DNA of 64,000 nt from Rhodospirillales bacterium. Lineage in GTDB: Bacteria > Pseudomonadota > Alphaproteobacteria > ATCC43930 > CGMCC-115725. The notes under the pieces were generated by a model, which was not told the DNA's origin, made no database searches, and saw only the letters and a program-made list of their open reading frames with translations. Location: NCBI GenBank assembly GCA_027315365.1, contig DAHUYF010000193.1, positions 1-64,000 on the forward strand. The letters are read 5' to 3'. This document shows positions 1 through 64,000 of the stretch, piece after piece. The translations under genes and the position numbers were made by a program. Positions within the stretch are counted from its first letter, which is position 1. Every line of letters starts with the position of its first letter.

Positions 1-256
1 ACGACGGCGCCCAGCAGCCATCGGTTCGACAGCAGACCCTGCCGGAACAGCGATTGGCGCTCCGATCGGACCGCGAGCACGTTCCCCATCTGCGACAGCG
101 TCAGCACCGTGAAGACCATCGTCTGCCAGTGGGCGGAACCCAGGACGTGGATGGCGTAAGCCTGGCTCAGCAGCGATATCCCGGCCATGGCCAGCGAGCG
201 CGGCCGCGCCGTCCCCGCTTGGCCGGAGGCAGGTCCGAACCCCGCTTCCGCCGGGT
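1..256 (-). pseudogene. C-terminal fragment of a P-type (Ca2+-type) cation ATPase, 5' part missing
   Basis: The minus strand reads an open frame from about 256 off the window edge. Residues after position 188 include [30 protein letters not shown] and [20 protein letters not shown]. These match the penultimate membrane helices and connecting loop at the C-terminus of bacterial Ca2+-type E1-E2 ATPases. A complete enzyme of this family has roughly 850-900 residues, and its N-terminal phosphorylation and ATP-binding domains would have to lie where the unrelated lipoprotein gene (257-724) sits. The fragment is therefore read as a decayed or truncated copy whose last transmembrane part continues beyond position 1. 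A small ORF starting at the ATG at 188 is formally possible. Confidence 0.6.
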
Positions 257-724
257 TCAGCGCGCGGACGGCGGCGGAGGTGGGGGTGTTCCCGGGGCGG
301 GCTGATAGCCCGGCACCTGATTGCCGCGGGAATACATGCATTGCGAATAGGCGATGTCGTAGAACTGCTGCGCGGTGTAGGTGCCGCGCTCGGCCTGGCC
401 CGCACCCACCGCCGTGCCGCCGAGCGCGCCGGCGCCGGCGCCGACCGCCGCGCCTTTACCGCCGCCGACCGCAGCGCCGAGACCGGCACCGAGTACCGTC
501 CCGAGCACGGCGGTGCCGAGCTGGCCGGTGCTGCCCTGCTCGGCGACGCCGGCGCTCTGGCGGCGCGCATAGTCGCGGCAGATGACGTCGTCGTCCTGGA
601 AGACGGCGAAGGGCTTGTTCGGCCCCGGCATCACCGCGACCTTCGGCCCCATCGGCTGCGTCGCGCAGCCGCCGAGAAAGACCAGCGCCGCCGCGGCGGC
701 GACCGTCGCTACGACATGGTTCAC
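257..724 (-). CDS. Glycine-zipper lipoprotein
   Basis: This is a 155-residue envelope protein. The N-terminus is a lipoprotein signal with lipobox LGGC (Cys20), so the mature protein should be lipid-anchored. Residues 65-110 form a repetitive Gly/Ala segment ([21 protein letters not shown] type), typical of glycine-zipper/17-kDa-antigen-like proteins that insert in or line membranes. The C-terminus is proline-rich and ends in a run of six prolines. A clear AGGAGG ribosome site lies about 12 nt before the ATG at 724. A FixK/FNR-like box lies about 95 bp upstream (819-832), suggesting oxygen-dependent control. The molecular function is unknown; an envelope-stress or outer-membrane role is inference. 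Confidence 0.8.
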
Positions 725-1104
725 GACAACAACCTCCTCATGGGACCGACGGCTTGGCCGTCGCTTCGCGCGTCAGCGGCGCGTGCGCGCATACTCCCAG
801 CATTGACGCCGTGGGGCGTTGACTTGTATCAATCCGGCGCGCGAACCGTCTGGGCCCCGCGCTCGGCGCAGCGCCGCCCCAGAGGCCAGGCTCATGGCGG
901 CCATCGCCGGGATTTTGGGATTTTCGCTATCGGCTTGCCGCGCATGGCGATCGGGCAGGCGCCGACCGTACCCTCCGCATCGATTACATGCACGTTACCG
1001 TTTCCGGCGGGATCGGGGCGAGCATAACCTCGCGCCGCGTCATGCCGCCAAGCGCCGCCCGCGCCCGATCGTACCCGCGCGACCCCGTCCCGGCCGACGC
1101 CGCG
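725..1104. other. 380-bp intergenic region, no gene seen
   Basis: This gap separates the lipoprotein gene from the 3' end of the cupin gene. I find no convincing coding frame on either strand. The only recognisable element is the FNR/FixK-like dyad at 819-832, with a possible minus-strand -10 element near 790-796. The rest shows no repeat or clear RNA signature. Confidence 0.5.
819..832 (-). promoter_or_regulatory. FNR/FixK-type box (TTGAC-N4-ATCAA)
   Basis: The sequence TTGACTTGTATCAA has nine of ten consensus half-site bases of the FNR/FixK/Anr box TTGAT-N4-ATCAA. It is centred at 825.5. On the minus strand a GAGTAT-like -10 lies about 31 bp downstream (790-796), the geometry expected for a class II activator site at about -41.5. 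The transcript would start near 784 and lead into the lipoprotein gene starting at 724. Binding is inferred from sequence only. Confidence 0.5.
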
Positions 1105-1428
1105 TCAGAGAAAAACCGGAAGCTTCGGCAGCGACACCAGCATCACCGTCTCCTCATGCGCTTCGGCGGCGTGCGCCATGCCCGGCGGCGTATAGAGATA
1201 GTCGCCGGCCTTGAGACGCTTGCCGCCGACGGTGATGTCGCCGGCGACGACATAGAGCTCCTCGCCGCCGGGATGGGTGTGCTCGGCGCCGTGCGCCCCC
1301 TTGGCAAAGCGCAGAAAGATGGTGGCGCCGCCCTCCGGCTGCGGCCGCAGCACGGCATACTCGATGCCCGGTGCCTCGGTCGAAATCCAGGTGCTGCCCG
1401 CGAGCCCGCTCTGGATCACATCGCTCAT
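1105..1428 (-). CDS. Small cupin-domain protein (ChrR/quercetinase-like)
   Basis: This is a 107-residue single-domain cupin. The metal-binding motif 1 is visible as HTHPGGEELYVVAG (two His and Glu near residues 50-58). Motif 2 is PPGMAHAAEAHEE (His near residue 85). The protein resembles the cupin domain of ChrR-type anti-sigma factors and small stand-alone cupins, but it lacks the N-terminal zinc anti-sigma domain. A strong AGGAGG ribosome site precedes the ATG at 1428. It is divergent from a TetR gene, with a perfect operator-like palindrome 31-48 bp upstream of its start, so it is probably repressed by that regulator. The substrate is not predictable. Confidence 0.85.
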   Translation of the reverse strand: MSDVIQSGLAGSTWISTEAPGIEYAVLRPQPEGGATIFLRFAKGAHGAEHTHPGGEELYVVAGDITVGGKRLKAGDYLYTPPGMAHAAEAHEETVMLVSLPKLPVFL

Positions 1429-1458
1429 CTTCGCCTCCTATTCATGCCGATACCAACG

Positions 1459-1476
1459 AGTGATATTGATATCACT
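1459..1476. promoter_or_regulatory. Perfect palindromic operator between cupin and TetR genes
   Basis: AGTGATATTGATATCACT is an 8-2-8 perfect inverted repeat in the only AT-rich part of the 131-bp divergent intergenic region. Its size and placement are typical of TetR-family operators. It lies 31-48 bp before the cupin start and 84 bp before the regulator start, so one bound dimer could control both genes. Assignment to the neighbouring TetR protein is inference from position. Confidence 0.65.
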
Positions 1477-1559
1477 TTGCGCGCCCATGTCAAGGACGCG
1501 CGTGCCGGCCGCGGCGGACGGCCTTGCGGTGTGGGGCGGACGGATAGTATCACCGGCCG

Positions 1560-2120
1560 ATGGCGCGGGGGCGGACGGGACAGCAGGATACCGCGGCGCG
1601 GCTGGTGGCAGCCGCGGCGAAGGAATTCAACAAGCATGGCTTCGACGGCACCGACAGCAACAAGATCGCACGGCGCGCCGGCTTCGCGCCGCAGACCTTC
1701 TATCGCTGGTTTCGCGACAAGACGGCGATCTTCGTCGCGGTCTATCGCGCCTGGGAAGACGAGGAGGCGCAGGTCATCGGCGGGCTCCTGGCGAAGGCGG
1801 CGCCGATGTCGGAGCTGGTCGAGGCGGTTGTCGCCCATCACCGCGCCTATCGCCTGTTCCGCCGCAGCCTGCGGCAGCTCGCGCTCGAGAACGAGACCGT
1901 GCGCAAGGCGCGCACGGAAAGCCGCTTGCGGCAGATCGAGCGGACGCGGCGCTGGGCCGGACCCGAGGCGCGGTCTCAGCCCGAGATTGCGGCACTGCTG
2001 CTGCAGATGGAGCGGCTCTGCGACGGCGTTGCCGAAGGCGAGCTCACCGAACTCGGCGTCGACGAGCCGACCGCGCGACAGGCGATCACGGAGCTGCTGC
2101 GACAGATGCGGCGGCACTAG
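1560..2120 (+). CDS. TetR-family transcriptional regulator
   Basis: This 186-residue protein has an N-terminal TetR DNA-binding domain at about residues 8-58. It includes the amphipathic first helix (AARLVAAAAKEFNKHGFDGT) and the helix-turn-helix region around IARRAGFAPQTFYRWFRDK. The C-terminal all-helical ligand/dimer domain is not assignable to a ligand class. The gene is divergent from a cupin gene and shares with it the palindrome at 1459-1476, so local autoregulation with cupin repression is the simplest reading. An effector cannot be inferred. Confidence 0.9.
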   Translation: MARGRTGQQDTAARLVAAAAKEFNKHGFDGTDSNKIARRAGFAPQTFYRWFRDKTAIFVAVYRAWEDEEAQVIGGLLAKAAPMSELVEAVVAHHRAYRLFRRSLRQLALENETVRKARTESRLRQIERTRRWAGPEARSQPEIAALLLQMERLCDGVAEGELTELGVDEPTARQAITELLRQMRRH

Positions 2121-2213
2121 GGGATGCGCACAAGATATGAGCGGCGGCCGGCGCCGTTCCCTCGCCGGCCGCATTCGTCCTCTTTAAAAGATGACGGGAT
2201 ATTCATCGGCCGA

Positions 2214-2227
2214 TTGATCTCGATCAA
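2214..2227 (+). promoter_or_regulatory. Perfect FNR/FixK box (TTGAT-N4-ATCAA) before the fabI-pta-ack operon
   Basis: TTGATCTCGATCAA matches the FNR/FixK/Anr consensus at all ten half-site bases. The centre is at 2220.5. A TATCGT -10-like hexamer lies at 2254-2259, about 31-36 bp downstream, as in class II activated promoters. The implied start near 2262 leaves a leader of about 64 nt before the GTG at 2326. This is the clearest regulatory site in the window and implies induction of the operon at low oxygen. Confidence 0.75.
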
Positions 2228-2325
2228 CGACGCCGGCGACGCCGGCAAGCGACTATCGTTCGCTCATGCGGATGCGCCCCCGCGGACGGGGTTCGCGTGC
2301 CTGATTTTTCATCCTGGAGGCAGAC

Positions 2326-3087
2326 GTGTCGCTGCACGGCAAGAAGGGTCTGGTCGTCGGCATCGCCAACGAGCACAGCATCGCCTTCGGCTGCGCCGAG
2401 GCATTCCACCGCGCCGGCGCGGCGCTCGCCGTCACCTATCTGAATGAGAAGGCCGCGCCCTATGTCCGCCCGTTGGCCGAGCGGCTCGAGAGCCCGATCG
2501 TCGTGCCCTGCGACGTGCGCGAGGAGGGGCGGCTCGAGGCGGTGTTCGCGCGCATCGCCGAGGAATGGGGCCGGCTCGACTTCCTGCTGCATTCGATCGC
2601 CTATGCGCCGAAGGAGGATCTCCACAGCCGCATCACCGACTGCTCCCAGGCCGGGTTCGCGATGGCGATGGACGTTTCCTGCCATTCCTTCATCCGCATG
2701 GCGCGGCTTGCCGAGCCGCTGATGGCGGACGGCGGATGCCTGCTGACGGTCACCTTCTACGGCTCGGAAAAAGTGGTCGAGGAATACAATCTCATGGGGC
2801 CGGTGAAGGCCGCGCTGGAGAGCGCCGTCCGCTACATGGCGGCCGAGCTCGGACCCAAGCGCATCCGCGTCCACGCGCTCTCGCCGGGGCCGCTCAAGAC
2901 GCGCGCCGCGTCAGGCATCGAGCGCTTCGACGAATTGCTGGAGCGGGCGCGCGTCCGCACGCCCGAGCATCGCCTGGTGAGCATCGAGGATGTCGGCAAT
3001 CTCGCCACGTTTCTGGTCGGCGACGGCGCCGCGGCGCTCACCGGCAATGTCGAATACATCGACGCCGGCTATCACATCGTCGGCTGA
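2326..3087 (+). CDS. fabI: FabI-type enoyl-ACP (acyl carrier protein) reductase
   Basis: This 253-residue NAD(P)H-dependent short-chain reductase is of the FabI family. It has the nucleotide-binding GIANEHSIA segment at residues 12-20. The FabI active-site pattern is present: Tyr145, Tyr154 and Lys161, close to the Y-x9-Y-x6-K of E. coli FabI. It starts with GTG preceded by a GGAGG-like ribosome site. It is the first gene of an FNR/FixK-box-preceded operon with a MaoC-phosphotransacylase, acetate kinase and PhaC-like protein. It may therefore be a specialised paralogue rather than the housekeeping FabI. Its exact substrate (acyl-ACP or acyl-CoA) is not determined by sequence. Confidence 0.85.
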   Translation: MSLHGKKGLVVGIANEHSIAFGCAEAFHRAGAALAVTYLNEKAAPYVRPLAERLESPIVVPCDVREEGRLEAVFARIAEEWGRLDFLLHSIAYAPKEDLHSRITDCSQAGFAMAMDVSCHSFIRMARLAEPLMADGGCLLTVTFYGSEKVVEEYNLMGPVKAALESAVRYMAAELGPKRIRVHALSPGPLKTRAASGIERFDELLERARVRTPEHRLVSIEDVGNLATFLVGDGAAALTGNVEYIDAGYHIVG

Positions 3088-3113
3088 AACGCGGATCGGG
3101 TCGGAGGCGCGGA

Positions 3114-4508
3114 ATGGAGCGGATCGAGAACCGGACGTTCGACGAGATGCAGCCGGGCGACGTGGCGAGCCTCGTCCGCACGCTCACCCCCAAGGACATC
3201 GAGGTGTTCGCCGCCATGTCCGGCGACGTCAATCCCGCCCATGTCGACGCGGAGTTCGCCAAGAGCGACATGTTCCACAAGGTGGTGGCGCACGGCATGT
3301 GGAGCGGCGCGCTGATCTCGACGGTGCTGGGGACCCAGCTCCCGGGGCCGGGCACGATCTATGTCGACCAATCGCTGCATTTCGGCCGTCCGGTCGGGCT
3401 TGGCGACACCATCACCGTCACGGTGACGGTGACCAGGAAGGTCGAGGCCACCCGCCACGTCCTGCTCGATTGCCGGGCGTCGAACCAGCGCGGCGAGGAG
3501 GTGATATCCGGCACGGCGGAGGTCATCGCGCCCGCCGAGAAAATCTCCCGCCCGCGACTCCTCCTGCCGGAGATCGAGCTGCGTCAGAAGGGACACCGCT
3601 ACGAGCGCCTGATCGAGATGACGCGCGGCCTGGAGCCGATCCGCACCGCGGTGGTGCACCCGGTAGATGCTCCCTCGCTGCTCGGCGCGGTCGAGGCGGC
3701 GCATGCCAAGCTGATCGTGCCGATACTGGTCGGGCCGGAACGCAGGATCCGCGCCGCCGCCGAGCAGGCGCAGCTCGACCTCGCGCCCTACGAGCTCGTC
3801 GCCACCGAGCACAGCGATGCCGCGGCGGCGCAGGCGGTGGGCATGGCGCGGGCGGGCAAGGTCGATGCGCTGATGAAGGGCGCGCTTCACACCGACGAGC
3901 TGATGCGCGCGGTGGTCGACCCCGATCACGGGCTGCGCACCGCCCGCCGGATCAGCCATGTCTTCGCGATCGACCTGCCGGGATACCCGCGGCCGCTCTT
4001 CGTCACCGACGCTGCGATCAACATCTACCCGACGCTGGCGGACAAGCACGACATCGTGCAGAACGCGATCGATCTGGCGCATGCCCTCGGCATCGCCCGG
4101 CCGCGCGTGGCGATCCTGTCGGCGGTCGAAACGGTGACCGAGAGCATCCGCTCCACCCTCGACGCCGCCGCGCTCTGCAAGATGGCCGATCGCGGCCAGA
4201 TCACCGGCGGCATCCTCGACGGCCCGCTCGCCTTCGACAACGCGGTCTCCGAAGAGGCAGCCAAGACCAAGGGGATCGTGTCGCCGGTCGCAGGCCGCGC
4301 CGACATCTTCGTCGTGCCCGATCTGGAGGCCGGCAACATGCTGGCCAAGCAGCTCGAATACCTCGCCGAGGCGCAGGTCGCCGGCATCGTGCTCGGCGCG
4401 CGCGTGCCGATCATCCTGACGAGCCGCGCGGACAAGACGCTGGCGCGGCTCGGCTCCTGCGCCATCGCGCTGCTGCTGGCGCGCCACAAGGCGGGAGCAG
4501 CGCCGTGA
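3114..4508 (+). CDS. Bifunctional MaoC-type enoyl-CoA hydratase / phosphate acyltransferase
   Basis: This is a 464-residue fusion. Residues 1-150 are a MaoC hot-dog hydratase domain, with the hydratase signature around FAAMSGDVNPAHVDAEFA (Asp and His) and the VVAHGMW segment. Residues 160-464 form a phosphate acetyl/butyryltransferase domain with the conserved ALMKGALHTDELM and ITGGILDGPLAFDNAVS segments. The expected reactions are hydration of an enoyl-CoA and conversion of an acyl-CoA plus phosphate to acyl-phosphate. The ATG at 3114 opens 27 bp after fabI, and the stop overlaps the GTG of the kinase gene. Fusion and order imply channelling to the next gene. The acyl chain length is open (acetyl, propionyl or butyryl). 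Confidence 0.9.
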   Translation: MERIENRTFDEMQPGDVASLVRTLTPKDIEVFAAMSGDVNPAHVDAEFAKSDMFHKVVAHGMWSGALISTVLGTQLPGPGTIYVDQSLHFGRPVGLGDTITVTVTVTRKVEATRHVLLDCRASNQRGEEVISGTAEVIAPAEKISRPRLLLPEIELRQKGHRYERLIEMTRGLEPIRTAVVHPVDAPSLLGAVEAAHAKLIVPILVGPERRIRAAAEQAQLDLAPYELVATEHSDAAAAQAVGMARAGKVDALMKGALHTDELMRAVVDPDHGLRTARRISHVFAIDLPGYPRPLFVTDAAINIYPTLADKHDIVQNAIDLAHALGIARPRVAILSAVETVTESIRSTLDAAALCKMADRGQITGGILDGPLAFDNAVSEEAAKTKGIVSPVAGRADIFVVPDLEAGNMLAKQLEYLAEAQVAGIVLGARVPIILTSRADKTLARLGSCAIALLLARHKAGAAP

Positions 4509-5749
4509 GCGACGTCATCCTGGTGCTCAACGCCGGCTCCTCGAGCATCAAATTCTCGCTGTTCCCGGCCGAGCGGCTGCCGGCGCGGCACGAGCTGCTG
4601 TGCGACGGCCAATACGAGGGGATCGGCCAACGCCGCGCCGTGCATTTCATCGCCAGAGACGGCGCGGGCGCCGCGCTCGCCGACGAGCATCTGGCGGAGG
4701 GCACCAGCCACGAGGATGCGCTGGCGGCGCTGCTGCGCTGGATCGACGGGCGTTTCCCGCAGCAGCATCTCGTCGCGGCCGGGCATCGCGTGGTCCATGG
4801 CGGAACGCGCTACGCCGAGCCGGTGCGCATCGACGCGGCGGTGGTCGCCGAGCTGCGCCGTCTCGTGCCTCTGGCGCCGCTGCACCAGCCACACCATCTG
4901 GCGGCGATCGCGGCGCTGGCGAGGCTGCATCCGACGTTGCCGCAGATCGCGTGCTTCGATACCTCGTTCCATCACGCACAGCCGGCGGTGGCGACCAGCT
5001 TCGCCCTGCCGCGACGACTGACGCAGGAAGGCGTCCGGCGCTACGGCTTTCACGGCCTCTCTTACGAGTACATCGCCGGCGTTCTCCCCGATGTTCTCGG
5101 CCGGGCGGAAGCGGAAGGCCGCGTCGTCGTGGCGCATCTCGGCGCCGGCGCCAGCCTGTGCGCGATGCGGCGACGCAAGAGCCTCGCCACCACCATGGGC
5201 TTCACCGCGCTCGACGGGCTGCCGATGAGCCGGCGCTGCGGCGCGCTCGATCCCGGCGTGGTGCTCTATCTGATGCAGGAGAAGGGGATGAGCGCCGCGG
5301 CGGTGAGCGACCTGCTCTATCACGAATCCGGACTCTACGGCGTCTCCGGCGTCAGCGACGACATGGCGGCGCTGCTGAAGAGCGCCGATCCTCGTGCGGC
5401 GGAGGCGATCGACCTCTTCGTCTATCGGATTGGGCGCGAGCTGGGCTCGCTGGCGGCGGCGCTGGGCGGGCTCGACGCGCTGGTCTTCACCGCCGGCATC
5501 GGCGAGCACGCCGCGGAGATCCGCCGGCGCGTCTGCGCGGATGCGGCCTGGCTCGGCATCGAGCTCGATCCGACCGCAAACGACAAGGGCGGTCCGTGCA
5601 TCACGCGGCAGGGCGGCAGGGCCTCGGCCTGGGTCATCGCCACCGACGAGGATCTGATGATCGCACGGCATAGCTGGGCGCTGCTGCGCCAACCGGGTGC
5701 CGCCGATCCGGCGATGACGAAGCGAACAGAGAAACAGGAACCATCATGA
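4505..5749 (+). CDS. ackA: Acetate/propionate-family kinase
   Basis: This is a 414-residue ASKHA-fold kinase making acid plus ATP from acyl-phosphate and ADP. It has the N-terminal VLNAGSSSIKFSLF motif, GHRVVHGG, the catalytic-region YGFHGLSYEY, and the C-terminal TAGIGEHAAEIR motif. The phosphate-binding loop reads HLGAGASL, where most acetate kinases have HLGNG, so one usually conserved Asn is Ala. Such a substitution may accompany an altered acyl specificity. The GTG start at 4505 overlaps the upstream stop (GTGA), and the stop overlaps the next ATG, so the genes are almost certainly co-translated. Confidence 0.9.
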   Translation: MSDVILVLNAGSSSIKFSLFPAERLPARHELLCDGQYEGIGQRRAVHFIARDGAGAALADEHLAEGTSHEDALAALLRWIDGRFPQQHLVAAGHRVVHGGTRYAEPVRIDAAVVAELRRLVPLAPLHQPHHLAAIAALARLHPTLPQIACFDTSFHHAQPAVATSFALPRRLTQEGVRRYGFHGLSYEYIAGVLPDVLGRAEAEGRVVVAHLGAGASLCAMRRRKSLATTMGFTALDGLPMSRRCGALDPGVVLYLMQEKGMSAAAVSDLLYHESGLYGVSGVSDDMAALLKSADPRAAEAIDLFVYRIGRELGSLAAALGGLDALVFTAGIGEHAAEIRRRVCADAAWLGIELDPTANDKGGPCITRQGGRASAWVIATDEDLMIARHSWALLRQPGAADPAMTKRTEKQEPS

Positions 5750-6864
5750 CCAAACATCCGGCCGGGAAATCCTCCACGCACTCGACGCTCGGCGTCCCCG
5801 CCTTCTGGCCGATGGCGATGGCGGCGGCGCTGGCCGAGGAAGGCGCGGAGCTTTACGCCAAGAACCTCAAATTCATCGAGGAAGAGATCAAGATCAACGA
5901 AGAGCTGAGACCCCGGCTCGCGACGCGGAACGAGGTGCGGCTCGAGCTACGCACGATGCGGCTGCGCGATTACGGCAAACCCGGCACCGGCATCCCGACC
6001 CTCGTCGATGCGCCCTATGCCGGCCACACCGCGGTGATCGCCGACTATCACCGCGGCCAGAGCCTGGTGGAGACGCTGCTCGCCAGCGGCATCGGCCATG
6101 TGGCGCTCACCGACTGGAAGACGGCGAGCGAGGACATGAAGGATCTCGAGGTCGACAACTACCTTGCCGAGCTCGTCGTCGCGATCGACGATCTCGGCGG
6201 CCGCGTCAACCTGGTCGGGCTGTGCCAGGGCGGCTGGATGGCGGCGATGGTGGCGGCGCGCTTTCCGGCCAAGGTGAACGCGCTGGTGCTCGCCGGCGCG
6301 CCGATCGACACCGATGCCGGCGACGGGCCGATCAAGCGCATGGCGCAGGCCTCGCCGCTCTCCTTCTATCAGGATCTGGTGGCGCTGGGCGGCGGGCTGA
6401 TGCGCGGCAAGTTCATGCTGCAGGGGTGGAAGAACATGCACCCCGAGGAGCATTACATTCAGCAGCACATCGACCTCTACGAGCACATCGACGACCCCAC
6501 CTATCTCGCCAAGGAGGAGACTTTCGAAAGCTGGTACGAAAACCCCCTCGACCTGCCGGGACGCTGGTATCTCCAGGTCATCAAGGAAATCTTCAAGGAG
6601 AACCGGCTCGCCAAGGGCGAATTCGTCGGGCTCGGACGGAAGCTCGATCTCGGCGCCATCGCCTGCCCGGCCTATCTGCTGGCGGGTGCCGCCGACGACA
6701 TCACCACGCCGGAGCAGGTGCTCGACGCCGCGAAATACCTCGGCACGCCCAAGGAGCGCATCGTGCGGGAGACGGTGCCCGGCGGCCATATCGGTCTCTT
6801 CATGGGGGCACGGACGCTGACGGAGCACTGGCCGAAGATCGCCCGCTGGATCGCGGCGCAATAA
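5746..6864 (+). CDS. PhaC-like alpha/beta-hydrolase with Cys nucleophile
   Basis: This 372-residue protein has the alpha/beta-hydrolase fold of poly(3-hydroxyalkanoate) synthases. The nucleophile elbow is GLCQGG with Cys160, not Ser, as in PhaC (G-x-C-x-G). Asp318 in AGAADDITTPEQ and His348 in PGGHIGLF complete a C-D-H triad. The length is close to the short class III PhaC subunit (about 355 residues) rather than class I (about 590). It is the last gene of the low-oxygen operon, with ATGA overlap with ackA. It could polymerise or hydrolyse hydroxyacyl-CoA made by the hydratase; true PHA synthase activity is not shown, and no PhaE or phasin gene is adjacent. Confidence 0.75.
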   Translation: MTKHPAGKSSTHSTLGVPAFWPMAMAAALAEEGAELYAKNLKFIEEEIKINEELRPRLATRNEVRLELRTMRLRDYGKPGTGIPTLVDAPYAGHTAVIADYHRGQSLVETLLASGIGHVALTDWKTASEDMKDLEVDNYLAELVVAIDDLGGRVNLVGLCQGGWMAAMVAARFPAKVNALVLAGAPIDTDAGDGPIKRMAQASPLSFYQDLVALGGGLMRGKFMLQGWKNMHPEEHYIQQHIDLYEHIDDPTYLAKEETFESWYENPLDLPGRWYLQVIKEIFKENRLAKGEFVGLGRKLDLGAIACPAYLLAGAADDITTPEQVLDAAKYLGTPKERIVRETVPGGHIGLFMGARTLTEHWPKIARWIAAQ

Positions 6865-6952
6865 GGGGTTCGCGCCCGACGACGGCAGGCCCCGCCTGCG
6901 GTATCGCGCGGCATCGGCTAAGCTCGGCGCGCTGCAGCCAGGGAGACGCGCC

Positions 6953-7954
<1,002 letters not shown>

Positions 7955-7979
7955 GCCGGCGCCAGCCTCAGCGGGAAGC

Positions 7980-8008
7980 TTGCACCGGCGCGGCCCGCCG
8001 GGTGTAGA
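7980..8008 (+). promoter_or_regulatory. Possible sigma-70 promoter of the dodecin gene
   Basis: TTGCAC at 7980-7985 is followed after 17 bp by TGTAGA at 8003-8008, in the short gap before the dodecin gene. Both hexamers deviate from consensus, so the call rests on spacing and position. Confidence 0.3.
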
Positions 8009-8053
8009 GTGGCGGGCGCGTTCTTCACGCGGATAACTCGAGAGGAGGGAGCG

Positions 8054-8260
8054 ATGACGGAAGCAGTTGCACGCGTCACCAAGATTACCGCCGCCTCGAC
8101 CAAGAGCTTCCAGGACGCGGTCGATGCCGGTCTGAAGCGCGCCGCCAAGACGCTGCGCGGCATCACCGGCCTCGAAGTGATCGAGCAGAAGGCGAAGGTG
8201 GCGAACGGCAAGATCGCCGAATACCGCGCCACCGTCGAGATCACCTTCATCCTCGATTAG
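8054..8260 (+). CDS. Dodecin (flavin-binding protein)
   Basis: This 68-residue protein covers the full dodecin fold (one helix over a three-stranded sheet). It shows the typical VTKITAASTKSFQDAVDAGLKRA start and the RGITGLEVIEQKAKV segment. Dodecins assemble as dodecamers that store or buffer flavins. The ATG at 8054 was chosen over an in-frame start 15 codons upstream because GAGGAGGG sits 5-10 bases before it and the family begins here. It lies next to an LLM flavoprotein gene, which fits flavin use only loosely. Confidence 0.93.
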   Translation: MTEAVARVTKITAASTKSFQDAVDAGLKRAAKTLRGITGLEVIEQKAKVANGKIAEYRATVEITFILD

Positions 8261-8271
8261 CCGAGCCGCGA

Positions 8272-9273
8272 TCACGACCTGAAGCGCGGCAGCACCGTCG
8301 CGCCGAAAAGCTCGACTGTGCGCAGGGGGTCGGCGGCGACGCTGACCGTGAACATGACGCGCCGCAGCCCGGCCGCCGCGGCACGCGCGAGCTGCGCCGC
8401 GCACTCCTCGGGCGTGCCGTAGATCGCGAAGCGCCGCGAGAGATAGTCGAACAGCCCGAGCTCGTCGACCAACCGCGCGTCGGCCTCGCCGGGCCGGGTG
8501 CTGTAGCGGCGGCGCAGCTCGGCCACCGCGCCGTGCAGCTCGGCCGGCACGCCGCGCTCGGTGAGATCGCCGGCCAGGATGTAGCCGCCGGCCATGAAGG
8601 CGAGGATGGCGCCGATCTTGCGCCGCGCCGCCGCGCCATCCTCGGTGCAGTCGAGCCCGGCGATCTGCCACAGCTCGACCGCGTCGGGGTCGCGACCGGC
8701 CTTGGCGGCGCCGTCGCGCACGCGTCCCTCGCTGGCGCGCAGATTTTCCTCGAGCAGGCCGAAATTGACGAAGGCGCCGTCGGCGGTTCGGCCGGCGGCG
8801 CGCAGCGTGTGTGGGCCCGATGCCGCCATGAACACCGGGCTCGGCGTCTTGACCCAGGGCATCGCGGCCTGGCCGCTCGGCCCCGCCACCGCCTCGCCGC
8901 GCAGCAGCCGGCGGATCAGCGCCACGCCCTCGGCGATCTCGCCGGCCCCCTTGGTGCGCGCCAGGCCGATATTGCTGGTGCCGCTGTGGCCGGCGCCGAT
9001 GCCGAGCACGGCGCGTCCCGGCGCCAGCAGGTCGAGCGAGGCGATGGCCGCGGCGGAGACCGCGGGCGCGCGCGATTCGAGGTTGGTGACGCAGAGGGCG
9101 ATTCGAGCGCGTCGGACGCGCTCGGCGGCCAGCGCGGCGGCGATCCAGGGATCCATGGCGTTGCCCGGCGTGTCGGCGATGCCGATCATGTCGTAGCCGT
9201 AGCGCTCGGCCGCGTCGGCCATGCCGCGGACCAGCTCGACGCTGTAAGGCCAGAAGAAGAAGCCGATCTCCAC
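8272..9273 (-). CDS. LLM-class (luciferase-like) flavin-dependent oxidoreductase
   Basis: This 333-residue TIM-barrel protein is of the bacterial luciferase-like superfamily. Family features are the start MEIGFFFWPY, the barrel segment GRAVLGIGAGHSG near residue 90, and the GEIAEGVALIRRLLRGE helix. Members use reduced FMN or F420. The sequence fits the F420/FMN monooxygenase or methylene-H4MPT-reductase-like branches, and the substrate cannot be assigned. It ends 11 bp from the dodecin stop (convergent) and is divergent from an MFS transporter gene. Confidence 0.85.
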   Translation of the reverse strand: MEIGFFFWPYSVELVRGMADAAERYGYDMIGIADTPGNAMDPWIAAALAAERVRRARIALCVTNLESRAPAVSAAAIASLDLLAPGRAVLGIGAGHSGTSNIGLARTKGAGEIAEGVALIRRLLRGEAVAGPSGQAAMPWVKTPSPVFMAASGPHTLRAAGRTADGAFVNFGLLEENLRASEGRVRDGAAKAGRDPDAVELWQIAGLDCTEDGAAARRKIGAILAFMAGGYILAGDLTERGVPAELHGAVAELRRRYSTRPGEADARLVDELGLFDYLSRRFAIYGTPEECAAQLARAAAAGLRRVMFTVSVAADPLRTVELFGATVLPRFRS

Positions 9274-9456
9274 GATGATCCTCCCTTACGCGCGCCGTCC
9301 CGGCCCGGTCGGTCGAAGCGGCGTCGATGCCCGCCGAGACTATCAATTGCGCCGTGCGAAGGCGATGCGCCGCGCGGCGGACGGCACCATTTTTCGCGCT
9401 GGGCCTGCGCCGGCGGTTTGCGATAGGTTGGCCCTCCCCCACCGATCGGACGGACT

Positions 9457-10683
9457 TTGCGCTCCCCGCCTCGCCCCCTCTCGCCGCAGCCGCCGCCGTC
9501 CCGGAACCGGGCGGGCGCATCCGATGCGCCGGCGGGGCGGCTCGATCCCCGCATCCACCTGCTGGCGCTCGGCAGCTTCGCGATCGGCACCGATGTCTTC
9601 GTCATCGCCGGCATCCTGCCGCGCATCGCCGGCGATCTCGGCGTCGGCATCGAGGCGGCGGGACAGATCATCGCCGCCTACGCGCTGGTCTATGCGCTGG
9701 GCTCGCCGCTGCTGGCGGCGTTGACCGCGCGCTGGCAGCGCGCGCGCGTCACCGTGCTCGCGCTGACCGGATTCGCGCTGGCCGACGCGCTGTGCGCGCT
9801 GGCGCCGAGCTATGGCGTGCTGATCGCCGGGCGGCTGCTGGCGGGAGGCTGCGCCGCGCTGTTCTCGCCCACCGCCTATACGCTGGCCGCCGGGCTGGCG
9901 CCGGCGGAACGGCGGGGCGCCGGCCTTGCCGCCGTGGCGCTGGGCATGACCAGCGCCACGGTCATCGGCGCGCCGCTCGGCACCTGGATCGGCGGCGCGT
10001 TCGGCTGGCACATGACCTTCGTGCTGGGCGCTGCGCTTGCCGCCGGCGCGGCGCTGGCGCTGCGGCTGGCGCGGCTGCCGGCGATGCCGCCGGGCGCAGT
10101 GCCGCGCCTCGCCGAGCGCTTCTCGCCGCTGACGCGGTCGGCGGTGCTGGCGAGCCTCGCCGCCAACCTGCTGTGGTCGGCGGGCAACTACACCATCTAC
10201 AATTACAGCGCGGTGCTGTTCGGGCACCGCCTCGGCCTCGACAGCATCGCCTGGCTGCTGCTGGGCTATGGGCTCGGCGGCGTCAGCGGCAGCCAGCTCG
10301 GCGGTCGGCTCGTCGACCGTTTCGGCGCGATCGCGCCGGTCGTGGTCTTCATCGCCGTCGACGCGCTCGACATCGGCCTGCTCAACCTCATCGGCGGCAG
10401 CGCGCTCGGCGCCGGGATCGGACTCTTCATCATGGCCTTCGCCGGCTGGGCGGTGTTCCCGGCGCAGCAGAGCCGGCTGCTGGCGCTCGAGCCCGCCCAT
10501 GGCGGCGTGGTGATGTCGCTGCTCGCCTCGACTATCTATATCGGCTCGGCGGTCGGCGCCGGGCTCGGCGGATTGCTGCTGGCGCATTTCGCGCCGACCG
10601 TGCCGGCCTATGTCGCCTGCGGCATCGTCAGCCTCGGGCTGGGCGCCTTCCTGCTCGGCATCGCGGCGGCGCGACGGGAATAG
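9457..10683 (+). CDS. MFS transporter, DHA1 drug/arabinose-efflux type
   Basis: This is a protein of about 400 residues with twelve predicted hydrophobic segments, beginning at IHLLALGSFAIGTDVF. The loop 2-3 region carries LLAALTARWQRARV, as in DHA1 proton antiporters (AraJ/YdhP-like), which extrude sugars or drugs. No ATG fits the frame; the longest frame starts with a TTG at 9457 and has a proline-rich N-terminus, so the true start may be slightly downstream. It is divergent from the LLM gene across 183 bp. Confidence 0.85.
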   Translation: MRSPPRPLSPQPPPSRNRAGASDAPAGRLDPRIHLLALGSFAIGTDVFVIAGILPRIAGDLGVGIEAAGQIIAAYALVYALGSPLLAALTARWQRARVTVLALTGFALADALCALAPSYGVLIAGRLLAGGCAALFSPTAYTLAAGLAPAERRGAGLAAVALGMTSATVIGAPLGTWIGGAFGWHMTFVLGAALAAGAALALRLARLPAMPPGAVPRLAERFSPLTRSAVLASLAANLLWSAGNYTIYNYSAVLFGHRLGLDSIAWLLLGYGLGGVSGSQLGGRLVDRFGAIAPVVVFIAVDALDIGLLNLIGGSALGAGIGLFIMAFAGWAVFPAQQSRLLALEPAHGGVVMSLLASTIYIGSAVGAGLGGLLLAHFAPTVPAYVACGIVSLGLGAFLLGIAAARRE

Positions 10684-10705
10684 CCGCCGCCGGGCAAAGG
10701 CGTCT

Positions 10706-12868
10706 CTACGCCGTGGTGAAGCCGTGGTCGCTGAGCGGCAGCGAGCGGATGCGCCTGCCGGTGGCGGCGAAGATCGCGTTGCAGAGCGCCGGCGCCACCG
10801 GCGGCAATCCGACCTCGCCGACGCCGCCCCAGAAGCCGCCGCTCGGCACCTGCACCACTTCGATCTTCGGCATCGCCTTCAGCCGCAGCATGGGATAGGT
10901 GTCGAAATTCGCCTGCTGGACGCGGCCATTCTTGATGGTGATCTTGTCATAGAGCGCCGCGGTCAGGCCGAAGACGATGGCGCCTTCGACCTGCGTCACC
11001 ACCGTATCGGGGTTGACGACATAGCCGCTGTCGAGCGCGCAGACGATGCGATGCACCGTGATCTCGTTCTTGTCGCCGAGCGAGATCTCGGCGATGCCGC
11101 AGACCAGCGTGTTGTAGCTGTCGTGATAGGCGATGCCGCGGAACATGCCGGCCGGCAGCGTCTTGCCCCAGCCCGCCTGCTTCGCCGCGGCGTCGAGCAC
11201 GGCGAGTTGCTTGGGATGGTTCTTCAGCAGCGCGCGGCGCAGCTCGTAGGGGTCATGGCCGCCGGCATGCGCCACCTCGTCCAGGAAGCTCTCCTTGTAG
11301 AAGGCGTTCTGCGAGTTGTTGACCGAGCGCCAGAAGCCCACCGGCACCGGCGTGTTGCGCATCGCGTAGTCGACGAAGAAGTTCGGGAACTCGTAGGCGA
11401 CCTCGGCCATGCCCTCGACGAAGTTGCGGTCGAGGCCGTTCCTGATCGCGCCGGGCCGCAGCGCCGCTAGGATCGACTGCCCGGTCAGGCGCACCTGCCA
11501 GACGACCGGCATGCCGGCGGCGTCGAGGCCGGCGGTGAGCTTCGCCATGCTGACCGGGCGGTAGAAATCGTGGCGCATGTCCTCTTCGCGCGACCACAGG
11601 AGCTTGACCGGCCGGCCCGCCGCCTTGGCGATCACCACCGCCTGGCGGACGAAATCCTGCACCGCGCCGCGCCGGCCGAAGCCGCCGCCGAGCATGGTGA
11701 CGTGCACCTCGACATCCTTGGGATCGACGCCCGCCGCCCGCGCCGCAACCGCCAGCGCCTCCTGCGCGCTTTGTGTCGGCGCCCAGACCTCGACCTTGCC
11801 GGGCAGCACGTGGGCGGTGCAGTTCATCGTCTCCATCGTCGCATGGGCGAGGAAGGGCACGTGGTATTCCGCCTCGACTCGCCGCGCCGCACCGGCCAGC
11901 GCGCCGGCGGCGTCGCCCGCCTTGCCCGCGACCACGGCGTCCCCCGCCGACAGGCCGCCGCGCAGCATCTGGGCGATGGCCGCGTCGTCGAGCGCGGCGT
12001 TAGGGCCTTCGTCCCAGGTGATGGGCAGTGCGGCCAGCGCCTGATGCGCCTGCCAGTAGCTGTCGGCGACCACCGCCACCGCGTCGCCCATCGGCACCAC
12101 CTGGCGGAAGCCGGGCATCGATGCGATCTTGGCCTCGTCGTAGGCCGCAAGCCTGCCGCCGAACACCGGGCATTGCGCCAGCGTCGCGTAGAGCATGCCG
12201 GGGACGCGCACATCGATGCCGTAGACCGGGCGGCCCATCACCTTGTCGGCAATGTCGAAGCGCATCTGCGCCTTGCCGACCAGCTTCCAATCCTTGGGAT
12301 CCTTGAGCGTGACCTTGCTCGGCGGCGTCAACTTGGACGCGGCCTCGGCGATCTCGCCATAGGTCATGGTGCGGCCGCTGGGGATGTCGGTGATGACGCT
12401 GTTCTCGGCCTTGAGCTCGGCGCGCGGCACGCCCCATTTCTGCGCCGCGGCGGCGAGCAGCATCTCGCGCGCAGCGGCGCCGGCGCGGCGCAGCATCTCC
12501 TGTGATTCGCGGATCGCGCGGCTGCCGCCGGTCGACATCGAGCCGAAGGAATTGTCGCGATTGTCGCTGGCCGAGGCGTACTCGCCCCTGACCTTGCTCC
12601 AATCGCATTCGAGCTCCTCGCAGACCAGCATGGGAAGCGCGGTGAAGCTGCCCTGCCCCATCTCGGAGCGGGCGATGCGCACGATGATGGTGTTGTCGGG
12701 CTTGATGACGATCCAGTTGGTGACCTCCGCCCCCGCCGCACCGTCTTCGCCCCCGGCCGCCTCGGCCGGCCCGGGCAAGGCGAGGCCGAGCATGAGGCCG
12801 CCGCCGGCCGCGGCCGAACTCACCAGGAAGGCGCGGCGGCCGAGCGCAGGGCTCTCGATTCCTGTCAT
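10706..12868 (-). CDS. Molybdopterin-binding large subunit of a periplasmic xanthine-dehydrogenase-family oxidoreductase (IorB-like)
   Basis: This is a 720-residue protein. A Tat signal (GRRAFLVSSAA, then a hydrophobic stretch ending PAEAA) directs the folded cofactor-loaded enzyme to the periplasm. The body has the aldehyde-oxidase/IorB arrangement with MLGGGFGRRG (about residue 395) and the C-terminal GGVGEVGLPPVAPA segment bearing the catalytic Glu. It resembles the isoquinoline 1-oxidoreductase beta subunit and membrane aldehyde dehydrogenase groups. It follows the 2Fe-2S subunit gene by 10 bp. No cytochrome subunit or MoCo chaperone is adjacent. The substrate is probably an aldehyde or N-heterocycle but unproven. 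Confidence 0.88.
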   Translation of the reverse strand: MTGIESPALGRRAFLVSSAAAGGGLMLGLALPGPAEAAGGEDGAAGAEVTNWIVIKPDNTIIVRIARSEMGQGSFTALPMLVCEELECDWSKVRGEYASASDNRDNSFGSMSTGGSRAIRESQEMLRRAGAAAREMLLAAAAQKWGVPRAELKAENSVITDIPSGRTMTYGEIAEAASKLTPPSKVTLKDPKDWKLVGKAQMRFDIADKVMGRPVYGIDVRVPGMLYATLAQCPVFGGRLAAYDEAKIASMPGFRQVVPMGDAVAVVADSYWQAHQALAALPITWDEGPNAALDDAAIAQMLRGGLSAGDAVVAGKAGDAAGALAGAARRVEAEYHVPFLAHATMETMNCTAHVLPGKVEVWAPTQSAQEALAVAARAAGVDPKDVEVHVTMLGGGFGRRGAVQDFVRQAVVIAKAAGRPVKLLWSREEDMRHDFYRPVSMAKLTAGLDAAGMPVVWQVRLTGQSILAALRPGAIRNGLDRNFVEGMAEVAYEFPNFFVDYAMRNTPVPVGFWRSVNNSQNAFYKESFLDEVAHAGGHDPYELRRALLKNHPKQLAVLDAAAKQAGWGKTLPAGMFRGIAYHDSYNTLVCGIAEISLGDKNEITVHRIVCALDSGYVVNPDTVVTQVEGAIVFGLTAALYDKITIKNGRVQQANFDTYPMLRLKAMPKIEVVQVPSGGFWGGVGEVGLPPVAPALCNAIFAATGRRIRSLPLSDHGFTTA

Positions 12869-12878
12869 GGCCGCCTCC

Positions 12879-13328
12879 TCACGCCTTGCTCGCGGCGAGA
12901 TGGATCGCCGCGCGGATACGGGTGTAGGTGCCGCAGCGGCAGATGTTGGTGATCGCCTTGTCGATCTCGGCGTCGGTGGGATTCGGCGTATCGCGCAGCA
13001 GGGCGGCTGCCGCCATCATCATGCCGATCTGGCAATAGCCGCATTGCGGCACCTCGGCTTCGATCCAGGCGCGCTGCACCTTGTGGCTGCCATCGGGCGA
13101 CAGGCCTTCGATGGTGACGATCTTCCGGCCCTCGGCGGCGCCGACGGCGATCGAGCAGGAGCGCACCGCATCGCCGTCGAGATGAACGGTGCAGGCGCCG
13201 CATTGGGCGATGCCGCAGCCGTATTTCGTGCCGGTGAGCCCGAGCGTGTCGCGCAGCACCCAGAGCAGCGGTGTGTCGGGGTCGACATCGACCTGCTGCT
13301 CGCGGCCATTGACGTTGAGACGCACCAT
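12879..13328 (-). CDS. 2Fe-2S subunit of a molybdenum hydroxylase (IorA-like)
   Basis: This is a 149-residue iron-sulfur subunit with two [2Fe-2S] clusters. A plant-type ferredoxin domain has Cys38, Cys43, Cys46 and Cys58. An all-helical domain has Cys96, Cys99, Cys130 and Cys132 (CGYC and CRC). It transfers electrons from the molybdenum site of the partner encoded just downstream. It has no signal peptide and would be co-exported with the Tat-bearing large subunit. The 146-bp gap upstream probably contains the promoter of this two-gene operon. Confidence 0.9.
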
Positions 13329-13474
13329 GCGACGCCTCCTCCGGCATCACCGTCCGGACGCACCCGTCCTTTATCGCCAGCCTATCCCGGATCGTCGCCG
13401 GATTGAACCGCAATGCCGTGCAAGCACAGCTGCCGCGCCGAGCGCGCAAAACGCGGCGCCGGCATCGCGCCTGC

Positions 13475-15055
13475 TTAGAGGCCGAAGGCCCTGCCGATGG
13501 CGTCGAGCCAGCCGCCGCCGGCATCCTCGGGCTTGCCGCGCATGGCGGCAGCGGCGGGCCCGTCGCTCCCGGCCGCCTCCGGCGGCGGATTCCACCAGCC
13601 GCCGCCCAGTGCCTGAAAGAGCGCCGCGGTATCGGCGAGCCGGCTCGCCTGGGCCTGGACCAGCGCGATTTCCGCCTGCTGATAGGCCGTCTGGGCGGTG
13701 AGCAGCGCCAGGTAATTGACCGCGCCGAGGCGCAGCTGGGCGCGCACGAGATCGAGGCTGTGCGCCGCAGTGCTCTCGGCATGCGCCGCCGCCTTCAACG
13801 CATCGGCGTCGTATTGCAGCGCGCGGAGCGTGTCGGCCACGTTCTGCATGGCGTTGATTGCGGTGCCGCGGTATTGGGCGACCGCCTGATCGAAGGCGGC
13901 ACGCGCCGCGCGCTCCTTGTGCATCAGCGTGCCGCCGTCGAACACCGGCTGGGTCAGGCCGGCGATGACATCCCAGAAGCCGGTGCCGCTCGAGAACAGC
14001 CGGCTGCCCTGCGCCGCGATGGTGCCGACGCTGGCGCTGAGCGTGACGTTGGGCAGCCGGTTCGCCACCGCGACGCCGATCTCGGCGCTGGCGGCATGCA
14101 GATTCTCCTCCGCCTGCCGCACGTCCGGGCGCTGCTCCACCAGCTTCGCCGGCAGGCTCACCGGCAGCTCCAGCGGCAGCTCCAGCCCCTTCAGGTTGAA
14201 GGTCTCGGCCACCTCCTCGCTGGGATAGCGACCGACCAGCGCCGTCAGCAGGTCGCGCTGCTGCGCCAACTGCTTCTGCAGCGGCGGCAGGTTGGTTTCC
14301 GCCTGCGCCAGCGCCGCGTCCTGCGCCGCCACATCGACCTCGGCGATCTGCCCCAGCGCCAATTGCCGCCGGAACAGCTCCAGCAGCTCGGTCTCGAGCT
14401 TGATGATGTCCTCGGTCGCGGCGATCTGGCCGCGCAGGCTCGCCTCCATCACCACGGCGGTCACGACATTCGAGGTCAGCGTCAGATATGTCGCCGCGAG
14501 CTGGTAGCGCTGCGCCTCCGCCTGCGCCGCCAGCCCCTCGACGGTCCGCCGGTTGAGCCCGAACACGTCCGGCGCGTAGGAGACCAGAAGCTGCGGCGTA
14601 TAGAGATTGAAATAGGGCGTGCCCGAGGACAGCGTCGGCGCGATCACTGCGGTGGCGTTCTTGTAGCGGCTGATCGAGGGGTTGGCGGTGACGTTGGGAT
14701 AATAGAAACCCTCCTGCGCCGCCACGTTCTCCTCGGCTACGCGCAGCGCAGCCTGCGCCGCCTGCAGATCGGGATTGGCCTTGAGCGCCTGATCGATCAG
14801 CGCGCTGAGCGGCGGCGAACGGAACAGCGTCCACCATTGCCCCGGGATGTCGAGGCCGGCAACGAAGCGCTGCGCCCCGCCATCCGCGACCGCAGCCGAG
14901 GCAGTCTCGGCGGGCAGCGGCTGGGGCGTGTAGCCGGCAACGTCGGGCGGCGCCGGCGGCGTGAAATCGGGGCCTACGGCGCAGCCGGCGAGCAGCGCCA
15001 TGGCGGCGGCGAACAGCGGCGGCGCGCGGCGGCGGCGGGTCGCGGTCATCGCCAT
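13475..15055 (-). CDS. Outer-membrane efflux lipoprotein (NodT/OprM family)
   Basis: This 526-residue protein has an N-terminal lipoprotein signal with lipobox LAGC (Cys25). Two OEP repeats form the trimeric TolC-like tunnel, seen as paired long helical segments rich in Ala, Gln and Glu (for example residues 90-130 and 300-340). It is the outer-membrane channel for the RND pump encoded directly upstream: the pump stop at 15056 abuts this start without a gap. The gene order adaptor, pump, channel is standard. Confidence 0.92.
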   Translation of the reverse strand: MAMTATRRRRAPPLFAAAMALLAGCAVGPDFTPPAPPDVAGYTPQPLPAETASAAVADGGAQRFVAGLDIPGQWWTLFRSPPLSALIDQALKANPDLQAAQAALRVAEENVAAQEGFYYPNVTANPSISRYKNATAVIAPTLSSGTPYFNLYTPQLLVSYAPDVFGLNRRTVEGLAAQAEAQRYQLAATYLTLTSNVVTAVVMEASLRGQIAATEDIIKLETELLELFRRQLALGQIAEVDVAAQDAALAQAETNLPPLQKQLAQQRDLLTALVGRYPSEEVAETFNLKGLELPLELPVSLPAKLVEQRPDVRQAEENLHAASAEIGVAVANRLPNVTLSASVGTIAAQGSRLFSSGTGFWDVIAGLTQPVFDGGTLMHKERAARAAFDQAVAQYRGTAINAMQNVADTLRALQYDADALKAAAHAESTAAHSLDLVRAQLRLGAVNYLALLTAQTAYQQAEIALVQAQASRLADTAALFQALGGGWWNPPPEAAGSDGPAAAAMRGKPEDAGGGWLDAIGRAFGL

Positions 15056-18000
15056 CTATTCCGCCGGCAGCTCGGCCGCATCGGCCGGCGCCGGCTCGCG
15101 GCGCGAGAACAGGTCGATCAGCACCGGCAGCAGCACAAGGATAAGTACCGGCGCCAGCAGCACGCCGCCAACCACCACCAGCGCCAGCGGCTTCTGCACC
15201 TGCGAGCCGATGCCGGTCGAGACCGCCGCCGGCAGCAAGCCGACGCAGGCGGCGATGCAGGTCATCATCACCGGCCGCAGCCGCATATTGGCGGCGCGCC
15301 AGATCGCCGCGGACCGCTCAAGTCCGGATTCGACGAGCTGGTTGAAATAGGCGAGGACGATGATCCCTTCCATGACCGAGATGCCGAACAGCGCGACGAA
15401 ACCGATCGCCGCCGAGACGCTGAACGGCGTGCCGGTCAGGCGGAGCGCGAAAATGCCGCCGATCAACGCCATCGGCATGACGCTGGCGGCGAGCAGCGTG
15501 TCGACGACCGAGCCGAAATTGACGAACAGCAGCATCGCGATCAGCAGCAGGCTGATCGGCACCACCACCTCCAGCCGCCCGATCGCCTCCTGCAGATCGC
15601 CGAACTCGCCCACCCATTCCATGCGGCTGCCGGCAGGCAGGCGGATCTGCTCGGCGATCTTGCGCTGCGCCTCCAGTACCGTGCCGCCGAGATCGCGGCC
15701 GCGCACGCTGAACTTGATCGGGATGTAGCGTTCCTGGTTCTCGCGGTAGATGAAGGAGTATCCCGGCACCAGTTCGACCTTGGCGACGTCGCTCAGCGGA
15801 ATCGGCACGACGCCGGCGCCCGAGGGATTGGGCGCGCCGATCGGGATGCGACGCATGGCCTCGAGGCTCTGGCGGTATCGCGGCGCCAGGCGCACGACGA
15901 TCGGGAAGTTGCGGTCGCTGCCGAATTCGTAGAGGTTGCCCGCGGCCTGGCCGCCGATCGCCGCGGTGATGGTCGAGTTGATGTCGCCCGGCGCCAGCCC
16001 GTAGCGCGCCGCGCGCTGGCGGTCGATGTCGATGTTCACCGTGGGCTGGCCGAAGGCGTCGAAGACGGAGAGGTCGGTCATGCCGGGTACCGTCTCCAGC
16101 ACCGCGCGGATCCGGTAGGCGGTCTTCTGCAGCGCCTCGAGATCGTTGCCGTAGAGCTTGATCGAGTTCTGGCCTTTGACCCCCGAGGCCGCTTCCTCGA
16201 CATTGTCTTCGATATACTGCGAGAAATTGAAGTCCACTCCCGGAAAGGGCGCCGCCAGAGCCTCGTTGACCTGCCGCGTCAGCTCCTCCTTGTCGATGCC
16301 GTTGGGCCAGGTGTCGGCGGGGGTCAGCGGCACGTTGAACTCGGCGTTGAAGAAGCCGGTGGTGTCGGTGCCGTCGTCGGGGCGCCCGAGCTGCGAGATG
16401 ACTGTCTGCGCCTCCGGGAAGCCCTTGATGATGTGGCGCATGCGGTCGACGTAGCCTTCCGCCTCCTCGAGCGAGATGGAGGGCGGCAGGCTAGCGCGGA
16501 TCCAGAGATTCCCCTCTTCCAACTTGGGCAGGAATTCGAGGCCGAGCGAACGCAGCGCGATGCCGGTTGCCGCGGTCAGCAGCAGTGCGACGCCCAGCGT
16601 CAGGGCGCGATTGTTGAGCGTGAATGCCAGCACCGGCACGTAGATGCGACGCAGCCCGCGGACGAGCAGCGTCTCGGTCTCCTCCACCTGGTCCGGCAGC
16701 AGCAGCGCGCTCAGCGCCGGCGCTATGGTGAAGGTGGCGATTAGGCCGCCGGCGATCGCATAGGCGTAGGTTCGGGCCATCGGCCCGAAGATGTGGCCTT
16801 CGACGCCGGACAGCGTGAACAGCGGCACGAAGGCCGCGATGATGATCGCCGCCGAGAAGAAGATCGCCCGGTTCACCTCGAGCGCCGAGTTGGCGATGAC
16901 CGCGAACTTGCCGCGCAGCCCGGTCTGCGCCCGAATGCGATGCAGCACTGGCGAGCGGGCGAAGCGCTCGTTCGGCTTTTGCGCGAGGTGGCGATAGATG
17001 TTTTCGACCATGATCACCGTGGCGTCGACGATCAAGCCGAAATCGATCGCGCCCACCGACAGCAGATTCGCGGACTCGCCGCGCAGTGTCATGATGATGA
17101 CGGCGAAGAAGAGCGCGAAGGGAATGGTGGCGGCGACGATGACGGCGCTGCGGAGATTTCCGAGAAACAGCCATTGCACCACGAAGATCAGCGCGATGCC
17201 GAAGATCAAATTGTGCAGCACGGTGCGGGTTGTGACGCCGATCAGCTCGGCGCGGTCGTAGATCTTCACGAGATGGACGCCGGGCGGCAGGATGTTCGAG
17301 TCGTTGATCCTGGCCATCTCCGCCTCGACGCGTCGGATGGTCGGCAGACTTTCTTCGCCGCGCCGCATCAGTACGACGCCCTGGACGATGTCGTCGTCAT
17401 CGTCCTGGCCGACGATGCCGAGGCGCGGCTGATGGCCGACCTCGACCATGGCGATGTCCTTGATGCGCACCGGCGCGCCGTTGTTGGCGCTCACCATGGT
17501 GTTGGCGATGTCATCCATGGTGTGGATGAGGCCGACGCCGCGCACCACCGCCGATTGCGGCCCGAAATTCACCGTCTGGCCGCCGACATTGACGTTGCTG
17601 TTGTTCAGCGCCTGCAGCACCTGCGGCACGGTCAGGCCGTAATCCACCAGCTTGTTCTGGTCGATCGTGACCTCGTAGGTCTTGGTCTTGCCGGCCCAGC
17701 CGCTGACGTCGACCACGCCGGGCACCGCCTTGAAGCGGCGCTCGAGGATCCAGTCCTGGATAGTCTTGAGATCCATCACCGAATAGCCCCGCGGACCGAC
17801 CACTCGGTAGCGGTAGATCTCGCCGATCGGGCTTTCCGGCGAGATCCCCGGCGTGGCGCCGTTGGGCAGCGGCGAGAGTTGGGTCAGCTGGTTGATGACC
17901 TTCTGCTCCGCCTGCTGATAGGTGTAGTCGTAGGTGAACTGCACCCGCACGTCGCTGAGGCCGAACAGCGAGATCGTCTCCACCGATTTGACGTTCTTGA

Positions 18001-18223
18001 TGCCGGCGAGCTGGATCTCGATCGGGATGGTGATGTAGCGCTCGATCTCCTTGGCCGACTGGCCGCTGCTCTGGGTGATCACCTCGACGAGCGGCGGCAC
18101 CGGATCGGGATAGGCCTCGATGTTGAGCCGCAGGAAGCCGACCGCGCCCGCGCCGATGAGCAGGACGAACATGATCACCACCAGCACGCGCTGCTTGAGC
18201 GCGAAGGCGACGATGTCGTTCAT
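15056..18223 (-). CDS. RND efflux pump, CusA/CzcA heavy-metal family
   Basis: This is a 1055-residue inner-membrane proton antiporter with the usual RND layout: TM1 at residues 12-32, two periplasmic loops and two six-helix bundles. The TM4 motif IDFGLIVDATVIMVEN, with its acidic residue, is the signature of heavy-metal exporters rather than the HAE1 drug pumps. The opening NIEAYPDPVPPLVEVITQ also fits the CusA/CzcA branch. The transported ion (Cu/Ag, Co/Zn/Cd or Ni) is not decided, since no metal-sensing regulator is adjacent. The gene lies between adaptor and channel genes. Confidence 0.92.
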   Translation of the reverse strand: MNDIVAFALKQRVLVVIMFVLLIGAGAVGFLRLNIEAYPDPVPPLVEVITQSSGQSAKEIERYITIPIEIQLAGIKNVKSVETISLFGLSDVRVQFTYDYTYQQAEQKVINQLTQLSPLPNGATPGISPESPIGEIYRYRVVGPRGYSVMDLKTIQDWILERRFKAVPGVVDVSGWAGKTKTYEVTIDQNKLVDYGLTVPQVLQALNNSNVNVGGQTVNFGPQSAVVRGVGLIHTMDDIANTMVSANNGAPVRIKDIAMVEVGHQPRLGIVGQDDDDDIVQGVVLMRRGEESLPTIRRVEAEMARINDSNILPPGVHLVKIYDRAELIGVTTRTVLHNLIFGIALIFVVQWLFLGNLRSAVIVAATIPFALFFAVIIMTLRGESANLLSVGAIDFGLIVDATVIMVENIYRHLAQKPNERFARSPVLHRIRAQTGLRGKFAVIANSALEVNRAIFFSAAIIIAAFVPLFTLSGVEGHIFGPMARTYAYAIAGGLIATFTIAPALSALLLPDQVEETETLLVRGLRRIYVPVLAFTLNNRALTLGVALLLTAATGIALRSLGLEFLPKLEEGNLWIRASLPPSISLEEAEGYVDRMRHIIKGFPEAQTVISQLGRPDDGTDTTGFFNAEFNVPLTPADTWPNGIDKEELTRQVNEALAAPFPGVDFNFSQYIEDNVEEAASGVKGQNSIKLYGNDLEALQKTAYRIRAVLETVPGMTDLSVFDAFGQPTVNIDIDRQRAARYGLAPGDINSTITAAIGGQAAGNLYEFGSDRNFPIVVRLAPRYRQSLEAMRRIPIGAPNPSGAGVVPIPLSDVAKVELVPGYSFIYRENQERYIPIKFSVRGRDLGGTVLEAQRKIAEQIRLPAGSRMEWVGEFGDLQEAIGRLEVVVPISLLLIAMLLFVNFGSVVDTLLAASVMPMALIGGIFALRLTGTPFSVSAAIGFVALFGISVMEGIIVLAYFNQLVESGLERSAAIWRAANMRLRPVMMTCIAACVGLLPAAVSTGIGSQVQKPLALVVVGGVLLAPVLILVLLPVLIDLFSRREPAPADAAELPAE

Positions 18224-18290
18224 GGCTTGACGCTTTCGGGCGATGTCACGGGCGTCGATGTCCCTGCTGTCCGGCGGCCTGCGGCGGCGC

Positions 18291-19556
18291 TCACTCGGTC
18301 TTGGCGGCGCGGTCGATGAACAGGCTGCCGCCGGCGACGACCGTCTCGCCGGGCCGGAGCCCGGCCAGGACCTCGACCTCGCCGTCGCTGGTCCGGCCCA
18401 GCCGGACCTGCCGCAGCGCCACCGACTTGTCCGAACGCACCACCCAGACGCGGGCGGTGTCGCCCTCGCGCACCACCGCCGCCTCGGGCACCGCCGGCGC
18501 GGTCACGTCCATGCCGGTGATGATGCTGAAGCTGGCGAACATCTCGGGTTTCAGCGCGCCGTCGGGATTCTCCACCTCCGCCCGCACCGCCAGACGGTGC
18601 AAGTTGGGGTCGATCGCCGGCGCGACATAGCTCAGCTTCGCCTTGAAGACGCGGCCGGGAATGGCCAGCACCCGCACCTCGACCGCCTCGCCCACCTGCA
18701 TCAGCGGCGCATCGTCCTCGCGCACATTGGCGAGCAGCCAGACCGTGGCGAGGTTGCCGATCGCGAAGACCGGATTGGCTGCACCGCCGGCGGCGCTGTT
18801 GATGTATTGGCCGAGCCCGACCTGACGCTGAGTCACGACGCCGCCGATCGGTGCGCTGACGATCGATTCCGCGCCGAGCGTCGCGCTCTTGGCGGATTCG
18901 ATGCGGGCGATCTCCGCGTCGCTGGCGCCCAGAATGCGCAGGCGGTTGCGCACCGCGGCAAGCGCGATCTCGGCGGTCGAGGCGTTGGCCTTGGCGGAAT
19001 CGAGATCGGCCTCGGCCTGCTGCCAGTCCTTCAGCGCGCCGGCCTTGGCCTCGTAAAGCTCGTGTTGGCGCTTCTCGTTGATGGTGGCGAGGCGAAGCTG
19101 CGCGTGTGCGGCGTTGAGCCCCTGCAGCGCGGCAATGACGTCGTTCTGGCCCTGGACGAATTCGGAGGCGGCGACCGCCATAAGCGGCGCGCCCTTCTCG
19201 ACGCGGTCGCCGGCCTTGACGAAGAGCCGGGTCACCCGCCCGGTATAGGGCGAGAAGACCGGCGTCGTCGTATCGTCATCATAGGCGATCTTGCCGTCGG
19301 TCTCGCTGAGCGCGCGGAAGGTCATCTCGCGCACCGGCACGGTGGTGAGGCTGGTCCACTGCGCGGGGGTCGGGCGGAAGCCGTCGGCGCCCTCGCTCGC
19401 CGGCGGCTTCTCGGCGGCGCCGCGGGTGAGGAGAAGGCTGAGGCCGAACCCCGCCCCCAGCAGCACGCCGAGCGCCGCGACGATGCCGAGCTGCACCCGA
19501 AGCGGTCGCCGGGCGACAAGCGCGGACATTCCCTGCGACCGTTGCGTCTCAAGCAT
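18291..19556 (-). CDS. RND periplasmic adaptor (membrane fusion protein)
   Basis: This 421-residue protein has one N-terminal membrane anchor (residues 20-42). A beta-barrel and lipoyl-like hairpin follow (around VFSPYTGRVTRLFVKAGD), then an alpha-hairpin of about 90 residues (residues 135-220) and a C-terminal membrane-proximal domain (EAAVVREGDTARVWVV). It links the RND pump to the outer-membrane channel. It is the first gene of the three-gene operon, 67 bp upstream of the pump. It carries no His-rich metal-binding tail of the kind seen in some CzcB/CusB proteins. Confidence 0.9.
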   Translation of the reverse strand: MLETQRSQGMSALVARRPLRVQLGIVAALGVLLGAGFGLSLLLTRGAAEKPPASEGADGFRPTPAQWTSLTTVPVREMTFRALSETDGKIAYDDDTTTPVFSPYTGRVTRLFVKAGDRVEKGAPLMAVAASEFVQGQNDVIAALQGLNAAHAQLRLATINEKRQHELYEAKAGALKDWQQAEADLDSAKANASTAEIALAAVRNRLRILGASDAEIARIESAKSATLGAESIVSAPIGGVVTQRQVGLGQYINSAAGGAANPVFAIGNLATVWLLANVREDDAPLMQVGEAVEVRVLAIPGRVFKAKLSYVAPAIDPNLHRLAVRAEVENPDGALKPEMFASFSIITGMDVTAPAVPEAAVVREGDTARVWVVRSDKSVALRQVRLGRTSDGEVEVLAGLRPGETVVAGGSLFIDRAAKTE

Positions 19557-19754
19557 GGTCCTCTTTGCTCCAAACCATCCGATGTCGCGACGGCGGCCGC
19601 GAAAGAGGGCCGCGCCGACCTTTCGGCGCCGCGGCCACGGGAATGCCGGTTATTCTTGCGGAAAGGCAGCGGAAGCCACGTCACCGAAGGCGTAGCCGGC
19701 AGCGTCCTATACGGAAGAATGCTTACATTGAACTTACGGCCGTGCGCCCCGGGC

Positions 19755-21413
19755 TCACATATTGGGGTAATTGGGCCCGCCGCCGCCTTCCGGCACGGTC
19801 CAGACGATGTTCTGCGGCGGATCCTTGATGTCGCAGGTCTTGCAGTGGACGCAGTTCTGGAAATTGATGACGAAGCGCGGATTGGCGCCGTCGGCGTCGC
19901 GCACCACCTCATAGACCCCGGCCGGGCAGTAGCGCTGCGCCGGCTCGTCATAGGTCGGTAACGTATAAGCGATCGGCACCGCAGGGTCCTTGAGCTTCAG
20001 GTGCGAGGGCTGATCCTCGCGGTGATTGGTGTTGGAGAGATAGACCGAGGAGAGGCGGTCGAAGCTGATGACGCCGTCGGGCCTGGGATAGGCGATCGCC
20101 GGCGCCTCGGCGGCGCGCGTCAGGCTGTCATGATCGGGTTTGCGGTGGTGCAAGGTGTAGGGCAGCAGCCGGCCAAGCCCGAGATAATGCAGCCACATCT
20201 GCAGCGCGCCATGGAGCGTGCCGAGCCGCGCGCCCCAGCGCAGCCCGGGCTTGACGTTGCGCACCTTCCAGAGGTCGCGCCAGGCCCAGCTGGCGCGAAA
20301 CGCGCTCTCATAGCCCTCGAGCACGTCGTGGCCTTCGGAGCCGGCGGCGATGCGCGCGAAGGCGGCTTCGGCGGCGAGCATGCCGGTCTTCATCGCGTTG
20401 TGGCTGCCCTTGATGCGCGGCACGTTGACGAAGCCCGCGGCGCAGCCGATCAGCGCACCGCCGGGAAAGGCCAGCTTCGGCACCGATTGCAGGCCGCCCT
20501 CGTTGATCGCGCGCGCGCCATAGGCCACGCGCTTGCCGCCTTCGAGATAGGGCCGCACCAGCGGATGATGCTTGAAGCGCTGGAACTCCTCGAAGGGCGA
20601 GAGATGCGGATTCCAGTAGTCGAGATTGACGACGAAGCCGATCGAGACCTGGTTGTCCTCGAGGTGATACATGAAGGAGCCGCCGAAGGTCTTGTCGTCG
20701 AGCGGCCAGCCCATCGTGTGCAGCACCAGCCCCGGCTTGTGCCGGGCGGGATCGATCTGCCACAGCTCCTTGAAGCCGATGCCGTATTTCTGAGGATCGA
20801 CGCCGTCGCGCAGATGGAAGCGTTCCATCAGCTGCGCCGACAGGCTGCCGCGCGCGCCCTCGGCGAAGAGCGTATACTTGCCGTGCAGCTCGACGCCCGG
20901 CGTGTAGCGGTCGGTATGCTCGCCCGACTTGCCGACGCCCATATCGCCGGTGGCGACCCCCTTGACCGAGCCGTCCTCGTGGAACAGCAGCTCGGCGCCG
21001 GCGAAGCCGGCATAGATCTCGACCCCCGCCGCCTCGGCCTGCTGCGCCAGCCAGCGGCAGAGATTGCCGAGGCTCACCGCATAGCAGCCGTGGTTGCTGA
21101 GGAGCGGCGGCATCAGCGCCGCAGGCACGCGCAGCGCGCGCTTTTCGGTGAGATAATAGAAGCGGTCGTCGGCGACCGGCGTGTTGAGCGGGGCGCCCTT
21201 CGCCTTCCAATCCGGGATGAGCTCGTTGAGCGCCACGGGATCGACGACCGCGCCGGACAGGATGTGGGCGCCGATCTCCGAGCCCTTTTCGATGATGCAG
21301 ACGCCGAGCTCCGCGCCATGTTCGGCGGCGAGCTGCTTCAGCCGGATCGCCGCGGCCAGCCCCGCCGGACCGCCGCCCACGATCACGACGTCGTATTGCA
21401 TGGAGTCGCGCAT
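19755..21413 (-). CDS. Electron transfer flavoprotein-ubiquinone oxidoreductase
   Basis: This is a 552-residue ETF-QO. The N-terminal FAD motif is VIVGGGPAGLAAAIRL. The middle has the membrane-surface and ubiquinone-binding region (GGALIGCAAGFVNVPRIKG). The C-terminus carries a [4Fe-4S] site: CPAGVYEV followed by QNCVHCKTCDIKDP. It passes electrons from acyl-CoA dehydrogenases and other flavoenzymes, via ETF, to ubiquinone. Length and cysteines match the mitochondrial/alphaproteobacterial enzyme. A MarR gene lies 72 bp upstream on the same strand. No etfAB genes are present in the window. Confidence 0.95.
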   Translation of the reverse strand: MRDSMQYDVVIVGGGPAGLAAAIRLKQLAAEHGAELGVCIIEKGSEIGAHILSGAVVDPVALNELIPDWKAKGAPLNTPVADDRFYYLTEKRALRVPAALMPPLLSNHGCYAVSLGNLCRWLAQQAEAAGVEIYAGFAGAELLFHEDGSVKGVATGDMGVGKSGEHTDRYTPGVELHGKYTLFAEGARGSLSAQLMERFHLRDGVDPQKYGIGFKELWQIDPARHKPGLVLHTMGWPLDDKTFGGSFMYHLEDNQVSIGFVVNLDYWNPHLSPFEEFQRFKHHPLVRPYLEGGKRVAYGARAINEGGLQSVPKLAFPGGALIGCAAGFVNVPRIKGSHNAMKTGMLAAEAAFARIAAGSEGHDVLEGYESAFRASWAWRDLWKVRNVKPGLRWGARLGTLHGALQMWLHYLGLGRLLPYTLHHRKPDHDSLTRAAEAPAIAYPRPDGVISFDRLSSVYLSNTNHREDQPSHLKLKDPAVPIAYTLPTYDEPAQRYCPAGVYEVVRDADGANPRFVINFQNCVHCKTCDIKDPPQNIVWTVPEGGGGPNYPNM

Positions 21414-21485
21414 GGCCTTCCCCCGATTTCCGGCGGGAGGAATTAGCGTCCCCCCGCCGCGAAGGCAAATCGCCCGGTCGCGGCG

Positions 21486-21926
21486 CTAGGTCCGGGGGTC
21501 GAGCGCGCCCAGATTGGCGTAGACCCGGCGCAGCAGCCGCTTCAGGCTCTGCGCCTCGCGCGCGCTCAGCCCGGCGAGCGCCGCGCGCTCGTAGCGCCGC
21601 GCGGTCGGGATGACCGCGCGGGTCCGGCGCCGACCTTCGGCGGTTAGCGCCACGCGCAGCGCCCGCCTGTCGCGGTCGGCGCGGCCGCGCCGCACCAGCC
21701 CGTCCCGCGCCATGCGCCCGACCAGCCGCGACAGCGTCGACAGCTCGATCGAGGTGAGCTCGGCAAGATCGGAGAGCCGCTGCTCGCCCATGGCGGCGAG
21801 CGCGGCCAGCACGCGCCATTCCTGCACGCCCACGCCGGAGGGCGCGATGTCGCGGCCGAACTGCGCCGCCAGCCGCATGCCGGCGCGGTTGATGAGATAG
21901 GGCAGGTAGTCGCCGAGATCGAACAT
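21486..21926 (-). CDS. MarR-family transcriptional regulator
   Basis: This is a protein of about 146 residues with the MarR winged helix at residues 35-100 (LSDLAELTSIELSTLSRLVGRMARDGLVRR) and the wing RADRDRRALRVALT. The ATG at 21926 is preferred because it leaves one base after the upstream LLM stop; an ATG at 21938 would overlap that gene by 11 bp. It is encoded between an LLM oxidoreductase and ETF-QO on the same strand and may control that local operon. The ligand is unknown. Confidence 0.88.
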   Translation of the reverse strand: MFDLGDYLPYLINRAGMRLAAQFGRDIAPSGVGVQEWRVLAALAAMGEQRLSDLAELTSIELSTLSRLVGRMARDGLVRRGRADRDRRALRVALTAEGRRRTRAVIPTARRYERAALAGLSAREAQSLKRLLRRVYANLGALDPRT

Positions 21927-21927
21927 C

Positions 21928-22980
21928 CTAGCGCGCAAAGGCCGGCATGATGTCGCGGACGAAGCGGTCCATCTGCTCGGTCACCATGGCGTAGGGCTTG
22001 AGCCCGTAATTGAAATAGAGGATGACCTCGGATATCCCCGCGGCCTCGACCGATTTGAGCTCGTCGATGATCTTCTGCGGGCTGCCGGTGAGAATCGATT
22101 TCGAGGTGAGATTCTCCGCCTTCACGGTCTTGAGGATGTCGACGATCTCGAGGAAGTATCTGAGCGTCGGCGGCACCGTCTTGGCGTCGGCGGGGAAAGC
22201 GGCGATGAGCGCGTCCTTGAAATAGCGCAGCAGCGCGGCGCGGCCGTAATCCTCGTCATCCTTGGTGTCGGCGATGTGAATGAAATAGCTGCACATGGCG
22301 CGGCGCGGCGGGCGGCCGTGCCCGGCGCATTCCTCGCGGAAGGCCGCAACGCCCTGCGCCAGGCTGCCATAGACCATGGCGGCGGCAAACGGCGCGAAGA
22401 TGATGTTCCAGTCGTTGCGCGCCGCAAGCTCCATGGAGAACCGCGAGAAGCACGCCACATAGGGCCGCAGCGGCCGCTGCCGCGGATGCGGCCGCACCTC
22501 GATATCGTCGAAGGCGTAGTACTTGCCCTTGTGCGACCAGCGGCCGGGCTCGGTCCAGGCACGCCACAGGATCTCGAGCCCTTCGGCGAAGATCTCGGCG
22601 GAGTCCTGGAAGGGCGCGCCGAAGGGCACGTATTCCAGCCGGTCGTAGCCGCGCCCGGCGGCGAAGTCGACGCGGCCGCCGGAGAGCAGGTCGAGCGTCG
22701 CCCATTCCTCGGCGACATGCAGCGGGTGATGCACCGGCAGCAGCACCACCGCCGGGGCGAGGCGGATGCGCTTGGTGGCGCCGGCGAGCTGCGCCAGGAG
22801 GATGTTGGGACAGGGATTGACGCCGAGCAGGTTGAAGTGATGCTCGCCGATCCAGGCGGAATGGAGGCCGATCTCCTCGGCATAGAGCGCTTGGCGGTAG
22901 ATCTCGTGGACGAACTGCTCGGGCGTGCGCGGATTGTCGGGGTAGCGGTTGTCCGACAGCGTGAAATAGCCGAAATCCAT
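21928..22980 (-). CDS. LLM-class flavin-dependent oxidoreductase
   Basis: This 350-residue luciferase-like monooxygenase has LGVNPCPNILLAQLAGAT near residue 55. The segment GGRVDFAAGRGYDRLEY, around residue 105, is typical of the bacterial luciferase alkanal-monooxygenase subgroup. The ATG at 22980 has GGAGGG eight bases upstream, and the longer open frame to 23169 lacks family similarity. Substrate and flavin (FMNH2 or F420) are unknown. It is probably the first gene of an operon with MarR and perhaps ETF-QO. Confidence 0.88.
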   Translation of the reverse strand: MDFGYFTLSDNRYPDNPRTPEQFVHEIYRQALYAEEIGLHSAWIGEHHFNLLGVNPCPNILLAQLAGATKRIRLAPAVVLLPVHHPLHVAEEWATLDLLSGGRVDFAAGRGYDRLEYVPFGAPFQDSAEIFAEGLEILWRAWTEPGRWSHKGKYYAFDDIEVRPHPRQRPLRPYVACFSRFSMELAARNDWNIIFAPFAAAMVYGSLAQGVAAFREECAGHGRPPRRAMCSYFIHIADTKDDEDYGRAALLRYFKDALIAAFPADAKTVPPTLRYFLEIVDILKTVKAENLTSKSILTGSPQKIIDELKSVEAAGISEVILYFNYGLKPYAMVTEQMDRFVRDIMPAFAR

Positions 22981-23039
22981 GGCGTCCCTCCCATGAGGCG
23001 GGAGGACAGTATCGCGCGACTTAGTTGCAGACGCAAGTG

Positions 23040-23359
23040 ATGCGCCAGACGGATAGCATTGGCTGGATCGGCAAGGTGCGTCCTGCGCTGCGCCGACGGC
23101 TCCTATTACGTCGGCAGCACGCGCGACCCTGGAAGAGCGCGTTGCGCAGCATGATGCCGGCGCCTTCAACGGCTACACCGCGCGCCGGCGGCCAGTGAGG
23201 CTGGTCTTTGCGCGGGAGTTCCAGCGCGTTACCGATGCCACCGCCGCAGAACGGCAGATCAAAGGTTGGAGACAAGAGAAGAAAGAGGCATTGATCCGCG
23301 GCGACCGGGACGCGCTGCCAGCCCTGGTCCTGGGATGGCGAAAGACTCGAGATCAATAA
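23040..23359 (+). pseudogene. Frameshifted GIY-YIG nuclease-superfamily gene
   Basis: Translating in pieces gives CVLRCADGSYYVGSTRD, then, after a +1 shift, LEERVAQHDAGAFNGYTAR, RRPVRLVFAREF and AAERQIKGWRQEKKEALIRGD, ending at TAA 23357-23359. This is the complete core of small UPF0213-type GIY-YIG proteins. The second shift lies in the CCC run at 23127-23129. Another disruption lies near 23066-23077, between GW and the CVLRC strand. No single frame spans the protein, so it is inactive unless these are sequencing errors. It fills the gap between the LLM and CmcJ-like genes. Confidence 0.75.
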
Positions 23360-23382
23360 GACATGTCCGTCGACCTGCGCCC

Positions 23383-24213
23383 TCAGAAGAACAGGAAGGC
23401 GCGGACCTCGATGCTTTCGCGCGGCGGCGCGTCGGCGGGGGTGGAGGGGTCGTCGAAGGCGGTGTGGACGGAAATGCGCGCGCGGCCATCGCGGGCGCTG
23501 TCGAAGCATTTGATCAGCACCACCTCGTCGGCGCGCATCGCCGGGAAATAGAACCAGCGGTGCCGCGGCGAATAGGTCACGGCGTAGATCTCGCCGGTGC
23601 GGTCGGGATAGCGCAACTCCGAGGGCACGAGATCGGCGGGGTCGACGGTGCCCGCATCGCACAGCGCCAGCGGCGTGCTCTGCACCGGGCCCTTGATCGG
23701 CCGCCAGACATTGACCTCGGCATAGCGCCGCCGGAGCCGCGCCTCGGCTTCCGCCAGCGGCAGCAGGTCGCGCACGCGCTGCGGTGCCGAGGTCTCGGTG
23801 TAGTCGTTGTGGACGCGGGCGGCGGCGCCACGCACCCGGCGACCGCTCTGCTGCTCGGGCGCGGTATTGCGGATGGTGTGGTCGAAGATCGCCACCGTCT
23901 CGGCGCCGGTCGCCTCCTGGAGCAGGCGCTCGACCTCGGGGTAGTAGACGCGCATCACCTCTGCCGCGTCGTAGAAGTCGGCGACCGCGCTCGGCGACCG
24001 GCGGAGCAGGAAGCCCTCCCGGTCGAGCGACAGCTCGGCGGCGATGGCGCGACCGTTGCGCACCGTCACGCGCTGCGGCTCGTAGCGTCCGGAACGCAGC
24101 GGCACGCCCGGCGGCGGCTCGTAATTGTAGGCGAAGAGCGGCTCGCCCGTCGGCACGAGATAGGTAAGCGGCGCCTCGATCGCGCCGGTGTCGGGGGTGG
24201 TCGGGCCTGCCAT
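23383..24213 (-). CDS. CmcJ/NvfI-family oxidoreductase-like protein
   Basis: This is a 276-residue protein. The central HNDYTE motif near residue 140 and the C-terminal RHRWFYFPAMRADEVVLIKCFDS segment are hallmarks of the CmcJ/NvfI family. That family includes cephamycin 7-alpha-methoxylation proteins and fungal Fe(II)/2-oxoglutarate-type isomerases. A strong GGAGG site eight bases before the ATG at 24213 fixes the start. Bacterial members occur widely without antibiotic clusters, and no biosynthetic genes flank this one, so the substrate is unknown. Confidence 0.8.
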   Translation of the reverse strand: MAGPTTPDTGAIEAPLTYLVPTGEPLFAYNYEPPPGVPLRSGRYEPQRVTVRNGRAIAAELSLDREGFLLRRSPSAVADFYDAAEVMRVYYPEVERLLQEATGAETVAIFDHTIRNTAPEQQSGRRVRGAAARVHNDYTETSAPQRVRDLLPLAEAEARLRRRYAEVNVWRPIKGPVQSTPLALCDAGTVDPADLVPSELRYPDRTGEIYAVTYSPRHRWFYFPAMRADEVVLIKCFDSARDGRARISVHTAFDDPSTPADAPPRESIEVRAFLFF

Positions 24214-24238
24214 GATGCCGTCCTCCGCTTGCCCGGGG

Positions 24239-24442
24239 TCACGCCCGCCAGAAGGGCTTGTTGATCTCATGCGCGGCCTCGGCCGGGGTCAAGCCGATAT
24301 CACGCAGGCCCCGCGCGTCGAAGCGCGCCAGCGCCGCCCGCTCGCGACTGCGCCGGCGCCACTGCGCCAGCGTCTCGCCGAGCCGCGCCCAGCGGCTCCC
24401 GGGTTGAGATATTATCAGCTGTTCGCAGGTTGTTTCGGCCAT
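24239..24442 (-). CDS. DUF1127 small protein
   Basis: This 67-residue protein ends in a DUF1127 domain: an amphipathic helix (ALARFDARGLRDIGLTPAEAAHEI) followed by the C-terminal PFWRA. Such small basic proteins are common in alphaproteobacteria and some affect RNA turnover or phosphate and carbon metabolism. The ATG at 24442 was chosen because the longer frame upstream crosses the promoter. A promoter (-35 at 24496-24501, -10 at 24473-24478) and an LTTR box at 24512-24534 lie in front of it, pointing to activation by the divergent LysR protein. Confidence 0.85.
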   Translation of the reverse strand: MAETTCEQLIISQPGSRWARLGETLAQWRRRSRERAALARFDARGLRDIGLTPAEAAHEINKPFWRA

Positions 24443-24472
24443 GGCATCACCCGCCCAAATATGTGAAACTGG

Positions 24473-24501
24473 CTTATACTTAGACAGAAATCCGCAACCA
24501 A
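24473..24501 (-). promoter_or_regulatory. Promoter of the DUF1127 gene
   Basis: On the minus strand TTGGTT (24501-24496) and TATAAG (24478-24473) are separated by 17 bp. The implied start near 24466 lies 24 bp before the DUF1127 ATG. The -35 is imperfect, as expected for an activated promoter. The LysR-type dyad just upstream is centred at about -57. Confidence 0.5.
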
Positions 24502-24511
24502 CAAACGATCC

Positions 24512-24534
24512 TTTGTCTGCATAAGCATGACAAA
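24512..24534. promoter_or_regulatory. LTTR box (TTTGTC-N11-GACAAA) between DUF1127 and LysR genes
   Basis: A perfect 6-11-6 inverted repeat containing the T-N11-A core of LysR-type recognition sites. It lies 22 bp before the LysR start, so it could mediate autorepression. It is also just upstream of the DUF1127 -35 element, where LTTR recognition sites normally sit for activation. Confidence 0.65.
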
Positions 24535-24555
24535 ATATCATGAAAGACCGAGGTA

Positions 24556-25458
24556 ATGAGCGCCCTCCCCTCGCTTAACGGGCTGCGCGCCTTCGAGGCG
24601 GCGGCGCGGCATCTGAGCTTCACCCGGGCAGCGGCCGAGCTCAACGTGACGCAGACCGCGATCAGCCATCAGATCCGCCGGCTGGAGGAGCAGCTTGGCC
24701 TCAGGCTGTTCGTGCGCCGCAGCCGCGCGCTGCTGCTCACCCGCGAGGCGCAGGAATATCTGCCGGCGGTGCGTGTCGCCTTCGACGATCTGCGCCTGGC
24801 GACCGAGCGCCTCAAGCGGCCGCAGAAGGCGCAGCTCCTCACCGTCAGCACCATCGCTTCGCTCGCCGCCAAATGGCTGCTGCCGCGGCTGGCGGGCTTC
24901 CAGGAGGCGCATCCCGGCATCGAGGTGCGGATCAGCACCTCCAACCACCTGGTCGACTTCGGCCGTGAGGAGGTCGACGTCGCGATCCGCTACGGTCGCG
25001 GCCGCTGGCCCGGGCTGGACGCGCGCTGGCTGATGGCGGAGGACATCTTCCCGGTCTGCAGCCCGGCGCTCCTCAACGGCGCCAAGCCGCTGAAGCAGCC
25101 GCAGGACCTGGCGCAGCACACCCTCATCCACGCCACCACCGCGCGCGAGGACTGGCAGCTCTGGCTGACCGCGGCCGGGCTGCCCAAGGCGCTGGCGGCA
25201 CGGCCGGGGCTCACCTTCGATCTCAGCTTGATGGCGCTGCAGGCGGCGATCGACGGGCTCGGCGTGGCGCTCGGCCGCACGCCCTACGTCGAAGCCGACA
25301 TCGCCGCCGGCCGGCTGGTCGTGCCGTTCGACGTGAAGCTGCCGGCCGAAGCGGGCTTCTATGTCGTGGCGCCGCAGAAGACGGCCGATACGCCGAAGAT
25401 CGCTCTTTTCCGCGACTGGGTTGTCACCGCGCTGCCGACGCGGCCGGTTGCGGCATAG
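24556..25458 (+). CDS. LysR-family regulator, GcvA-like
   Basis: This is a 300-residue regulator. The N-terminal winged helix (residues 5-65) includes SLNGLRAFEAAARHLSFTRAAAELNVTQTAISHQIRRLEEQLG, closely matching the GcvA/AmpR group. The C-terminal periplasmic-binding-like effector domain has the typical DVAIRYGRGRWPGL segment. It is transcribed divergently from a DUF1127 gene with a perfect LTTR dyad between them. The natural effector is unknown; glycine-cleavage genes are not nearby. Confidence 0.92.
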   Translation: MSALPSLNGLRAFEAAARHLSFTRAAAELNVTQTAISHQIRRLEEQLGLRLFVRRSRALLLTREAQEYLPAVRVAFDDLRLATERLKRPQKAQLLTVSTIASLAAKWLLPRLAGFQEAHPGIEVRISTSNHLVDFGREEVDVAIRYGRGRWPGLDARWLMAEDIFPVCSPALLNGAKPLKQPQDLAQHTLIHATTAREDWQLWLTAAGLPKALAARPGLTFDLSLMALQAAIDGLGVALGRTPYVEADIAAGRLVVPFDVKLPAEAGFYVVAPQKTADTPKIALFRDWVVTALPTRPVAA

Positions 25459-25476
25459 CCGGCGGGAGGCGTCGCC

Positions 25477-25872
25477 TCAGCCCGCCTTGGCCTTGAGCCG
25501 CTCGGCGATCTTGGCGAGGCTCACCAGCGCCCGCTCGTGGGTTCCGGCGCCGATCTCCTCCTGCTCGTCGACAGCACGGACCGCGAAGTCGATGCGCCGG
25601 CCTGCAACCGCGGTCACTTCGGCCTCGCCGGTGACGCGCTTGCCCACGGGGGTCGCCGCGACGTGGCGGACATCGATGCGCGTGCCGACCGCACTCTCGC
25701 CGGGCTCGAGATAAGGCTTGAGCGCGTTCAGCGCGGCATTCTCCATGATCATGATCATCACCGGCGTCGACAGCACCGGCGGCAGCATCGCGTCCTTGAA
25801 ATTGCTGGCTAGATGCGCAGGCGTCACCACCAGGGTGAAGCTGCCCTTGGCGCCGACAGGGACCGGCCGCAT
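25477..25872 (-). CDS. Hot-dog thioesterase (FlK-like)
   Basis: This 131-residue single hot-dog-fold protein resembles fluoroacetyl-CoA thioesterase FlK-type proteins. It has the central helix LPPVLSTPVMIMIMENAALNALKPYL and strands GTRIDVRHVAATPVGKRVTGEAEVT. The expected role is hydrolysis of a short acyl-CoA. The start at 25872 follows a GAGGAG-type site; the longer open frame in the same phase is not protein-like. Neighbours are LysR (convergent) and an isomerase gene on the same strand 73 bp upstream. Confidence 0.8.
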   Translation of the reverse strand: MRPVPVGAKGSFTLVVTPAHLASNFKDAMLPPVLSTPVMIMIMENAALNALKPYLEPGESAVGTRIDVRHVAATPVGKRVTGEAEVTAVAGRRIDFAVRAVDEQEEIGAGTHERALVSLAKIAERLKAKAG

Positions 25873-25945
25873 GGCTTCTCCTCGAGCGTTGAGGGGCGAT
25901 GATACCACGCGGCGCCGACGGTCCCGAGAAGAGCGGACAAGCGCC

Positions 25946-26560
25946 CTACGGGCGTTTGTCGAGGGCCTCGCGCAGCAGCGGCAGGCGGTCGTTGCCGAAA
26001 TACATGTCGTCGCCGTCGAGGAACAGAGTGGGAGTGCCGAAGCCGCCGCGGCACACCAACTCCTCGGTGTTGGCGCGCAGCCGGTCCTTGATCGCCGCAT
26101 CGGCGATGCCGGCGAAGAAGCGCCGAGGGTCGATGCCGAGTCCGGTGCAGATCTCCGCCAGCACCGCGTCCTGCGACACATCCTTGTCCTCGCCCCAATA
26201 GGTGTCGAAGACGGCGCGGGCGAAGGGCACCAGCCCGCCCTCGGCCTCGAGCAGCAGGCAGCCGCGCATCGCCTTGACGCTGTTGACGGGAAAGACGCTG
26301 GGCGGAAAGCGGATGCGCAGCCCGGCCGCACGCGCCCAATCCTGCAGATCCTTGCGCATATAGGCTTGCTTCGCCGGCACCGGGTGCTCGCGCGAGGCGT
26401 AGACGCTGGGATTGACCGTGTTGAAGACGCCGCCGACCAGGAACGGCCGCCAACGGATCTCGGCGCCGTACTCGGCGGCGAGCGGCTCGATGCCGCTGAA
26501 GGCGAGATAGGTCCAGGGGCTCGAACAGTCGAAGAAGAACTCGATCAGCGGTGCGGGCAT
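25946..26560 (-). CDS. 2-hydroxychromene-2-carboxylate isomerase (DsbA-fold, kappa-GST-like)
   Basis: This is a 204-residue thioredoxin-fold protein with a helical insertion. The active-site start IEFFFDCSSPWTYLAF carries the catalytic Ser (Ser13 or Ser14) typical of HCCA isomerases. The segment CRGGFGTPTLFLDGDDMYFGNDRL, with its cis-Pro, is a family hallmark. In naphthalene catabolism the enzyme interconverts HCCA and its ring-opened form using glutathione. Many homologues act in uncharacterised contexts, and no other naphthalene genes are seen here. Confidence 0.88.
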   Translation of the reverse strand: MPAPLIEFFFDCSSPWTYLAFSGIEPLAAEYGAEIRWRPFLVGGVFNTVNPSVYASREHPVPAKQAYMRKDLQDWARAAGLRIRFPPSVFPVNSVKAMRGCLLLEAEGGLVPFARAVFDTYWGEDKDVSQDAVLAEICTGLGIDPRRFFAGIADAAIKDRLRANTEELVCRGGFGTPTLFLDGDDMYFGNDRLPLLREALDKRP

Positions 26561-26617
26561 GGGCGTTCCTCCGGCTTTTGCCTATGTTAGTGCAGAGCCG
26601 CGCTGGATCGATAGCGT

Positions 26618-26729
26618 GCGTCCTTCGACATGGCGCTGCGCGCCAAGCTCGGGATGAGGAAATTTTCTTTATGCCAGAACCTATTTATCCTGAGCTTGCG
26701 TCGGCCGGGTTGGCCATGTCGAAGGACGC
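26618..26729. repeat. Inverted pair of REP-like intergenic repeats
   Basis: GCGTCCTTCGACATGGC at 26618-26634 is a perfect 17-bp inverted copy of 26713-26729. The similarity extends imperfectly: each copy reads roughly GAGCTTG, then a variable 13-18 bp, then GCCATGTCGAAGGACGC. The left unit is about 26618-26656 and the right unit about 26688-26730. Head-to-head arrangement with a 50-100 nt spacing could fold into a long hairpin. It is the kind of REP/BIME-like element often found between alphaproteobacterial genes. It lies between divergent isomerase and prepilin peptidase genes. Confidence 0.6.
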
Positions 26730-26770
26730 GGGATGGTCATGCAGCGCCATGAAGGCTGCCGCATGACCCC

Positions 26771-27526
26771 ATGAGCGCTCCGCCTGCCTGGCTTCTCGTC
26801 ATCGTGCTGGCGCCGCTCGTCGGCAGCTTTCTCTCGGTGCTGGCGACAAGGCTGCCGGCAGGGCGCGGCGGCGTCGCGTTCGGGCGTTCGGCCTGCCCGC
26901 GCTGCGGCCACCGGCTGGGCGCGGCCGAGCTGGTGCCGCTGATCAGCTTTCTCTGGCTGCGCGGCGCCTGCCGGCATTGCGGCGGCCGCATCGACGCGCT
27001 CTATCCGTTGCTGGAGCTGGGCGCGCTCGGCATCGCCCTCTGGGCGGCGGCGCTGACCCGGGGTGGCGATCTCTGGGCGAGCTGCGCGCTGGGCTGGCTG
27101 CTGCTGGCGCTGGCGGCGGCGGATTGGCGCACATATCTGCTCCCGGACGCGCTGGTGCTGGCGCTGGCGGCAGGCGGCATCGCTGCCACCGCGCTGCTGA
27201 TGCCGGCGGATATCGTCGGCCATCTCATCGGTGCCGGCGGCGGATTCCTGGTCTTCGCCGCGGTGGCGGCGCTCTACCGGCGCTGGCGCGGCCGCGACGG
27301 GCTGGGGCGGGGCGACGCCAAGCTGCTCGGCGCGCTCGGCGTCTGGGTAGCGTGGCAGGGGCTGGCGAGTATCGTGCTGATCGCCGCCGTGGCCGCGCTG
27401 CTGGCGGCGCTGCTGCAGGGGTGGCGGCGCGGCCGGCTCGGCGCCGCCGACCGCCTGCCCTTCGGACCGTTCCTGGCGCTGGGGGGCTGGATCACCTGGC
27501 TGTACGGGCCGCTCGCCTTCGGCTGA
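26771..27526 (+). CDS. A24-family prepilin peptidase (PilD/GspO type)
   Basis: This 251-residue polytopic membrane aspartyl protease cleaves, and usually N-methylates, type IV prepilin-like substrates. An N-terminal zinc-binding domain has Cys42, Cys45, Cys67 and Cys70 (CPRC, CRHC). Catalytic aspartates are Asp118 (AAADWRTYLLPD) and Asp182 (GLGRGDAKLLGALG). The residue after GSFL is Ser rather than the usual Asn. No pilin, secretin or ATPase gene lies in the window, so it serves a system encoded elsewhere. Its stop is 3 bp from the convergent molybdoprotein gene. Confidence 0.92.
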   Translation: MSAPPAWLLVIVLAPLVGSFLSVLATRLPAGRGGVAFGRSACPRCGHRLGAAELVPLISFLWLRGACRHCGGRIDALYPLLELGALGIALWAAALTRGGDLWASCALGWLLLALAAADWRTYLLPDALVLALAAGGIAATALLMPADIVGHLIGAGGGFLVFAAVAALYRRWRGRDGLGRGDAKLLGALGVWVAWQGLASIVLIAAVAALLAALLQGWRRGRLGAADRLPFGPFLALGGWITWLYGPLAFG

Positions 27527-27529
27527 AGC

Positions 27530-29839
27530 TCACGCCTCGGCGCCGCTGAGAAGCTGCCAGATGCGCGCGGCGGTCAGCGGCATCTGCAACCGATCGGCGA
27601 GTTCGGCGCGGCCGGCCCGCGCCAGCGCGTCGGCCACCGCGTTGACCGCGGCCGGCGTCGCGCCGATGGTGCCGAGCTCGCCGACGCCCTTGACCCCCAG
27701 CGGGTTGGTGAGACATGGCGTCGACTGGTCGAGCTCGGTGCGGAAGCGCTGCACCAGATCGGCGCGCGGCATGGCGTAATCCATGAAGCTCGCGGTCTGC
27801 GCTTGGCCGCTGTCGCGCTCATAGACGAGATGCTCGGTGAACGCCTGGCCGAGGCCTTGCACCGCGCCGCCATCCAGCTGCCCGCGCACGATCATCGGGT
27901 TCACCGCGCGGCCGACATCGTTGACCGAGGCGTAGTCGACGACCTCGACATGCCCGGTCTGGGGATCGATCTCGACCTCGCAGATGTGGCAGCCATTGGG
28001 CCAGGTGGGGCCGCCGGCGGTAGCGGTGGTGTCGATGAAGATGCGCTGCTCGGGCTGGCGGGCGGCCAGATCGAAGAGGCCGACGCGATGATCGGTTCCC
28101 GCCACCTGGAAGACGCCGCCGGCATATTCGATGTCGGCGGATGAGGCCTCGAGCGCCGTCGAGGCGAGCTCGCGCGCCGTCGCCATCGCCTTCCCCGAGG
28201 CGATGTGGATGGCCGAGCCGCCGGTAAAGAGCGAGCGCGAGCCGGCGCTGCCGAAGCCGGAGCCGCGGTCGGTGTCGCCCTGGACGATGCGGATTTTGTC
28301 GATCGGCACGCCGAACACGTCGACCGCGAGCTGGGCGAAGCTGGTGGCGATCCCCTGCCCCATCGCCTGGGTCGCAGAATAGATCTCGATCTCGCCGTCG
28401 CCGCGCACCGCGACGGTGGCGCGCTCCTCCAGCACGTTGCCGCCGGTCCATTCGAGGAATGTCGCGATGCCGCGGCCGCGCAGCTTGCCGCGCTTGCGCG
28501 CAGCCTCGGCACGCGCCTCGAAGCCCTGCCAATCGGCCAGCTTGAGCGCCTGGTTCATCACCGATTCGAACTTGCCGCTGTCATAGACCTGCCCCATCGC
28601 GCTGGTGTAGGGCATCTGCTCGGGCCGGATCATGTTGCGCCGCCGGATCTCGGTGGGCTCGAGGCCGAGCTTGCGCGCCGCCTGGTCCATCAGCCGCTCG
28701 ATGATATAGATCGCCTCCGGACGACCGGCGCCGCGATAGGCGCCGGTGGGTGCGGTGTTGGTCAGCACCGCCTGCAGCGTGTAATCGATCGTCTTGATGT
28801 CGTAGATGCTGGTCGAGACCCAGGGCCCGATCAGCAGCTGGATGATGATCCCGACCGTGGTGCCATAGGCGCCGACATTCGCCTGCGAGTTCACGCGGAA
28901 GGCGAGCACGCGGCCCGAGGCGTCGAGCGCGAGCGCCGCGCGGCTGCGCAGATCGCGGCCGTGAGTCGCGGCGAGGAACTCCTCGAGGCGCTCCGCCGCC
29001 CACCGGACCGGCCGCTTCAGCTGGCGCGCGCAAAAGGCCAGTACGATGTCCTCGGGGTAGATGCCGGTCTTCATGCCGAAGCCGCCGCCGACGTCGCCGA
29101 CCAGCACGCGCACCTTCTCGTGCGGCAGGCCCATCACCTCGTCGCACAGCGAGTCGCGCACCCCCGACGGCATCTGGCTGCTCATGCGCAGCGTGATGCG
29201 GTCGCCCGCGGCATCGTAATAGGCGAGGGTGCTGCGCGGCTCCATCGGCGTCGGCGCCAGGCGCTGATTGACGAGATCGAGCTCGACGACATGCGCCGCC
29301 CGCTTGAACGCTGCATCGGCGGCCGCGGCGTCGCCGTGGCGCATCTGCGCGATGATGTTCTGCGGATCGGCGGCCACCGCCTGGTCGATCTCGACCACGG
29401 CCGGAAGCTCCGCGTACTCGACCTCGATCGCGTCGGCGGCGTCGCGCGCCTGGGCGTAGGTCTCGGCGACGATGGCGGCCACCGCCTCGCCGACGAAGCG
29501 CACGGTCTCGAAGGCGAGCGCGCGGCGCGGCGGCGTCGTAGCGGGCGAACCGTCCGGGCGCTGGAAGGCAGGCGCCAGCGGAATCGGCTTCACCCCGGCC
29601 TTGACCAGATCCTCGCCGGTGACGATGGCGACCACCCCCAGCAGGCGCCGTGCCGCCGATGCGTCGATCGACACGATGCGCGCATGCGCGTGCGGCGAGC
29701 GCAGGAAGAAAAGCCGCGTCTCGCCTTGCATGGATACGTCGCCGGCGAAGACGCCGGCGCCGGTCAGCAGCCCCTTATCCTCGATCCGGAGCACCGCCTG
29801 CCCGCTTCCGAACCGTCCAACGCTCGATTCTGCTGCCAC
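27530..29839 (-). CDS. Xanthine-dehydrogenase-family molybdopterin subunit, CoxL form II-like
   Basis: This is a 769-residue molybdenum hydroxylase large subunit with no signal peptide. The active-site loop reads GAYRGAGRPEA, the form II CoxL signature, instead of the AYxCSFR of true CO dehydrogenases. The MoCo-binding GGGFGMKTG segment and the C-terminal GVKGVGELGTIG with catalytic Glu are intact. A GTG start at 29839 follows AAGGAGG. No FAD (CoxM) or 2Fe-2S (CoxS) subunit gene is adjacent, which is odd for an enzyme that normally is an LMS heterotrimer. It may borrow subunits from elsewhere. The substrate is probably not CO. Confidence 0.85.
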   Translation of the reverse strand: MAAESSVGRFGSGQAVLRIEDKGLLTGAGVFAGDVSMQGETRLFFLRSPHAHARIVSIDASAARRLLGVVAIVTGEDLVKAGVKPIPLAPAFQRPDGSPATTPPRRALAFETVRFVGEAVAAIVAETYAQARDAADAIEVEYAELPAVVEIDQAVAADPQNIIAQMRHGDAAAADAAFKRAAHVVELDLVNQRLAPTPMEPRSTLAYYDAAGDRITLRMSSQMPSGVRDSLCDEVMGLPHEKVRVLVGDVGGGFGMKTGIYPEDIVLAFCARQLKRPVRWAAERLEEFLAATHGRDLRSRAALALDASGRVLAFRVNSQANVGAYGTTVGIIIQLLIGPWVSTSIYDIKTIDYTLQAVLTNTAPTGAYRGAGRPEAIYIIERLMDQAARKLGLEPTEIRRRNMIRPEQMPYTSAMGQVYDSGKFESVMNQALKLADWQGFEARAEAARKRGKLRGRGIATFLEWTGGNVLEERATVAVRGDGEIEIYSATQAMGQGIATSFAQLAVDVFGVPIDKIRIVQGDTDRGSGFGSAGSRSLFTGGSAIHIASGKAMATARELASTALEASSADIEYAGGVFQVAGTDHRVGLFDLAARQPEQRIFIDTTATAGGPTWPNGCHICEVEIDPQTGHVEVVDYASVNDVGRAVNPMIVRGQLDGGAVQGLGQAFTEHLVYERDSGQAQTASFMDYAMPRADLVQRFRTELDQSTPCLTNPLGVKGVGELGTIGATPAAVNAVADALARAGRAELADRLQMPLTAARIWQLLSGAEA

Positions 29840-30007
29840 GACGCGCCTCCTTGATCTTCCGAGACTTCAATCCGCGGCGGAGGCGCACCGGCGCTCCCCG
29901 CCGCGGACGATGTAGCGGCGGGCTCGCATGAGGGCAAGCGCCGCGCCTGCGGCAGACGACCGTGGCAGCATGCCGCGAACCGCATCCCATGGTCGGCCGA
30001 TCATGGT

Positions 30008-30322
30008 TCAGCCGGGCATGCTGCCGGCCATGTGCACGCCCAGCGCGGCGCCGAGCGCGATGATCGCCAGCACCAGCGCCGCGATCGCGCCGAAGCGGTA
30101 GTCGCGCTCGCGGACGAACACGATCAGCATCAGCAGGACCCGCAGCACCGGCAGGAGGATGAAGAGCGCGACGCCGGCGGTTACGATCCCGGCACCTGGC
30201 CCGCCGATCAGCGGCAGCGCCAGCCCCAGGGCGATGACGCAGGTCGCGAGCCAGGTGCCGCGATGCAGTACGCGTGCCAGCAGCCGCTCCAGTTCCGGGT
30301 GCCGCGCGAGATCGGTGCTCAT
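30008..30322 (-). CDS. DUF1634 membrane protein
   Basis: This 104-residue protein has three hydrophobic segments (residues 27-45, 47-68 and 78-98) matching DUF1634, a family regularly encoded next to TauE/SafE exporters. Its ATG at 30322 overlaps the stop of the exporter gene (ATGA), so the two are translationally coupled and probably act together. Function is otherwise unknown. Confidence 0.85.
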   Translation of the reverse strand: MSTDLARHPELERLLARVLHRGTWLATCVIALGLALPLIGGPGAGIVTAGVALFILLPVLRVLLMLIVFVRERDYRFGAIAALVLAIIALGAALGVHMAGSMPG

Positions 30323-31182
30323 GCCCCATGTCCCGTCAGGTGAACCCCGAAGGCGGAGAGCAGCATCTGCGCCGCAAGCGCGACCAGCACCACGACGAAG
30401 AAGAGCCGAAGCTTCTCGGCGGAAACCGCCATGAGCAGGCGCGCGCCGAGCCGCGCGCCGAGGACGGAGCCGAGTGCCACCGGGCCGGCGATCGCCGGAT
30501 CGATATCGCCGCGGGCGAAATAGGCGGCGCCGCTCGCCGCGGCCGTCACTCCGATCATGAAGTTGGAGGTGGCGGAGGAGACCTTGAGGGGCAGGCGAAG
30601 CGCGGTGTCCATGGCGGGGATCTTGAGCACGCCGCTGCCGATGCCGAGCAGCGCGGAGATCAGCCCGGCGCCGTACATCAGCGCAAGCCCCAGCGGCACG
30701 CGCCGCACGCGATAGGGAACATCGTGCCCGCGCGCGCCATCGGGGTAGCTCGAATGCAGGCGCAGGAGAGTCGCCCAGTCGTTCGCCGGGGCCTCGTCCG
30801 AGGCGGCCGGCGGCTCGCGGCGCCGGGCCATCATCTGCTGCGCCGACAGCAGCAGGATCGCGGCGAAGAGGAGATACAGCACGGGCACCGGCAGCACCCC
30901 GGTCAACAGCACGCCGGTCAGCGCGCCGAAGGTCGTCGCCGTCTCCAGCAGGATGGCGACGCGGATGTTGGTCAGGCTGCCTCGAAGGAACGGCGCGGCG
31001 CTGCCGCAGGAGCAGGCGATCACCGACACGATGCTCGCGGCGACGGCGGCGCGGATGCCGATGCCGCCGACCATGATCAGGACGGGCACGATGAAGATGC
31101 CGCTCGCCATGCCGAGGGCGCCGCCCAATGCGCTGGCGCCGGCTGACACCGCGACGAGCCAGGTGACGAATTCGGGGGTCAT
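30319..31182 (-). CDS. TauE/SafE-family sulfite/organosulfonate exporter
   Basis: This is a 287-residue inner-membrane protein with eight or so hydrophobic segments in two repeats. The repeat motifs are GGALGMASGIFIVPVLIM near the N-terminus and ISALLGIGSGVLKIPAM near residue 170. The family exports sulfite, sulfoacetate or related anions. The start at 31182 was chosen because the hydrophobic first helix begins directly after it. It is followed by the coupled DUF1634 gene and preceded by a CoA ligase gene on the same strand 73 bp away. Confidence 0.88.
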   Translation of the reverse strand: MTPEFVTWLVAVSAGASALGGALGMASGIFIVPVLIMVGGIGIRAAVAASIVSVIACSCGSAAPFLRGSLTNIRVAILLETATTFGALTGVLLTGVLPVPVLYLLFAAILLLSAQQMMARRREPPAASDEAPANDWATLLRLHSSYPDGARGHDVPYRVRRVPLGLALMYGAGLISALLGIGSGVLKIPAMDTALRLPLKVSSATSNFMIGVTAAASGAAYFARGDIDPAIAGPVALGSVLGARLGARLLMAVSAEKLRLFFVVVLVALAAQMLLSAFGVHLTGHGA

Positions 31183-31255
31183 GCCGGCATCGCGCGCGGC
31201 GGCCGGCCGGCTTGCGCATTGACCTGACCGCGGCAAGCCGCAACCATCGCCACCC

Positions 31256-32692
31256 CTACTTCACCCGGATGTCCCGGACGCGCCGCGCCTTGAACTCCGT
31301 CTTGGGCAGCGTGCCCGGGCGCAGCACCTCGACATCGACCCGGACCTCGCAGCGGGCGCGGATCTCGCCGGCGATGCGGCGCGAGAGCGACTCGCCGGCG
31401 GCGAAATCGGCGTGCTCGACGCGCACCAGCATCATATCCATCCCCTCTTCGTTGGTCGACAGCGCGATCTCGAACTCGTCGCCGGTGCCGTGGACCGAGC
31501 GCACCGCCTCTTCGATCTGCACCGGGAACATCTTGATGCCGCGCAGATTGATGAGATCGTCGGCGCGGCCGGAAAAGGAGCCCATCGCGCGGACATGCGA
31601 GCGGCCGCAGAGGCAGGGCGAGCGATCGAGCACGGCGTAGTCGCCGACCAGGAAGCGCAGCTGCGGCGACGCCTCGGAATTGAGGTTGGTGCAGACGGTC
31701 AGGCCGCGCGCGCCGTCGGGGAGCGCGCCGCCGGAAGCCGGGTCCACCACCTCCCAGATTTGCGTGTCCTCGAGCAGGTGCGTCGCCGCCGGTTTCCCCG
31801 CCGCATGCGAGGCCGGGCAGGAGAAGCCCCCGGCCGAGGGCGCCGCCTCGGTGCAGCCGTAGAACTCGACCAGCCGTGCGCCCCAGAGCTCGCCGATGCG
31901 CGCGCGCGTCGCCGCTACGCCGATGCCGGGCTCGCCGGCGATGAACAGCATGCGCACGCCGAGCGCGGCGGGATCCGCGCCCATCTCCTGCAGCACGCGG
32001 CCGAGATGGAGCGCGTAGGAGGGCGTGCAGAGCAGGATGGTCGGGCGGAAACGCAGCACGATAGTGGCCCGCCCCTTGGCGTCCATGCCGCCGCCGGGGA
32101 TCGCCGGCAGGCCCATCTTGGCGAGCGCCTGCTGCACGCCCCAGGCCCAGACATGCGGCCCGTAGCCGGTGATCATGAACACCGTATCGCCCTTGCGGAA
32201 CTCCATGGCGTGGAGCGCGCGGGCGTTCGCCCAGGCCCAGAGCTCGCGGTCGATCTGCGAATAGCGGAAGACGCGCGGCGTGCCGGTGCTGCCGGAGGAG
32301 GAGAACATCATCCAGCCGCGCTCGGCCCAGACCTCCTCCGTCATGGCGGTATAGGTACCGTAGGGCGGATGGGCGCGCGCGTCCTCGCTCATCTCGATCT
32401 TGTCGACCACCGGCCATTTGGCGATGAGGTCGTCGAGCCCGGCGATGTCGGAGGGCAGCAAACCCAGCCGGTCGAAGCGGCGGCGGTAAAACGGGCTGTT
32501 CTCGTAGAGGAAAGGCAGCAGCGCGGCGAGCTTCGCCTCCTGGATTGCCCGGATCTCGTCGCGGGACGCGGTGTCGAGCCGCGGCGACCAGTAGCGCTCC
32601 GAGCCCGGCGCGTCGCGGTCGAAGCGGAAACGCTCGATGGTCTCCAGCCATACCCGCCGTGTCGCCGCGGCGCGGTCCTCCGGCCTCGTCAT
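31256..32692 (-). CDS. PaaK-like phenylacetate/aryl-CoA ligase
   Basis: This 478-residue adenylate-forming enzyme is of the PaaK branch. It has the ATP-binding loop FSSSGSTGTPRVF at about residue 127, the FYGCTEAAP motif and the C-terminal GRADDLINLRGIKMFPVQIEE hinge. It activates an aromatic acid (phenylacetate- or benzoate-like) to its CoA thioester. It is divergent from hcrCAB across 157 bp, so it could supply that reductase with 4-hydroxybenzoyl-CoA. However, known 4-hydroxybenzoate-CoA ligases usually belong to a different, longer family, and the pairing is inference. Confidence 0.82.
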   Translation of the reverse strand: MTRPEDRAAATRRVWLETIERFRFDRDAPGSERYWSPRLDTASRDEIRAIQEAKLAALLPFLYENSPFYRRRFDRLGLLPSDIAGLDDLIAKWPVVDKIEMSEDARAHPPYGTYTAMTEEVWAERGWMMFSSSGSTGTPRVFRYSQIDRELWAWANARALHAMEFRKGDTVFMITGYGPHVWAWGVQQALAKMGLPAIPGGGMDAKGRATIVLRFRPTILLCTPSYALHLGRVLQEMGADPAALGVRMLFIAGEPGIGVAATRARIGELWGARLVEFYGCTEAAPSAGGFSCPASHAAGKPAATHLLEDTQIWEVVDPASGGALPDGARGLTVCTNLNSEASPQLRFLVGDYAVLDRSPCLCGRSHVRAMGSFSGRADDLINLRGIKMFPVQIEEAVRSVHGTGDEFEIALSTNEEGMDMMLVRVEHADFAAGESLSRRIAGEIRARCEVRVDVEVLRPGTLPKTEFKARRVRDIRVK

Positions 32693-32849
32693 GCCCGCCT
32701 CCCTCCTCCCAACACCTTATGATCCCTCGCTTTTCCGCGGGAGTCCCGGCGTTTTCCGTCGCTTTTGCCGCAACTTCCGGCTTGCCACCGAGGGGATTGC
32801 GGAGTACATCAATTATCAGTCACCACAACAATGCGACGGGTTCGAAGTC

Positions 32850-33332
32850 ATGGCAAGACTTCTGACGCTGATGCTGAATGGCCGCAAGCGCGTCGATGCC
32901 GTCGCCGACAACCTCCTGTTGCTCGACTATCTGCGCGAGAGCCTCCGCCTCACCGGCACCAAGACCGGCTGCGACGGCGGCGAATGCGGCGCCTGCACCG
33001 TGCTGGTCGACGACCGGCCGCGGCTGTCCTGCCTGACCCTGGCGGCGAGCTGCGAGGGCAGGCGCGTCGAGACGGTGGAAGGACTGGCCGAAGGCGGCAG
33101 GCTCGCGCCGGTGCAGCAGGGCTTCCACGAAAAGCTGGGCGCGCAATGCGGCTATTGCACGCCGGGGCTGATCATGGCCTCGGAAGGGCTGCTGCGGCGT
33201 AGCGGCGATCCCAGCGAGACGGAGATCCGCGAAGCGCTGGCCAGCAACATCTGCCGCTGCACCGGCTACGTCAAAATCATCGAGGCGGTGCAGCACGCTG
33301 CGCGTCTCAGGGCCGGCGGAGAAACGCGATGA
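32850..33332 (+). CDS. hcrC: 4-hydroxybenzoyl-CoA reductase, gamma subunit (2 x [2Fe-2S])
   Basis: This is a 160-residue iron-sulfur subunit. Cys41, Cys46, Cys49 and Cys61 bind the ferredoxin-type cluster. Cys100, Cys103, Cys135 and Cys137 (CGYC, CRC) bind the second. Length matches HcrC (about 160 residues). The ATG at 32850 was preferred over an upstream in-frame start because the family begins with this segment; the ribosome site is weak. It overlaps the alpha-subunit gene by four bases. Identification as HcrC rather than a generic molybdenum-hydroxylase small subunit rests on the beta subunit encoded two genes on. Confidence 0.85.
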
Positions 33333-35653
33333 GCGAGGGCGCGGTACACACGATCGGGCAATACGTGCCGATGGTCGACGGGCCGGAGAAAGTCTCCGGC
33401 CGCGCCAAATACACCGCCGATTTCATCGAGCCCGGCACGCTGGCCGGCCGCATCTTCCGCAGCCCTCACGCCCACGCCGAGATCCTCGAGGTCGACGTCT
33501 CGGCGGCGGCGGCGCTGCCCGGCGTCGTCGCCATCGTCACCGGCGCCGATTGCGACAAGACCTTTGGCGTGCTGCCGGTGGCGCGCACCGAGCATCCGCT
33601 GGCGCGCGAGCGCGTGCGCTATTGCGGCGAGCCGGTGGCGGCAGTGGCAGCGGTGGACGACGCCACCGCGGCGCAAGCGCTCAAGCTCATCACCCTCAAG
33701 GTGCGGGAGCTGCCGGCGTATGTCACCGCGAGCGAGGCGATGGCGCCGGGCGCGGTCGCGCTCCACGACCACCGGCCGGGCAACATCGAGCGCGACGTCT
33801 TCTTCGAGCTGGGCGATGTCGCCGAAGGCCTCGCCGAGGCCGATCTGGTACGCGAGAAGAGCTATCACTGCGCCGAGGTCTGCCAGAACCAGATGGAGAT
33901 GCACGCGGCGGTCGCCGAGTACGACCCGGTGCGCGAGCGCATGACCGTCCATGCCAGCACCCAGGTGCCCTACTACGTGCACCTCATGCTGTCGCAGACC
34001 CTCGACATGGAGATGTCCCGGATCCGGGTGGTGAAGCCGCATGTCGGCGGCGGTTTCGGCAGCCGCACCGAGACGCTCAACGTCGAGCTGATCGCCGCGT
34101 TGTTGGCGCGCAAGGCGGGCGGCGGCCGGGTGCGCCTGGTGGTCAACCGCGAGGAGACCTTCATCACCCATCGCGGCCGGCCCGAAACCGAGATCCGCCT
34201 CAAGATCGGGCTGCGCAAGGACGGGCGCATCACCGCGGTCGAGTGCGAATGCCATCAGCGCGGCGGTGCGCATAGCGGCTACGGCATCGTCACCATCCTC
34301 TATGCCGGCTCGATGCTCTATGCCATCTATGATCTGAAGCGCGTCAAGTATATCGGCAAGCGCGTGCTCACCAACACGCCGCCCTGCGGCGCCTTCCGCG
34401 GCCACGGCACGGTCGACGTCCGCTTCGCCTTCGAGGCGCTGCTCGACGAGATGGCGCAGTCGCTCGGCCTCGATCCCTTCGCCGTGCGTCGCGCCAATGC
34501 CCTGACGGCGCCGACCTTCACCGACAACGACCTCATGGTGAACAGCTACGGCCTGCCGCAATGCCTCGACTGGGTCGAGCGCGAGAGCGGCTGGCAGGCG
34601 CGCAAGGGCCGCCTGCCCAAGGGCAAGGGGCTGGGCATGGCCTGCTCGCATTACATCAGCGGCGCCTCCAAGCCGGTCAACTGGACCGGCGAGCCGCATG
34701 CGACGGTGAAGCTCAAGCTCGATTTCGACGGCTCGATCGTGGTGCTCACCGGCGCGGCCGAGATCGGCCAGGGCTCCTCCACCATCCTGGTGCAGAGCGT
34801 CGGCGAGGTTCTGGGGCTCGACCTCACGCGCATCCGCATCGTCACCGGCGACAGCGAGGTGGTGCCGAAGGACAACGGCTCCTATTCCTCGCGCGTCACC
34901 TTCATGGTCGGCAACGCCGCGATCGACGCGGCGCAGAACCTGAAGACGCTGCTGGTCGCGGCGGCGGCGCGCAAGCTCGACTGCCGGCCCGAGGACATCG
35001 AATGCCTGGGCGAGATATACCGCGCCGGCGCGCAAGACAGGGGCGTGAGCTTCGAGGCGGTGGTGACCGAGGCGCTCAAGGACACCGGCACGATCACCGT
35101 CACCGGCAATTTCTCCACCATCCCGGCCTCGCATGGCGGCAAGAAATATCGCGGCGCCGCGATCGGCGGCACCATGGGCTACAGCTATTCCGCCCAGGTG
35201 GTCGAAGTCAGCGTCGACGAGGAGACCGGCGTCGTCACCGTTGACCAGGTCTGGGTCGCGCATGATTGCGGCAAGGCGCTCAACCGCCTCACCGTCGAGG
35301 GCCAAGTGCAGGGCTCGGTGTGGATGGGCATGGGCCAGGCGATGAGCGAGGAGACGGGGTATCACGGCGGGCTGCTGCTGACCGGCAACATGCTCGACTA
35401 CCGCGTGCCGACGATCCAGGATTCGCCGCCGATCGCCGTCGGCATCGTCGAAAGCAACGACCCCTACGGGCCCTTCGGCGCCAAGGAGGCGGGCGAAGGC
35501 TCGCTCGCCGCCTTCCTGCCGGCGCTGACCAACGCCATCGCCGAGGCGACGGGATTGCGCTTCACCGATCTGCCGGTGACCCCCGACCGGGTCTTCGCCG
35601 CGCTCGAAAAGCGCCAGCGCGACAAGAGCGCCGCGCCGGGAAAGGCCGCCTGA
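33329..35653 (+). CDS. hcrA: 4-hydroxybenzoyl-CoA reductase, alpha subunit (molybdopterin)
   Basis: This is a 774-residue molybdenum subunit, close to the length of HcrA. It has the MoCo-binding [12 protein letters not shown] segment near residue 240, [16 protein letters not shown] near residue 355 and the catalytic-Glu region [14 protein letters not shown] near residue 715. In the known enzyme it reductively removes the para-hydroxyl of 4-hydroxybenzoyl-CoA, giving benzoyl-CoA, driven by reduced ferredoxin. The start ATG overlaps the hcrC stop and the stop overlaps the hcrB ATG. Confidence 0.87.
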
Positions 35654-36660
35654 TGGAAGCCCTGCCGGAGTTCGAGCTGCTGCGGCCCCGCACGCTCGCC
35701 GAGGCGGTGGATGCGCGCGCCGCCGACCCCGCCGCCCGCCTCCTCGGCGGCGGCACCGATCTCGTCGTCAACATCCGCCGCGGCATCGAGGCGCCGGGCC
35801 GGCTCATCGACCTCACCGGCGTGGCCGAGCTCATGACGATCAAGGCCGATGCCCAGGCGCTGGAGCTGGGCGCCTCGGTGAGCCTCGCCGATCTGGCGGC
35901 GAACGAGGCGGTGCGCGCGCATTACCCGGCGCTGGCCGAGGCGGCGGCGTCGATCGCCGGGCCCACCCATCGCGAGATGGGCACGGTCGGCGGCAATCTC
36001 TGCCTCGATACGCGCTGCATCTACTACAACCAGAGCGATTGGTGGCGCGCCGCCAACCATAACTGCCTCAAGACCACCGGCCAGATGTGCCATGTGGCGC
36101 CCAAGAGCCGCGGCGTCTGCTTCGCCACCTTCAGCGGCGACCTCGCGCCGGCGCTGCTGGTGCTCGGCGCCGAGATCGAGCTGGTCGGGCCCGCCGGAGC
36201 GCGGCTGCTGCCGCTGGGCGAGCTCTATATCGGCCATGCGCGCCATGACGGCAGCGGCGGGGACGGCAAGCGTTATCTGTCGCTGCGCCCCGGCGAGATC
36301 GTGACCCGGGTGCGGGTGCGCGCCGCGCCGGGGCTGCGCTCGGCCTATGACAAGATCCGCATTCGCCGCTCGATCGAATATCCCGTGGCGGGGGTCGCGG
36401 CGGCGCTCAAGCGCGAGGGCGGCGTTCTCGCCGATCTCCGCCTGGCGTTCACCGGCACCAATCCGCGTCCGGTGCTGCTCGCCGGCACGGAGAAGCTCTG
36501 CGGCGGCGCGCTCGACGATCGCGTCTTCGCCGGGCTCGACGCGCTGGTGCGCGACCAGGTGATGGCGATGAAGACGACCTTCACGCCGGGACATTACCGT
36601 CGGCGGGTCGCCGGCGTGCTGGCGAAGCGGCTGGTGACGCGGCTGTTCGCAGCCGGCTAG
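35653..36660 (+). CDS. hcrB: 4-hydroxybenzoyl-CoA reductase, beta subunit (FAD and [4Fe-4S])
   Basis: This is a 335-residue FAD-binding subunit of the CO-dehydrogenase medium-chain fold, with LLGGGTDLVVNIR at residues 30-42 and REMGTVGGNLCLDTRC for the flavin. Between residues 117 and 156 is an insertion with Cys117, Cys122, Cys138, Cys146 and Cys156. This spacing matches the loop that binds the extra [4Fe-4S] cluster unique to 4-hydroxybenzoyl-CoA reductases in the xanthine oxidase family. That loop is the key evidence for naming the whole cluster. It starts within the hcrA stop (TGATG). Confidence 0.88.
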   Translation: MEALPEFELLRPRTLAEAVDARAADPAARLLGGGTDLVVNIRRGIEAPGRLIDLTGVAELMTIKADAQALELGASVSLADLAANEAVRAHYPALAEAAASIAGPTHREMGTVGGNLCLDTRCIYYNQSDWWRAANHNCLKTTGQMCHVAPKSRGVCFATFSGDLAPALLVLGAEIELVGPAGARLLPLGELYIGHARHDGSGGDGKRYLSLRPGEIVTRVRVRAAPGLRSAYDKIRIRRSIEYPVAGVAAALKREGGVLADLRLAFTGTNPRPVLLAGTEKLCGGALDDRVFAGLDALVRDQVMAMKTTFTPGHYRRRVAGVLAKRLVTRLFAAG

Positions 36661-36965
36661 AACATCGTGTCGCGCGGCTGATAGGCCTTGCGGTATCCCT
36701 TCTGCGCCATGCAGGCCTCGACCATCGGCGAGCTTTCCGCACGGGCGATGGTCACCGCGTCCGCCGCAGCGCCCGGCGGCGCCGGGGCGCCCGGCGCCTC
36801 GCAGTCGCGCAGGGCTTGCGCCGCGTTCTGGTCATCCTTGGTCCCCACCATCGGCTCCCAGCCATAGCGGCCGTGATCAACGCCGGCCATCCAGACCGAG
36901 GCCGCATCGCACGCCATCACCGGAAGGGCCAACAGGACGATCAGCAATCGAGAGAGGCGGAGCAT
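36657..36965 (-). CDS. Small lipoprotein, function unknown
   Basis: This is a 102-residue protein. Residues 1-19 form a signal with lipobox VMAC (Cys19) after a Leu-rich core. Two further cysteines, in RDCEAPG and VEACMAQKGYRKAY, could form a disulfide. The C-terminal EACMAQKGYR segment resembles small alphaproteobacterial lipoproteins of unknown role. No Shine-Dalgarno site is evident. Its stop overlaps the hcrB stop region on the opposite strand. Confidence 0.65.
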   Translation of the reverse strand: MLRLSRLLIVLLALPVMACDAASVWMAGVDHGRYGWEPMVGTKDDQNAAQALRDCEAPGAPAPPGAAADAVTIARAESSPMVEACMAQKGYRKAYQPRDTMF

Positions 36966-37115
36966 GCAGGAGGAGGCCGCTTTTTCGGTGCGGCCGACGA
37001 TAGCGCCTGCCGCCGCCGCCTGCAAAGCGGCGGTCGCCCGCGCCCGCCGCGGCGAGGTTCGCCATCGTCCCGGACGATCAATGCCCGCATGCTTCCCTCC
37101 CTCGCCGCAGCCGCG

Positions 37116-37796
37116 TCAGGCCGCATCGGCGAGCGTCTCGAGCCCGCCGCGATTCTTCAGCAGTACCTCGCTGCTCGCCTGCATCCTGATGACGCCCTGG
37201 CTCTTGAGCTGGCCGAAGATGCGGCTCACCGTCTCGGTGGTGAGACCCAGATGGTCGGCGATGTCGTTGCGCGTCATCGGCAGCGACAGGCGGTCGCCGG
37301 TGCCGGAGCGATCCGCCATCGCCAGCAGGAAGGAAGCGAGCCGCTCGACCGCGTTCTTGCGCCCGAGCAGCAGCATCTGCGACTGCGCCGCGAAGAGATC
37401 GCCGCAGATTCGGTCGAGGAGGCACCTGGCGAGGCGCGGCCGCTGCTGCGCCAATCGGTCGACCGCCGGCCGGGAATAGCGCATCAGCGTGGCATCGCTT
37501 ACCGCCTCCGCGGTGAAGCGATAGGCGTCATCGAGCTCGAGGCCGATGAAATCTCCGGGCAGCAGGAACTCGCCGATATGGCGCCGGCCGTCGGCGAGCA
37601 GCCGGCAGCCGCGCAGCGCGCCGGTCAGAACCTTGAAGCAATGCCGTGCCGCGTCGCCTTCCCGGAAGAGCGCCTGGTCGCGGCGCAAGGCGACGACGGC
37701 GCCGATGCGATCAAGGGCGGCCAACTCGCCACCGTCGATCATGGTAGGCGGCATGGGAAATGAAGTGGCGGGGCTGTGCAGGACGGTGGCAAGCAT
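37116..37796 (-). CDS. Crp/Fnr-family regulator, FixK-like
   Basis: This is a 226-residue protein with an N-terminal cyclic-nucleotide-binding-like domain (FREGDAARHCFKVLTGALRGCRLLADGRR), a long dimer helix and a C-terminal winged helix around LPMTRNDIADHLGLTTETVSRIFGQLKSQGVI. That recognition segment (E-T-V-S-R) predicts the TTGAT-N4-ATCAA target. The N-terminal cysteine cluster that binds the oxygen-sensing 4Fe-4S of FNR is absent, so it should act like FixK, downstream of another oxygen signal. It is the natural candidate for the boxes at 819, 2214 and 56930. It is divergent from transketolase. Confidence 0.88.
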   Translation of the reverse strand: MLATVLHSPATSFPMPPTMIDGGELAALDRIGAVVALRRDQALFREGDAARHCFKVLTGALRGCRLLADGRRHIGEFLLPGDFIGLELDDAYRFTAEAVSDATLMRYSRPAVDRLAQQRPRLARCLLDRICGDLFAAQSQMLLLGRKNAVERLASFLLAMADRSGTGDRLSLPMTRNDIADHLGLTTETVSRIFGQLKSQGVIRMQASSEVLLKNRGGLETLADAA

Positions 37797-38013
37797 CGGT
37801 CGGCCCTTTCGGTGTGTGTTGCCGACGCATGATGTTGCGAGGCGGTTGCAACGGAAATCAGGAGTAGTCCTAAGGGATTCTACCTATGCGGCATTGCCGC
37901 TCGCGCTTCGCCGCGGGAACGATCCCGAACGCCGGCAACCGCGGCGCGCGCCCGTCGCAACCTCGGTCGCTCCGCCGCGTTTGCTTCGAGAACCCGGTTG
38001 CGGGAGAAGGACG

Positions 38014-39996
38014 ATGGCGACGCTGGACCAGATCATCCATGCCAAGGCAATCGAGCTCGGCAAGCTGGCGCTCAGCGCGACCACGGCGGCGGGAAGCGGC
38101 CATCCCACCACGGCGCTGTCGCTGGCGCATCTCACGGCAGTGCTGATGTATCGGGTGATGCGCTGGGACCCGAAGCGGCCGCGCGCGCCGGGTGCGGACC
38201 GGCTGGTGCTGTCGGAGGGCCATGCGGTGCCGATCGTCTATGCCGCCTGCGCCGATCTCGGCGTCACCTTCCATCCGCAGGGCGAGACGAGGGCGATGAC
38301 GGGGGAAGACCTGCTGCGACTGCGCGCCATCGACAGCCCGATCGACGGTCATCCCAACCCGGCGCTGGGCTTTCCGTTCTTCGACGCGGCCACGGGTTCG
38401 CTCGGCCAGGGCCTGTCGGTGGCGGCGGGGCTCGGCGCCGCGGCGCGGCTCGACGGCATCGACAAGACGATCTACTGCCTGATCGGCGACGGCGAGGCGC
38501 GCGAGGGCCAGATCTGGGAGGCGATGGATTTCATCGTCGACCAGAAGCTCGTCAATGTCTTCGCGATCTTCAACTGCAACGAACTCGGACAGAGCGACTA
38601 CGTCTCGCCGGAGCAGAGCTGGCAGCGACTCAAGGACAAGGCGGAGGCGTTCGGCTGGACGGCGCTGGCCATCGACGGCCATGATCCCAAGTCGATCGAA
38701 GCGGCACTGCGGCGGCGAAGCGAGTTCGCTGAAGCCGGCAAGCCGCTCTGCCTGCTCGCGCGCACCGTGAAGGGCTGGGGCGTGCCAAGCCTCGCGGGGC
38801 CCGGCCATCACGGCACGCCGGTCAAGCCGCAGGATCTCGACGCAGCGCTGGCGGCGCTCGATGCGCGCGCCGCCGAACTCGGCGCCGCCGGGATCGACCG
38901 CGCGGCGAGCGCGGCGGCGCTCGCCATCCCGGCGCCCCCCGCAGTACCGCCGGCGGCATCGCCCAACCGGGCACCAGCGGATTTCGCCGCCGCGCTCGCC
39001 GCCGAACCCAAGCTCGCCCAAATGGTGGCGACGGAGCGGCGGCTATCGCCGCGGCGCGCCTATGGGCTGGCGCTGAAGGCGCTGGGCGCCGCCGATCCGC
39101 GGGTCGTGGCGCTCGACGGCGACGTCAAGAATTCGACCTATGCGCTGGATTTCGCCACGGCCTATCCGGCTCGCTATTTCGAGGGACGCATCGCCGAGCA
39201 GAACATGGTCTCCGCAGCGGCGGGGTTGGCGGCGGCAGGCAAGATCCCCTTCGTCAGCAGCTTCGGCCGCTTCCTCGAGCGCGGCTTCGACCAGATCGAG
39301 ATGGCGCTGATCGGCGGGCTCGGGATCAAGCTGGTGGGCACGCATGTCGGCGTCACGCTCGCATCGGACGGACCCAGCCAGATGGCGGTCGCCGACATCG
39401 CCTTCATGCGCGCGCTGGCGCACGCCCGCGACTATCGCGGCCGGCCGGCAATGACGGTGCTGACGCCAAGCGACGGGGTCAGCGCCTATGCGCTCGCGGT
39501 GGCGATGGCGGCCTTGCCCGGCGCGTGCTATCTGCGGGCGGTGCGCGCCGACCTGCCGATCCTCTATCCCGAGAGCGAGGGCTTTCCGCTGAGCGGGTTC
39601 AAGGTGCTGCGCGAGCCCGGGCCGGGACGCCGGAAGGTGCTGCTCGCCGCCACCGGCTACATGGTGCATCGCTGCCTCGAGGCGGCGCAGGTGCTCGCTC
39701 AGGGCGGCATCGCCGCCGGCGTGATCGACGCCTATTGCCTGCCGCTCGATCGCCAGGCGCTGCTGGAGCGGGCGCGGCGCGCGGCGGCGCCGATCCTGGC
39801 GGTGGAGGACAATTACATCGGCGGTCTCGCCAGCGAGCTGGCCGAGGCGGCGGCGGCGGAGATGAACGCGCCGCGCGTGGCCTCGCTGGTCGTCGGCAAC
39901 TTCCCCAAGAGCGGCCGCAGCGCCGAGGACGTGCTGGCCTATGTGCATCTCTCGACCGCGGACATCGTCGATGCCGCGCGCACCCTTGCCGGCTGA
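38014..39996 (+). CDS. tkt: Transketolase
   Basis: This is a 660-residue thiamine-diphosphate enzyme moving two-carbon units in the pentose phosphate pathway. It has AAGSGHPTTALSLAH at the N-terminus and the ThDP/Mg motif GDGEAREGQIWEAMDFIVDQKLVNVFAIFN. The pyrimidine domain carries EGRIAEQNMVSAAAGLA with the catalytic Glu, and the C-terminal domain starts near residue 535. The ATG at 38014 has GGAGAAGG seven bases upstream. Gluconokinase follows after 6 bp, and the pair converges on the large minus-strand pentose-phosphate operon. Confidence 0.95.
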   Translation: MATLDQIIHAKAIELGKLALSATTAAGSGHPTTALSLAHLTAVLMYRVMRWDPKRPRAPGADRLVLSEGHAVPIVYAACADLGVTFHPQGETRAMTGEDLLRLRAIDSPIDGHPNPALGFPFFDAATGSLGQGLSVAAGLGAAARLDGIDKTIYCLIGDGEAREGQIWEAMDFIVDQKLVNVFAIFNCNELGQSDYVSPEQSWQRLKDKAEAFGWTALAIDGHDPKSIEAALRRRSEFAEAGKPLCLLARTVKGWGVPSLAGPGHHGTPVKPQDLDAALAALDARAAELGAAGIDRAASAAALAIPAPPAVPPAASPNRAPADFAAALAAEPKLAQMVATERRLSPRRAYGLALKALGAADPRVVALDGDVKNSTYALDFATAYPARYFEGRIAEQNMVSAAAGLAAAGKIPFVSSFGRFLERGFDQIEMALIGGLGIKLVGTHVGVTLASDGPSQMAVADIAFMRALAHARDYRGRPAMTVLTPSDGVSAYALAVAMAALPGACYLRAVRADLPILYPESEGFPLSGFKVLREPGPGRRKVLLAATGYMVHRCLEAAQVLAQGGIAAGVIDAYCLPLDRQALLERARRAAAPILAVEDNYIGGLASELAEAAAAEMNAPRVASLVVGNFPKSGRSAEDVLAYVHLSTADIVDAARTLAG

Positions 39997-40002
39997 CCCG
40001 GC

Positions 40003-40575
40003 ATGAGCGCCGCCGCGACGGGCGCACTGCCGGCACCGCTGGTGCTGGTGGTGATGGGCGTGTCGGGCTCGGGCAAGACCACGGTGGCATCGATGCTGGC
40101 CGGGCGGCTCGGCTGGGTGTTCGCCGAGGGCGATGATTTCCACCCGCCGGCGAACATCGCCAAGATGCATGGCGGCACGCCGCTCGACGACGACGATCGG
40201 CTGCCCTGGCTTCGAGCCATCGCCGAGCAGATCGACCGCTGGCGCGCGGCGCGGGAAAACGGAATCATCACCTGCTCGGCGCTCAAACGGCGCTATCGCG
40301 CGGTCATCATCGGCGCTCGCCCGGAGGTGCGGCTCGTCTATCTCAAGGGCGATCCCGAGATCGTCCACCGGCGCATGGTGGCGCGGCACGGCCATTTCAT
40401 GCCGGCGAACCTGCTGCGCTCGCAATTCGACGCGCTGGAGGAGCCGACGCAGGACGAGCGACCGATCGTGGTGCAGGTCGATCTGCCGCCGGCGCAGCTG
40501 GTCGATCGGATCCTGGCAGCGCTCACGATACCACCTTCAGCCAGTAATCCACCCCCTCCCAGAGCGCCTCGCTGA
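40003..40575 (+). CDS. gntK: Gluconokinase
   Basis: This 190-residue P-loop kinase makes 6-phosphogluconate from gluconate and ATP. The Walker A is MGVSGSGKTT (residues 18-27), followed by the FAEGDDFHPPANIAKMHGGTPLDDDDRLPWL signature and CSALKRRYR. It lies 6 bp after tkt and feeds the same pathway as gnd on the facing operon. Its 3' end overlaps the glucoamylase gene on the other strand by 53 bp, so the last 17 residues (proline-rich) may be non-conserved read-through. Confidence 0.93.
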   Translation: MSAAATGALPAPLVLVVMGVSGSGKTTVASMLAGRLGWVFAEGDDFHPPANIAKMHGGTPLDDDDRLPWLRAIAEQIDRWRAARENGIITCSALKRRYRAVIIGARPEVRLVYLKGDPEIVHRRMVARHGHFMPANLLRSQFDALEEPTQDERPIVVQVDLPPAQLVDRILAALTIPPSASNPPPPRAPR

Positions 40576-42931
40576 GCCAGTAGAGGGTGAAGACGACGGC
40601 GTCGCCGGGCGTAAGATCGGCAGTATCGAGATCGGCAACATGCGTGCCGAAGCCCGAGTCCCGCGTCGGCGTGTCGATGACGCTGCGCCAGCCGTCGCGA
40701 CTCCAGTGGGCCACCGCCGGCACCCGCAGCTCGAGCCGCAAGCGCTTGCCGGCGGGCAGCCTGCGGGATTTGCAGTTCGGCCGCCAGAGGGCGAAAGGCG
40801 AGCGCGTCCCCTCCTGCTGATAGCGCCGGCGCGGCTGCGGCGGCATGTCGAAGACGCGCCCGTCGCGCAGCGAGCGCAGCAGCTTGATGTGCTCGGCATG
40901 CGCCCAGACCAGCGGCATGGCCGAGCCCGACGGCCGCCCGCGAAACAGCTCGCGCTCGGGAATGTCCTCGGCCTCCCAGACCTGCTCGGGCAGCAGATGG
41001 CCGTCGCTGGCGAAGCCCTCGAGCGCGCGCAGCAGCGCCTCGGCGCCGGCGCGGTTGCCGGCGGCAAGCTCGTAATGCGCGCGCTCGCCGGTGAGCAGCG
41101 GCCAGGCCCGACCGACGCCGGTGCCGTCGAACGGCGCGCCGTCCTCGTGCTCGCCATAGCCGTCACCATTGTAGCGCCGCCAGCACGGGCCGGCCGGCAG
41201 CTCGACCTTGAGCAGCGCGTCGATCACGCGCAGCGTGTTGCGGATACGCGGATCGTCGGGCGCGCGCAGCCCGAAGCGCACCAGCGCCAGCGCGTCCGGG
41301 CTCACCACCGCGCCGGCGGGCACGCGGCTCTGGCCGGGCGGCCGGTTCTTGATCGGCACGAAGCCCTCGGCGGGCGAGGCGCCGTCGGCCGCCTCCGGCG
41401 GCGCGATCCGCACGTAATATCCGTCGACGTCGAGCGAGCGCGCGAGCGGCGTGCCGACGACGTAGAGCCAGGATTCGATGCGATCGTTCCAGAGATCGGC
41501 GGTCTCGCGCAGATAGGCCGCGCCATCGTCGCCGAGGTGATCGGCGAGGTCGGCGGCGGCGAGCAGCGCCGAGATTTCGACCGCCAGCGTGAAGGGCGCG
41601 AAGCCGCCATCCTCTTCCCAGCGGTCCTGGCCGGTCACCGGCCCGTTCTGCACCACATAGGCGGCGGCGCGGCGCACCATCGGCCAGAAGCGGCGCAGCT
41701 CGCGCTCGCCCAGCCCGGCCTCGCGCCACAGCAGGTCGACCAGCAGGATGGGGAACGCGCATTCATCCATCTGCACGCCGGTCCAATAGGCGGTGCCGTC
41801 GAGCCAGCAATTCTGCGGCCAGTGGCCGTCGGCCTCCTGCGTCGCCTCGAGCCAGCGCAGCACGCGGCGGGCGTCGGCGACGGCGCCGCAGGCGACCAGC
41901 GCGCCGGCGGATTCGGCGAGATCGCGCGGCCAGACGAGATGATATCCCCCGAGATCCTCGTCGCCCTTGCTGAAGCCCCACGGGATCGACAGGCTGGCGA
42001 TCATGCCGCCCGGGAACGAGCTCGCCTCGTGGCTGCGCAGCACCGCGGCGCCGATGCGGTAGGTGTTGTGCCCGTCGGCGGCGTCGGCGGGATCCAGCGG
42101 CAGCAGCCCGCTGTGCCAGGCATGCCAGCCCGCGACATACTCGGCCACCGCCGAGTCGAAGCCGTCATTGAGGCTGCGCACGGCGCGATGCGCCGCCTCC
42201 GCCCAGCGGCGCCCGAAGGCCAGCGCCAGCACGAACTCGCCGCCGCAGGCGGCGAGATCGATCTCGGCGGTGAGCGCGACGTTGCCGTCGCGCGCCTCGT
42301 CGTAACTCCAGGCAAGCGCGAAATGCCGCGCCAGATCCTGCCAGCCGTCGGAAGTGCCGACGAAGCCCACCGAGCGCGCCCGGTAGGGCGCCGAGCAGGC
42401 CAGCGCCAAGGCGTGGCCGCGGCCGCGGGCGAAGAGCATCGGCCGGCCCTTGAACTCGTCGAGCCAGGCGGTGTTGTGGGCGCCGCGATTGACCAGATGC
42501 GGCGACAGCAGCGCATAGAGCCGGTAATCCTCCAGCCGACCCTCGAGCGGCGCGAAGACGACGCGCTGCAGCAGCACCTCGCGCCGGGGATCGCCGAGCA
42601 CGGTCTTGTCGATGCGGAAGCGGCCGTCGGCGGCGGTGTTGGCGAGCGCGAAGGCCGGCACGCCGCCGGCAAGCTGGCGCACCGCGCTGCGCGTGTCGCG
42701 TTTTTCCTCGGCGAAGTAGTCGCGGCCGTTGGTGACGATGAGACCGAAATCGCGGGTGCAGGCGTAGTCGACGCGGGGATAGTAGATCTCGTTGAGAATG
42801 CCGTGGCTGAGCGTGAACCACAGGTTGCTCCGCGTCGCCGGAGCGGTGCCGACGCCGCTCTTGGCGCTCGACGTCCAGCGCGCCGGAATGCCCGGCCAGC
42901 CCGGCGCCGGCCGATTGAAGCGCCCGGCCAT
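40523..42931 (-). CDS. GH15-family glucoamylase (glucan 1,4-alpha-glucosidase)
   Basis: This is an 802-residue protein without a signal peptide. The N-terminal beta-sandwich (residues 20-270) precedes an (alpha/alpha)6 barrel with LVWPRDLAESAG, GHWPQNCWLDG and the C-terminal LLPEQVWEAEDIP motif carrying a catalytic Glu, as in bacterial GH15 enzymes. A further beta domain occupies residues 700-802. It releases glucose from the non-reducing ends of alpha-glucans, here presumably an intracellular glycogen or maltodextrin. It is the last gene of the nine-gene pentose-phosphate operon and starts at the preceding stop (TGATG). Confidence 0.9.
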   Translation of the reverse strand: MAGRFNRPAPGWPGIPARWTSSAKSGVGTAPATRSNLWFTLSHGILNEIYYPRVDYACTRDFGLIVTNGRDYFAEEKRDTRSAVRQLAGGVPAFALANTAADGRFRIDKTVLGDPRREVLLQRVVFAPLEGRLEDYRLYALLSPHLVNRGAHNTAWLDEFKGRPMLFARGRGHALALACSAPYRARSVGFVGTSDGWQDLARHFALAWSYDEARDGNVALTAEIDLAACGGEFVLALAFGRRWAEAAHRAVRSLNDGFDSAVAEYVAGWHAWHSGLLPLDPADAADGHNTYRIGAAVLRSHEASSFPGGMIASLSIPWGFSKGDEDLGGYHLVWPRDLAESAGALVACGAVADARRVLRWLEATQEADGHWPQNCWLDGTAYWTGVQMDECAFPILLVDLLWREAGLGERELRRFWPMVRRAAAYVVQNGPVTGQDRWEEDGGFAPFTLAVEISALLAAADLADHLGDDGAAYLRETADLWNDRIESWLYVVGTPLARSLDVDGYYVRIAPPEAADGASPAEGFVPIKNRPPGQSRVPAGAVVSPDALALVRFGLRAPDDPRIRNTLRVIDALLKVELPAGPCWRRYNGDGYGEHEDGAPFDGTGVGRAWPLLTGERAHYELAAGNRAGAEALLRALEGFASDGHLLPEQVWEAEDIPERELFRGRPSGSAMPLVWAHAEHIKLLRSLRDGRVFDMPPQPRRRYQQEGTRSPFALWRPNCKSRRLPAGKRLRLELRVPAVAHWSRDGWRSVIDTPTRDSGFGTHVADLDTADLTPGDAVVFTLYWLSEALWEGVDYWLKVVS

Positions 42932-43740
42932 CAGCCCGCCCGCGGCAGGATCAGCCGCTCCACCGCGGCGGCGAAGCCGTCCTCGGCATTGCCGAGGGTC
43001 ACCGCGGCGGCGCGCTGCTTCACCGCCGCCGCCGCATTGCCCATGGCGATCGCAAGGCCGGCGCCGGCGAACATCGCGAGATCGTTCTCGCCGTCGCCGA
43101 TCACCGCGGTCTCCGCCGCCGGGATGCCGAGCCGGCGCTGCAGCGCCGCGACCGCCGTTCCCTTGTCGGCGCCGGCCGGCGTCACGTCGAGGTAATAGGG
43201 CTGCGAGCGGGCGGCAAGGGCGCGGCCGCCGATCGCCCCACGCAGCGCCCGCTCGGCGTCGGCAAGCTGCCCGGGCACGGCGCTCACGCCGACGATCTTG
43301 GCGGCACCGTCGAGCGCGCCGTCGAAATCCTCGACCGCGGTCGGCTCGGTCGCGATGGTGCGCTGCTCGAGAGCGACGTAGGCCGCGGCGGGATCGCGCA
43401 GCAGCCAGCGATCGACGGTGAAGACCCAGGCGTCGATGCCGCGCGCGCGCAGCAGCGCCAGCGTCTCCTGCGCCACCAGCCGCGGCAGCAGGCGCTGCTC
43501 GAGCGGGGCGAGGTCCGGCGCCACCAGCGCCGCGCCGTTGAAGGCGGCGAGCGGCAGGCGCAGATCCAGCGGCCCGATCAACATGCGCAGGCCGAAGGGC
43601 GGCCGGCTGCTGGCGATCGAGAAGGCGATCCCCTGCGCCCTGAGCCGCGCGACGGCGGCGCAACTCGCCTCGGTGAGGCGCTTGTCCGGCGTCACCAGCG
43701 TGCCGTCGACATCCGAGACCAGAAGCGATATCCGGTTCAT
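42931..43740 (-). CDS. Cof-type HAD hydrolase (paralogue 1)
   Basis: This is a 269-residue haloacid-dehalogenase phosphatase of the Cof/subclass IIB type. Motif I is SDVDGTLVT with the nucleophilic Asp near residue 9. A mixed cap domain lies around residues 85-185, and motif IV is IGDGENDLAMF. It dephosphorylates a small phosphorylated metabolite, probably a sugar phosphate given the operon, but specificity cannot be read. It has clear similarity to the second HAD gene in the same operon (45837-46694), indicating duplication. ATGA overlap with rpiA. Confidence 0.88.
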   Translation of the reverse strand: MNRISLLVSDVDGTLVTPDKRLTEASCAAVARLRAQGIAFSIASSRPPFGLRMLIGPLDLRLPLAAFNGAALVAPDLAPLEQRLLPRLVAQETLALLRARGIDAWVFTVDRWLLRDPAAAYVALEQRTIATEPTAVEDFDGALDGAAKIVGVSAVPGQLADAERALRGAIGGRALAARSQPYYLDVTPAGADKGTAVAALQRRLGIPAAETAVIGDGENDLAMFAGAGLAIAMGNAAAAVKQRAAAVTLGNAEDGFAAAVERLILPRAG

Positions 43741-44432
43741 CGCTCGATCACCTCGACGCCGGCCGCGCCGCCGACGATCACCGTCGGCGCCATGCCGACG
43801 AAGAGCCCGCTCTCGACGACGCCGGCGATGGCGGCGAGCCGCGCCTCGAGCGCCGCGGCATCGGCGATGGCGGCAAAGCGGCAATCGGCGATGAGGTTGC
43901 CGTTGTCGGTGACGAAGGGCTCGCCGCCATCCTGGCGCAGGCGGGGCACGCAGCCGAGGCCGGCGAGGCGGTCGAGCGCCACCTGCCAGCCGAAGCGCAC
44001 GATCTCCACCGGCAGCGGCGTCGGGCCGCCGAGATGGTCGGCGAGCTTGCCGTCGTCGACGATGACGATGAAGCGGGCGCTGGCGGCGGCGACGATCTTT
44101 TCGCGCAGCAGCGCGCCGCCGAGGCCCTTGATCAGGTTGAGCGTACCGCGCTCCACCTGATCGGCGCCGTCGATCGCGACATCGATGCGGCGGTGCTCGG
44201 CAAAGCCGGTGAGCGGCAGCCCGAGCCGATAGGCCAATGCGGCGGTGTGCTCCGAGGTCGGGATGGTGGCAACGCGCAGCCCGGCGGCGACGCGCTGCGC
44301 CAGCGCCGCGACGGCGAAGGCGGCGGTCGAGCCGCTGCCCAGCCCCACCACCATGCCGCTTTCGATCTCCTGCACCGCGCGCTCGGCGGCGGCGCGCTTC
44401 AAGGCGTCGCGCTCTTGCGGCGCGGCGCTCAT
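43737..44432 (-). CDS. rpiA: Ribose-5-phosphate isomerase A
   Basis: This 231-residue enzyme interconverts ribose 5-phosphate and ribulose 5-phosphate. Conserved segments are VVGLGSGSTAAFAV, the substrate motif DVAIDGADQVE, KGLGGALLREKIVA with the catalytic residues, and TDNGNLIADC. Start and stop both overlap neighbouring genes by four bases, so it is translationally coupled within the pentose-phosphate operon. Confidence 0.95.
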   Translation of the reverse strand: MSAAPQERDALKRAAAERAVQEIESGMVVGLGSGSTAAFAVAALAQRVAAGLRVATIPTSEHTAALAYRLGLPLTGFAEHRRIDVAIDGADQVERGTLNLIKGLGGALLREKIVAAASARFIVIVDDGKLADHLGGPTPLPVEIVRFGWQVALDRLAGLGCVPRLRQDGGEPFVTDNGNLIADCRFAAIADAAALEARLAAIAGVVESGLFVGMAPTVIVGGAAGVEVIER

Positions 44433-45172
44433 CGCAGCCTCTCCGGCACCGCCGCGCGGTCGAGGAAGAAGCGCAGCCGGCCGGCCGGGCGGAGCCGCGC
44501 CGAGGGCAGATCGTCGCCCGCGAGGAGCCGCGACAGGATTGCGCGCTTCTCGCGGCCGGCGACGAGGAAAGCCGCTTCGCGGCTGCTGTCGAGTGCGGGA
44601 TAGGTCAGCGTGATGCGCGGCACGAAGGGCGCGATCGGCGTCTCGCTCACCGCGCGGACCCAGCGCACGCGCTCGTCGAGCACGGGGCTGCCGGGAAAGA
44701 GCGACGCGACGTGCCCGTCCGGTCCGAGACCGAGCAGGCTGACGTCGAAGAGCGGCCGGTCCGCAAGCAGCACCGCGCCGCCATACCAGGCCTGCAATTC
44801 GCGCTCGTAGGCGGCGGCGGCTTCCTCCGGCGAGGCGCCGCCGGTCGGCATCGGATGGACGGCGGCGGGCGGCACCGGTGTATCCGCCAGCAGCGCATCG
44901 CGCACCATGGCGAAATTGCTGTCGGCATGATCCCGCGGCACGAAGCGCTCGTCGCCCCAGAACCAATGCACCCGTTCCCAGGGAACGCGATCGCGACAGG
45001 GCGGTTGCGCCAGCAGATGGTAGAGCCGGCGCGGCGTGCTGCCGCCGGAGAGCGCCACGGAAAAGCGTCCGGTCGACGCAGCCATCGAAGCAACGAGCCA
45101 TTCCGCCACGCGCCGGGCCAGCGCCTCGGGGTCGGCGAGGATCTCGATCTCGGCCTGGTCGATGGCGCTCAT
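44429..45172 (-). CDS. pgl: 6-phosphogluconolactonase
   Basis: This 247-residue DevB/SOL-type lactonase hydrolyses 6-phosphogluconolactone, the product of Zwf. Motifs are VALSGGSTPRRLYHLL for phosphate binding, FWGDERFVP, and GLGPDGHVASLFPGSP with the catalytic His. The gene sits two genes after zwf in the same operon, and both ends overlap neighbours (ATGA). Confidence 0.95.
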   Translation of the reverse strand: MSAIDQAEIEILADPEALARRVAEWLVASMAASTGRFSVALSGGSTPRRLYHLLAQPPCRDRVPWERVHWFWGDERFVPRDHADSNFAMVRDALLADTPVPPAAVHPMPTGGASPEEAAAAYERELQAWYGGAVLLADRPLFDVSLLGLGPDGHVASLFPGSPVLDERVRWVRAVSETPIAPFVPRITLTYPALDSSREAAFLVAGREKRAILSRLLAGDDLPSARLRPAGRLRFFLDRAAVPERLR

Positions 45173-45840
45173 GACCGGCACCGACCGGCGCGGATGGCGG
45201 CGATGGCGGCGGCGTAATCGGCGGCGCGGAAGATCGCCGTGCCGGCGACGATGGCGTCGGCGCCGGCCGCGATCGCCGCCCCGGCATGGGCGCAGTCCTG
45301 CCCGCCATCGACCTCGAGCACGGGATCGAGCGCTCGCTCGCGGCAGAGATGCCGCAGCGTGCGAAGCTTGGGCAGCATTTCCGGCAGGAAGGCCTGGCCG
45401 CCGAAGCCGGGATTGACGGTCATCACCAGCACCACGTCGCAGAGATGCAGCACATGCTCGATGAAGGCGATCGGGCTGGCGGGATCGAGCACCGCACCGG
45501 CCTTGCACCCGAGCTCTCGGATGCGCGACAGAACACGGTGGAGATGCACGGTCGAGGACGGTTCCGCCTGCACCAGCAGATGATCGGCGCCGGCGGCGGC
45601 GAACGCCTCGATATAGCGCTCGGGCTCGACGATCATGAGATGCACGTCGAGGGGCTTGCGCGTCGCGCGGCGCACCGCCTCGACCACCACCGGCCCCAGC
45701 GTGATGTTGGGCACGAAGCGGCCGTCCATCACGTCGACATGGATCCAGTCGGCGCCGGCGGCGTCGACGGCGCGGACCTCCTCGGCGAGACGGCCGAAAT
45801 CGGCGGCGAGGATCGAGGGTGCGACCACGACCGGCCTCAT
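45169..45840 (-). CDS. rpe: Ribulose-phosphate 3-epimerase
   Basis: This 223-residue TIM-barrel enzyme interconverts ribulose 5-phosphate and xylulose 5-phosphate. All family motifs are seen: SILAADFGRL, HVDVMDGRFVPNITLGP with metal-binding His and Asp, HLMIVEP, MTVNPGFGGQAF, and EVDGG. Both ends overlap neighbours by four bases within the pentose-phosphate operon. Confidence 0.95.
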   Translation of the reverse strand: MRPVVVAPSILAADFGRLAEEVRAVDAAGADWIHVDVMDGRFVPNITLGPVVVEAVRRATRKPLDVHLMIVEPERYIEAFAAAGADHLLVQAEPSSTVHLHRVLSRIRELGCKAGAVLDPASPIAFIEHVLHLCDVVLVMTVNPGFGGQAFLPEMLPKLRTLRHLCRERALDPVLEVDGGQDCAHAGAAIAAGADAIVAGTAIFRAADYAAAIAAIRAGRCRS

Positions 45841-46694
45841 CGCGCCGCCCCCGCCGCGCCGAGCACGAAACGCTCGATCGCCTTGGCGAAGCCCTCCGTT
45901 TCATTATCGTCGGTGACGAGATCGGCTGCCGCCTTCACCTCGGCGCCGGCATTGCCCATGGCGATGCCGAGGCCGCTCTCGCGGAACATCAGGATGTCGT
46001 TGGGCATGTCGCCGATGGTGACGATCTCGGCCGTGGGCACCGACAGCAGGCGGGAGAGCGTGCGCACCACCATGCCCTTGTTGGCCGCGGGATGGGTGAC
46101 GTCGAGGTAATAGGGCTGCGAGCGCGCCGCCGAGGCACCGTCGCCGAGGGAGTCCCGCAGCGCGCGCTCGGCCTGCGCCACGCGCTCGTGATCATCGCTG
46201 ACGCCCACGATCTTGACTGCGCGCTCGAGCGCCGCGCCGAGATCGGCGGTCACCGTCGGCGGAAACTTCACGGTCCAGGCTTCGCGCGCGACATGCGGCG
46301 CGTCGGCATCGCGTATCAGCCACTCCCGCGCATCATAAACCCAGACGTCGAGCCCGGCCGCCTCGAGCTGCGCCGCCGCGCGCCGGGCGATGTCGGGATC
46401 GAGCGAGCGGCACTCGATGACGGCAAGATCAGGCGCGGCGACGACGCCGCCGTTGAAGCCCGCGAGCGGCGCCGCCAGCGCCAGCGGCTCGACCAGCATG
46501 GACATGCCGCGCGGCGGTCGGCCGCTGGTGATGGCGAAGGCGATCCCCGCCGCCTTCAGCGCCTGAACCGCTTGCCGCGCCCGCGGTGTCAGCCGCTTTT
46601 CCTCGGTGACCAGCGTGCCATCGACATCGGCGAGGACCAGCGACACCGTCGGCGCGCGGCGCGGCGCACGCGCGCCGCTGCGAGCCGCGCTCAT
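45837..46694 (-). CDS. Cof-type HAD hydrolase (paralogue 2)
   Basis: This is a 285-residue HAD phosphatase of the Cof type with motif [16 protein letters not shown] near residue 20, a type IIB cap and motif [13 protein letters not shown]. It aligns along its length with the other HAD protein of the operon (for example [10 protein letters not shown] and IAMGNA occur in both). The two are paralogues kept in one operon, perhaps with different sugar-phosphate substrates. The stop overlaps the rpe start; the start overlaps the zwf stop. Confidence 0.88.
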
Positions 46695-48226
46695 TGCCCG
46701 CCCAGCGGCCGCCAGCGCCGCCCGTCCCGCTGCAGCAGCAGGTCCGCCTCGGCCGGCCCTTCGCTGCCGGCGGGGTATTGCGGCAGCGCCGAGCGGGCAG
46801 CCCGCGCCCAGGCGTCGAGCGCGGGCTGCACCACGCCCCAGCCCGCCTCGATGTTGTCGGCGCGCTGGAACAGCAGGGCATCGCCGATCATCGCGTCGTA
46901 GATCAGGGTCTCGTAGCCGGTGCTGGGCTTGCCGTCGAAATAATCATGGTAGTCGAAGCGCATCTCGACACCGCCGGTATGCACATTCGGACCCGGCACC
47001 TTGGCATTGAAGCGCAGCCAGACGCCTTCTTCCGGCTGGATCGCCAGCACCATGTCGTTGGGCGCCAGCCGCTCGATCGGCGTGTCGCGGAAGATGGTGA
47101 AGGGCGCCTGCTTGAACTGGATCACCACCTCGCTGCGCCGGCGCGCCAGCGCCTTGCCGGTGCGGAGATAGAAGGGCACGCCCGCCCACCGCCAATTGTC
47201 GATCATCAGCTTGAGCGCGACATAGGTCTCGGTGGCGGAGTCCGGCGCCACGTCGGGCGAGCGACGATAGGCCTCGATCCGCCGATCGCCGACGACGCCT
47301 TCGCCATATTGCGCACGAACGACATTGCGCAGCGCGTCCTCGGCCCCGAGGGGATGCACGCAGTCCAGCACCTTCACCTTCTCCGTGCGCACGGCATCGG
47401 CGTCGAAGCAGGTCGGCGGCTCCATCGCGGCAAGCGTGAGGAGCTGGAAAAGATGGTTCGGCACCATGTCGCGCAGCGTCCCGGTGCTGTCGTAGAAGCG
47501 CCCGCGGTGCTCGACCCCCAGCGTCTCGGCGACCGTGATCTGGACGTGGTCGACATGGTCGCGGTTCCACAGCGGCTCGAACAAGCCGTTAGCGAAGCGC
47601 AGCACCATGATGTTCTGCACCGTTTCCTTGCCGAGATAATGATCGATGCGATAGACCTGCCGCTCCTCCAGAACCTGCAGAATTTCCCGGTTGAGCCGCT
47701 GCGCCGACGGCAGATCGCTGCCGAACGGCTTTTCGATGATGACGCGCCGCCAGGCGCCGTCCTGCTCGCGGACGAGGCCGGCGGCGGCGAGGCGCAGCAC
47801 CACCGGGGCGAAGAGGCCGGCGGGCGTGGCGAGATAGAAAAGGCGATTCTGCGCGCTGCCCTGGGCAGCGCCGATCTTTTCGAGCCGCCGCGCCAGCCGC
47901 TCGTAGGTCGCGGGGTCGTCCAGCTCGCCGGCGACATAGTGAACGCGTTCGGCGAGCCAGCGCCAGTCCTCGGCGGCGAAATCCGGCAGCCCTTCGGCGA
48001 GGCCGCGGCGGAAATCAGCCTCCTCCATCGCCGCGCGGGCGACGCCGATCACGGCGAAGCGCTCCGGCAGCAGTCGGGAGCGCCGCAGATTGCACAGCGA
48101 GGGGATCAGCAGACGGCGGGTGAGATCGCCCGAGGCGCCGAAGATGACCAGCGTGCAGGGGGGCGCCGGCTGGGCGGCGCGATGCCGCGCCTCAGTCACG
48201 AGCGGCGCCGGCGGGCGGCTCGACAT
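46691..48226 (-). CDS. zwf: Glucose-6-phosphate 1-dehydrogenase
   Basis: This 511-residue enzyme oxidises glucose 6-phosphate to 6-phosphogluconolactone. The nucleotide motif is [16 protein letters not shown] near residue 29, and the substrate-binding signature [12 protein letters not shown] carries the active-site residues. The C-terminal domain contains PYFLRTGKAL-like [11 protein letters not shown]. The annotated start lies 35 bp inside the gnd 3' end; a slightly shorter N-terminus is possible because the first 20 residues are not conserved. Confidence 0.95.
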
Positions 48227-49184
48227 GGCCGCCGAACATGTGCCGCATCGCCGAGAGCAGCTTCTCGGCGAAGCCGTTCTCGCGGCGCGAGCGGAAGCGC
48301 GCGTAAAGCGCCGCCGACAGCACGTTGGCCGGCACCGCCTCCTCGATCGCCGCCATCATCGTCCAGCGGCCTTCGCCGGAATCCTCGACGAAGCCGGAAT
48401 ATCCGGCGAGCGCGGGATCGTCGGCGAGCGCCGTGGCGCTGAGGTCGAGAAGCCAGGAAGAGATGACGCTGCCGCGCCGCCACACCTCGGCGATGTCGGC
48501 GAGATCGAGGGTATAGCGCTGCGCCGCCGGCAGGGTCTCCGCGCCCGCGTTGCGCAGGATGTCGAACCCCTCGGCATAGGCCTGCATCAGCCCGTATTCG
48601 ATGCCGTTATGCACCATCTTGACGAAATGGCCGGCGCCGTTCGGACCGCAATGGAGATATCCCCGCTCGACGCGGGGATCGCGCCCGTCGCGCCCAGGCG
48701 TGCGCGCGATGTCGCCGGCGCCCGGAGCGAGCGCGGCGAGGATCGGGTCGAGGCGCTCGACCGGCTCCTTGTCGCCGCCGATCATCATGCAATAGCCGCG
48801 CTCCAGTCCCCAGACGCCGCCGCTGGTGCCGACATCGAGGTAATGGATGCGGCGGGCGGCGAGCGCGGCGGCGCGGCTGATGTCGTCCTTGTAGAAGGAA
48901 TTGCCGCCGTCGATGACGATGTCGCCGGGTGCCAGCAACTCGCCCAGCCGCGTCATCGTCTGACCGGTGATTTCGCCCGCCGGCAGCATCACCCAGATCG
49001 CTCGCGGCTTGTCGAGCCGGGCAACGAGATCGGCGAGATCGGCGGCGGCGACGGCGCCTTCGCGCGCCAGGGTCTGCATCGCCTTCGCGTCGCGGTCGAA
49101 CACCACGCAGTGGTGGCCGTGGCGCGTCAGCCGCCGCACGATGTTGCCGCCCATACGTCCCAAACCGATGACACCGAGCTGCAT
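48192..49184 (-). CDS. gnd: 6-phosphogluconate dehydrogenase, decarboxylating (short form)
   Basis: This 330-residue enzyme is of the short 6PGDH class (long forms have about 470 residues). It has the [13 protein letters not shown] Rossmann motif, [29 protein letters not shown] and the catalytic [21 protein letters not shown]. The acidic residues after the second strand (FDRDAK) hint at NAD+ rather than NADP+ preference, as reported for several short forms; this is inference. It is the second gene of the operon, 20 bp after tal-pgi. Confidence 0.93.
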
Positions 49185-49204
49185 CGTCCTCTCCTCGCCA
49201 GGCT

Positions 49205-52051
49205 TTACGACAGGCTGCGCCGCACCGCCCCCTGCAGCCGCGTCAGGCCGGCGGCCACGTCGGGTCCGAGATGGATGCGCAAGGCGCGGCGCCCGCGCTC
49301 GGCAAGCACGTCAAGGTCGCCGCGCGCCTGCGCCGCCTCGACGACGCCGAAGGTGTAGCGCCGCTCGGGGATGGCAATGTCGGCCGCATCCTCGCCGGTG
49401 ATCTGCAGGAACACGCCGGAATTTGGCCCGCCCTTGTAGGCCTGGCCGGTCGAGTGCAGGAAGCGCGGGCCGAATCCGACGCAGGTGGCGACGCGCTTGC
49501 GGTCGCGGATCAGGAGGCGCATCGCCTGCAGCGCCTGGTGATGGCGCTCGCTGCGCTCGATATAGGCGAGCAGCGCGCAATAATCACCCGGCCGCAGCCG
49601 CGCCAGGTGCGCCGCAAGCCAGGCCTCGAGCGAGCGCTCGCGCGCCGCGCCGGAAAGCGCCTCGGCGTTGCGCGCATCGGCAAAGAGCGCGATGCCGCGA
49701 TCCTCGAAGACCGGCGTCTCCGGCGGCAGGCGGCCGGACTTCTCATAGGCGGCGGTGAGTTCGCGCGTCTTGACCTTGCTCGCCTCGACATCGGGCTGGT
49801 CGAAGGGGTTGATGCCGATGACCGCGCCAGCCACCGCGGTCGCCATCTCCCAGCGGAAGAATTCCTGGCCGAGATGAAGACGCTCGGTGACGGTGACGCG
49901 CAGCACCGGATGGCCGGCGCGTTCGAGCGCGGCCAGCGCCGCCTCCTGGGTGTCATCGGCCTCGCCGGCAAGCCGCAGGTGGGCGAAGAGCCGGTCGCCG
50001 CCGTAGCATTCGGGCGGCCCCAGCGTCTCGCCATCGACCGGGATCAGCCCCTTGCCGTCCTTGCCGGTCGACTCCGCCAGCAGCTGCTCCAGCCAAGCGC
50101 CGATATCGGCGATCCCCGGCGTCGTCGTGATCGTCACCTTGTCGCGGCCGGACCGGGCGGCAAGACCGAGGACGAGCCCCAGCACCGCGCCTGGATTCTC
50201 CTCCGGCGGCACGCTCTCGCCGCAGGAACGCACCATGCGTCGCGTCGCCTCGATCAGCCGCCGGAGATCGAGCCCCATCACCGCCGCCGGCACCAGGCCG
50301 AAATCCGACAACACGGAATAGCGCCCGCCGATGCTGGGCAGCCCGAAGCAGATGCGGCGGAAGCCCAGCCGCTCGGCCGTCTGCTGCAGCGCCGAGCCGG
50401 GATCGGTGATGGCGATGAAATGCTGCCCCGCCCGATCGCCGCCGAGCGCTTGGTCGGTGCGGGCGAAGAAATGGCGCAGCAGGATGTCGGGCTCGAGCGT
50501 CGAGCCGGATTTGCTCGACACGATGAACAGCGTGCGGGCGGGATCGATGCGGCGCTCGACGGCGCGGATCTGCGCGGGGTCGGTGGAATCGAGCACGAGC
50601 AGCTCGGGATGGCCCGACTGGCGGCCGAAGCTGGCGGCAAGCACCTCGGGACCCAGGCTGGAGCCGCCCATCCCGAGCAGCAGCGCATGGGAGAAGCCGC
50701 CGCGGCGGACGTCCTCGCCGAGCGCCACGAGTTCGTCGAGCCGCCCCTGCTGGGCGGCGACGATGTCGAGCCAGCCGAGCCAGCGCGCCTCGTCGCCGCC
50801 GGTCCACAGCCGTGCGTCGCGCGCCCAAAGGCGGCGAAGATCGCCGCCCTGCCGCCAGCGCTGCAGCGCGTCGTCGAGCGCTTGGCGCAGCGGCGCCGGC
50901 AGCGCCGCCTGCTGCCCGTCGAGCCGGTCACGCAACAGCGCGCGGCGCTTGCCCGCCACGGCGGCCAACAGCTTGTCCGCGGCCTCGACGAAGAGTCGCA
51001 CGCCCTCCTCCAGCAGTCCGGCGGTGACCTGGTCGATGGCAATGCCGCCGCGCGCCAGCGCCGCCATCGCGCGCTCGGCTTCGTCGACTCCTTCTGCGAG
51101 GCTCGCGCGCGGACGCCCATGATCGCGGAACGCCTCCAAAGTCGCCAGCGGCATGGTGTTGACGGTATCGGGGCCGATCAGCTCCTCGACATAGAGCACG
51201 TCGCGATAGGCGGGATTCTTCGCCCCGGTACTCGCCCAGAGCAGGCGCTGCGGCTGCGCCCCCTTGGCGCGCAGCGCCTCCCAACGTGGGCCGGCGAAGC
51301 GCCGCTGGTAGCGGCGATAGGCGAGCTTGGCGTTGGCGATGGCGATCTTGCCGCGGAGGTCCGCGAGCAGCGCCGTGCCGCCATCAGCCTTGGCCAGGCG
51401 CTCCTCGATCAGGCGGTCAACGGCGGTGTCGATGCGGCTGACGAAGAAGCTGGCGACGCTGGCGAGCCGCGCCGGGTCGCCGCCCCCGGCGACGAACTGC
51501 TCGACACCACCGAGATAGGCATCCACCACCTGTTCATACACCTGCTGCGAGAACAGCAACGTGATGTTGATGTTGATACCCTCGCCGAGCAGCTGGCGGA
51601 TGGCCGGCAGGCCTGCCGCGGTCGCCGGCACCTTCACCAGCAGATTGTCGCGGCCGACGGCGCGCCATAGCCGCCGCGCCTCGGCGAGGGTGGCGGCGGT
51701 GTCATGTGCGTGGTAAGGCGAAACCTCCAGGCTGACAAAGCCGTCGCGCCGCGCGCTCGCCTCATAGACCGGGCGCAGCTGTTCGGCCGCGTTCTGGATG
51801 TCGGCAACCGCCAGCCGCTCGTAGAGCGCGCCCACATCGAGATCGCCGCTTTCCTCCGACGCCTGGAGCGCGGCGTCGTAATCGCCGCTACCGCCGATCG
51901 CCTTCTCGAAGATGGTCGGATTGGAAGTGATGCCGCGCAGCCCGTCCTGATCGATCAGCCGCGTCAGGCTGCCGTCGGCGATGAAGCGCCGCGCCAGGAA
52001 ATCGAGCCATACCGACTGACCGTATTCCGCCAGCGCCTTTAGCGCATTCAT
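49205..52051 (-). CDS. tal-pgi: Bifunctional transaldolase / glucose-6-phosphate isomerase
   Basis: This is a 948-residue fusion. Residues 1 to about 360 are a transaldolase barrel, with [12 protein letters not shown] and the Schiff-base Lys in [16 protein letters not shown]. Residues of about 400-948 are phosphoglucose isomerase, with [26 protein letters not shown] and GQEFFRWE. One polypeptide thus links the non-oxidative pentose phosphate branch to glucose 6-phosphate. The ATG at 52051 was chosen over a frame open to 52183, because transaldolase homology begins at once and GAAGGA precedes it. It is the first gene of the nine-gene operon. Confidence 0.95.
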
Positions 52052-52183
52052 TCGGACATCCTTCGTCTTGCGGTCGTACGCCGCCGCCGATCCGCGGCCG
52101 ACGGTCCCGCCGCCACCTCGCCCCGGCGAAGACAAACGGCGCGGAGGCAGGTTCCTCCCCATCGGCGGCCGGGGGCCGGGCAA

Positions 52184-52438
52184 CTATTGCAGGAGCCGGT
52201 CGCAGCCGTACCGATGGGCGAGGAGGCAATCGTCGAGCCGGCTCTGCCCGATCAGCTGGAATGCCAGCCACAGGCCGAGGGCGCCGACGATGATGACGGC
52301 GACGATGCCCGCCCGCGTCACCGCGTCATTGTCATAATCGCGCTCGGCCTGCCGCGCCGCCCGGTCCGAGTCCGGCCGCCGGCTCAGCAGCGGGTGAAGA
52401 CGCTCGAGCCGTTCGAGCCACCTGGTCTCGGCGGTCAC
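52184..52438 (-). CDS. Small single-span membrane protein, unknown
   Basis: This is an 84-residue protein with a charged N-terminal half (residues 1-40) and one hydrophobic helix (AGIVAVIIVGALGLWLAFQLIG, about residues 43-64). A short Cys-containing tail follows (LDDCLLAHRYGCDRLLQ). The GTG start overlaps the stop of the Hfq-like gene (GTGA), so the two are coupled. I do not recognise a family. Confidence 0.6.
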   Translation of the reverse strand: MTAETRWLERLERLHPLLSRRPDSDRAARQAERDYDNDAVTRAGIVAVIIVGALGLWLAFQLIGQSRLDDCLLAHRYGCDRLLQ

Positions 52439-52701
52439 GAGCCCGGCGGGCGCGGCGCCGGATCGCCGGCGGCCGGCGCGAGCCCCCCCGCGGCGGCGCG
52501 CAAATCCATCGGCTGCGCCGGGACGATGGCGGCGATGGCGTGCTTGTAGATCAGCATGGCGCGGCCATTATCGACGATCAGCAGCGTGAAGCCGTCCTCT
52601 CCGGCGATCGTGCCGGTGATGCGCGTGCCGCCGGTGAGATAGATCGAGAGCGGCGGCCGCTCCGCCTGGGCCGTCTGCATGAAAGATGATTGCAATCCCA
52701 T
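52435..52701 (-). CDS. Divergent Hfq (Sm-like RNA chaperone) homologue
   Basis: This 88-residue protein aligns with Hfq over its first 60 residues. LQSSF corresponds to the Hfq LQDxF start, SIYLTGGTRITGTI to Sm1, DGFTLLI to the F42 strand, and LIYKHAIAAIVPAQP to the invariant Sm2 YKHAI motif. The proximal-face Gln, Phe, Lys and His are kept. The Asp after Gln is Ser, and the rim arginine cluster is reduced. A 20-residue Pro/Ala tail follows. Starting at MGLQSSF (52701) places LQ where Hfq has it. The gene context (small membrane protein, LysR) is not that of canonical hfq, so it is probably a second copy. Confidence 0.75.
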   Translation of the reverse strand: MGLQSSFMQTAQAERPPLSIYLTGGTRITGTIAGEDGFTLLIVDNGRAMLIYKHAIAAIVPAQPMDLRAAAGGLAPAAGDPAPRPPGS

Positions 52702-52877
52702 TGCTCGCCCCCGCCCTTGCCGACGCCGCCGAAGCCCGTTCCCATCCGATGCTAGGAGAGACGAGCGCGGCGTATCCCCGCGGCCCACCCGACCGAACGA
52801 TCGTTCCGGCGAACCTAGAGGATTCCGGTCGGCGGCGCGATCCTCACGGGTTGCAGCTGCGTCTCCTGGCTCGCCCG

Positions 52878-53750
52878 TCACGCCCCGCTCTCCCAGGTCC
52901 GCTGCAACTGCGTGCCGCTGACCAGGATCGCCGCGGCGAGCTCGGCGGCGGGTCCGCGCGGCGCGCGGGCCGCTTCGAGCAGAACGAATTCCACCCAGCC
53001 GAGATCGGGCAAGCCGTGGCCGCCCGCCACCTCCGCCAAGCCCGGCGGCATCAGCCCGGCGGCAACGACGGTGACGCCGAGCCCCGCCAGCGCCGCGGCG
53101 CGCAGGCCGCTGAGGCTGCCGCTGGTGCAGACGATGCGCCAGGGGCGGCCGTGCCGCTCCAGCGCCGCGAGCGCGATCTCGCGCGTGACGCTGGGCGGCG
53201 GGTAGAGGATCAGCGGTACCGGCGCCGCGGCGTCGAGGCACCGCGGGTCACCGGACACCCAGACCAGCCGATCCTGCCAGACCAGGCGCCCGCGCTCCTC
53301 GCCGGGACGCCGCTTGGCGCAGACGAGATCGAGCTCGCCGCGCTCGAGCTTCTGATAGAGCTCGCCGCTCAATCCGACGGTCAGCTCGACATCGACGCGC
53401 GGGTGGGCGCGCACGAAATCGCGCAGCAGTCGCGGCAGGCGCGAGGCGACGAAATCCTCCGAGGTGCCGAAGCGCAGTCGCCCGCGCAGCTCGGAGCCGG
53501 CGAAATAATGCTCCGCCCGTTCGGTCGCCGCCAGGATGCTCTGGGCGAATTCGATCATCGCCTCGCCATCGGCGGTCGTCGCCACCGAATGGGTATCGCG
53601 GATAAGGAGGCGGCGGCGCGCCTGCGCCTCCAGCTTGCGGATGTGCTGGCTGACGGTCGATTGCCGCAGGCCGAGCCGCGTGGCCGCCTGGGTAAAGCTC
53701 CGGGTCTGGGCCACGGCCAGGAAGGTGCGCAGCAGGATGGGATCAAGCAT
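52878..53750 (-). CDS. LysR-family transcriptional regulator
   Basis: This is a 290-residue regulator. The N-terminal helix-turn-helix spans residues 3-60 (LLRTFLAVAQTRSFTQAATRLGLRQSTVSQHIRKLE), and the C-terminal effector domain contains GELDLVCAKRRPGEERG and the GLGVTVVAAGL strand. It is divergent from a bile-acid-symporter-like gene, and an LTTR-type dyad lies between them, so it probably controls that transporter. The effector is unknown. Confidence 0.92.
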   Translation of the reverse strand: MLDPILLRTFLAVAQTRSFTQAATRLGLRQSTVSQHIRKLEAQARRRLLIRDTHSVATTADGEAMIEFAQSILAATERAEHYFAGSELRGRLRFGTSEDFVASRLPRLLRDFVRAHPRVDVELTVGLSGELYQKLERGELDLVCAKRRPGEERGRLVWQDRLVWVSGDPRCLDAAAPVPLILYPPPSVTREIALAALERHGRPWRIVCTSGSLSGLRAAALAGLGVTVVAAGLMPPGLAEVAGGHGLPDLGWVEFVLLEAARAPRGPAAELAAAILVSGTQLQRTWESGA

Positions 53751-53783
53751 CGTCAGTCATCGTAATTTACAATAACAATAACC

Positions 53784-53804
53784 ATTGTATGCGCTATTCA
53801 CAAT
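53784..53804. promoter_or_regulatory. LTTR box (ATTGT-N11-ACAAT) between LysR and symporter genes
   Basis: A perfect 5-11-5 inverted repeat with the T-N11-A spacing lies in the AT-rich 80-bp divergent region. A second overlapping dyad, ACAATAACCATTGT at 53775-53788, shares the left half. The arrangement suggests recognition and activation sites of the adjacent LysR protein. Confidence 0.55.
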
Positions 53805-53830
53805 AAACGAAAAAGCCGCGACATAGGGGG

Positions 53831-54865
53831 ATGACTTTTGCAGAGGCTGCCATGGCTCGGCTCCGCTCCCTCTCCTCCCGCCTCGACCCGTTCCTGGCCG
53901 CGATCCTGCTCACGGTCGGCCTCGCCTCGCTGCTGCCGGCGCGCGGCGCCGCGGCTATCGTCGCCGACGACCTGACCGAGGCCGCGGTGGCGCTGCTCTT
54001 TTTCATGCACGGCGCACGGCTGTCGCCGGCCGCGGCGCTGGCCGGAGCACGCGACTGGCGGCTGCACGGGATCGTGCTGGCAAGCACCTTCGCGCTCTTT
54101 CCGCTGCTTGGCGCCGGCGCCCGGCTCCTCTTCCCGGGGCTGCTGTCGGCGCCGCTCTGGTCCGGGCTGATCCTGCTCACCGCGCTGCCCTCGACGGTGC
54201 AGGCCTCGATCGCCTTCACCTCGGTCGCGCGCGGCAACGTGGCCGCGGCGCTGTGCAGCGCCGCCGCCTCGAATCTGCTCGGCATCTTCCTCACGCCGCT
54301 GATCATCGGGCTCCTGCTCAGCGGTCGCGGCGCCGGTCTGTCGCTCGGCGCCGCACTCGGCATCCTGGTGCAGCTGCTGCTGCCGTTCGCCGCGGGCCAG
54401 GCGCTGCGGCCCTGGATCGGCGGCTTCGTCGCGCGCCATGGACGCATCCTGAAGAGCGTGGACTACGGCTCGATCCTGCTCATCGTCTATGCCGCCTTCA
54501 GCCATGGCGTGGTCAATGGCCTCTGGCATCAGGTCGATGCGGCGCAGCTCGTGCGGCTGGCGCTGGTCGACGCGGCGCTGCTGGCGAGCGTGCTGGCGAT
54601 CCTCACCGGGCTCAGCCGCCTGCTCGGCTTCTCGCGCGCGGACGAAATCGCCATCGTATTCTGCGGCTCGAAGAAGAGCCTGGCCAGCGGCCTGCCCATG
54701 GCGAGCGTGCTGTTCGCCGGCCATCTCGGCACGATCATCCTGCCGGCGATGATGTTTCACCAGCTTCAGCTCATGGTCTGCGCCTCGCTGGCGCGGCGCT
54801 ACCGCGGCGCGACCGCACCGACGGCCGCCGCCGCTTTCAGCCGCCTGCCGGCCGCGGCGGAATAG
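53831..54865 (+). CDS. Bile acid:sodium symporter-like transporter (SBF-like)
   Basis: This is a 344-residue membrane protein with about ten hydrophobic helices in two inverted repeats, as in the SBF-like (PF13593) group. The conserved crossover segments are ALPSTVQASIAFTSVARGNVAAALCSAAASNLLGIFLTP and FCGSKKSLASGLPMASVLF. The family moves organic anions with sodium; the actual substrate here is unknown. It is paired with a divergent LysR gene, a recurrent arrangement for this family. Confidence 0.88.
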   Translation: MTFAEAAMARLRSLSSRLDPFLAAILLTVGLASLLPARGAAAIVADDLTEAAVALLFFMHGARLSPAAALAGARDWRLHGIVLASTFALFPLLGAGARLLFPGLLSAPLWSGLILLTALPSTVQASIAFTSVARGNVAAALCSAAASNLLGIFLTPLIIGLLLSGRGAGLSLGAALGILVQLLLPFAAGQALRPWIGGFVARHGRILKSVDYGSILLIVYAAFSHGVVNGLWHQVDAAQLVRLALVDAALLASVLAILTGLSRLLGFSRADEIAIVFCGSKKSLASGLPMASVLFAGHLGTIILPAMMFHQLQLMVCASLARRYRGATAPTAAAAFSRLPAAAE

Positions 54866-55061
54866 GCTCGCCCGGCGATCGCCGCGTCGAATTATCGCGC
54901 TCGCGGCGCACCGCCTCTTGACACGAGGCCGCCCTCGCCGGGATTCTCACGGGCGATTGCCTAAGACGTGACGGTCCACCCACTCGCTGCTTGCGCCGCG
55001 ACGGCGTCAGCACATACGTGCCGTGGACATTCGCGGCAACCGCCGACAAGGGAGAACGAGG

Positions 55062-55619
55062 ATGGCTGACAATGGCGCCCAGGCGCTGGAAGAGACGGCG
55101 GCAAGGATCGAGAACGCTCCTGCGCAGGACAGGAAAACCGACGCTGGAGCGGCGCCGGGCGGCGACCGGGACGCGATCCGCAGCGTGTTCGTCGCGCGAA
55201 CCGCCGCGTCGAGCGCGGCATCGGCCGGCGGCTTCGCGCGGATGGCGACCGCCGACGAGGGACTGGCGGTGCGCGGCGCCTATCGGGCGCACCTCGCCGT
55301 CACCGAGGCGGAGGCGGTTGCCGGCGACCCCGCGGCGGGGGGCGATCTCCTGCGCAAGGCCTATCTGGCGCGCGCCGTCGCCGATGCGGCAGTGCAGACC
55401 CGTCCCAAACCGCGGCCGGCGCGCCGCGTGAAGCGGAGCGCGTCGCCGCGCCGGAAGGCGGCCGGCGCAAAAGCAAAGCCCCGTACCACGCGCAACGCAT
55501 CTTCCAAGCCGGGCAAGCCGAAGAAGCGCAGCACGGCCGGCGCGAGAACGAAACCGCGGGCGGCGGCCAAGCGGGCGGCGGCGCGGCCGGCCCGACGCGG
55601 CAAACGCCGCGGCCGGTGA
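55062..55619 (+). CDS. Protein with histone-H1-like basic tail
   Basis: This is a 185-residue protein. The first 115 residues are an Ala/Asp/Glu-rich helical-looking domain. From about residue 118 the composition switches abruptly to Lys, Arg, Ala and Pro (repeats such as RRKAAG, KAKPRTTR, KPKKRST and RPARRGKRRGR), like bacterial histone H1-like and AlgP-type C-terminal tails. It may bind DNA or another polyanion. GGAGAACGAGG lies before the ATG at 55062. No family is recognised for the N-terminal part. It stands alone between the symporter and a hydrolase. Confidence 0.7.
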   Translation: MADNGAQALEETAARIENAPAQDRKTDAGAAPGGDRDAIRSVFVARTAASSAASAGGFARMATADEGLAVRGAYRAHLAVTEAEAVAGDPAAGGDLLRKAYLARAVADAAVQTRPKPRPARRVKRSASPRRKAAGAKAKPRTTRNASSKPGKPKKRSTAGARTKPRAAAKRAAARPARRGKRRGR

Positions 55620-55987
55620 ACACCGGCGCTCGCTAGGCCCGCCCTTCCGACATCGGCGTGCCGCGCGCCAGCACCGCACGCATCATCCGTTCCGCGCCGT
55701 CGATGCAGGCATGGGTGAGGACGGTGGCGGCGCCATCCGCCATGCCCTGCTGGCGCGCGGCAGCCGCGAGTTCGCGGCGCCACCTCGATCGGGATGGCAG
55801 CCCGCATCACGTTTGCGCGCGCTGCGCCGATATCTTTTGCGTCGCCGGCGCAAGCCGCGGCACGATGCCTCGGCGCGGCGCGATCCCCGACGATACTGCT
55901 CCACGACGGAAGGGAAGCTCCTTCAGCGCTGACGGAGGCTGGCGCCACGCGGCAACGCCTTTCCTGATCTCTGGAGGAGAGTTCGAC
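55620..55987. other. 368-bp region with a possible gene remnant
   Basis: No intact gene is seen. On the minus strand a protein-like frame from about 55800 to the TAG at 55632-55634 reads [20 protein letters not shown] and then [20 protein letters not shown]. Its apparent N-terminus (MRAAIPIEV, near 55807) lies in another frame, so this may be a short frameshifted remnant. I recognise no family. The end of the region contains the GGAGGAG site of the hydrolase gene. Confidence 0.35.
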
Positions 55988-56809
55988 ATGGCGACCATCA
56001 CCGCCAAGGACGGCACACAACTCTATTACAACGATTGGGGCCAGGGACCGCCCGTCGTCTTCAGCCATGGCTGGCCGCTCAGCGCCGACGCCTTCGAGGA
56101 CCAGATGTTCTTCCTCGCCTTGCGCGGCTATCGGTGCATCGCGCATGACCGCCGCGGCCATGGCCGATCGAGCCAGACCTGGAAAGGCAACGATCTCGAT
56201 ACCTATGCCGACGACCTCGCGGCGCTGGTGGAGACGCTCGACCTGAAGAGCGCGATCCATGTCGGCCATTCCACCGGCGGCGGCGAGGTCGCCCGCTATA
56301 TCGGCCGCCACGGCTCCAGGCGCGTGGCCAAGGCGGTGCTGATCGGCGCGATACCGCCGCTGATGCTGAAGACACCGACCAATCCCGGCGGCCTGCCGAT
56401 CGAGGCGTTCGACCAGCTGCGCGCCGCGGTCCAGGCGGACCGCTCGCAATTCTTCAAGGACCTCTCCCTGCCGTTCTACGGCTACAACCGCCCCGGCGCA
56501 AAAGTGTCGGAGGGCGTGCGCAGCGCGTTCTGGCTGCAGGGAATGATGGCGGGCTTCCCCGCCGCCTATTTTTGCATCAAGGCCTTCTCCGAGACGGACC
56601 TCACCGCGGACCTCAAAAAGATCGACGTGCCGACCTTGATCCTGCACGGCGACGACGACCAGGTCGTGCCGATCGGCGCCGCGGCGATGCTGTCCTCGAA
56701 GCTGGTGAAGAACGCGGCACTGAAGATCTACCCGGGCGCGCCGCACGGGATGTGCACGACGCTCAAGGACCAAGTGAACGCCGACCTGCTGTCCTTCATC
56801 CGCGACTAG
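55988..56809 (+). CDS. Alpha/beta hydrolase, chloroperoxidase-like
   Basis: This 273-residue protein is of the non-haem chloroperoxidase/esterase group. The nucleophile elbow is GHSTGGG (Ser95), the acid is Asp224 in HGDDDQVVP, and the base is His253 in APHGM. The opening [12 protein letters not shown] and [18 protein letters not shown] are typical of the group. It acts as an esterase or perhydrolase in the cytoplasm, with the natural substrate unknown. A GGAGGAG site precedes the ATG. It lies upstream of the cyd promoter and is probably transcribed separately. Confidence 0.92.
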
Positions 56810-56929
56810 GCGAACACCTTCGCAGCCAGGCTGGCGCTCGACGTCGGCCCGATCGCCTTTCATGCCCCCGGTCCGAAGGCGGCGGCCGGCTTCGATCCCG
56901 CGTGGACGGGCTTGAGCCGTTGCGACGTC

Positions 56930-56943
56930 TTGATTTGCGTCAA
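56930..56943 (+). promoter_or_regulatory. FNR/FixK-type box (TTGAT-N4-GTCAA) before cydPABX
   Basis: TTGATTTGCGTCAA matches nine of ten half-site consensus bases. The centre is 56936.5. A -10-like GATTAGTCT sequence lies at 56962-56970, about 30 bp downstream, so the box would sit near -41.5 relative to a start near 56978. The first gene, cydP, starts at 57097. Cytochrome bd is a classic target of FNR-type activators in low oxygen. Confidence 0.65.
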
Positions 56944-57096
56944 TGCCGCAATGCCCGCCCCGATTAGTCTCGCAGACGCGATGGCTGGAATGGCAAGGGC
57001 GATGAAAACCGCAGGCTGCTTTCCTTTCCTGGCGAGCGAGATACCATGGCTACGGCTGCGCTCCGGTTGCGCCTATCGACCGCAAGGGGATCCTGA

Positions 57097-57297
57097 ATGG
57101 TGCCGCAGGGCGAGGTCTCGAGAGCACTGCGAGGGCGTTCGCTCGGCCGCGACATCGGCTGGGCGTTGCTGATCAAGAGCGTCGCGCTGGTGCTGCTCTA
57201 TTTCGCATTTTTCGGCCCGTCCCGTCGCGTCGAGATGACGGCCGATCGGGTCGCGGGCGCCTTGATCGACCCGGCGCAACACAGCACGAGGCCGTGA
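57097..57297 (+). CDS. cydP: CydP-like small accessory subunit of cytochrome bd
   Basis: This 66-residue protein has one hydrophobic helix (GWALLIKSVALVLLYFAFF, residues 21-39) preceded by RDI and followed by a short PSRRVEMTADRVAGALI tail. It matches the small CydP family encoded immediately upstream of cydA in many proteobacteria. AGGGG precedes the ATG at 57097. It ends 1 bp before the cydA start, so the genes are co-transcribed from the FNR/FixK-box promoter. Confidence 0.8.
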   Translation: MVPQGEVSRALRGRSLGRDIGWALLIKSVALVLLYFAFFGPSRRVEMTADRVAGALIDPAQHSTRP

Positions 57298-57298
57298 C

Positions 57299-58858
57299 AT
57301 GGCTGAACTCGACGTTGTCGAACTGTCCCGCCTGCAATTCGCGCTGACCGCGCTTTACCATTTTCTCTTCGTGCCGCTCACGCTCGGGCTTTCCGTGCTG
57401 CTGGCGGTCATGGAGAGCGTCTATGTCATGACCGGACGCGCCATCTGGCGCGAGATGACGAAGTTCTGGGGCACGCTTTTCGGCATCAACTTCGCCATGG
57501 GGGTCGCCACCGGCATCACCATGGAGTTCCAGTTCGGCACGAACTGGGCCTATTACTCGCATTACGTCGGCGATATCTTCGGCGCGCCGCTCGCCATCGA
57601 GGGCCTTATGGCCTTCTTCCTCGAGGCGACCTTCATCGGCCTGTTCTTCTTCGGCTGGAACCGTCTGAGCAGGCTCGGCCACCTCGTCGTGACCTGGCTG
57701 GTCGCGATCGGCAGCAATCTCTCCGCGCTCTGGATCCTGATCGCCAATGCCTGGATGCAGAACCCCGTCGGCGCGACCTTCAATCCGGCGACCATGCGGA
57801 TGGAAGTCTCTTCCTTCTTCGACGTGCTGTTCAATCCGGTCGCCCAGGCGAAGTTCGTCCACACGGTGAGCGCCGGCTATGTGACGGGCGCCGTCTTCGT
57901 GCTCTCGATCGGCGCCTTCTACCTGCTGCGCGGCCGGCACCGGGAGATCGCCCGGCGCTCGATCACCGTCGCCGCAAGCTTCGGCCTGGCCTCCGCCCTG
58001 TCCGTCGTCGTGCTCGGCGACGAGAGCGGCTACACTGCCGGCCTGAACCAGAAGATGAAGATCGCCGCGATCGAGGCGATGTGGGAAACCGAAACGCCGC
58101 CGGCGGGCTTCACCCTGTTCGGCTTTCCCGACCGCGCGACGGAAACCACGCGGTTCGAAATTCACGTGCCCTGGGTGCTCGGCCTGATCGCGACGCGCTC
58201 GATCGACGAGCCCGTCGAAGGCATCAAGGACCTGGTGGCCACGGCGGAACGACGCATCCGCAACGGCCTGACCGGGTACAAGGATCTCGAACGGCTGCGA
58301 GCCGAACGCGCCCAGGCGGTGCCGCCGGAAATGCAGGAACCGATCCACGACCTCGGCTATGCGCTGCTCTTGAAACGCTGGCGGCCGGATATCGGGAACG
58401 CGACCGACGAGCAGGTGCATCAGGCGGCGCTCAGCACGGTGCCGGATGTCTCGGTGCTGTTCTGGAGCTTCCGCTTCATGGTCGGCCTCGGCTTCTACTT
58501 CATCCTGCTCTTCGCTCTCGCCTTCTATCTGGCGAGCCGGCGCGAATTGGAGCGGCGCTGGTTCCTGCGGCTGGCGCTCTGCAGCCTGCCGCTGCCCTGG
58601 ATCGCCGCCGAACTCGGATGGATCGTCGCCGAATATGGCCGCCAGCCCTGGATCATCGACGGCGTCCTGCCGACTTTCCTCGGCGCGTCGAGTGAGCCCA
58701 TCGGCGACATCTGGTTCAGCCTGATCGGCTTCGTGCTGTTCTACAGCACGCTCGCCGTCATCGACGTCTACCTCTTGGTCAAATATATCGGCCTGGGACC
58801 GAAGCAGCCCGCCGCGCCTGCCAGCAACCGCCTCGCGCCCGCCACCGGCGACGATTGA
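57299..58858 (+). CDS. cydA: Cytochrome bd ubiquinol oxidase subunit I
   Basis: This is a 519-residue subunit of the high-affinity quinol oxidase. The haem ligands are visible as the N-terminal [15 protein letters not shown] His21, FVHTVSAGY and the Met in [10 protein letters not shown]. The quinol loop is of the long (E. coli-like) type, with [26 protein letters not shown] and a long insertion before GRQPWIIDG. It reduces oxygen to water at very low oxygen tension without pumping protons. cydB follows after 10 bp. Confidence 0.97.
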
Positions 58859-58868
58859 GGAGCGCGCC

Positions 58869-60014
58869 ATGCCACCGATCGACTATGCGAGTTTGCGTCT
58901 TCTCTGGTGGGCCTTTCTCGGCCTGCTGCTGATCGGCTTCGCGGTCACCGACGGCTTCGACCTGGGAGCGGCGCTGCTGCAGCCCTTCATCGCCCGCACG
59001 GATAGCGAAAAGCGCATGCTCCTCAACGCCATTGGCCCGGTTTGGGAGGGCAATCAGGTGTGGTTCATCCTGGGCGGCGGCGCGGCCTTTGCGGCCTGGC
59101 CGCCGCTCTACGCCGTCTCCTTCTCCGGCTTCTATCTCGCGATGTTCCTGGTGCTCGCCGCGCTCATTCTGCGTCCCGTCGCCATCACCTTCCGCAGCAA
59201 GCTCCAAGGCGCCGGCTGGCGACGCGGCTGGGACTGGGCGTTCTTCGTCTCGGGGCTGGTTCCGGCGCTGGTCTTCGGCATCGCCTTCGGCAACCTGTTC
59301 CTGGGGGTGCCGTTTCGCTTCGACGAGACGCTGCGCGTCGCCTATGAGGGCGGCCTCTTCGGCCTGCTCAATCCCTGGGCGCTGCTCTGCGGGCTCGTCA
59401 GCGTCGCGATGCTGGCGATGCATGGCGGCAACTGGGTCGCCCTGAAGACCGAGGGCGCCCTGGCGCGGCGGGCGGGCGCCGCCGCGTCATGGGCCGCGAT
59501 GGCGCTCGTCGCGCTGTTCTCGCTGGCGGGATTGTGGCTCGCCATCGGCATCGACGGCTATGTCATCCAGGGATCGATCGATCGGATGGGACCGTCATAT
59601 CCGCTGAACAAGAGCGTCCTTCGCGCCGCCGGCGCTTGGCTCGATACCTATGGCACGCATCCCTGGACGATGGCCGCGCCGGCAATCGCCTATCTCGGCG
59701 CCGGCGCGAGCCTGGCGCTGCACCGTGCCGTCCGATCCCTGCCCGCCTTCCTCGCCAGCGGCATCAGCGTCGCCGGAATCGTCGCGACCGCCGGCATCAG
59801 CCTGTTCCCTTTCCTCCTGCCATCCTCGATCGATCCGCGCAGCAGCCTCACCGTATGGGATGCCTCGAGCAGTCCGGCGACGCTGTTCATCATGCTGGTG
59901 GCGACGGTGATCTTCCTGCCGATCGTCATCCTCTATACTGGATGGGTCTTCCGGGTGATGCGCGGCCCGGTGACCGCCGAGGCGGTGGAGCGGGAGGAGG
60001 ACACTCTCTACTGA
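58869..60014 (+). CDS. cydB: Cytochrome bd ubiquinol oxidase subunit II
   Basis: This 381-residue polytopic subunit starts [33 protein letters not shown], with the conserved GFDLG. It continues with [24 protein letters not shown], both hallmarks of CydB. Eight or nine helices are predicted. The GAGGAGCGCGCC sequence before its ATG provides the ribosome site. It partners CydA encoded just upstream and precedes a small cydX gene. Confidence 0.96.
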
Positions 60015-60029
60015 AGGGACCCCAAAAGG

Positions 60030-60182
60030 ATGTGGTATTTCTCCTGGGTTCTCGGCCTTGGCCTCGCCTGCTCCTTCGCCATCCTCAATGCCATGTGGCT
60101 GGAGCTGACGAGCGACGAACGGCAGACCGACAAGACGGCCGCGCTGCCGGCGGCCGATGGCGCCGCCGAAACCCGCCGCTGA
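60030..60182 (+). CDS. cydX: CydX-type small subunit of cytochrome bd
   Basis: This is a 50-residue protein starting MWYFSWVLGLGLACSFAILNAMW, the CydX/YbgT signature: a Trp-Tyr-Phe-Trp N-terminus and a single helix ending in the N-A-x-W region. A hydrophilic tail follows. CydX stabilises the haem environment of cytochrome bd. The ATG is 15 bp after the cydB stop with an AAAAGGA-like site. It is too short to be found by usual length cut-offs but is well supported by motif and position. Confidence 0.9.
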   Translation: MWYFSWVLGLGLACSFAILNAMWLELTSDERQTDKTAALPAADGAAETRR

Positions 60183-60216
60183 CCTCGCGAGAGAGAGGGC
60201 GGAACCGAAAGAGAGA

Positions 60217-60336
60217 ATGCGGCGGGGGCGCCACGACGGCCGGTTGCCTCGCCTGCGCGACGCGCTTCCCGTGGTCGACGCGGAGAGCGGGCGCGTCATC
60301 GCCGGCCGCTGGCGCGCCGGGGAGGACAGACTGTGA
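60217..60336 (+). CDS. Short ORF coupled to the PEBP gene, possible CBS-domain remnant
   Basis: This is a 39-codon ORF (start MRRGRHDGRL) preceded by GAGAGAGGGCGG and overlapping the next GTG start by four bases (GTGA). The segment DALPVVDAESGRVIAGRW resembles the last strand of a CBS domain, so it could be a relic of a longer gene. Alternatively it is a leader ORF for translational coupling. Evidence is weak. Confidence 0.35.
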   Translation: MRRGRHDGRLPRLRDALPVVDAESGRVIAGRWRAGEDRL

Positions 60337-60908
60337 GTGCGTTACTGGAACGCCTCCTCGGGCGCGCGCTTCGGCGGGTTCGCGCCGGCGACCGGCATCT
60401 GATCTGGAACGACCCGAGGATCGGCGATGCGCCGGCGAGCATCCGGCTGACGAGCCCCACCTTCGCCAACGGCGCCGCCATGCCGACGCGCAACGCCGGC
60501 GAGGGCGTCGGCGACAACCTTTCGCCGCCGCTCGACTGGTCCGAAATTCCGGAGGGGGCGGCCGAGCTGGTCCTTATCGTCCAGGACCCGGACGCGCCGC
60601 TGGTCCGGCCGGTCGTCCACCTGATCGCGCGGAAGATCGCACCTGATCGTCGCGGCGTGCCGGAGGGCGCGCTGTCGCCGGGACAAGGCGCCGCCATCGC
60701 CTTTGGCCGCGGCTTCCTCGGCCGGATCGGCTATGCCGGCCCGCGGCCGGTACGCGGGCATGGGCCGCACCGCTACGTGTTCCAGCTCTTCGCGGTGGCG
60801 CGCCGCCTGCCCCTGGCCGGCGTCCCGGACCTCAGCCAGGTATCGGCCGCCATGGCGGGCTCCGTTCTCGCCCGAGGCAAGCTGGTCGGCATCTACGAGC
60901 GTCTCTGA
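60333..60908 (+). CDS. YbhB/YbcL family phosphatidylethanolamine-binding-like protein
   Basis: This is a 191-residue PEBP-fold protein. The ligand-pocket motifs are LSPPLDWSEIPEGAAELVLIVQDPDAP near residues 63-88 and GPRPVRGHGPHRYVFQLFAV near residue 140. It has no signal peptide. Family members bind anionic phospho-ligands, and their bacterial role is unclear. It starts with GTG at 60333 overlapping a short upstream ORF. It may belong to the tail of the cyd transcript, but this is uncertain. Confidence 0.88.
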   Translation: MSALLERLLGRALRRVRAGDRHLIWNDPRIGDAPASIRLTSPTFANGAAMPTRNAGEGVGDNLSPPLDWSEIPEGAAELVLIVQDPDAPLVRPVVHLIARKIAPDRRGVPEGALSPGQGAAIAFGRGFLGRIGYAGPRPVRGHGPHRYVFQLFAVARRLPLAGVPDLSQVSAAMAGSVLARGKLVGIYERL

Positions 60909-60974
60909 TTCCGCTCAGACGGGCGCTGTCGGACAATCCCATATAACTGCTTTAATATGTTAAATAATATTTCA

Positions 60975-61001
60975 TTGACAGAAAAATTGCGGTCTTATTA
61001 A
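60975..61001 (+). promoter_or_regulatory. Promoter of the outer-membrane protein gene
   Basis: A consensus TTGACA at 60975-60980 is followed after 15 bp by TATTAA at 60996-61001 in an AT-rich island (about 60938-61006), unusual for this GC-rich window. The spacing is slightly short. It lies about 120 bp before the likely ATG at 61122. Confidence 0.45.
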
Positions 61002-61121
61002 GTTTTGGCCGCGCCGGTGCCGCCCCGTGACACCCGCCGAGCTTCGGCCGGCTTCTCCATGAACGGAGTCCCTCTTCCGCAACCACTTTCCGCCGCCGCG
61101 GAAGTCAGGAGACGAGCCCCT

Positions 61122-62122
61122 ATGCCTTGCGCGTGCAGAGGCTTTTTCTGTCCGCGGCAGCGCCCGCCGGCAGCCGGGCGCCTGGCGGCGGCCTGCATCG
61201 TCGCCCTTCTTGCCGCCGGCTCTCGACCGGCGCAAGCCGAGGGGGAGCTCGATCTGACACTGCCGTCGCCGAGCGCTGCCGTGCCATCGGCACCGTCCGC
61301 GACGGCGCCAGCCGAATCCGACGGCGTCGCCGCCGTTCTCTTGACCTGGCAGGCGCAGGCGGCCCGGGCGCGCGCGACGCAGCCGAGTTGGAGCAGTCCG
61401 CTGGTCACCACCACCGGCCTGCTCGAACAGCGGCTGCGCTTCGACCTCGACGAGCAGCATGCCGGCAATGGCAGCAGCACGACGGTGCTCGACGGCGGCA
61501 AGGGTGTGGACGTCATCGTCAGCGACACCGAGGAGGTCCAGCTTGCGGCGCCGGGCTACAACATCCGCACCACCCCCTCCGGCACAGGCGAGCTGAGCGG
61601 CGTCGGCGACTGGGCGTTCCTGCGCGTCGAACGGCGACTGGCAAGCAGCCCGGAAAGCGGCGGCAATTACGTGCTGACGGCCTGGCTGCAGCTCCAGGCG
61701 CCGACGGGGATCGAGGCACTGACCAGCCACGCCTGGACCTGCGTCCCCACGCTGGCGTTCGGCAAGGGATGGGGAGATGTCGACCTCCAGGGGACGATCG
61801 GCGGCGCGCTGCCGGCGTCACGTACCGCAACCCTCGGCGACCAACTCCAGACGAATATTGCGCTTCAATACGATGTGCTGGGTGTCTTCTGGCCGCAGAT
61901 CGAGGCGAATTGGACCTATTACGCCGGGGGGGGCAGCGCAGCGGGCTGAACCAGCTCTATCTCACGCCGGGATTGGTGGTCGGCCGCCTGACGATCTCCG
62001 ACGAATCGGCTTTCACCGTCGGAGCGGGCTACCAATTCGCGGTGTCGCCGAGCTATCGCGCCAACCCGTTGACGCCGGCTTACAACCACGCCTGGGTGCT
62101 GACCTCGCGGCTCAATTTCTGA
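61122..62122 (+). pseudogene. Outer-membrane MetA-like protein (PF13557 type) interrupted at a G8 tract
   Basis: The reading frame from the ATG at 61122 begins with a signal peptide (RLAAACIVALLAAGSRPAQA). It continues through beta-barrel strands such as DWAFLRVERRL, YVLTAWLQLQAPTG and NIALQYDVLGVFWPQIEANWTYY, then stops at 61947-61949. In another frame the barrel continues SGLNQLYLTPGLVVGRLTI and AFTVGAGYQFAVSP, ending SRLNF with the terminal Phe of outer-membrane proteins at 62120-62122. The switch lies at eight consecutive Gs (61926-61933); six or nine would restore the frame. It resembles the transporter-like family linked to phenol-degradation MetA proteins. It could be a phase-variable gene, a pseudogene or a sequencing error. 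Confidence 0.75.
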
Positions 62123-62178
62123 CCCGCAGTAGAGGCCGGATCTGATGCGCGAGCGCGGTGAGCGCGCTATCATCAAGC

Positions 62179-63021
62179 ATGGCTTCGCGGCTGCTTCGGC
62201 TTTATCCCGGCCCGCCGCAAGAGACGGCGTTGGCGGGCGCTTATCTCGCGCATGATCTCGCTTCGCTGGGAAGCGCCGCCGCGCCCTTCGTCTACGCCGA
62301 TTTCGTCGCCAGCCTGGATGGCCGGATCGCGCTCTGCGACCCCGACACCGGCGCGAGCCATGTGCCGCCGGTGCTGCGTAGCGCCGGCGATTTTCGCCTG
62401 CTGCTGGAATTGCAGGCGCAGGCCGACTGCGTCATCACCCATGGCGGCTATCTGCGCGCCGTCGCCGCGGGCGATCTCGATGACATCCTGCAGGTCGGCC
62501 TCGGCGAGGAAGCCGGCGATCTCGCGCGATGGCGCGAGCGGCGTGGCCTCGCGCCGCAGCCTGCCGTGGTGGTCGTCAGCGCCAGCCTCGACTTCGCCCT
62601 TCCGCCCTCGCTCGCGCGCCATCGGCAACGCGTGCTCGTCGCTACCCTCGCCTCGGCCCCGGCGGAAAAGCGCGACCGCCTGCGCGCGCAGGGCTGCGAG
62701 ATCATCACCGTCGGCGATGGCCGGTGGGTCGAGGCGGCGCCGCTGACGCGCGCGCTGGCGGGGTTGGGCTTCCGCAGCATCTTCCTGCTGGCGGGGCCAC
62801 GCCTGCTGGAGGCAATGCTGCGCGACGGCATGCTCGACCGGCTCTACCTCACCCTCGCCCACAGGCTGCTGGGCGGCGAGCGCTTCCATAGCCTGATCGG
62901 CGGCCCCGAACTGGGACCGGCCGGTCGGCTGCGCCTCGCCGCGCTTTACAGTGCCGCCGGGGCCAGCGACGGCGAATGGTTCGCCCAGTTCGATGTTCTT
63001 CGCCAGCGAGACGCCGGCTAA
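62179..63021 (+). CDS. RibD C-terminal/dihydrofolate-reductase-like protein
   Basis: This is a protein of about 280 residues with the RibD-C (DHFR-like) fold. It has the FVYADFVASLDGRIALCDPDTGASH substrate strand near residue 40 and DFRLLLELQAQADCVITHGGYLRA near residue 75. The C-terminal GFRSIFLLAGPRLLEAMLRDGMLDRLYLTLAHRLLGG segment is like pyrimidine reductases. It probably uses NADPH. No RibD deaminase domain and no rib genes are adjacent, so a role in riboflavin synthesis is unlikely. The start is ambiguous: GTG at 62158 or ATG at 62179, neither with a good ribosome site. Confidence 0.8.
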   Translation: MASRLLRLYPGPPQETALAGAYLAHDLASLGSAAAPFVYADFVASLDGRIALCDPDTGASHVPPVLRSAGDFRLLLELQAQADCVITHGGYLRAVAAGDLDDILQVGLGEEAGDLARWRERRGLAPQPAVVVVSASLDFALPPSLARHRQRVLVATLASAPAEKRDRLRAQGCEIITVGDGRWVEAAPLTRALAGLGFRSIFLLAGPRLLEAMLRDGMLDRLYLTLAHRLLGGERFHSLIGGPELGPAGRLRLAALYSAAGASDGEWFAQFDVLRQRDAG

Positions 63022-63309
63022 GCACGGATGCCCGGACGGTCGACTTGCCAAGACCTTGCAACCGCAAGCTAAGATACCCTTAACCGTGGCGTGATAAAAA
63101 ATGGCTCGCACTGCTCGGTTGCTGGGCAGGGAGCGGCGTCGGGTGGGTGCCCCTCGCTGGGCTGAGCCAGCCCGCCGGATTGGCACGGCTATTGCTCGGC
63201 AGGGGGCGACTGCCTACATCCAAGCGGTCATGACTCGGCACAAAAACAAGGGTTGGGACGGATACCCCGAGACGGTGGCGTGTTGACAGTTTGAAAGGCC
63301 CGTCCTGCC
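63022..63309. other. Intergenic region without a clear gene
   Basis: It contains a short hairpin CTTGC-AACC-GCAAG near 63054-63067 and several GC-rich inverted segments (for example GCTGG-GCTGAG-CCAGC near 63157). A 61-codon ORF at 63101-63286 has no protein-like character. A structured RNA is conceivable but not supported. Confidence 0.3.
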
Positions 63310-63510
63310 ATGATTACCCTGGTGCTGATCGTTTGTCTTTCCACCACCCCCAATGTCTGCCACGAGGAGCGACCGCCAATCGACGTCGCCAGCCCGATGG
63401 CCTGCCTGGTCCGGGGCGAGCTGATCGCCGCCGAATGGGTGGATGAACACCCGAAATGGCTGCTCAACGGTTGGCGCTGCCAGTTCGGCCCGCGCGAGAA
63501 GCAGATCTGA
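63310..63510 (+). CDS. Small Cys-containing (probably exported) protein
   Basis: This is a 66-residue protein. The hydrophobic N-terminus MITLVLIVCLSTTP is signal-like. Four cysteines (Cys9, Cys17, Cys32 and Cys57) and the terminal HPKWLLNGWRCQFGPREKQI match a pattern I recognise from conserved small hypothetical proteins of alphaproteobacteria. The spacing suggests disulfides after export. Function is unknown. Confidence 0.6.
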   Translation: MITLVLIVCLSTTPNVCHEERPPIDVASPMACLVRGELIAAEWVDEHPKWLLNGWRCQFGPREKQI

Positions 63511-63516
63511 CATTCC

Positions 63517-63541
63517 GGCTGCCGCGGCATAGACGGCAGCC
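63517..63541 (+). terminator. Possible terminator hairpin
   Basis: GGCTGCCG and CGGCAGCC form a perfect 8-bp stem with a 9-base loop, starting 6 bp after the small-protein stop. It is followed by GAAACTTTCC rather than a clear T-run, so termination may be weak or Rho-assisted. Confidence 0.4.
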
Positions 63542-63720
63542 GAAACTTTCCTGGGGTCGTCAGCCGGCGTCGGCCGAAGCGGCGTCGGCCGAAGCATGAC
63601 TTCGCACGCCGCCTCGGCTAGGCTTGCTCCGAGCCAGGGACCTCCCTGCCGAGCCGGCGCCGCGCCTCGCGGTCCCGCGCAGCGGCTGACGGGATAGCCG
63701 CCCTGGCGCCGAGGGTGGAC

Positions 63721-64000
63721 ATGGCCGTCGCCGCCCGCGCCGAGACATCGAGACCGGCGGAGCCGGAACCGCTGCGACGCGGCCTCGATTCCGCGCTCGA
63801 CATCGCCGCCCGGCACCTTTGGCTGCGGCCGTTGGCGCTGCTGTCGGGCCAGGCGGCGAGCACCGCGCTCGCCGAAGGCCGCGCCCTCCCGTTGGCCGGC
63901 GGCGCCGGTGCCTTTTCGATGATCGAGCTGCTGGGACGGCAGGCGTCGGGCGACATCGTCGCCGCGCTCGGCAGCGTCGCCGAGATCCGGAGCCGGGCGA
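63721..64000 (+). CDS. Partial CDS, unknown protein (3' end outside window)
   Basis: An open frame from the ATG at 63721, preceded by GAGGGTGG, runs to the window end without a stop. The 93 residues seen are Ala/Leu-rich and helical in character, with LDIAARHLWLRPLALLSGQA and MIELLGRQASGDIVAALGSV. Codon usage fits the neighbourhood. An in-frame GTG at 63715 is an alternative start. I do not recognise a family from this N-terminal part. Confidence 0.55.
   Translation, partial: MAVAARAETSRPAEPEPLRRGLDSALDIAARHLWLRPLALLSGQAASTALAEGRALPLAGGAGAFSMIELLGRQASGDIVAALGSVAEIRSRA

What the first reader, a model, noticed from the sequence alone, without database searches (positions are those of the whole stretch)
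2214..6864. Low-oxygen acyl-phosphate operon: FNR/FixK box, FabI, MaoC-PTA fusion, acetate kinase, PhaC-like protein
A perfect TTGAT-N4-ATCAA dyad with a correctly spaced -10 precedes four tightly coupled genes. Together they could reduce enoyl thioesters, hydrate enoyl-CoA, convert acyl-CoA to acyl-phosphate, harvest ATP, and polymerise or release the hydroxyacyl product. The combination suggests a redox-balancing, ATP-yielding acyl overflow route used when oxygen falls, with acid or polyester as the sink. The individual families are known; the combined pathway and its substrate are not obvious. A Cys-nucleophile PhaC-like protein without PhaE and an acetate kinase with a changed phosphate loop point to non-standard substrates.
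Basis: partly seen in the sequence, partly recalled or inferred. Interest (0 to 1): 0.75.

Follow-up and report, generated by a model that had tools for sequence, protein, structure and literature searches.

The report
Low-oxygen acetate-and-ATP operon, known kind
These four genes form a mobile metabolic unit that bacteria probably switch on when oxygen runs short, to get extra ATP by turning acyl-CoA into acid and perhaps to handle polyester building blocks; the unit is real, but close versions of it are already described in Burkholderia and rhizobia.

Summary
In detail: a perfect TTGATCTCGATCAA box (2214-2227) precedes FabI, a MaoC-PTA fusion, AckA and a short PhaC-like protein. Low-oxygen control is well supported. 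The genome has 60 TTGAYN4RTCAA sites (reversed control: 1), an Fe-S-type FNR and a FixK-type regulator. Two same-genus relatives carry the identical box before PTA operons. Of 80 related loci, 22 have an FNR/FixK2-type box within 200 bp upstream (1.6 expected), nearly all at -73 to -95. Burkholderia cenocepacia has box-PTA-AckA-PhaC-like-FabI. The kind is known: phaC/phaJ-pta/ackA/fabI clusters in Burkholderia s.l., the lxa low-oxygen locus, FixK2 targets in Bradyrhizobium, and the PhoB-controlled S. meliloti orf-pta-ack-fabI operon. A correctly spaced -10 is not confirmed. This is the genome's only full PTA and only AckA, so acetyl-CoA to acetate plus ATP is the likeliest core. The PhaC-like protein is a distinct group, neither class III PhaC nor PhaZ. 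The PTA groups with Burkholderiales/Bradyrhizobium copies rather than its own genus, suggesting horizontal transfer. Substrates and expression are untested.

The parts
2214..2227 (.). FNR/FixK-type box TTGATCTCGATCAA (palindrome)
   Evidence: identical box before the PTA operons of two same-genus relatives G001 and G002; 60 vs 1 genome-wide census
2326..3087 (+). FabI-type enoyl-thioester reductase paralogue (PRK07533 group); Tyr and Lys of the Y-x6-K motif kept (EYNLMGPVK)
   Evidence: second FabI elsewhere in the genome at 45% identity
3114..4508 (+). MaoC/PhaJ-type enoyl-CoA hydratase fused to a phosphotransbutyrylase-like phosphate acyltransferase (NF006045)
   Evidence: hydratase motif SGDVNPAH kept
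4505..5749 (+). Acetate/propionate family kinase AckA; loop HLGAGAS
   Evidence: only AckA found in the genome
5746..6864 (+). Short PhaC-like alpha/beta hydrolase with Cys-Asp-His, distinct group

Best explanation
A horizontally spread, oxygen-regulated acyl-phosphate operon. When oxygen falls, an FNR/FixK protein binds the box at 2214-2227 and activates fabI, maoC-pta, ackA and phaC-like as one transcript (inferred). The PTA domain turns acetyl-CoA, and perhaps C3-C4 acyl-CoA, into acyl-phosphate, and AckA turns this into acid plus ATP; it is the only full PTA and the only AckA found in the genome (shown by search; substrate inferred). FabI and the MaoC domain act on enoyl thioesters as side branches: reduction consumes NAD(P)H, hydration gives 3-hydroxyacyl-CoA (inferred from family). 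The PhaC-like Cys hydrolase acts on hydroxyacyl-CoA or its oligomers, but probably not as the main PHB synthase, since the genome has PhaC_N genes elsewhere (inferred). Net effect: substrate-level ATP and disposal of acyl-CoA and reducing power during oxygen limitation.
For: Box census 60 vs 1. FNR with Cys 23/26/34/122 on contig C3 and a FixK-type regulator in the window. Another box lies before cydA in the window. Identical box before PTA operons in G001 and G002. 22 of 80 loci have an FNR/FixK2-type box within 200 bp, 1.6 expected, reversed control 0. B. cenocepacia has box-PTA-AckA-PhaC-like-FabI. In G014 the PhaC-like gene sits with cydAB, CBS and FixK/FixL-like genes. Single PTA and AckA in the genome. 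Experimental parallels in other bacteria: lxa locus genes, B. diazoefficiens FixK2 targets phaC2 and an acetate kinase, PhaC2 protein up in microoxia.
Against: 58 of 80 loci lack a box within 200 bp, including the Rhodopseudomonas operons that begin with FabI. The S. meliloti orf-pta-ack-fabI operon is PhoB-controlled. The window's -10 is weak and displaced. No expression, growth or enzyme data exist for this organism. A TetR gene (1560-2120) just upstream could be a regulator. Kinase loop changes could alter activity or substrate.
Confidence: 0.66

Rival explanations
1. Polyester branch: the operon moves carbon between 3-hydroxybutyryl-CoA and PHB or free 3-hydroxybutyrate. The PTB-like domain and AckA would interconvert 3-hydroxyacyl-CoA, its acyl-phosphate and the free acid with ATP, and the PhaC-like protein would polymerise or release hydroxyacyl units; a natural counterpart of the engineered kinase-phosphotransbutyrylase-PHA synthase route.
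For: The transferase domain scores far better as phosphate butyryltransferase (TIGR02706, 313 bits) than as Pta (TIGR00651, 74 bits), and its best solved relative is a phosphate butyryltransferase. PhaC or PhaC-like genes recur beside PTA-AckA in two distinct subfamilies. The engineered route exists.
Against: The kinase is of the acetate/propionate family, not butyrate kinase. TIGR02706 stays below its cut-off (410). The PhaC-like protein is outside class I and III PhaC. A possible orthologue, B. diazoefficiens PhaC2, is reported as not required for PHB polymerisation. The genome has PhaC_N genes elsewhere.
Confidence: 0.17
2. Acetate scavenging or acetyl-phosphate signalling rather than fermentation: AckA-PTA run towards acetyl-CoA, feeding PHA synthesis, or set the acetyl-phosphate level for response regulators.
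For: PMC8231600 proposes acetate storage as PHA for these clusters; PMC10888616 notes acetyl-phosphate as a phosphodonor in microaerobic Bradyrhizobium.
Against: Control by a low-oxygen box fits ATP harvest better than acetate uptake, which costs ATP (inference); no direct test.
Confidence: 0.1
3. The box does not govern the operon, which is controlled by the upstream TetR protein or another signal such as phosphate.
For: TetR gene 1560-2120 on the same strand, 93 bp before the box; the S. meliloti version is PhoB-regulated; many homologous operons lack the box.
Against: Identical box in the same genus, positional conservation in 22 loci, 60-vs-1 census.
Confidence: 0.07

Closest known systems
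phaC / phaJ-pta / ackA / fabI clusters of Burkholderia sensu lato (groups D1 and D2, PMC8231600)
   Same: Same gene set: PhaJ-Pta fusion, AckA, FabI and a PhaC-type protein
   Different: The PhaC-type protein here is a short group outside class I and III; gene order differs; no FNR/FixK control is described in the passages read
Burkholderia low-oxygen-activated (lxa) locus, BCAM0275A-BCAM0323
   Same: Contains acetate kinase, phosphate acetyl/butyryl transferase and poly(3-hydroxyalkanoate) polymerase genes; three CRP-type or cyclic-nucleotide-binding proteins are named as putative regulators
   Different: lxa is a cluster of about 50 genes with universal stress proteins; here the operon stands apart, and an island more like lxa lies on contig C61
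Sinorhizobium meliloti orf-pta-ack-fabI operon (Summers et al. 1999, as cited in PMC8231600)
   Same: Co-transcribed pta, ack and fabI
   Different: Controlled by PhoB and phosphate starvation; its first ORF is not a clear PhaC (2-24% identity to the Burkholderia proteins)
Bradyrhizobium diazoefficiens FixK2 targets phaC2 (bll6073) and bll2518-bll2517
   Same: FixK2 box at -81 before phaC2, adjacent to CBS-domain gene blr6074; acetate kinase bll2517 in a FixK2-box operon; a CBS gene also adjoins the PhaC-like gene in G001 and G014
   Different: There phaC2 is a separate unit and the kinase partners a phosphoketolase; sequence orthology with the window protein was not tested

Membership tests
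FNR/FixK regulon member | TTGA-N6-TCAA type palindrome upstream | tested here: met
FNR/FixK regulon member | Site conserved in orthologous operons | tested here: met
   Same genus and 22 of 80 loci, but absent in Rhodopseudomonas and most others
FNR/FixK regulon member | Class II spacing to a -10 (hexamer 23-28 nt after the box) | tested here: inconclusive
   Window's best hexamer starts at 27, about half of the relatives at 22-24; -10 elements in GC-rich genomes are weak and other activation classes exist
FNR/FixK regulon member | FNR/FixK-dependent induction at low oxygen | not testable with these tools
   No expression data for this organism
phaC/phaJ-pta/ackA/fabI cluster | PhaJ-Pta fusion, AckA, FabI and a PhaC-type protein together | tested here: met
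phaC/phaJ-pta/ackA/fabI cluster | True PHA synthase in the cluster | tested here: inconclusive
   PhaC-like protein below all PHA synthase cut-offs but with a PhaC-type GLCQGG elbow and Asp/His
Class III PHA synthase subunit PhaC | TIGR01836 above its cut-off | tested here: not met
   124 of 365 bits
Class III PHA synthase subunit PhaC | PhaE partner | tested here: inconclusive
   No PF09712 match in the genome, but control genomes also silent; no PhaE gene in the operon
Burkholderia lxa locus | Embedded in a stress-protein island with universal stress proteins | tested here: not met
   The genes tested next to the operon are cupin, TetR and an MDR oxidoreductase; the wider window was not fully annotated
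Acetate kinase | Family model above cut-off and conserved motifs | tested here: met
   TIGR00016 347 vs 293 bits; NAGSSS, GHRVVHGG and the Arg of MSRRCG kept, loop Asn changed to Ala
Phosphate butyryltransferase | TIGR02706 above cut-off | tested here: not met
   313 of 410 bits; the family match is NF006045, well above its own cut-off

The most novel reading that the evidence does not exclude
A natural, oxygen-controlled energy-conserving route in which stored or nascent hydroxyacyl units are released through the PhaC-like protein, carried as 3-hydroxyacyl-CoA, and converted by the PTB-like domain and the altered kinase to 3-hydroxyacid plus ATP, so that PHB serves as a fermentable ATP reserve during oxygen loss.
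Probability: 0.1. Interest if true: 0.65.

Novelty: new member of a known kind. Interest (0 to 1): 0.35.

Why it matters
The comparative data link a described but enzymatically open gene set (phaC/phaJ-pta/ackA/fabI) to FNR/FixK-type control in Alpha- and Betaproteobacteria, and give a small operon in which to ask how respiring bacteria make ATP when oxygen disappears. The PhaC-like group, also found next to cydAB and FixK/FixL-like genes and in Burkholderia, has no assigned activity that I found and is worth a biochemical test.

Tried and rejected
AlphaFold2 model of the PhaC-like protein from three sequences: mean pLDDT 34, unusable, so no fold search was run. Strict TTGAYN4RTCAA in 350 bp upstream found only 5 of 80 loci; the published, broader FixK2 consensus gave 22 of 80 within 200 bp; the broader pattern was chosen after the strict one had been seen, so the enrichment should be read against its reversed control (0) and background (1.6). 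'The kinase loop marks a new substrate' rejected as an inference: Ala/Ser is a clade feature and Asn occurs in the G001 orthologue. 'One linear enoyl pathway' rejected: the MaoC domain is missing from the PTA gene of G001, G002 and B. cenocepacia, and its motif is broken in 8 of 82 matches. Sass 2013 and Mesa 2008 are not held in the library. A tree placing the PhaC-like group on the PhaZ side is flagged as possible long-branch attraction. The simple gene caller misplaced the FabI start and some overlapping ORFs, so operon genes were taken from the ORF list and homology, not from it.

Full report
WHAT IS THERE. The coordinates and genes are as described. The box TTGATCTCGATCAA (2214-2227) is the only perfect TTGATN4ATCAA in the window. 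The genes are FabI 2326-3087, MaoC-PTA 3114-4508, AckA 4505-5749 and PhaC-like 5746-6864, with gaps of 26, -4 and -4 bp. The first three hit named NCBIfam groups above a cut-off: NF005717, NF006045 (764 bits, 'bifunctional enoyl-CoA hydratase/phosphate acetyltransferase') and TIGR00016. The PhaC-like protein is below every PHA cut-off, but carries GLCQGG (C160), D317/D318 and H348.

IS THE BOX REAL. The host genome (4.97 Mb) has 60 TTGAYN4RTCAA sites; the same pattern read backwards occurs once. Several sites lie before genes expected of a low-oxygen regulon: cydA in the window (356 bp before the gene), a hydrogenase maturation protease, and BON, CBS and LonB-type genes on contig C61, which holds many of the listed sites. 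The genome encodes an FNR with an N-terminal C-x2-C-x7-C and a central Cys and a FixK-type protein without that cluster, inside the window at 37116-37796. Chance is therefore an unlikely explanation.

CONSERVATION. The two same-genus relatives G001 and G002 carry the identical box in front of their PTA operons: box-PTA-AckA-CBS-PhaC-like in G001, box-Zn-ADH-like-PTA in G002. Among 80 loci found with the MaoC-PTA protein, a FixK2-consensus box (TTG[AC]N6[TG]CAA, taken from PMC9104804) lies within 200 bp upstream of the first operon gene in 22, against 1.6 expected from the loci's own background and 0 for the reversed pattern; nearly all lie at -73 to -95. Related MAG sequences in this set inflate the number of independent cases. 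About half of these relatives also have a -10-like hexamer (such as TAGATT or TAAATT) 23-28 nt after the box, the class II arrangement; the window's own hexamer is displaced. B. cenocepacia CMCC(B)23006 has the same enzymes in another order, PTA-AckA-PhaC-like-FabI, with a box 80 bp before PTA and no MaoC part found. Rhodopseudomonas operons with FabI first lack a detectable box, so this regulation is not universal.

ENZYMES. The MaoC motif D-x-N-P-x-H is kept here and in 74 of 82 matches, but lost in L003, L013, L014, L016 and others, and the domain is missing from the PTA gene of G001, G002 and B. cenocepacia. Hydration is thus dispensable to the operon, which argues against one obligate pathway. 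The transferase domain resembles phosphate butyryltransferases more than Pta. The kinase is of the acetate/propionate type. Its loop Asn (HLGNGAS) is Ala here and Ala, Ser, Gly or His in the nearest clade, Asn in most others; by alignment to the M. thermophila enzyme the Pro of its FTPLEG segment is Ala here. These changes might alter the substrate pocket, which is inference. There is one full PTA and one AckA in the genome, a second FabI and two clear PhaC_N genes elsewhere.

THE PHAC-LIKE PROTEIN. It groups with Bradyrhizobium, same-family and Burkholderia proteins (65-80% identity) and is at 22-29% to class I and III PhaC and to PhaZ; support for the group as one clade is moderate (69/86). 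Its elbow is PhaC-type (G-x-C-x-G-G), not PhaZ-type (V-C-Q-P). In G014 it follows cydAB and a CBS gene and lies next to FixK-, response-regulator- and FixL-like genes. In B. diazoefficiens phaC2 (bll6073) is a validated FixK2 target adjacent to a CBS-domain gene and among the top microoxia-induced proteins, while PhaC1 is the only paralogue required for polymerisation. Orthology of the two is suggested by context, not tested. Class I PhaC genes occur beside MaoC-PTA-AckA in ten other loci, so a PhaC-type protein in this operon is a repeated theme.

ORIGIN. In a PTA-domain tree the window's sequence sits with Burkholderiales, Bradyrhizobium and Rhodopseudomonas copies (97/90), apart from the copies of its own genus and family, which points to horizontal acquisition. 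Plasmid copies of both the MaoC-PTA and the PhaC-like genes occur.

WHAT IS KNOWN. PMC8231600 describes phaC/phaJ-pta/ackA/fabI clusters and relates them to the PhoB-controlled S. meliloti operon. The lxa locus holds ackA, pta and phaC genes. In NGR234 bacteroids pta and ackA rise more than 100-fold. The B. cenocepacia cyd operon has a predicted Anr site with exactly the window's sequence. The operon is therefore a new member of a known kind; the widespread FNR/FixK-type box in front of it and the separate PhaC-like group are the parts I did not find described in the papers read.

CONCLUSION. Low-oxygen control: strongly supported by sequence, not shown experimentally. Acid plus ATP from acyl-CoA: likely. 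Exact substrates and the role of the PhaC-like protein: open.

Noticed in passing
window 37116-37796 (-): FixK-type CRP/FNR regulator without the N-terminal Cys cluster, on the same contig as the operon; may be its activator.
   Followed up: partly
window 56930-56943 and 57299-58858: Box TTGATTTGCGTCAA 356 bp before a cytochrome bd oxidase subunit I gene.
   Followed up: partly
window 819-832 and 257-724 (-): Box TTGACTTGTATCAA 95 bp upstream of a predicted glycine-rich lipoprotein-like gene.
   Followed up: no
L135-L137 (own genome contig C61): An island dense in FNR/FixK boxes (over about 50 kb) with BON, CBS, LonB-type and DUF3775 genes and a PhaC_N gene; resembles the Burkholderia lxa locus.
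   Followed up: partly
L052:11022-13937 and 23 other loci: A large ribonucleotide reductase (barrel domain) gene lies a few kb downstream of MaoC-PTA-AckA in 24 of the loci, a repeated neighbourhood mostly in Rhodocyclaceae-type MAGs.
   Followed up: no
L133:10362-11366 and L134:8882-9892: A CBS-domain-like gene directly precedes the PhaC-like gene in two relatives, as CBS gene blr6074 adjoins phaC2 in B. diazoefficiens.
   Followed up: partly
L179 and L180 (B. vietnamiensis and P. aromaticivorans plasmids): The PhaC-like gene sits near a Tn3-type transposase in a stress-type island with FtsH, polyphosphate kinase, YHS and heavy-metal ATPase genes.
   Followed up: no
window 8009-8260: Small ORF that looks like a dodecin (by eye, not tested).
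   Followed up: no

Follow-up and report, generated by a model that had tools for sequence, protein, structure and literature searches.

The 64,000-nucleotide stretch of Rhodospirillales DNA analyzed here (hereafter, the window) carries a gene for a putative porin-like outer-membrane beta-barrel of about 12 strands, whose reading frame changes at a run of eight Gs. On balance, the frameshift probably arose by slippage in this run, depriving the product of its last three strands and probably leaving the gene off. The features of the locus are listed in Table 1.

Table 1. Features of the frameshifted barrel gene and its surroundings in the window.
Feature	Coordinates	Strand	Basis
Shine-Dalgarno-like AGGAG	61107..61111	+	by eye; precedes the start codon
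Barrel gene, N-terminal part (start, leader, barrel part, out-of-frame tail and stop past the tract)	61122..61949	+	ORF; tblastn relatives; profile positions 6-257 of 311
G8 homopolymer, site of the frame change	61926..61933	+	sequence; profile; relatives without it
Barrel gene, C-terminal part, -1 frame, Phe followed by stop	61934..62122	+	ORF; profile positions 253-311 of 311; ends of relatives

The original prediction placed a G8 homopolymer and a switch of frame at this site, and both are borne out by the sequence itself, by the ORFs and by two adjoining matches to a family profile. This profile, of length 311, was built from nine intact relatives and matches the window gene in two frames, at positions 6-257 (266 bits) and 253-311 (71 bits), which places the shift at the tract. 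The first-frame ORF opens with the ATG at 61122, passes through the tract and ends at the stop codon at 61947-61949 (275 codons). The remainder of the barrel is encoded in the second (-1) frame, ending in ...VLTSRLNF before the stop codon at 62120-62122. Codon-position GC shows a coding-like pattern in the first frame ahead of the tract and in the second beyond it. With one family matched in both frames and codon-position GC in agreement, the description of two well-preserved barrel halves lying in different frames also holds. The tract is located about 81% of the way into the gene. The rest of the gene was said to be intact, including signal peptide and terminal Phe, and the sequence agrees: the AGGAG motif, a leader at approximately 61122-61238, recognized by eye and ending in ...RPAQA, and the terminal ...VLTSRLNF are all present. 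Thus, the leader and the terminal aromatic residue (...RLNF, in the second frame), both hallmarks of outer-membrane barrels, are there. As sequence, the G8-linked frameshift in a porin-like gene is real, and, as in contingency loci, it is the length of the tract that determines in which frame an otherwise intact gene is read.

The gene belongs to a family of patchy distribution. With tblastn, the N half found eight relatives in named GTDB genomes, the best two being 58 and 53% identical and coming from metagenome-assembled genomes labeled Proteobacteria, and the six others being labeled Alphaproteobacteria, Deltaproteobacteria, Acidobacteriota, Acidobacteria and Xanthobacteraceae (two). Among 61 related genomes, N-half matches were present in three (G023, G043 and the window's own genome). 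The profile matched five of the 39 genomes of the same taxonomic family at E <= 0.001, including the window's own genome and two marginal cases (6e-4 and 7e-4). In the class as a whole, where the five best candidates per genome were scored, it matched five of 385 drawn genomes, again including the window's own and one marginal case. No profile match to the barrel gene was obtained in the other three genomes of the genus, which are 78-82% complete. The genome of the window also encodes an intact, diverged paralogue (L022, G000:C200:3061-3921), which is 36-37% identical over the matched N part and has no G tract at the junction. Neither half matched Pfam or NCBIfam at E <= 1, and no Pfam family was found for the nine relatives; these same searches gave no sequence-family match to the NanC/KdgM-type 12-stranded porins. 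The N half had no relative in the plasmid collection, and a search for relatives at the DNA level returned mostly weak, short matches. The single match in a sequence search against solved structures (E 0.69) was taken as due to chance. None of the titles or abstract openings of the papers listed in the literature search concerned the barrel gene.

Further indications come from a structural model of a relative's protein, L024. This is a weak model (mean pLDDT 57.9, with higher values in the C-terminal part), in which the N-terminal third is poorly predicted and about 12 strands follow it. In the Foldseek comparison of this model with the PDB, the best matches among the top 50 were FapF, NanC, VhGalP and general porins. 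The model lies near NanC (2wjr, TM-score 0.64 by target length), VhGalP (8xua, 0.61) and FapF (5o68, 0.48-0.56 among the listed chains), all 12-stranded barrels. The sequence identity to these three proteins is, however, 8-14%, and no Pfam family was matched by the window halves or the nine relatives. Judging from this model, the gene product is best read as a porin-like barrel of the outer membrane with about 12 strands. The junction residue corresponds to Gly318 in L024, between the strands 304-315 and 324-339, and three strands (324-339, 343-357 and 366-378) follow it. On this mapping, the final three strands and the terminal Phe would be absent from the G8 product.

Comparison of the relatives at the junction bears on the origin of the tract. 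In all 13 relatives compared (L020-L030, L135 and L136, the paralogue included), the N and C parts are in one frame at the junction, although a contig end cuts L023 soon after it and L026 diverges after 38 C-part residues. Beyond these 13, there is a weak match in G365, where the copy is broken and contains an internal TAG, and marginal matches in G004 and G007. The terminal Phe is present in all nine relatives that can be read to the usual end of the family. No homopolymer longer than 5 occurs within 40 bases of the junction in any of the 13. Since the parts share a frame and the run is missing, the tract is not a conserved switch. This comparison of tract length with relatives, proposed along with the original prediction, speaks against on/off switching, but it is a weak comparison, as the nearest relatives are 53-58% identical and their stretches do not keep the gene order of the window. 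The ratio of C-half to N-half identity is 1.08-1.34 between the window gene and the nine relatives and 0.77-1.37 among the relatives themselves, so that the C half is without measurable decay. Accordingly, the frameshift either arose recently or is reversible, bypassed by recoding or artifactual.

A recent frameshift produced by slippage would account for these features. During replication, slipped-strand mispairing at the run of Gs probably changed the length of the tract, and ribosomes leaving it in the wrong frame would reach a stop within five codons. The product, having lost three strands and the terminal Phe, would probably be degraded, leaving the gene off. The terminal Phe is known to be recognized by the barrel-assembly (Bam) machinery, through which the G8 product would presumably not be assembled. 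Further slippage could in principle restore the frame. Parallels are found in other bacteria, Mycobacterium tuberculosis, with its GC-rich genome, among them. Slippage is documented for runs of G as long as this one (PMC11898584, PMC5854121). Rates of single-base indels in mutS-deficient Vibrio lines climb with homopolymer length (PMC5854121). In M. tuberculosis, a G7 tract in glpK is described, in which frameshifting indels inactivate the gene in many isolates (PMC11898584). The glpK case resembles the present one in having a poly-G tract within the coding region of a GC-rich genome and inactivating frameshift indels, but there the indels occur in many isolates, whereas here a single genome and an outer-membrane barrel gene are concerned. 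If the length of the tract is fixed, this is an ordinary frameshift, which gene callers would enter as a truncated protein.

A chance association of the tract and the frameshift is improbable. The whole genome (4,966,495 bases) contains 13 distinct tracts of G8 or longer (17 overlapping matches), and the probability that a shift at a random position lands no more than 10 bases from any of these is about 7e-5; hence, tract and frameshift are linked, be it through an event in the cell or through the sequencing. Under a second-order Markov model, 3.3 runs of at least 8 are expected in 866 kb, against none observed; scaled by hand to the genome, the expectation is about 19, against 13 found. The G8 tract is accordingly rare, yet not far from the Markov expectation, with little shortage. 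Long runs are strongly under-represented within genes. In a sample of 477 ORFs (569 kb, drawn from contig starts and the window, with the stretches chosen for their G8 tracts omitted and the barrel gene itself failing the ORF filter), there are no G/C runs of at least 8, compared to 23.7 +/- 4.6 after synonymous shuffling, and 46 runs of at least 6, compared to 306.

If the shift was made by sequencing or assembly, the true tract differs in length and the gene is intact in the cell. The draft state of the genome (215 contigs), the undecayed halves and the intact relatives fit such an error. Its general frequency was assessed with a six-frame coding model run on 1,135,865 bases, comprising the window and 80 stretches of the genome (8,803 bases, in four all-N contigs, are N), those around the 12 other G8 or longer tracts having been included on purpose. 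The model serves as a screen rather than a gene finder and would overlook switches lying over 25 bases away from a tract. In all, 318 same-strand frame switches were called; a simple stop/start overlap motif is close to 222 of them, and the other 96 are unclassified. Of 111 6-base G/C tracts, 72 are coding and three have a switch nearby, all of them ordinary stop/start overlaps. The 7-base tracts number 20, with 14 coding on both sides and no frame switch within 25 bases; among ten 8-base tracts, seven are coding and one, that of the barrel gene, has a switch. In two of the six other coding 8-base tracts the coding call ends less than 60 bases downstream. The three longest G tracts, L107:9508 (G10), L110:9507 (G9) and L113:9449 (G9), are not coding on both sides. 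As none of the 20 other coding 7-8 base tracts has a switch within 25 bases in this 1.136 Mb, length errors are not general, and widespread homopolymer error in the assembly was rejected for tracts of this size; the count nevertheless permits an error rate of about 14% per tract (95% limit), and one wrong tract among seven coding 8-base tracts is compatible with the screen. A check for the short-read signature of contig-end overlaps found one, of 141 bases, among 118 ends. Loss of mismatch repair was also rejected: mutS and mutL exceed the curated cut-offs and contain no internal stops, so slippage would not be raised through their loss. Taken together, an error confined to this tract is a real possibility but a rather unlikely one.

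If instead the slippage is frequent and reversible, the gene would be a phase-variable contingency locus, a class defined by variation in tract length, and such changes would turn the surface protein on and off, as had been suggested. Of that suggestion, the slippage-prone G tract stands, while the switching does not find support in the relatives, all 13 of which, the paralogue included, lack the tract. A surface protein with a G8 tract in its coding region, an otherwise intact gene and no decay would suit a switch, and since long G/C runs are scarce in the genes of this genome (none of at least 8 in the 477 sampled ORFs, against 23.7 shuffled), the tract of the barrel gene stands out. On the other hand, no set of switch loci accompanies it: the other coding G8 tracts are not associated with frame switches, and the three longer ones are not coding on both sides. 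A survey of tracts of G7 or longer in Helicobacter canadensis reports that all 29 coding-associated tracts vary in the reads (PMC2823697). The two cases are alike in that G tracts lie in coding regions, some with frameshifts in the assembled sequence and some late in the gene, and differ in that a set of read-variable tracts is described there and one gene in one genome here. The G8 tract is also short beside the G10-G17 tracts of H. canadensis, and its late position (about 81%) recalls tracts which are treated there as altering the C terminus and not as switching the gene on and off (PMC2823697); the loss of a barrel end should matter more than the usual C-terminal change of late tracts. Reversible phase variation of the barrel gene is a fair but unproven hypothesis, and we regard it as doubtful that a lone G8 switch has newly arisen in the gene of a porin-like surface protein, in a GC-rich, probably alphaproteobacterial lineage that carries an intact, diverged paralogue at another site in its genome; the standing of the locus as a phase-variable one in general is equally tentative. 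If the tract length does vary, the locus would be a poly-G switch in a GC-rich lineage, outside the pathogens in which such loci have mostly been studied, and would show how a contingency locus can originate in a genome with few long G runs in its genes. The undecayed C half would also be explained if slippage of the ribosome or RNA polymerase at the G run yielded some full-length protein from the G8 allele. Slippery heptamers for -1 frameshifting have the form X_XXY_YYZ, which G_GGG_GGC at 61928-61934 fits in the first frame, and the second frame is indeed -1. However, the slippery site occurs in none of the 13 relatives, and a stimulatory RNA structure downstream of the tract was not found in the one 95-base stretch folded into pseudoknot-free structures: its RNA is not unusually structured (z -0.74), and 48 of 200 shuffled sequences fold equally well or better. 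Recoding is accordingly highly improbable, and a slippage mutation in the gene itself is the preferred reading.

The barrel gene is preceded, at 57299-60014, by a CydA-like gene, an adjoining CydB-like gene (assigned by eye and position) and a PEBP/YbhB-like gene (PF01161), and is followed, at 62158-63021, by a gene for a stand-alone reductase-like RibD C-terminal domain (PF01872). None of these CydA, CydB, PEBP and RibD-like neighbors had a match in the 15 stretches carrying relatives of the barrel gene. The RibD-like neighbor has one strong relative in the taxonomic family, in G005 (63% identity), a genome in which the barrel family is unmatched. The host is probably an alphaproteobacterium: for the CydA-like gene, the 12 best plasmid matches listed come from Aureimonas, Pseudoroseomonas, Rhizobium and Chelatococcus, all alphaproteobacterial genera.
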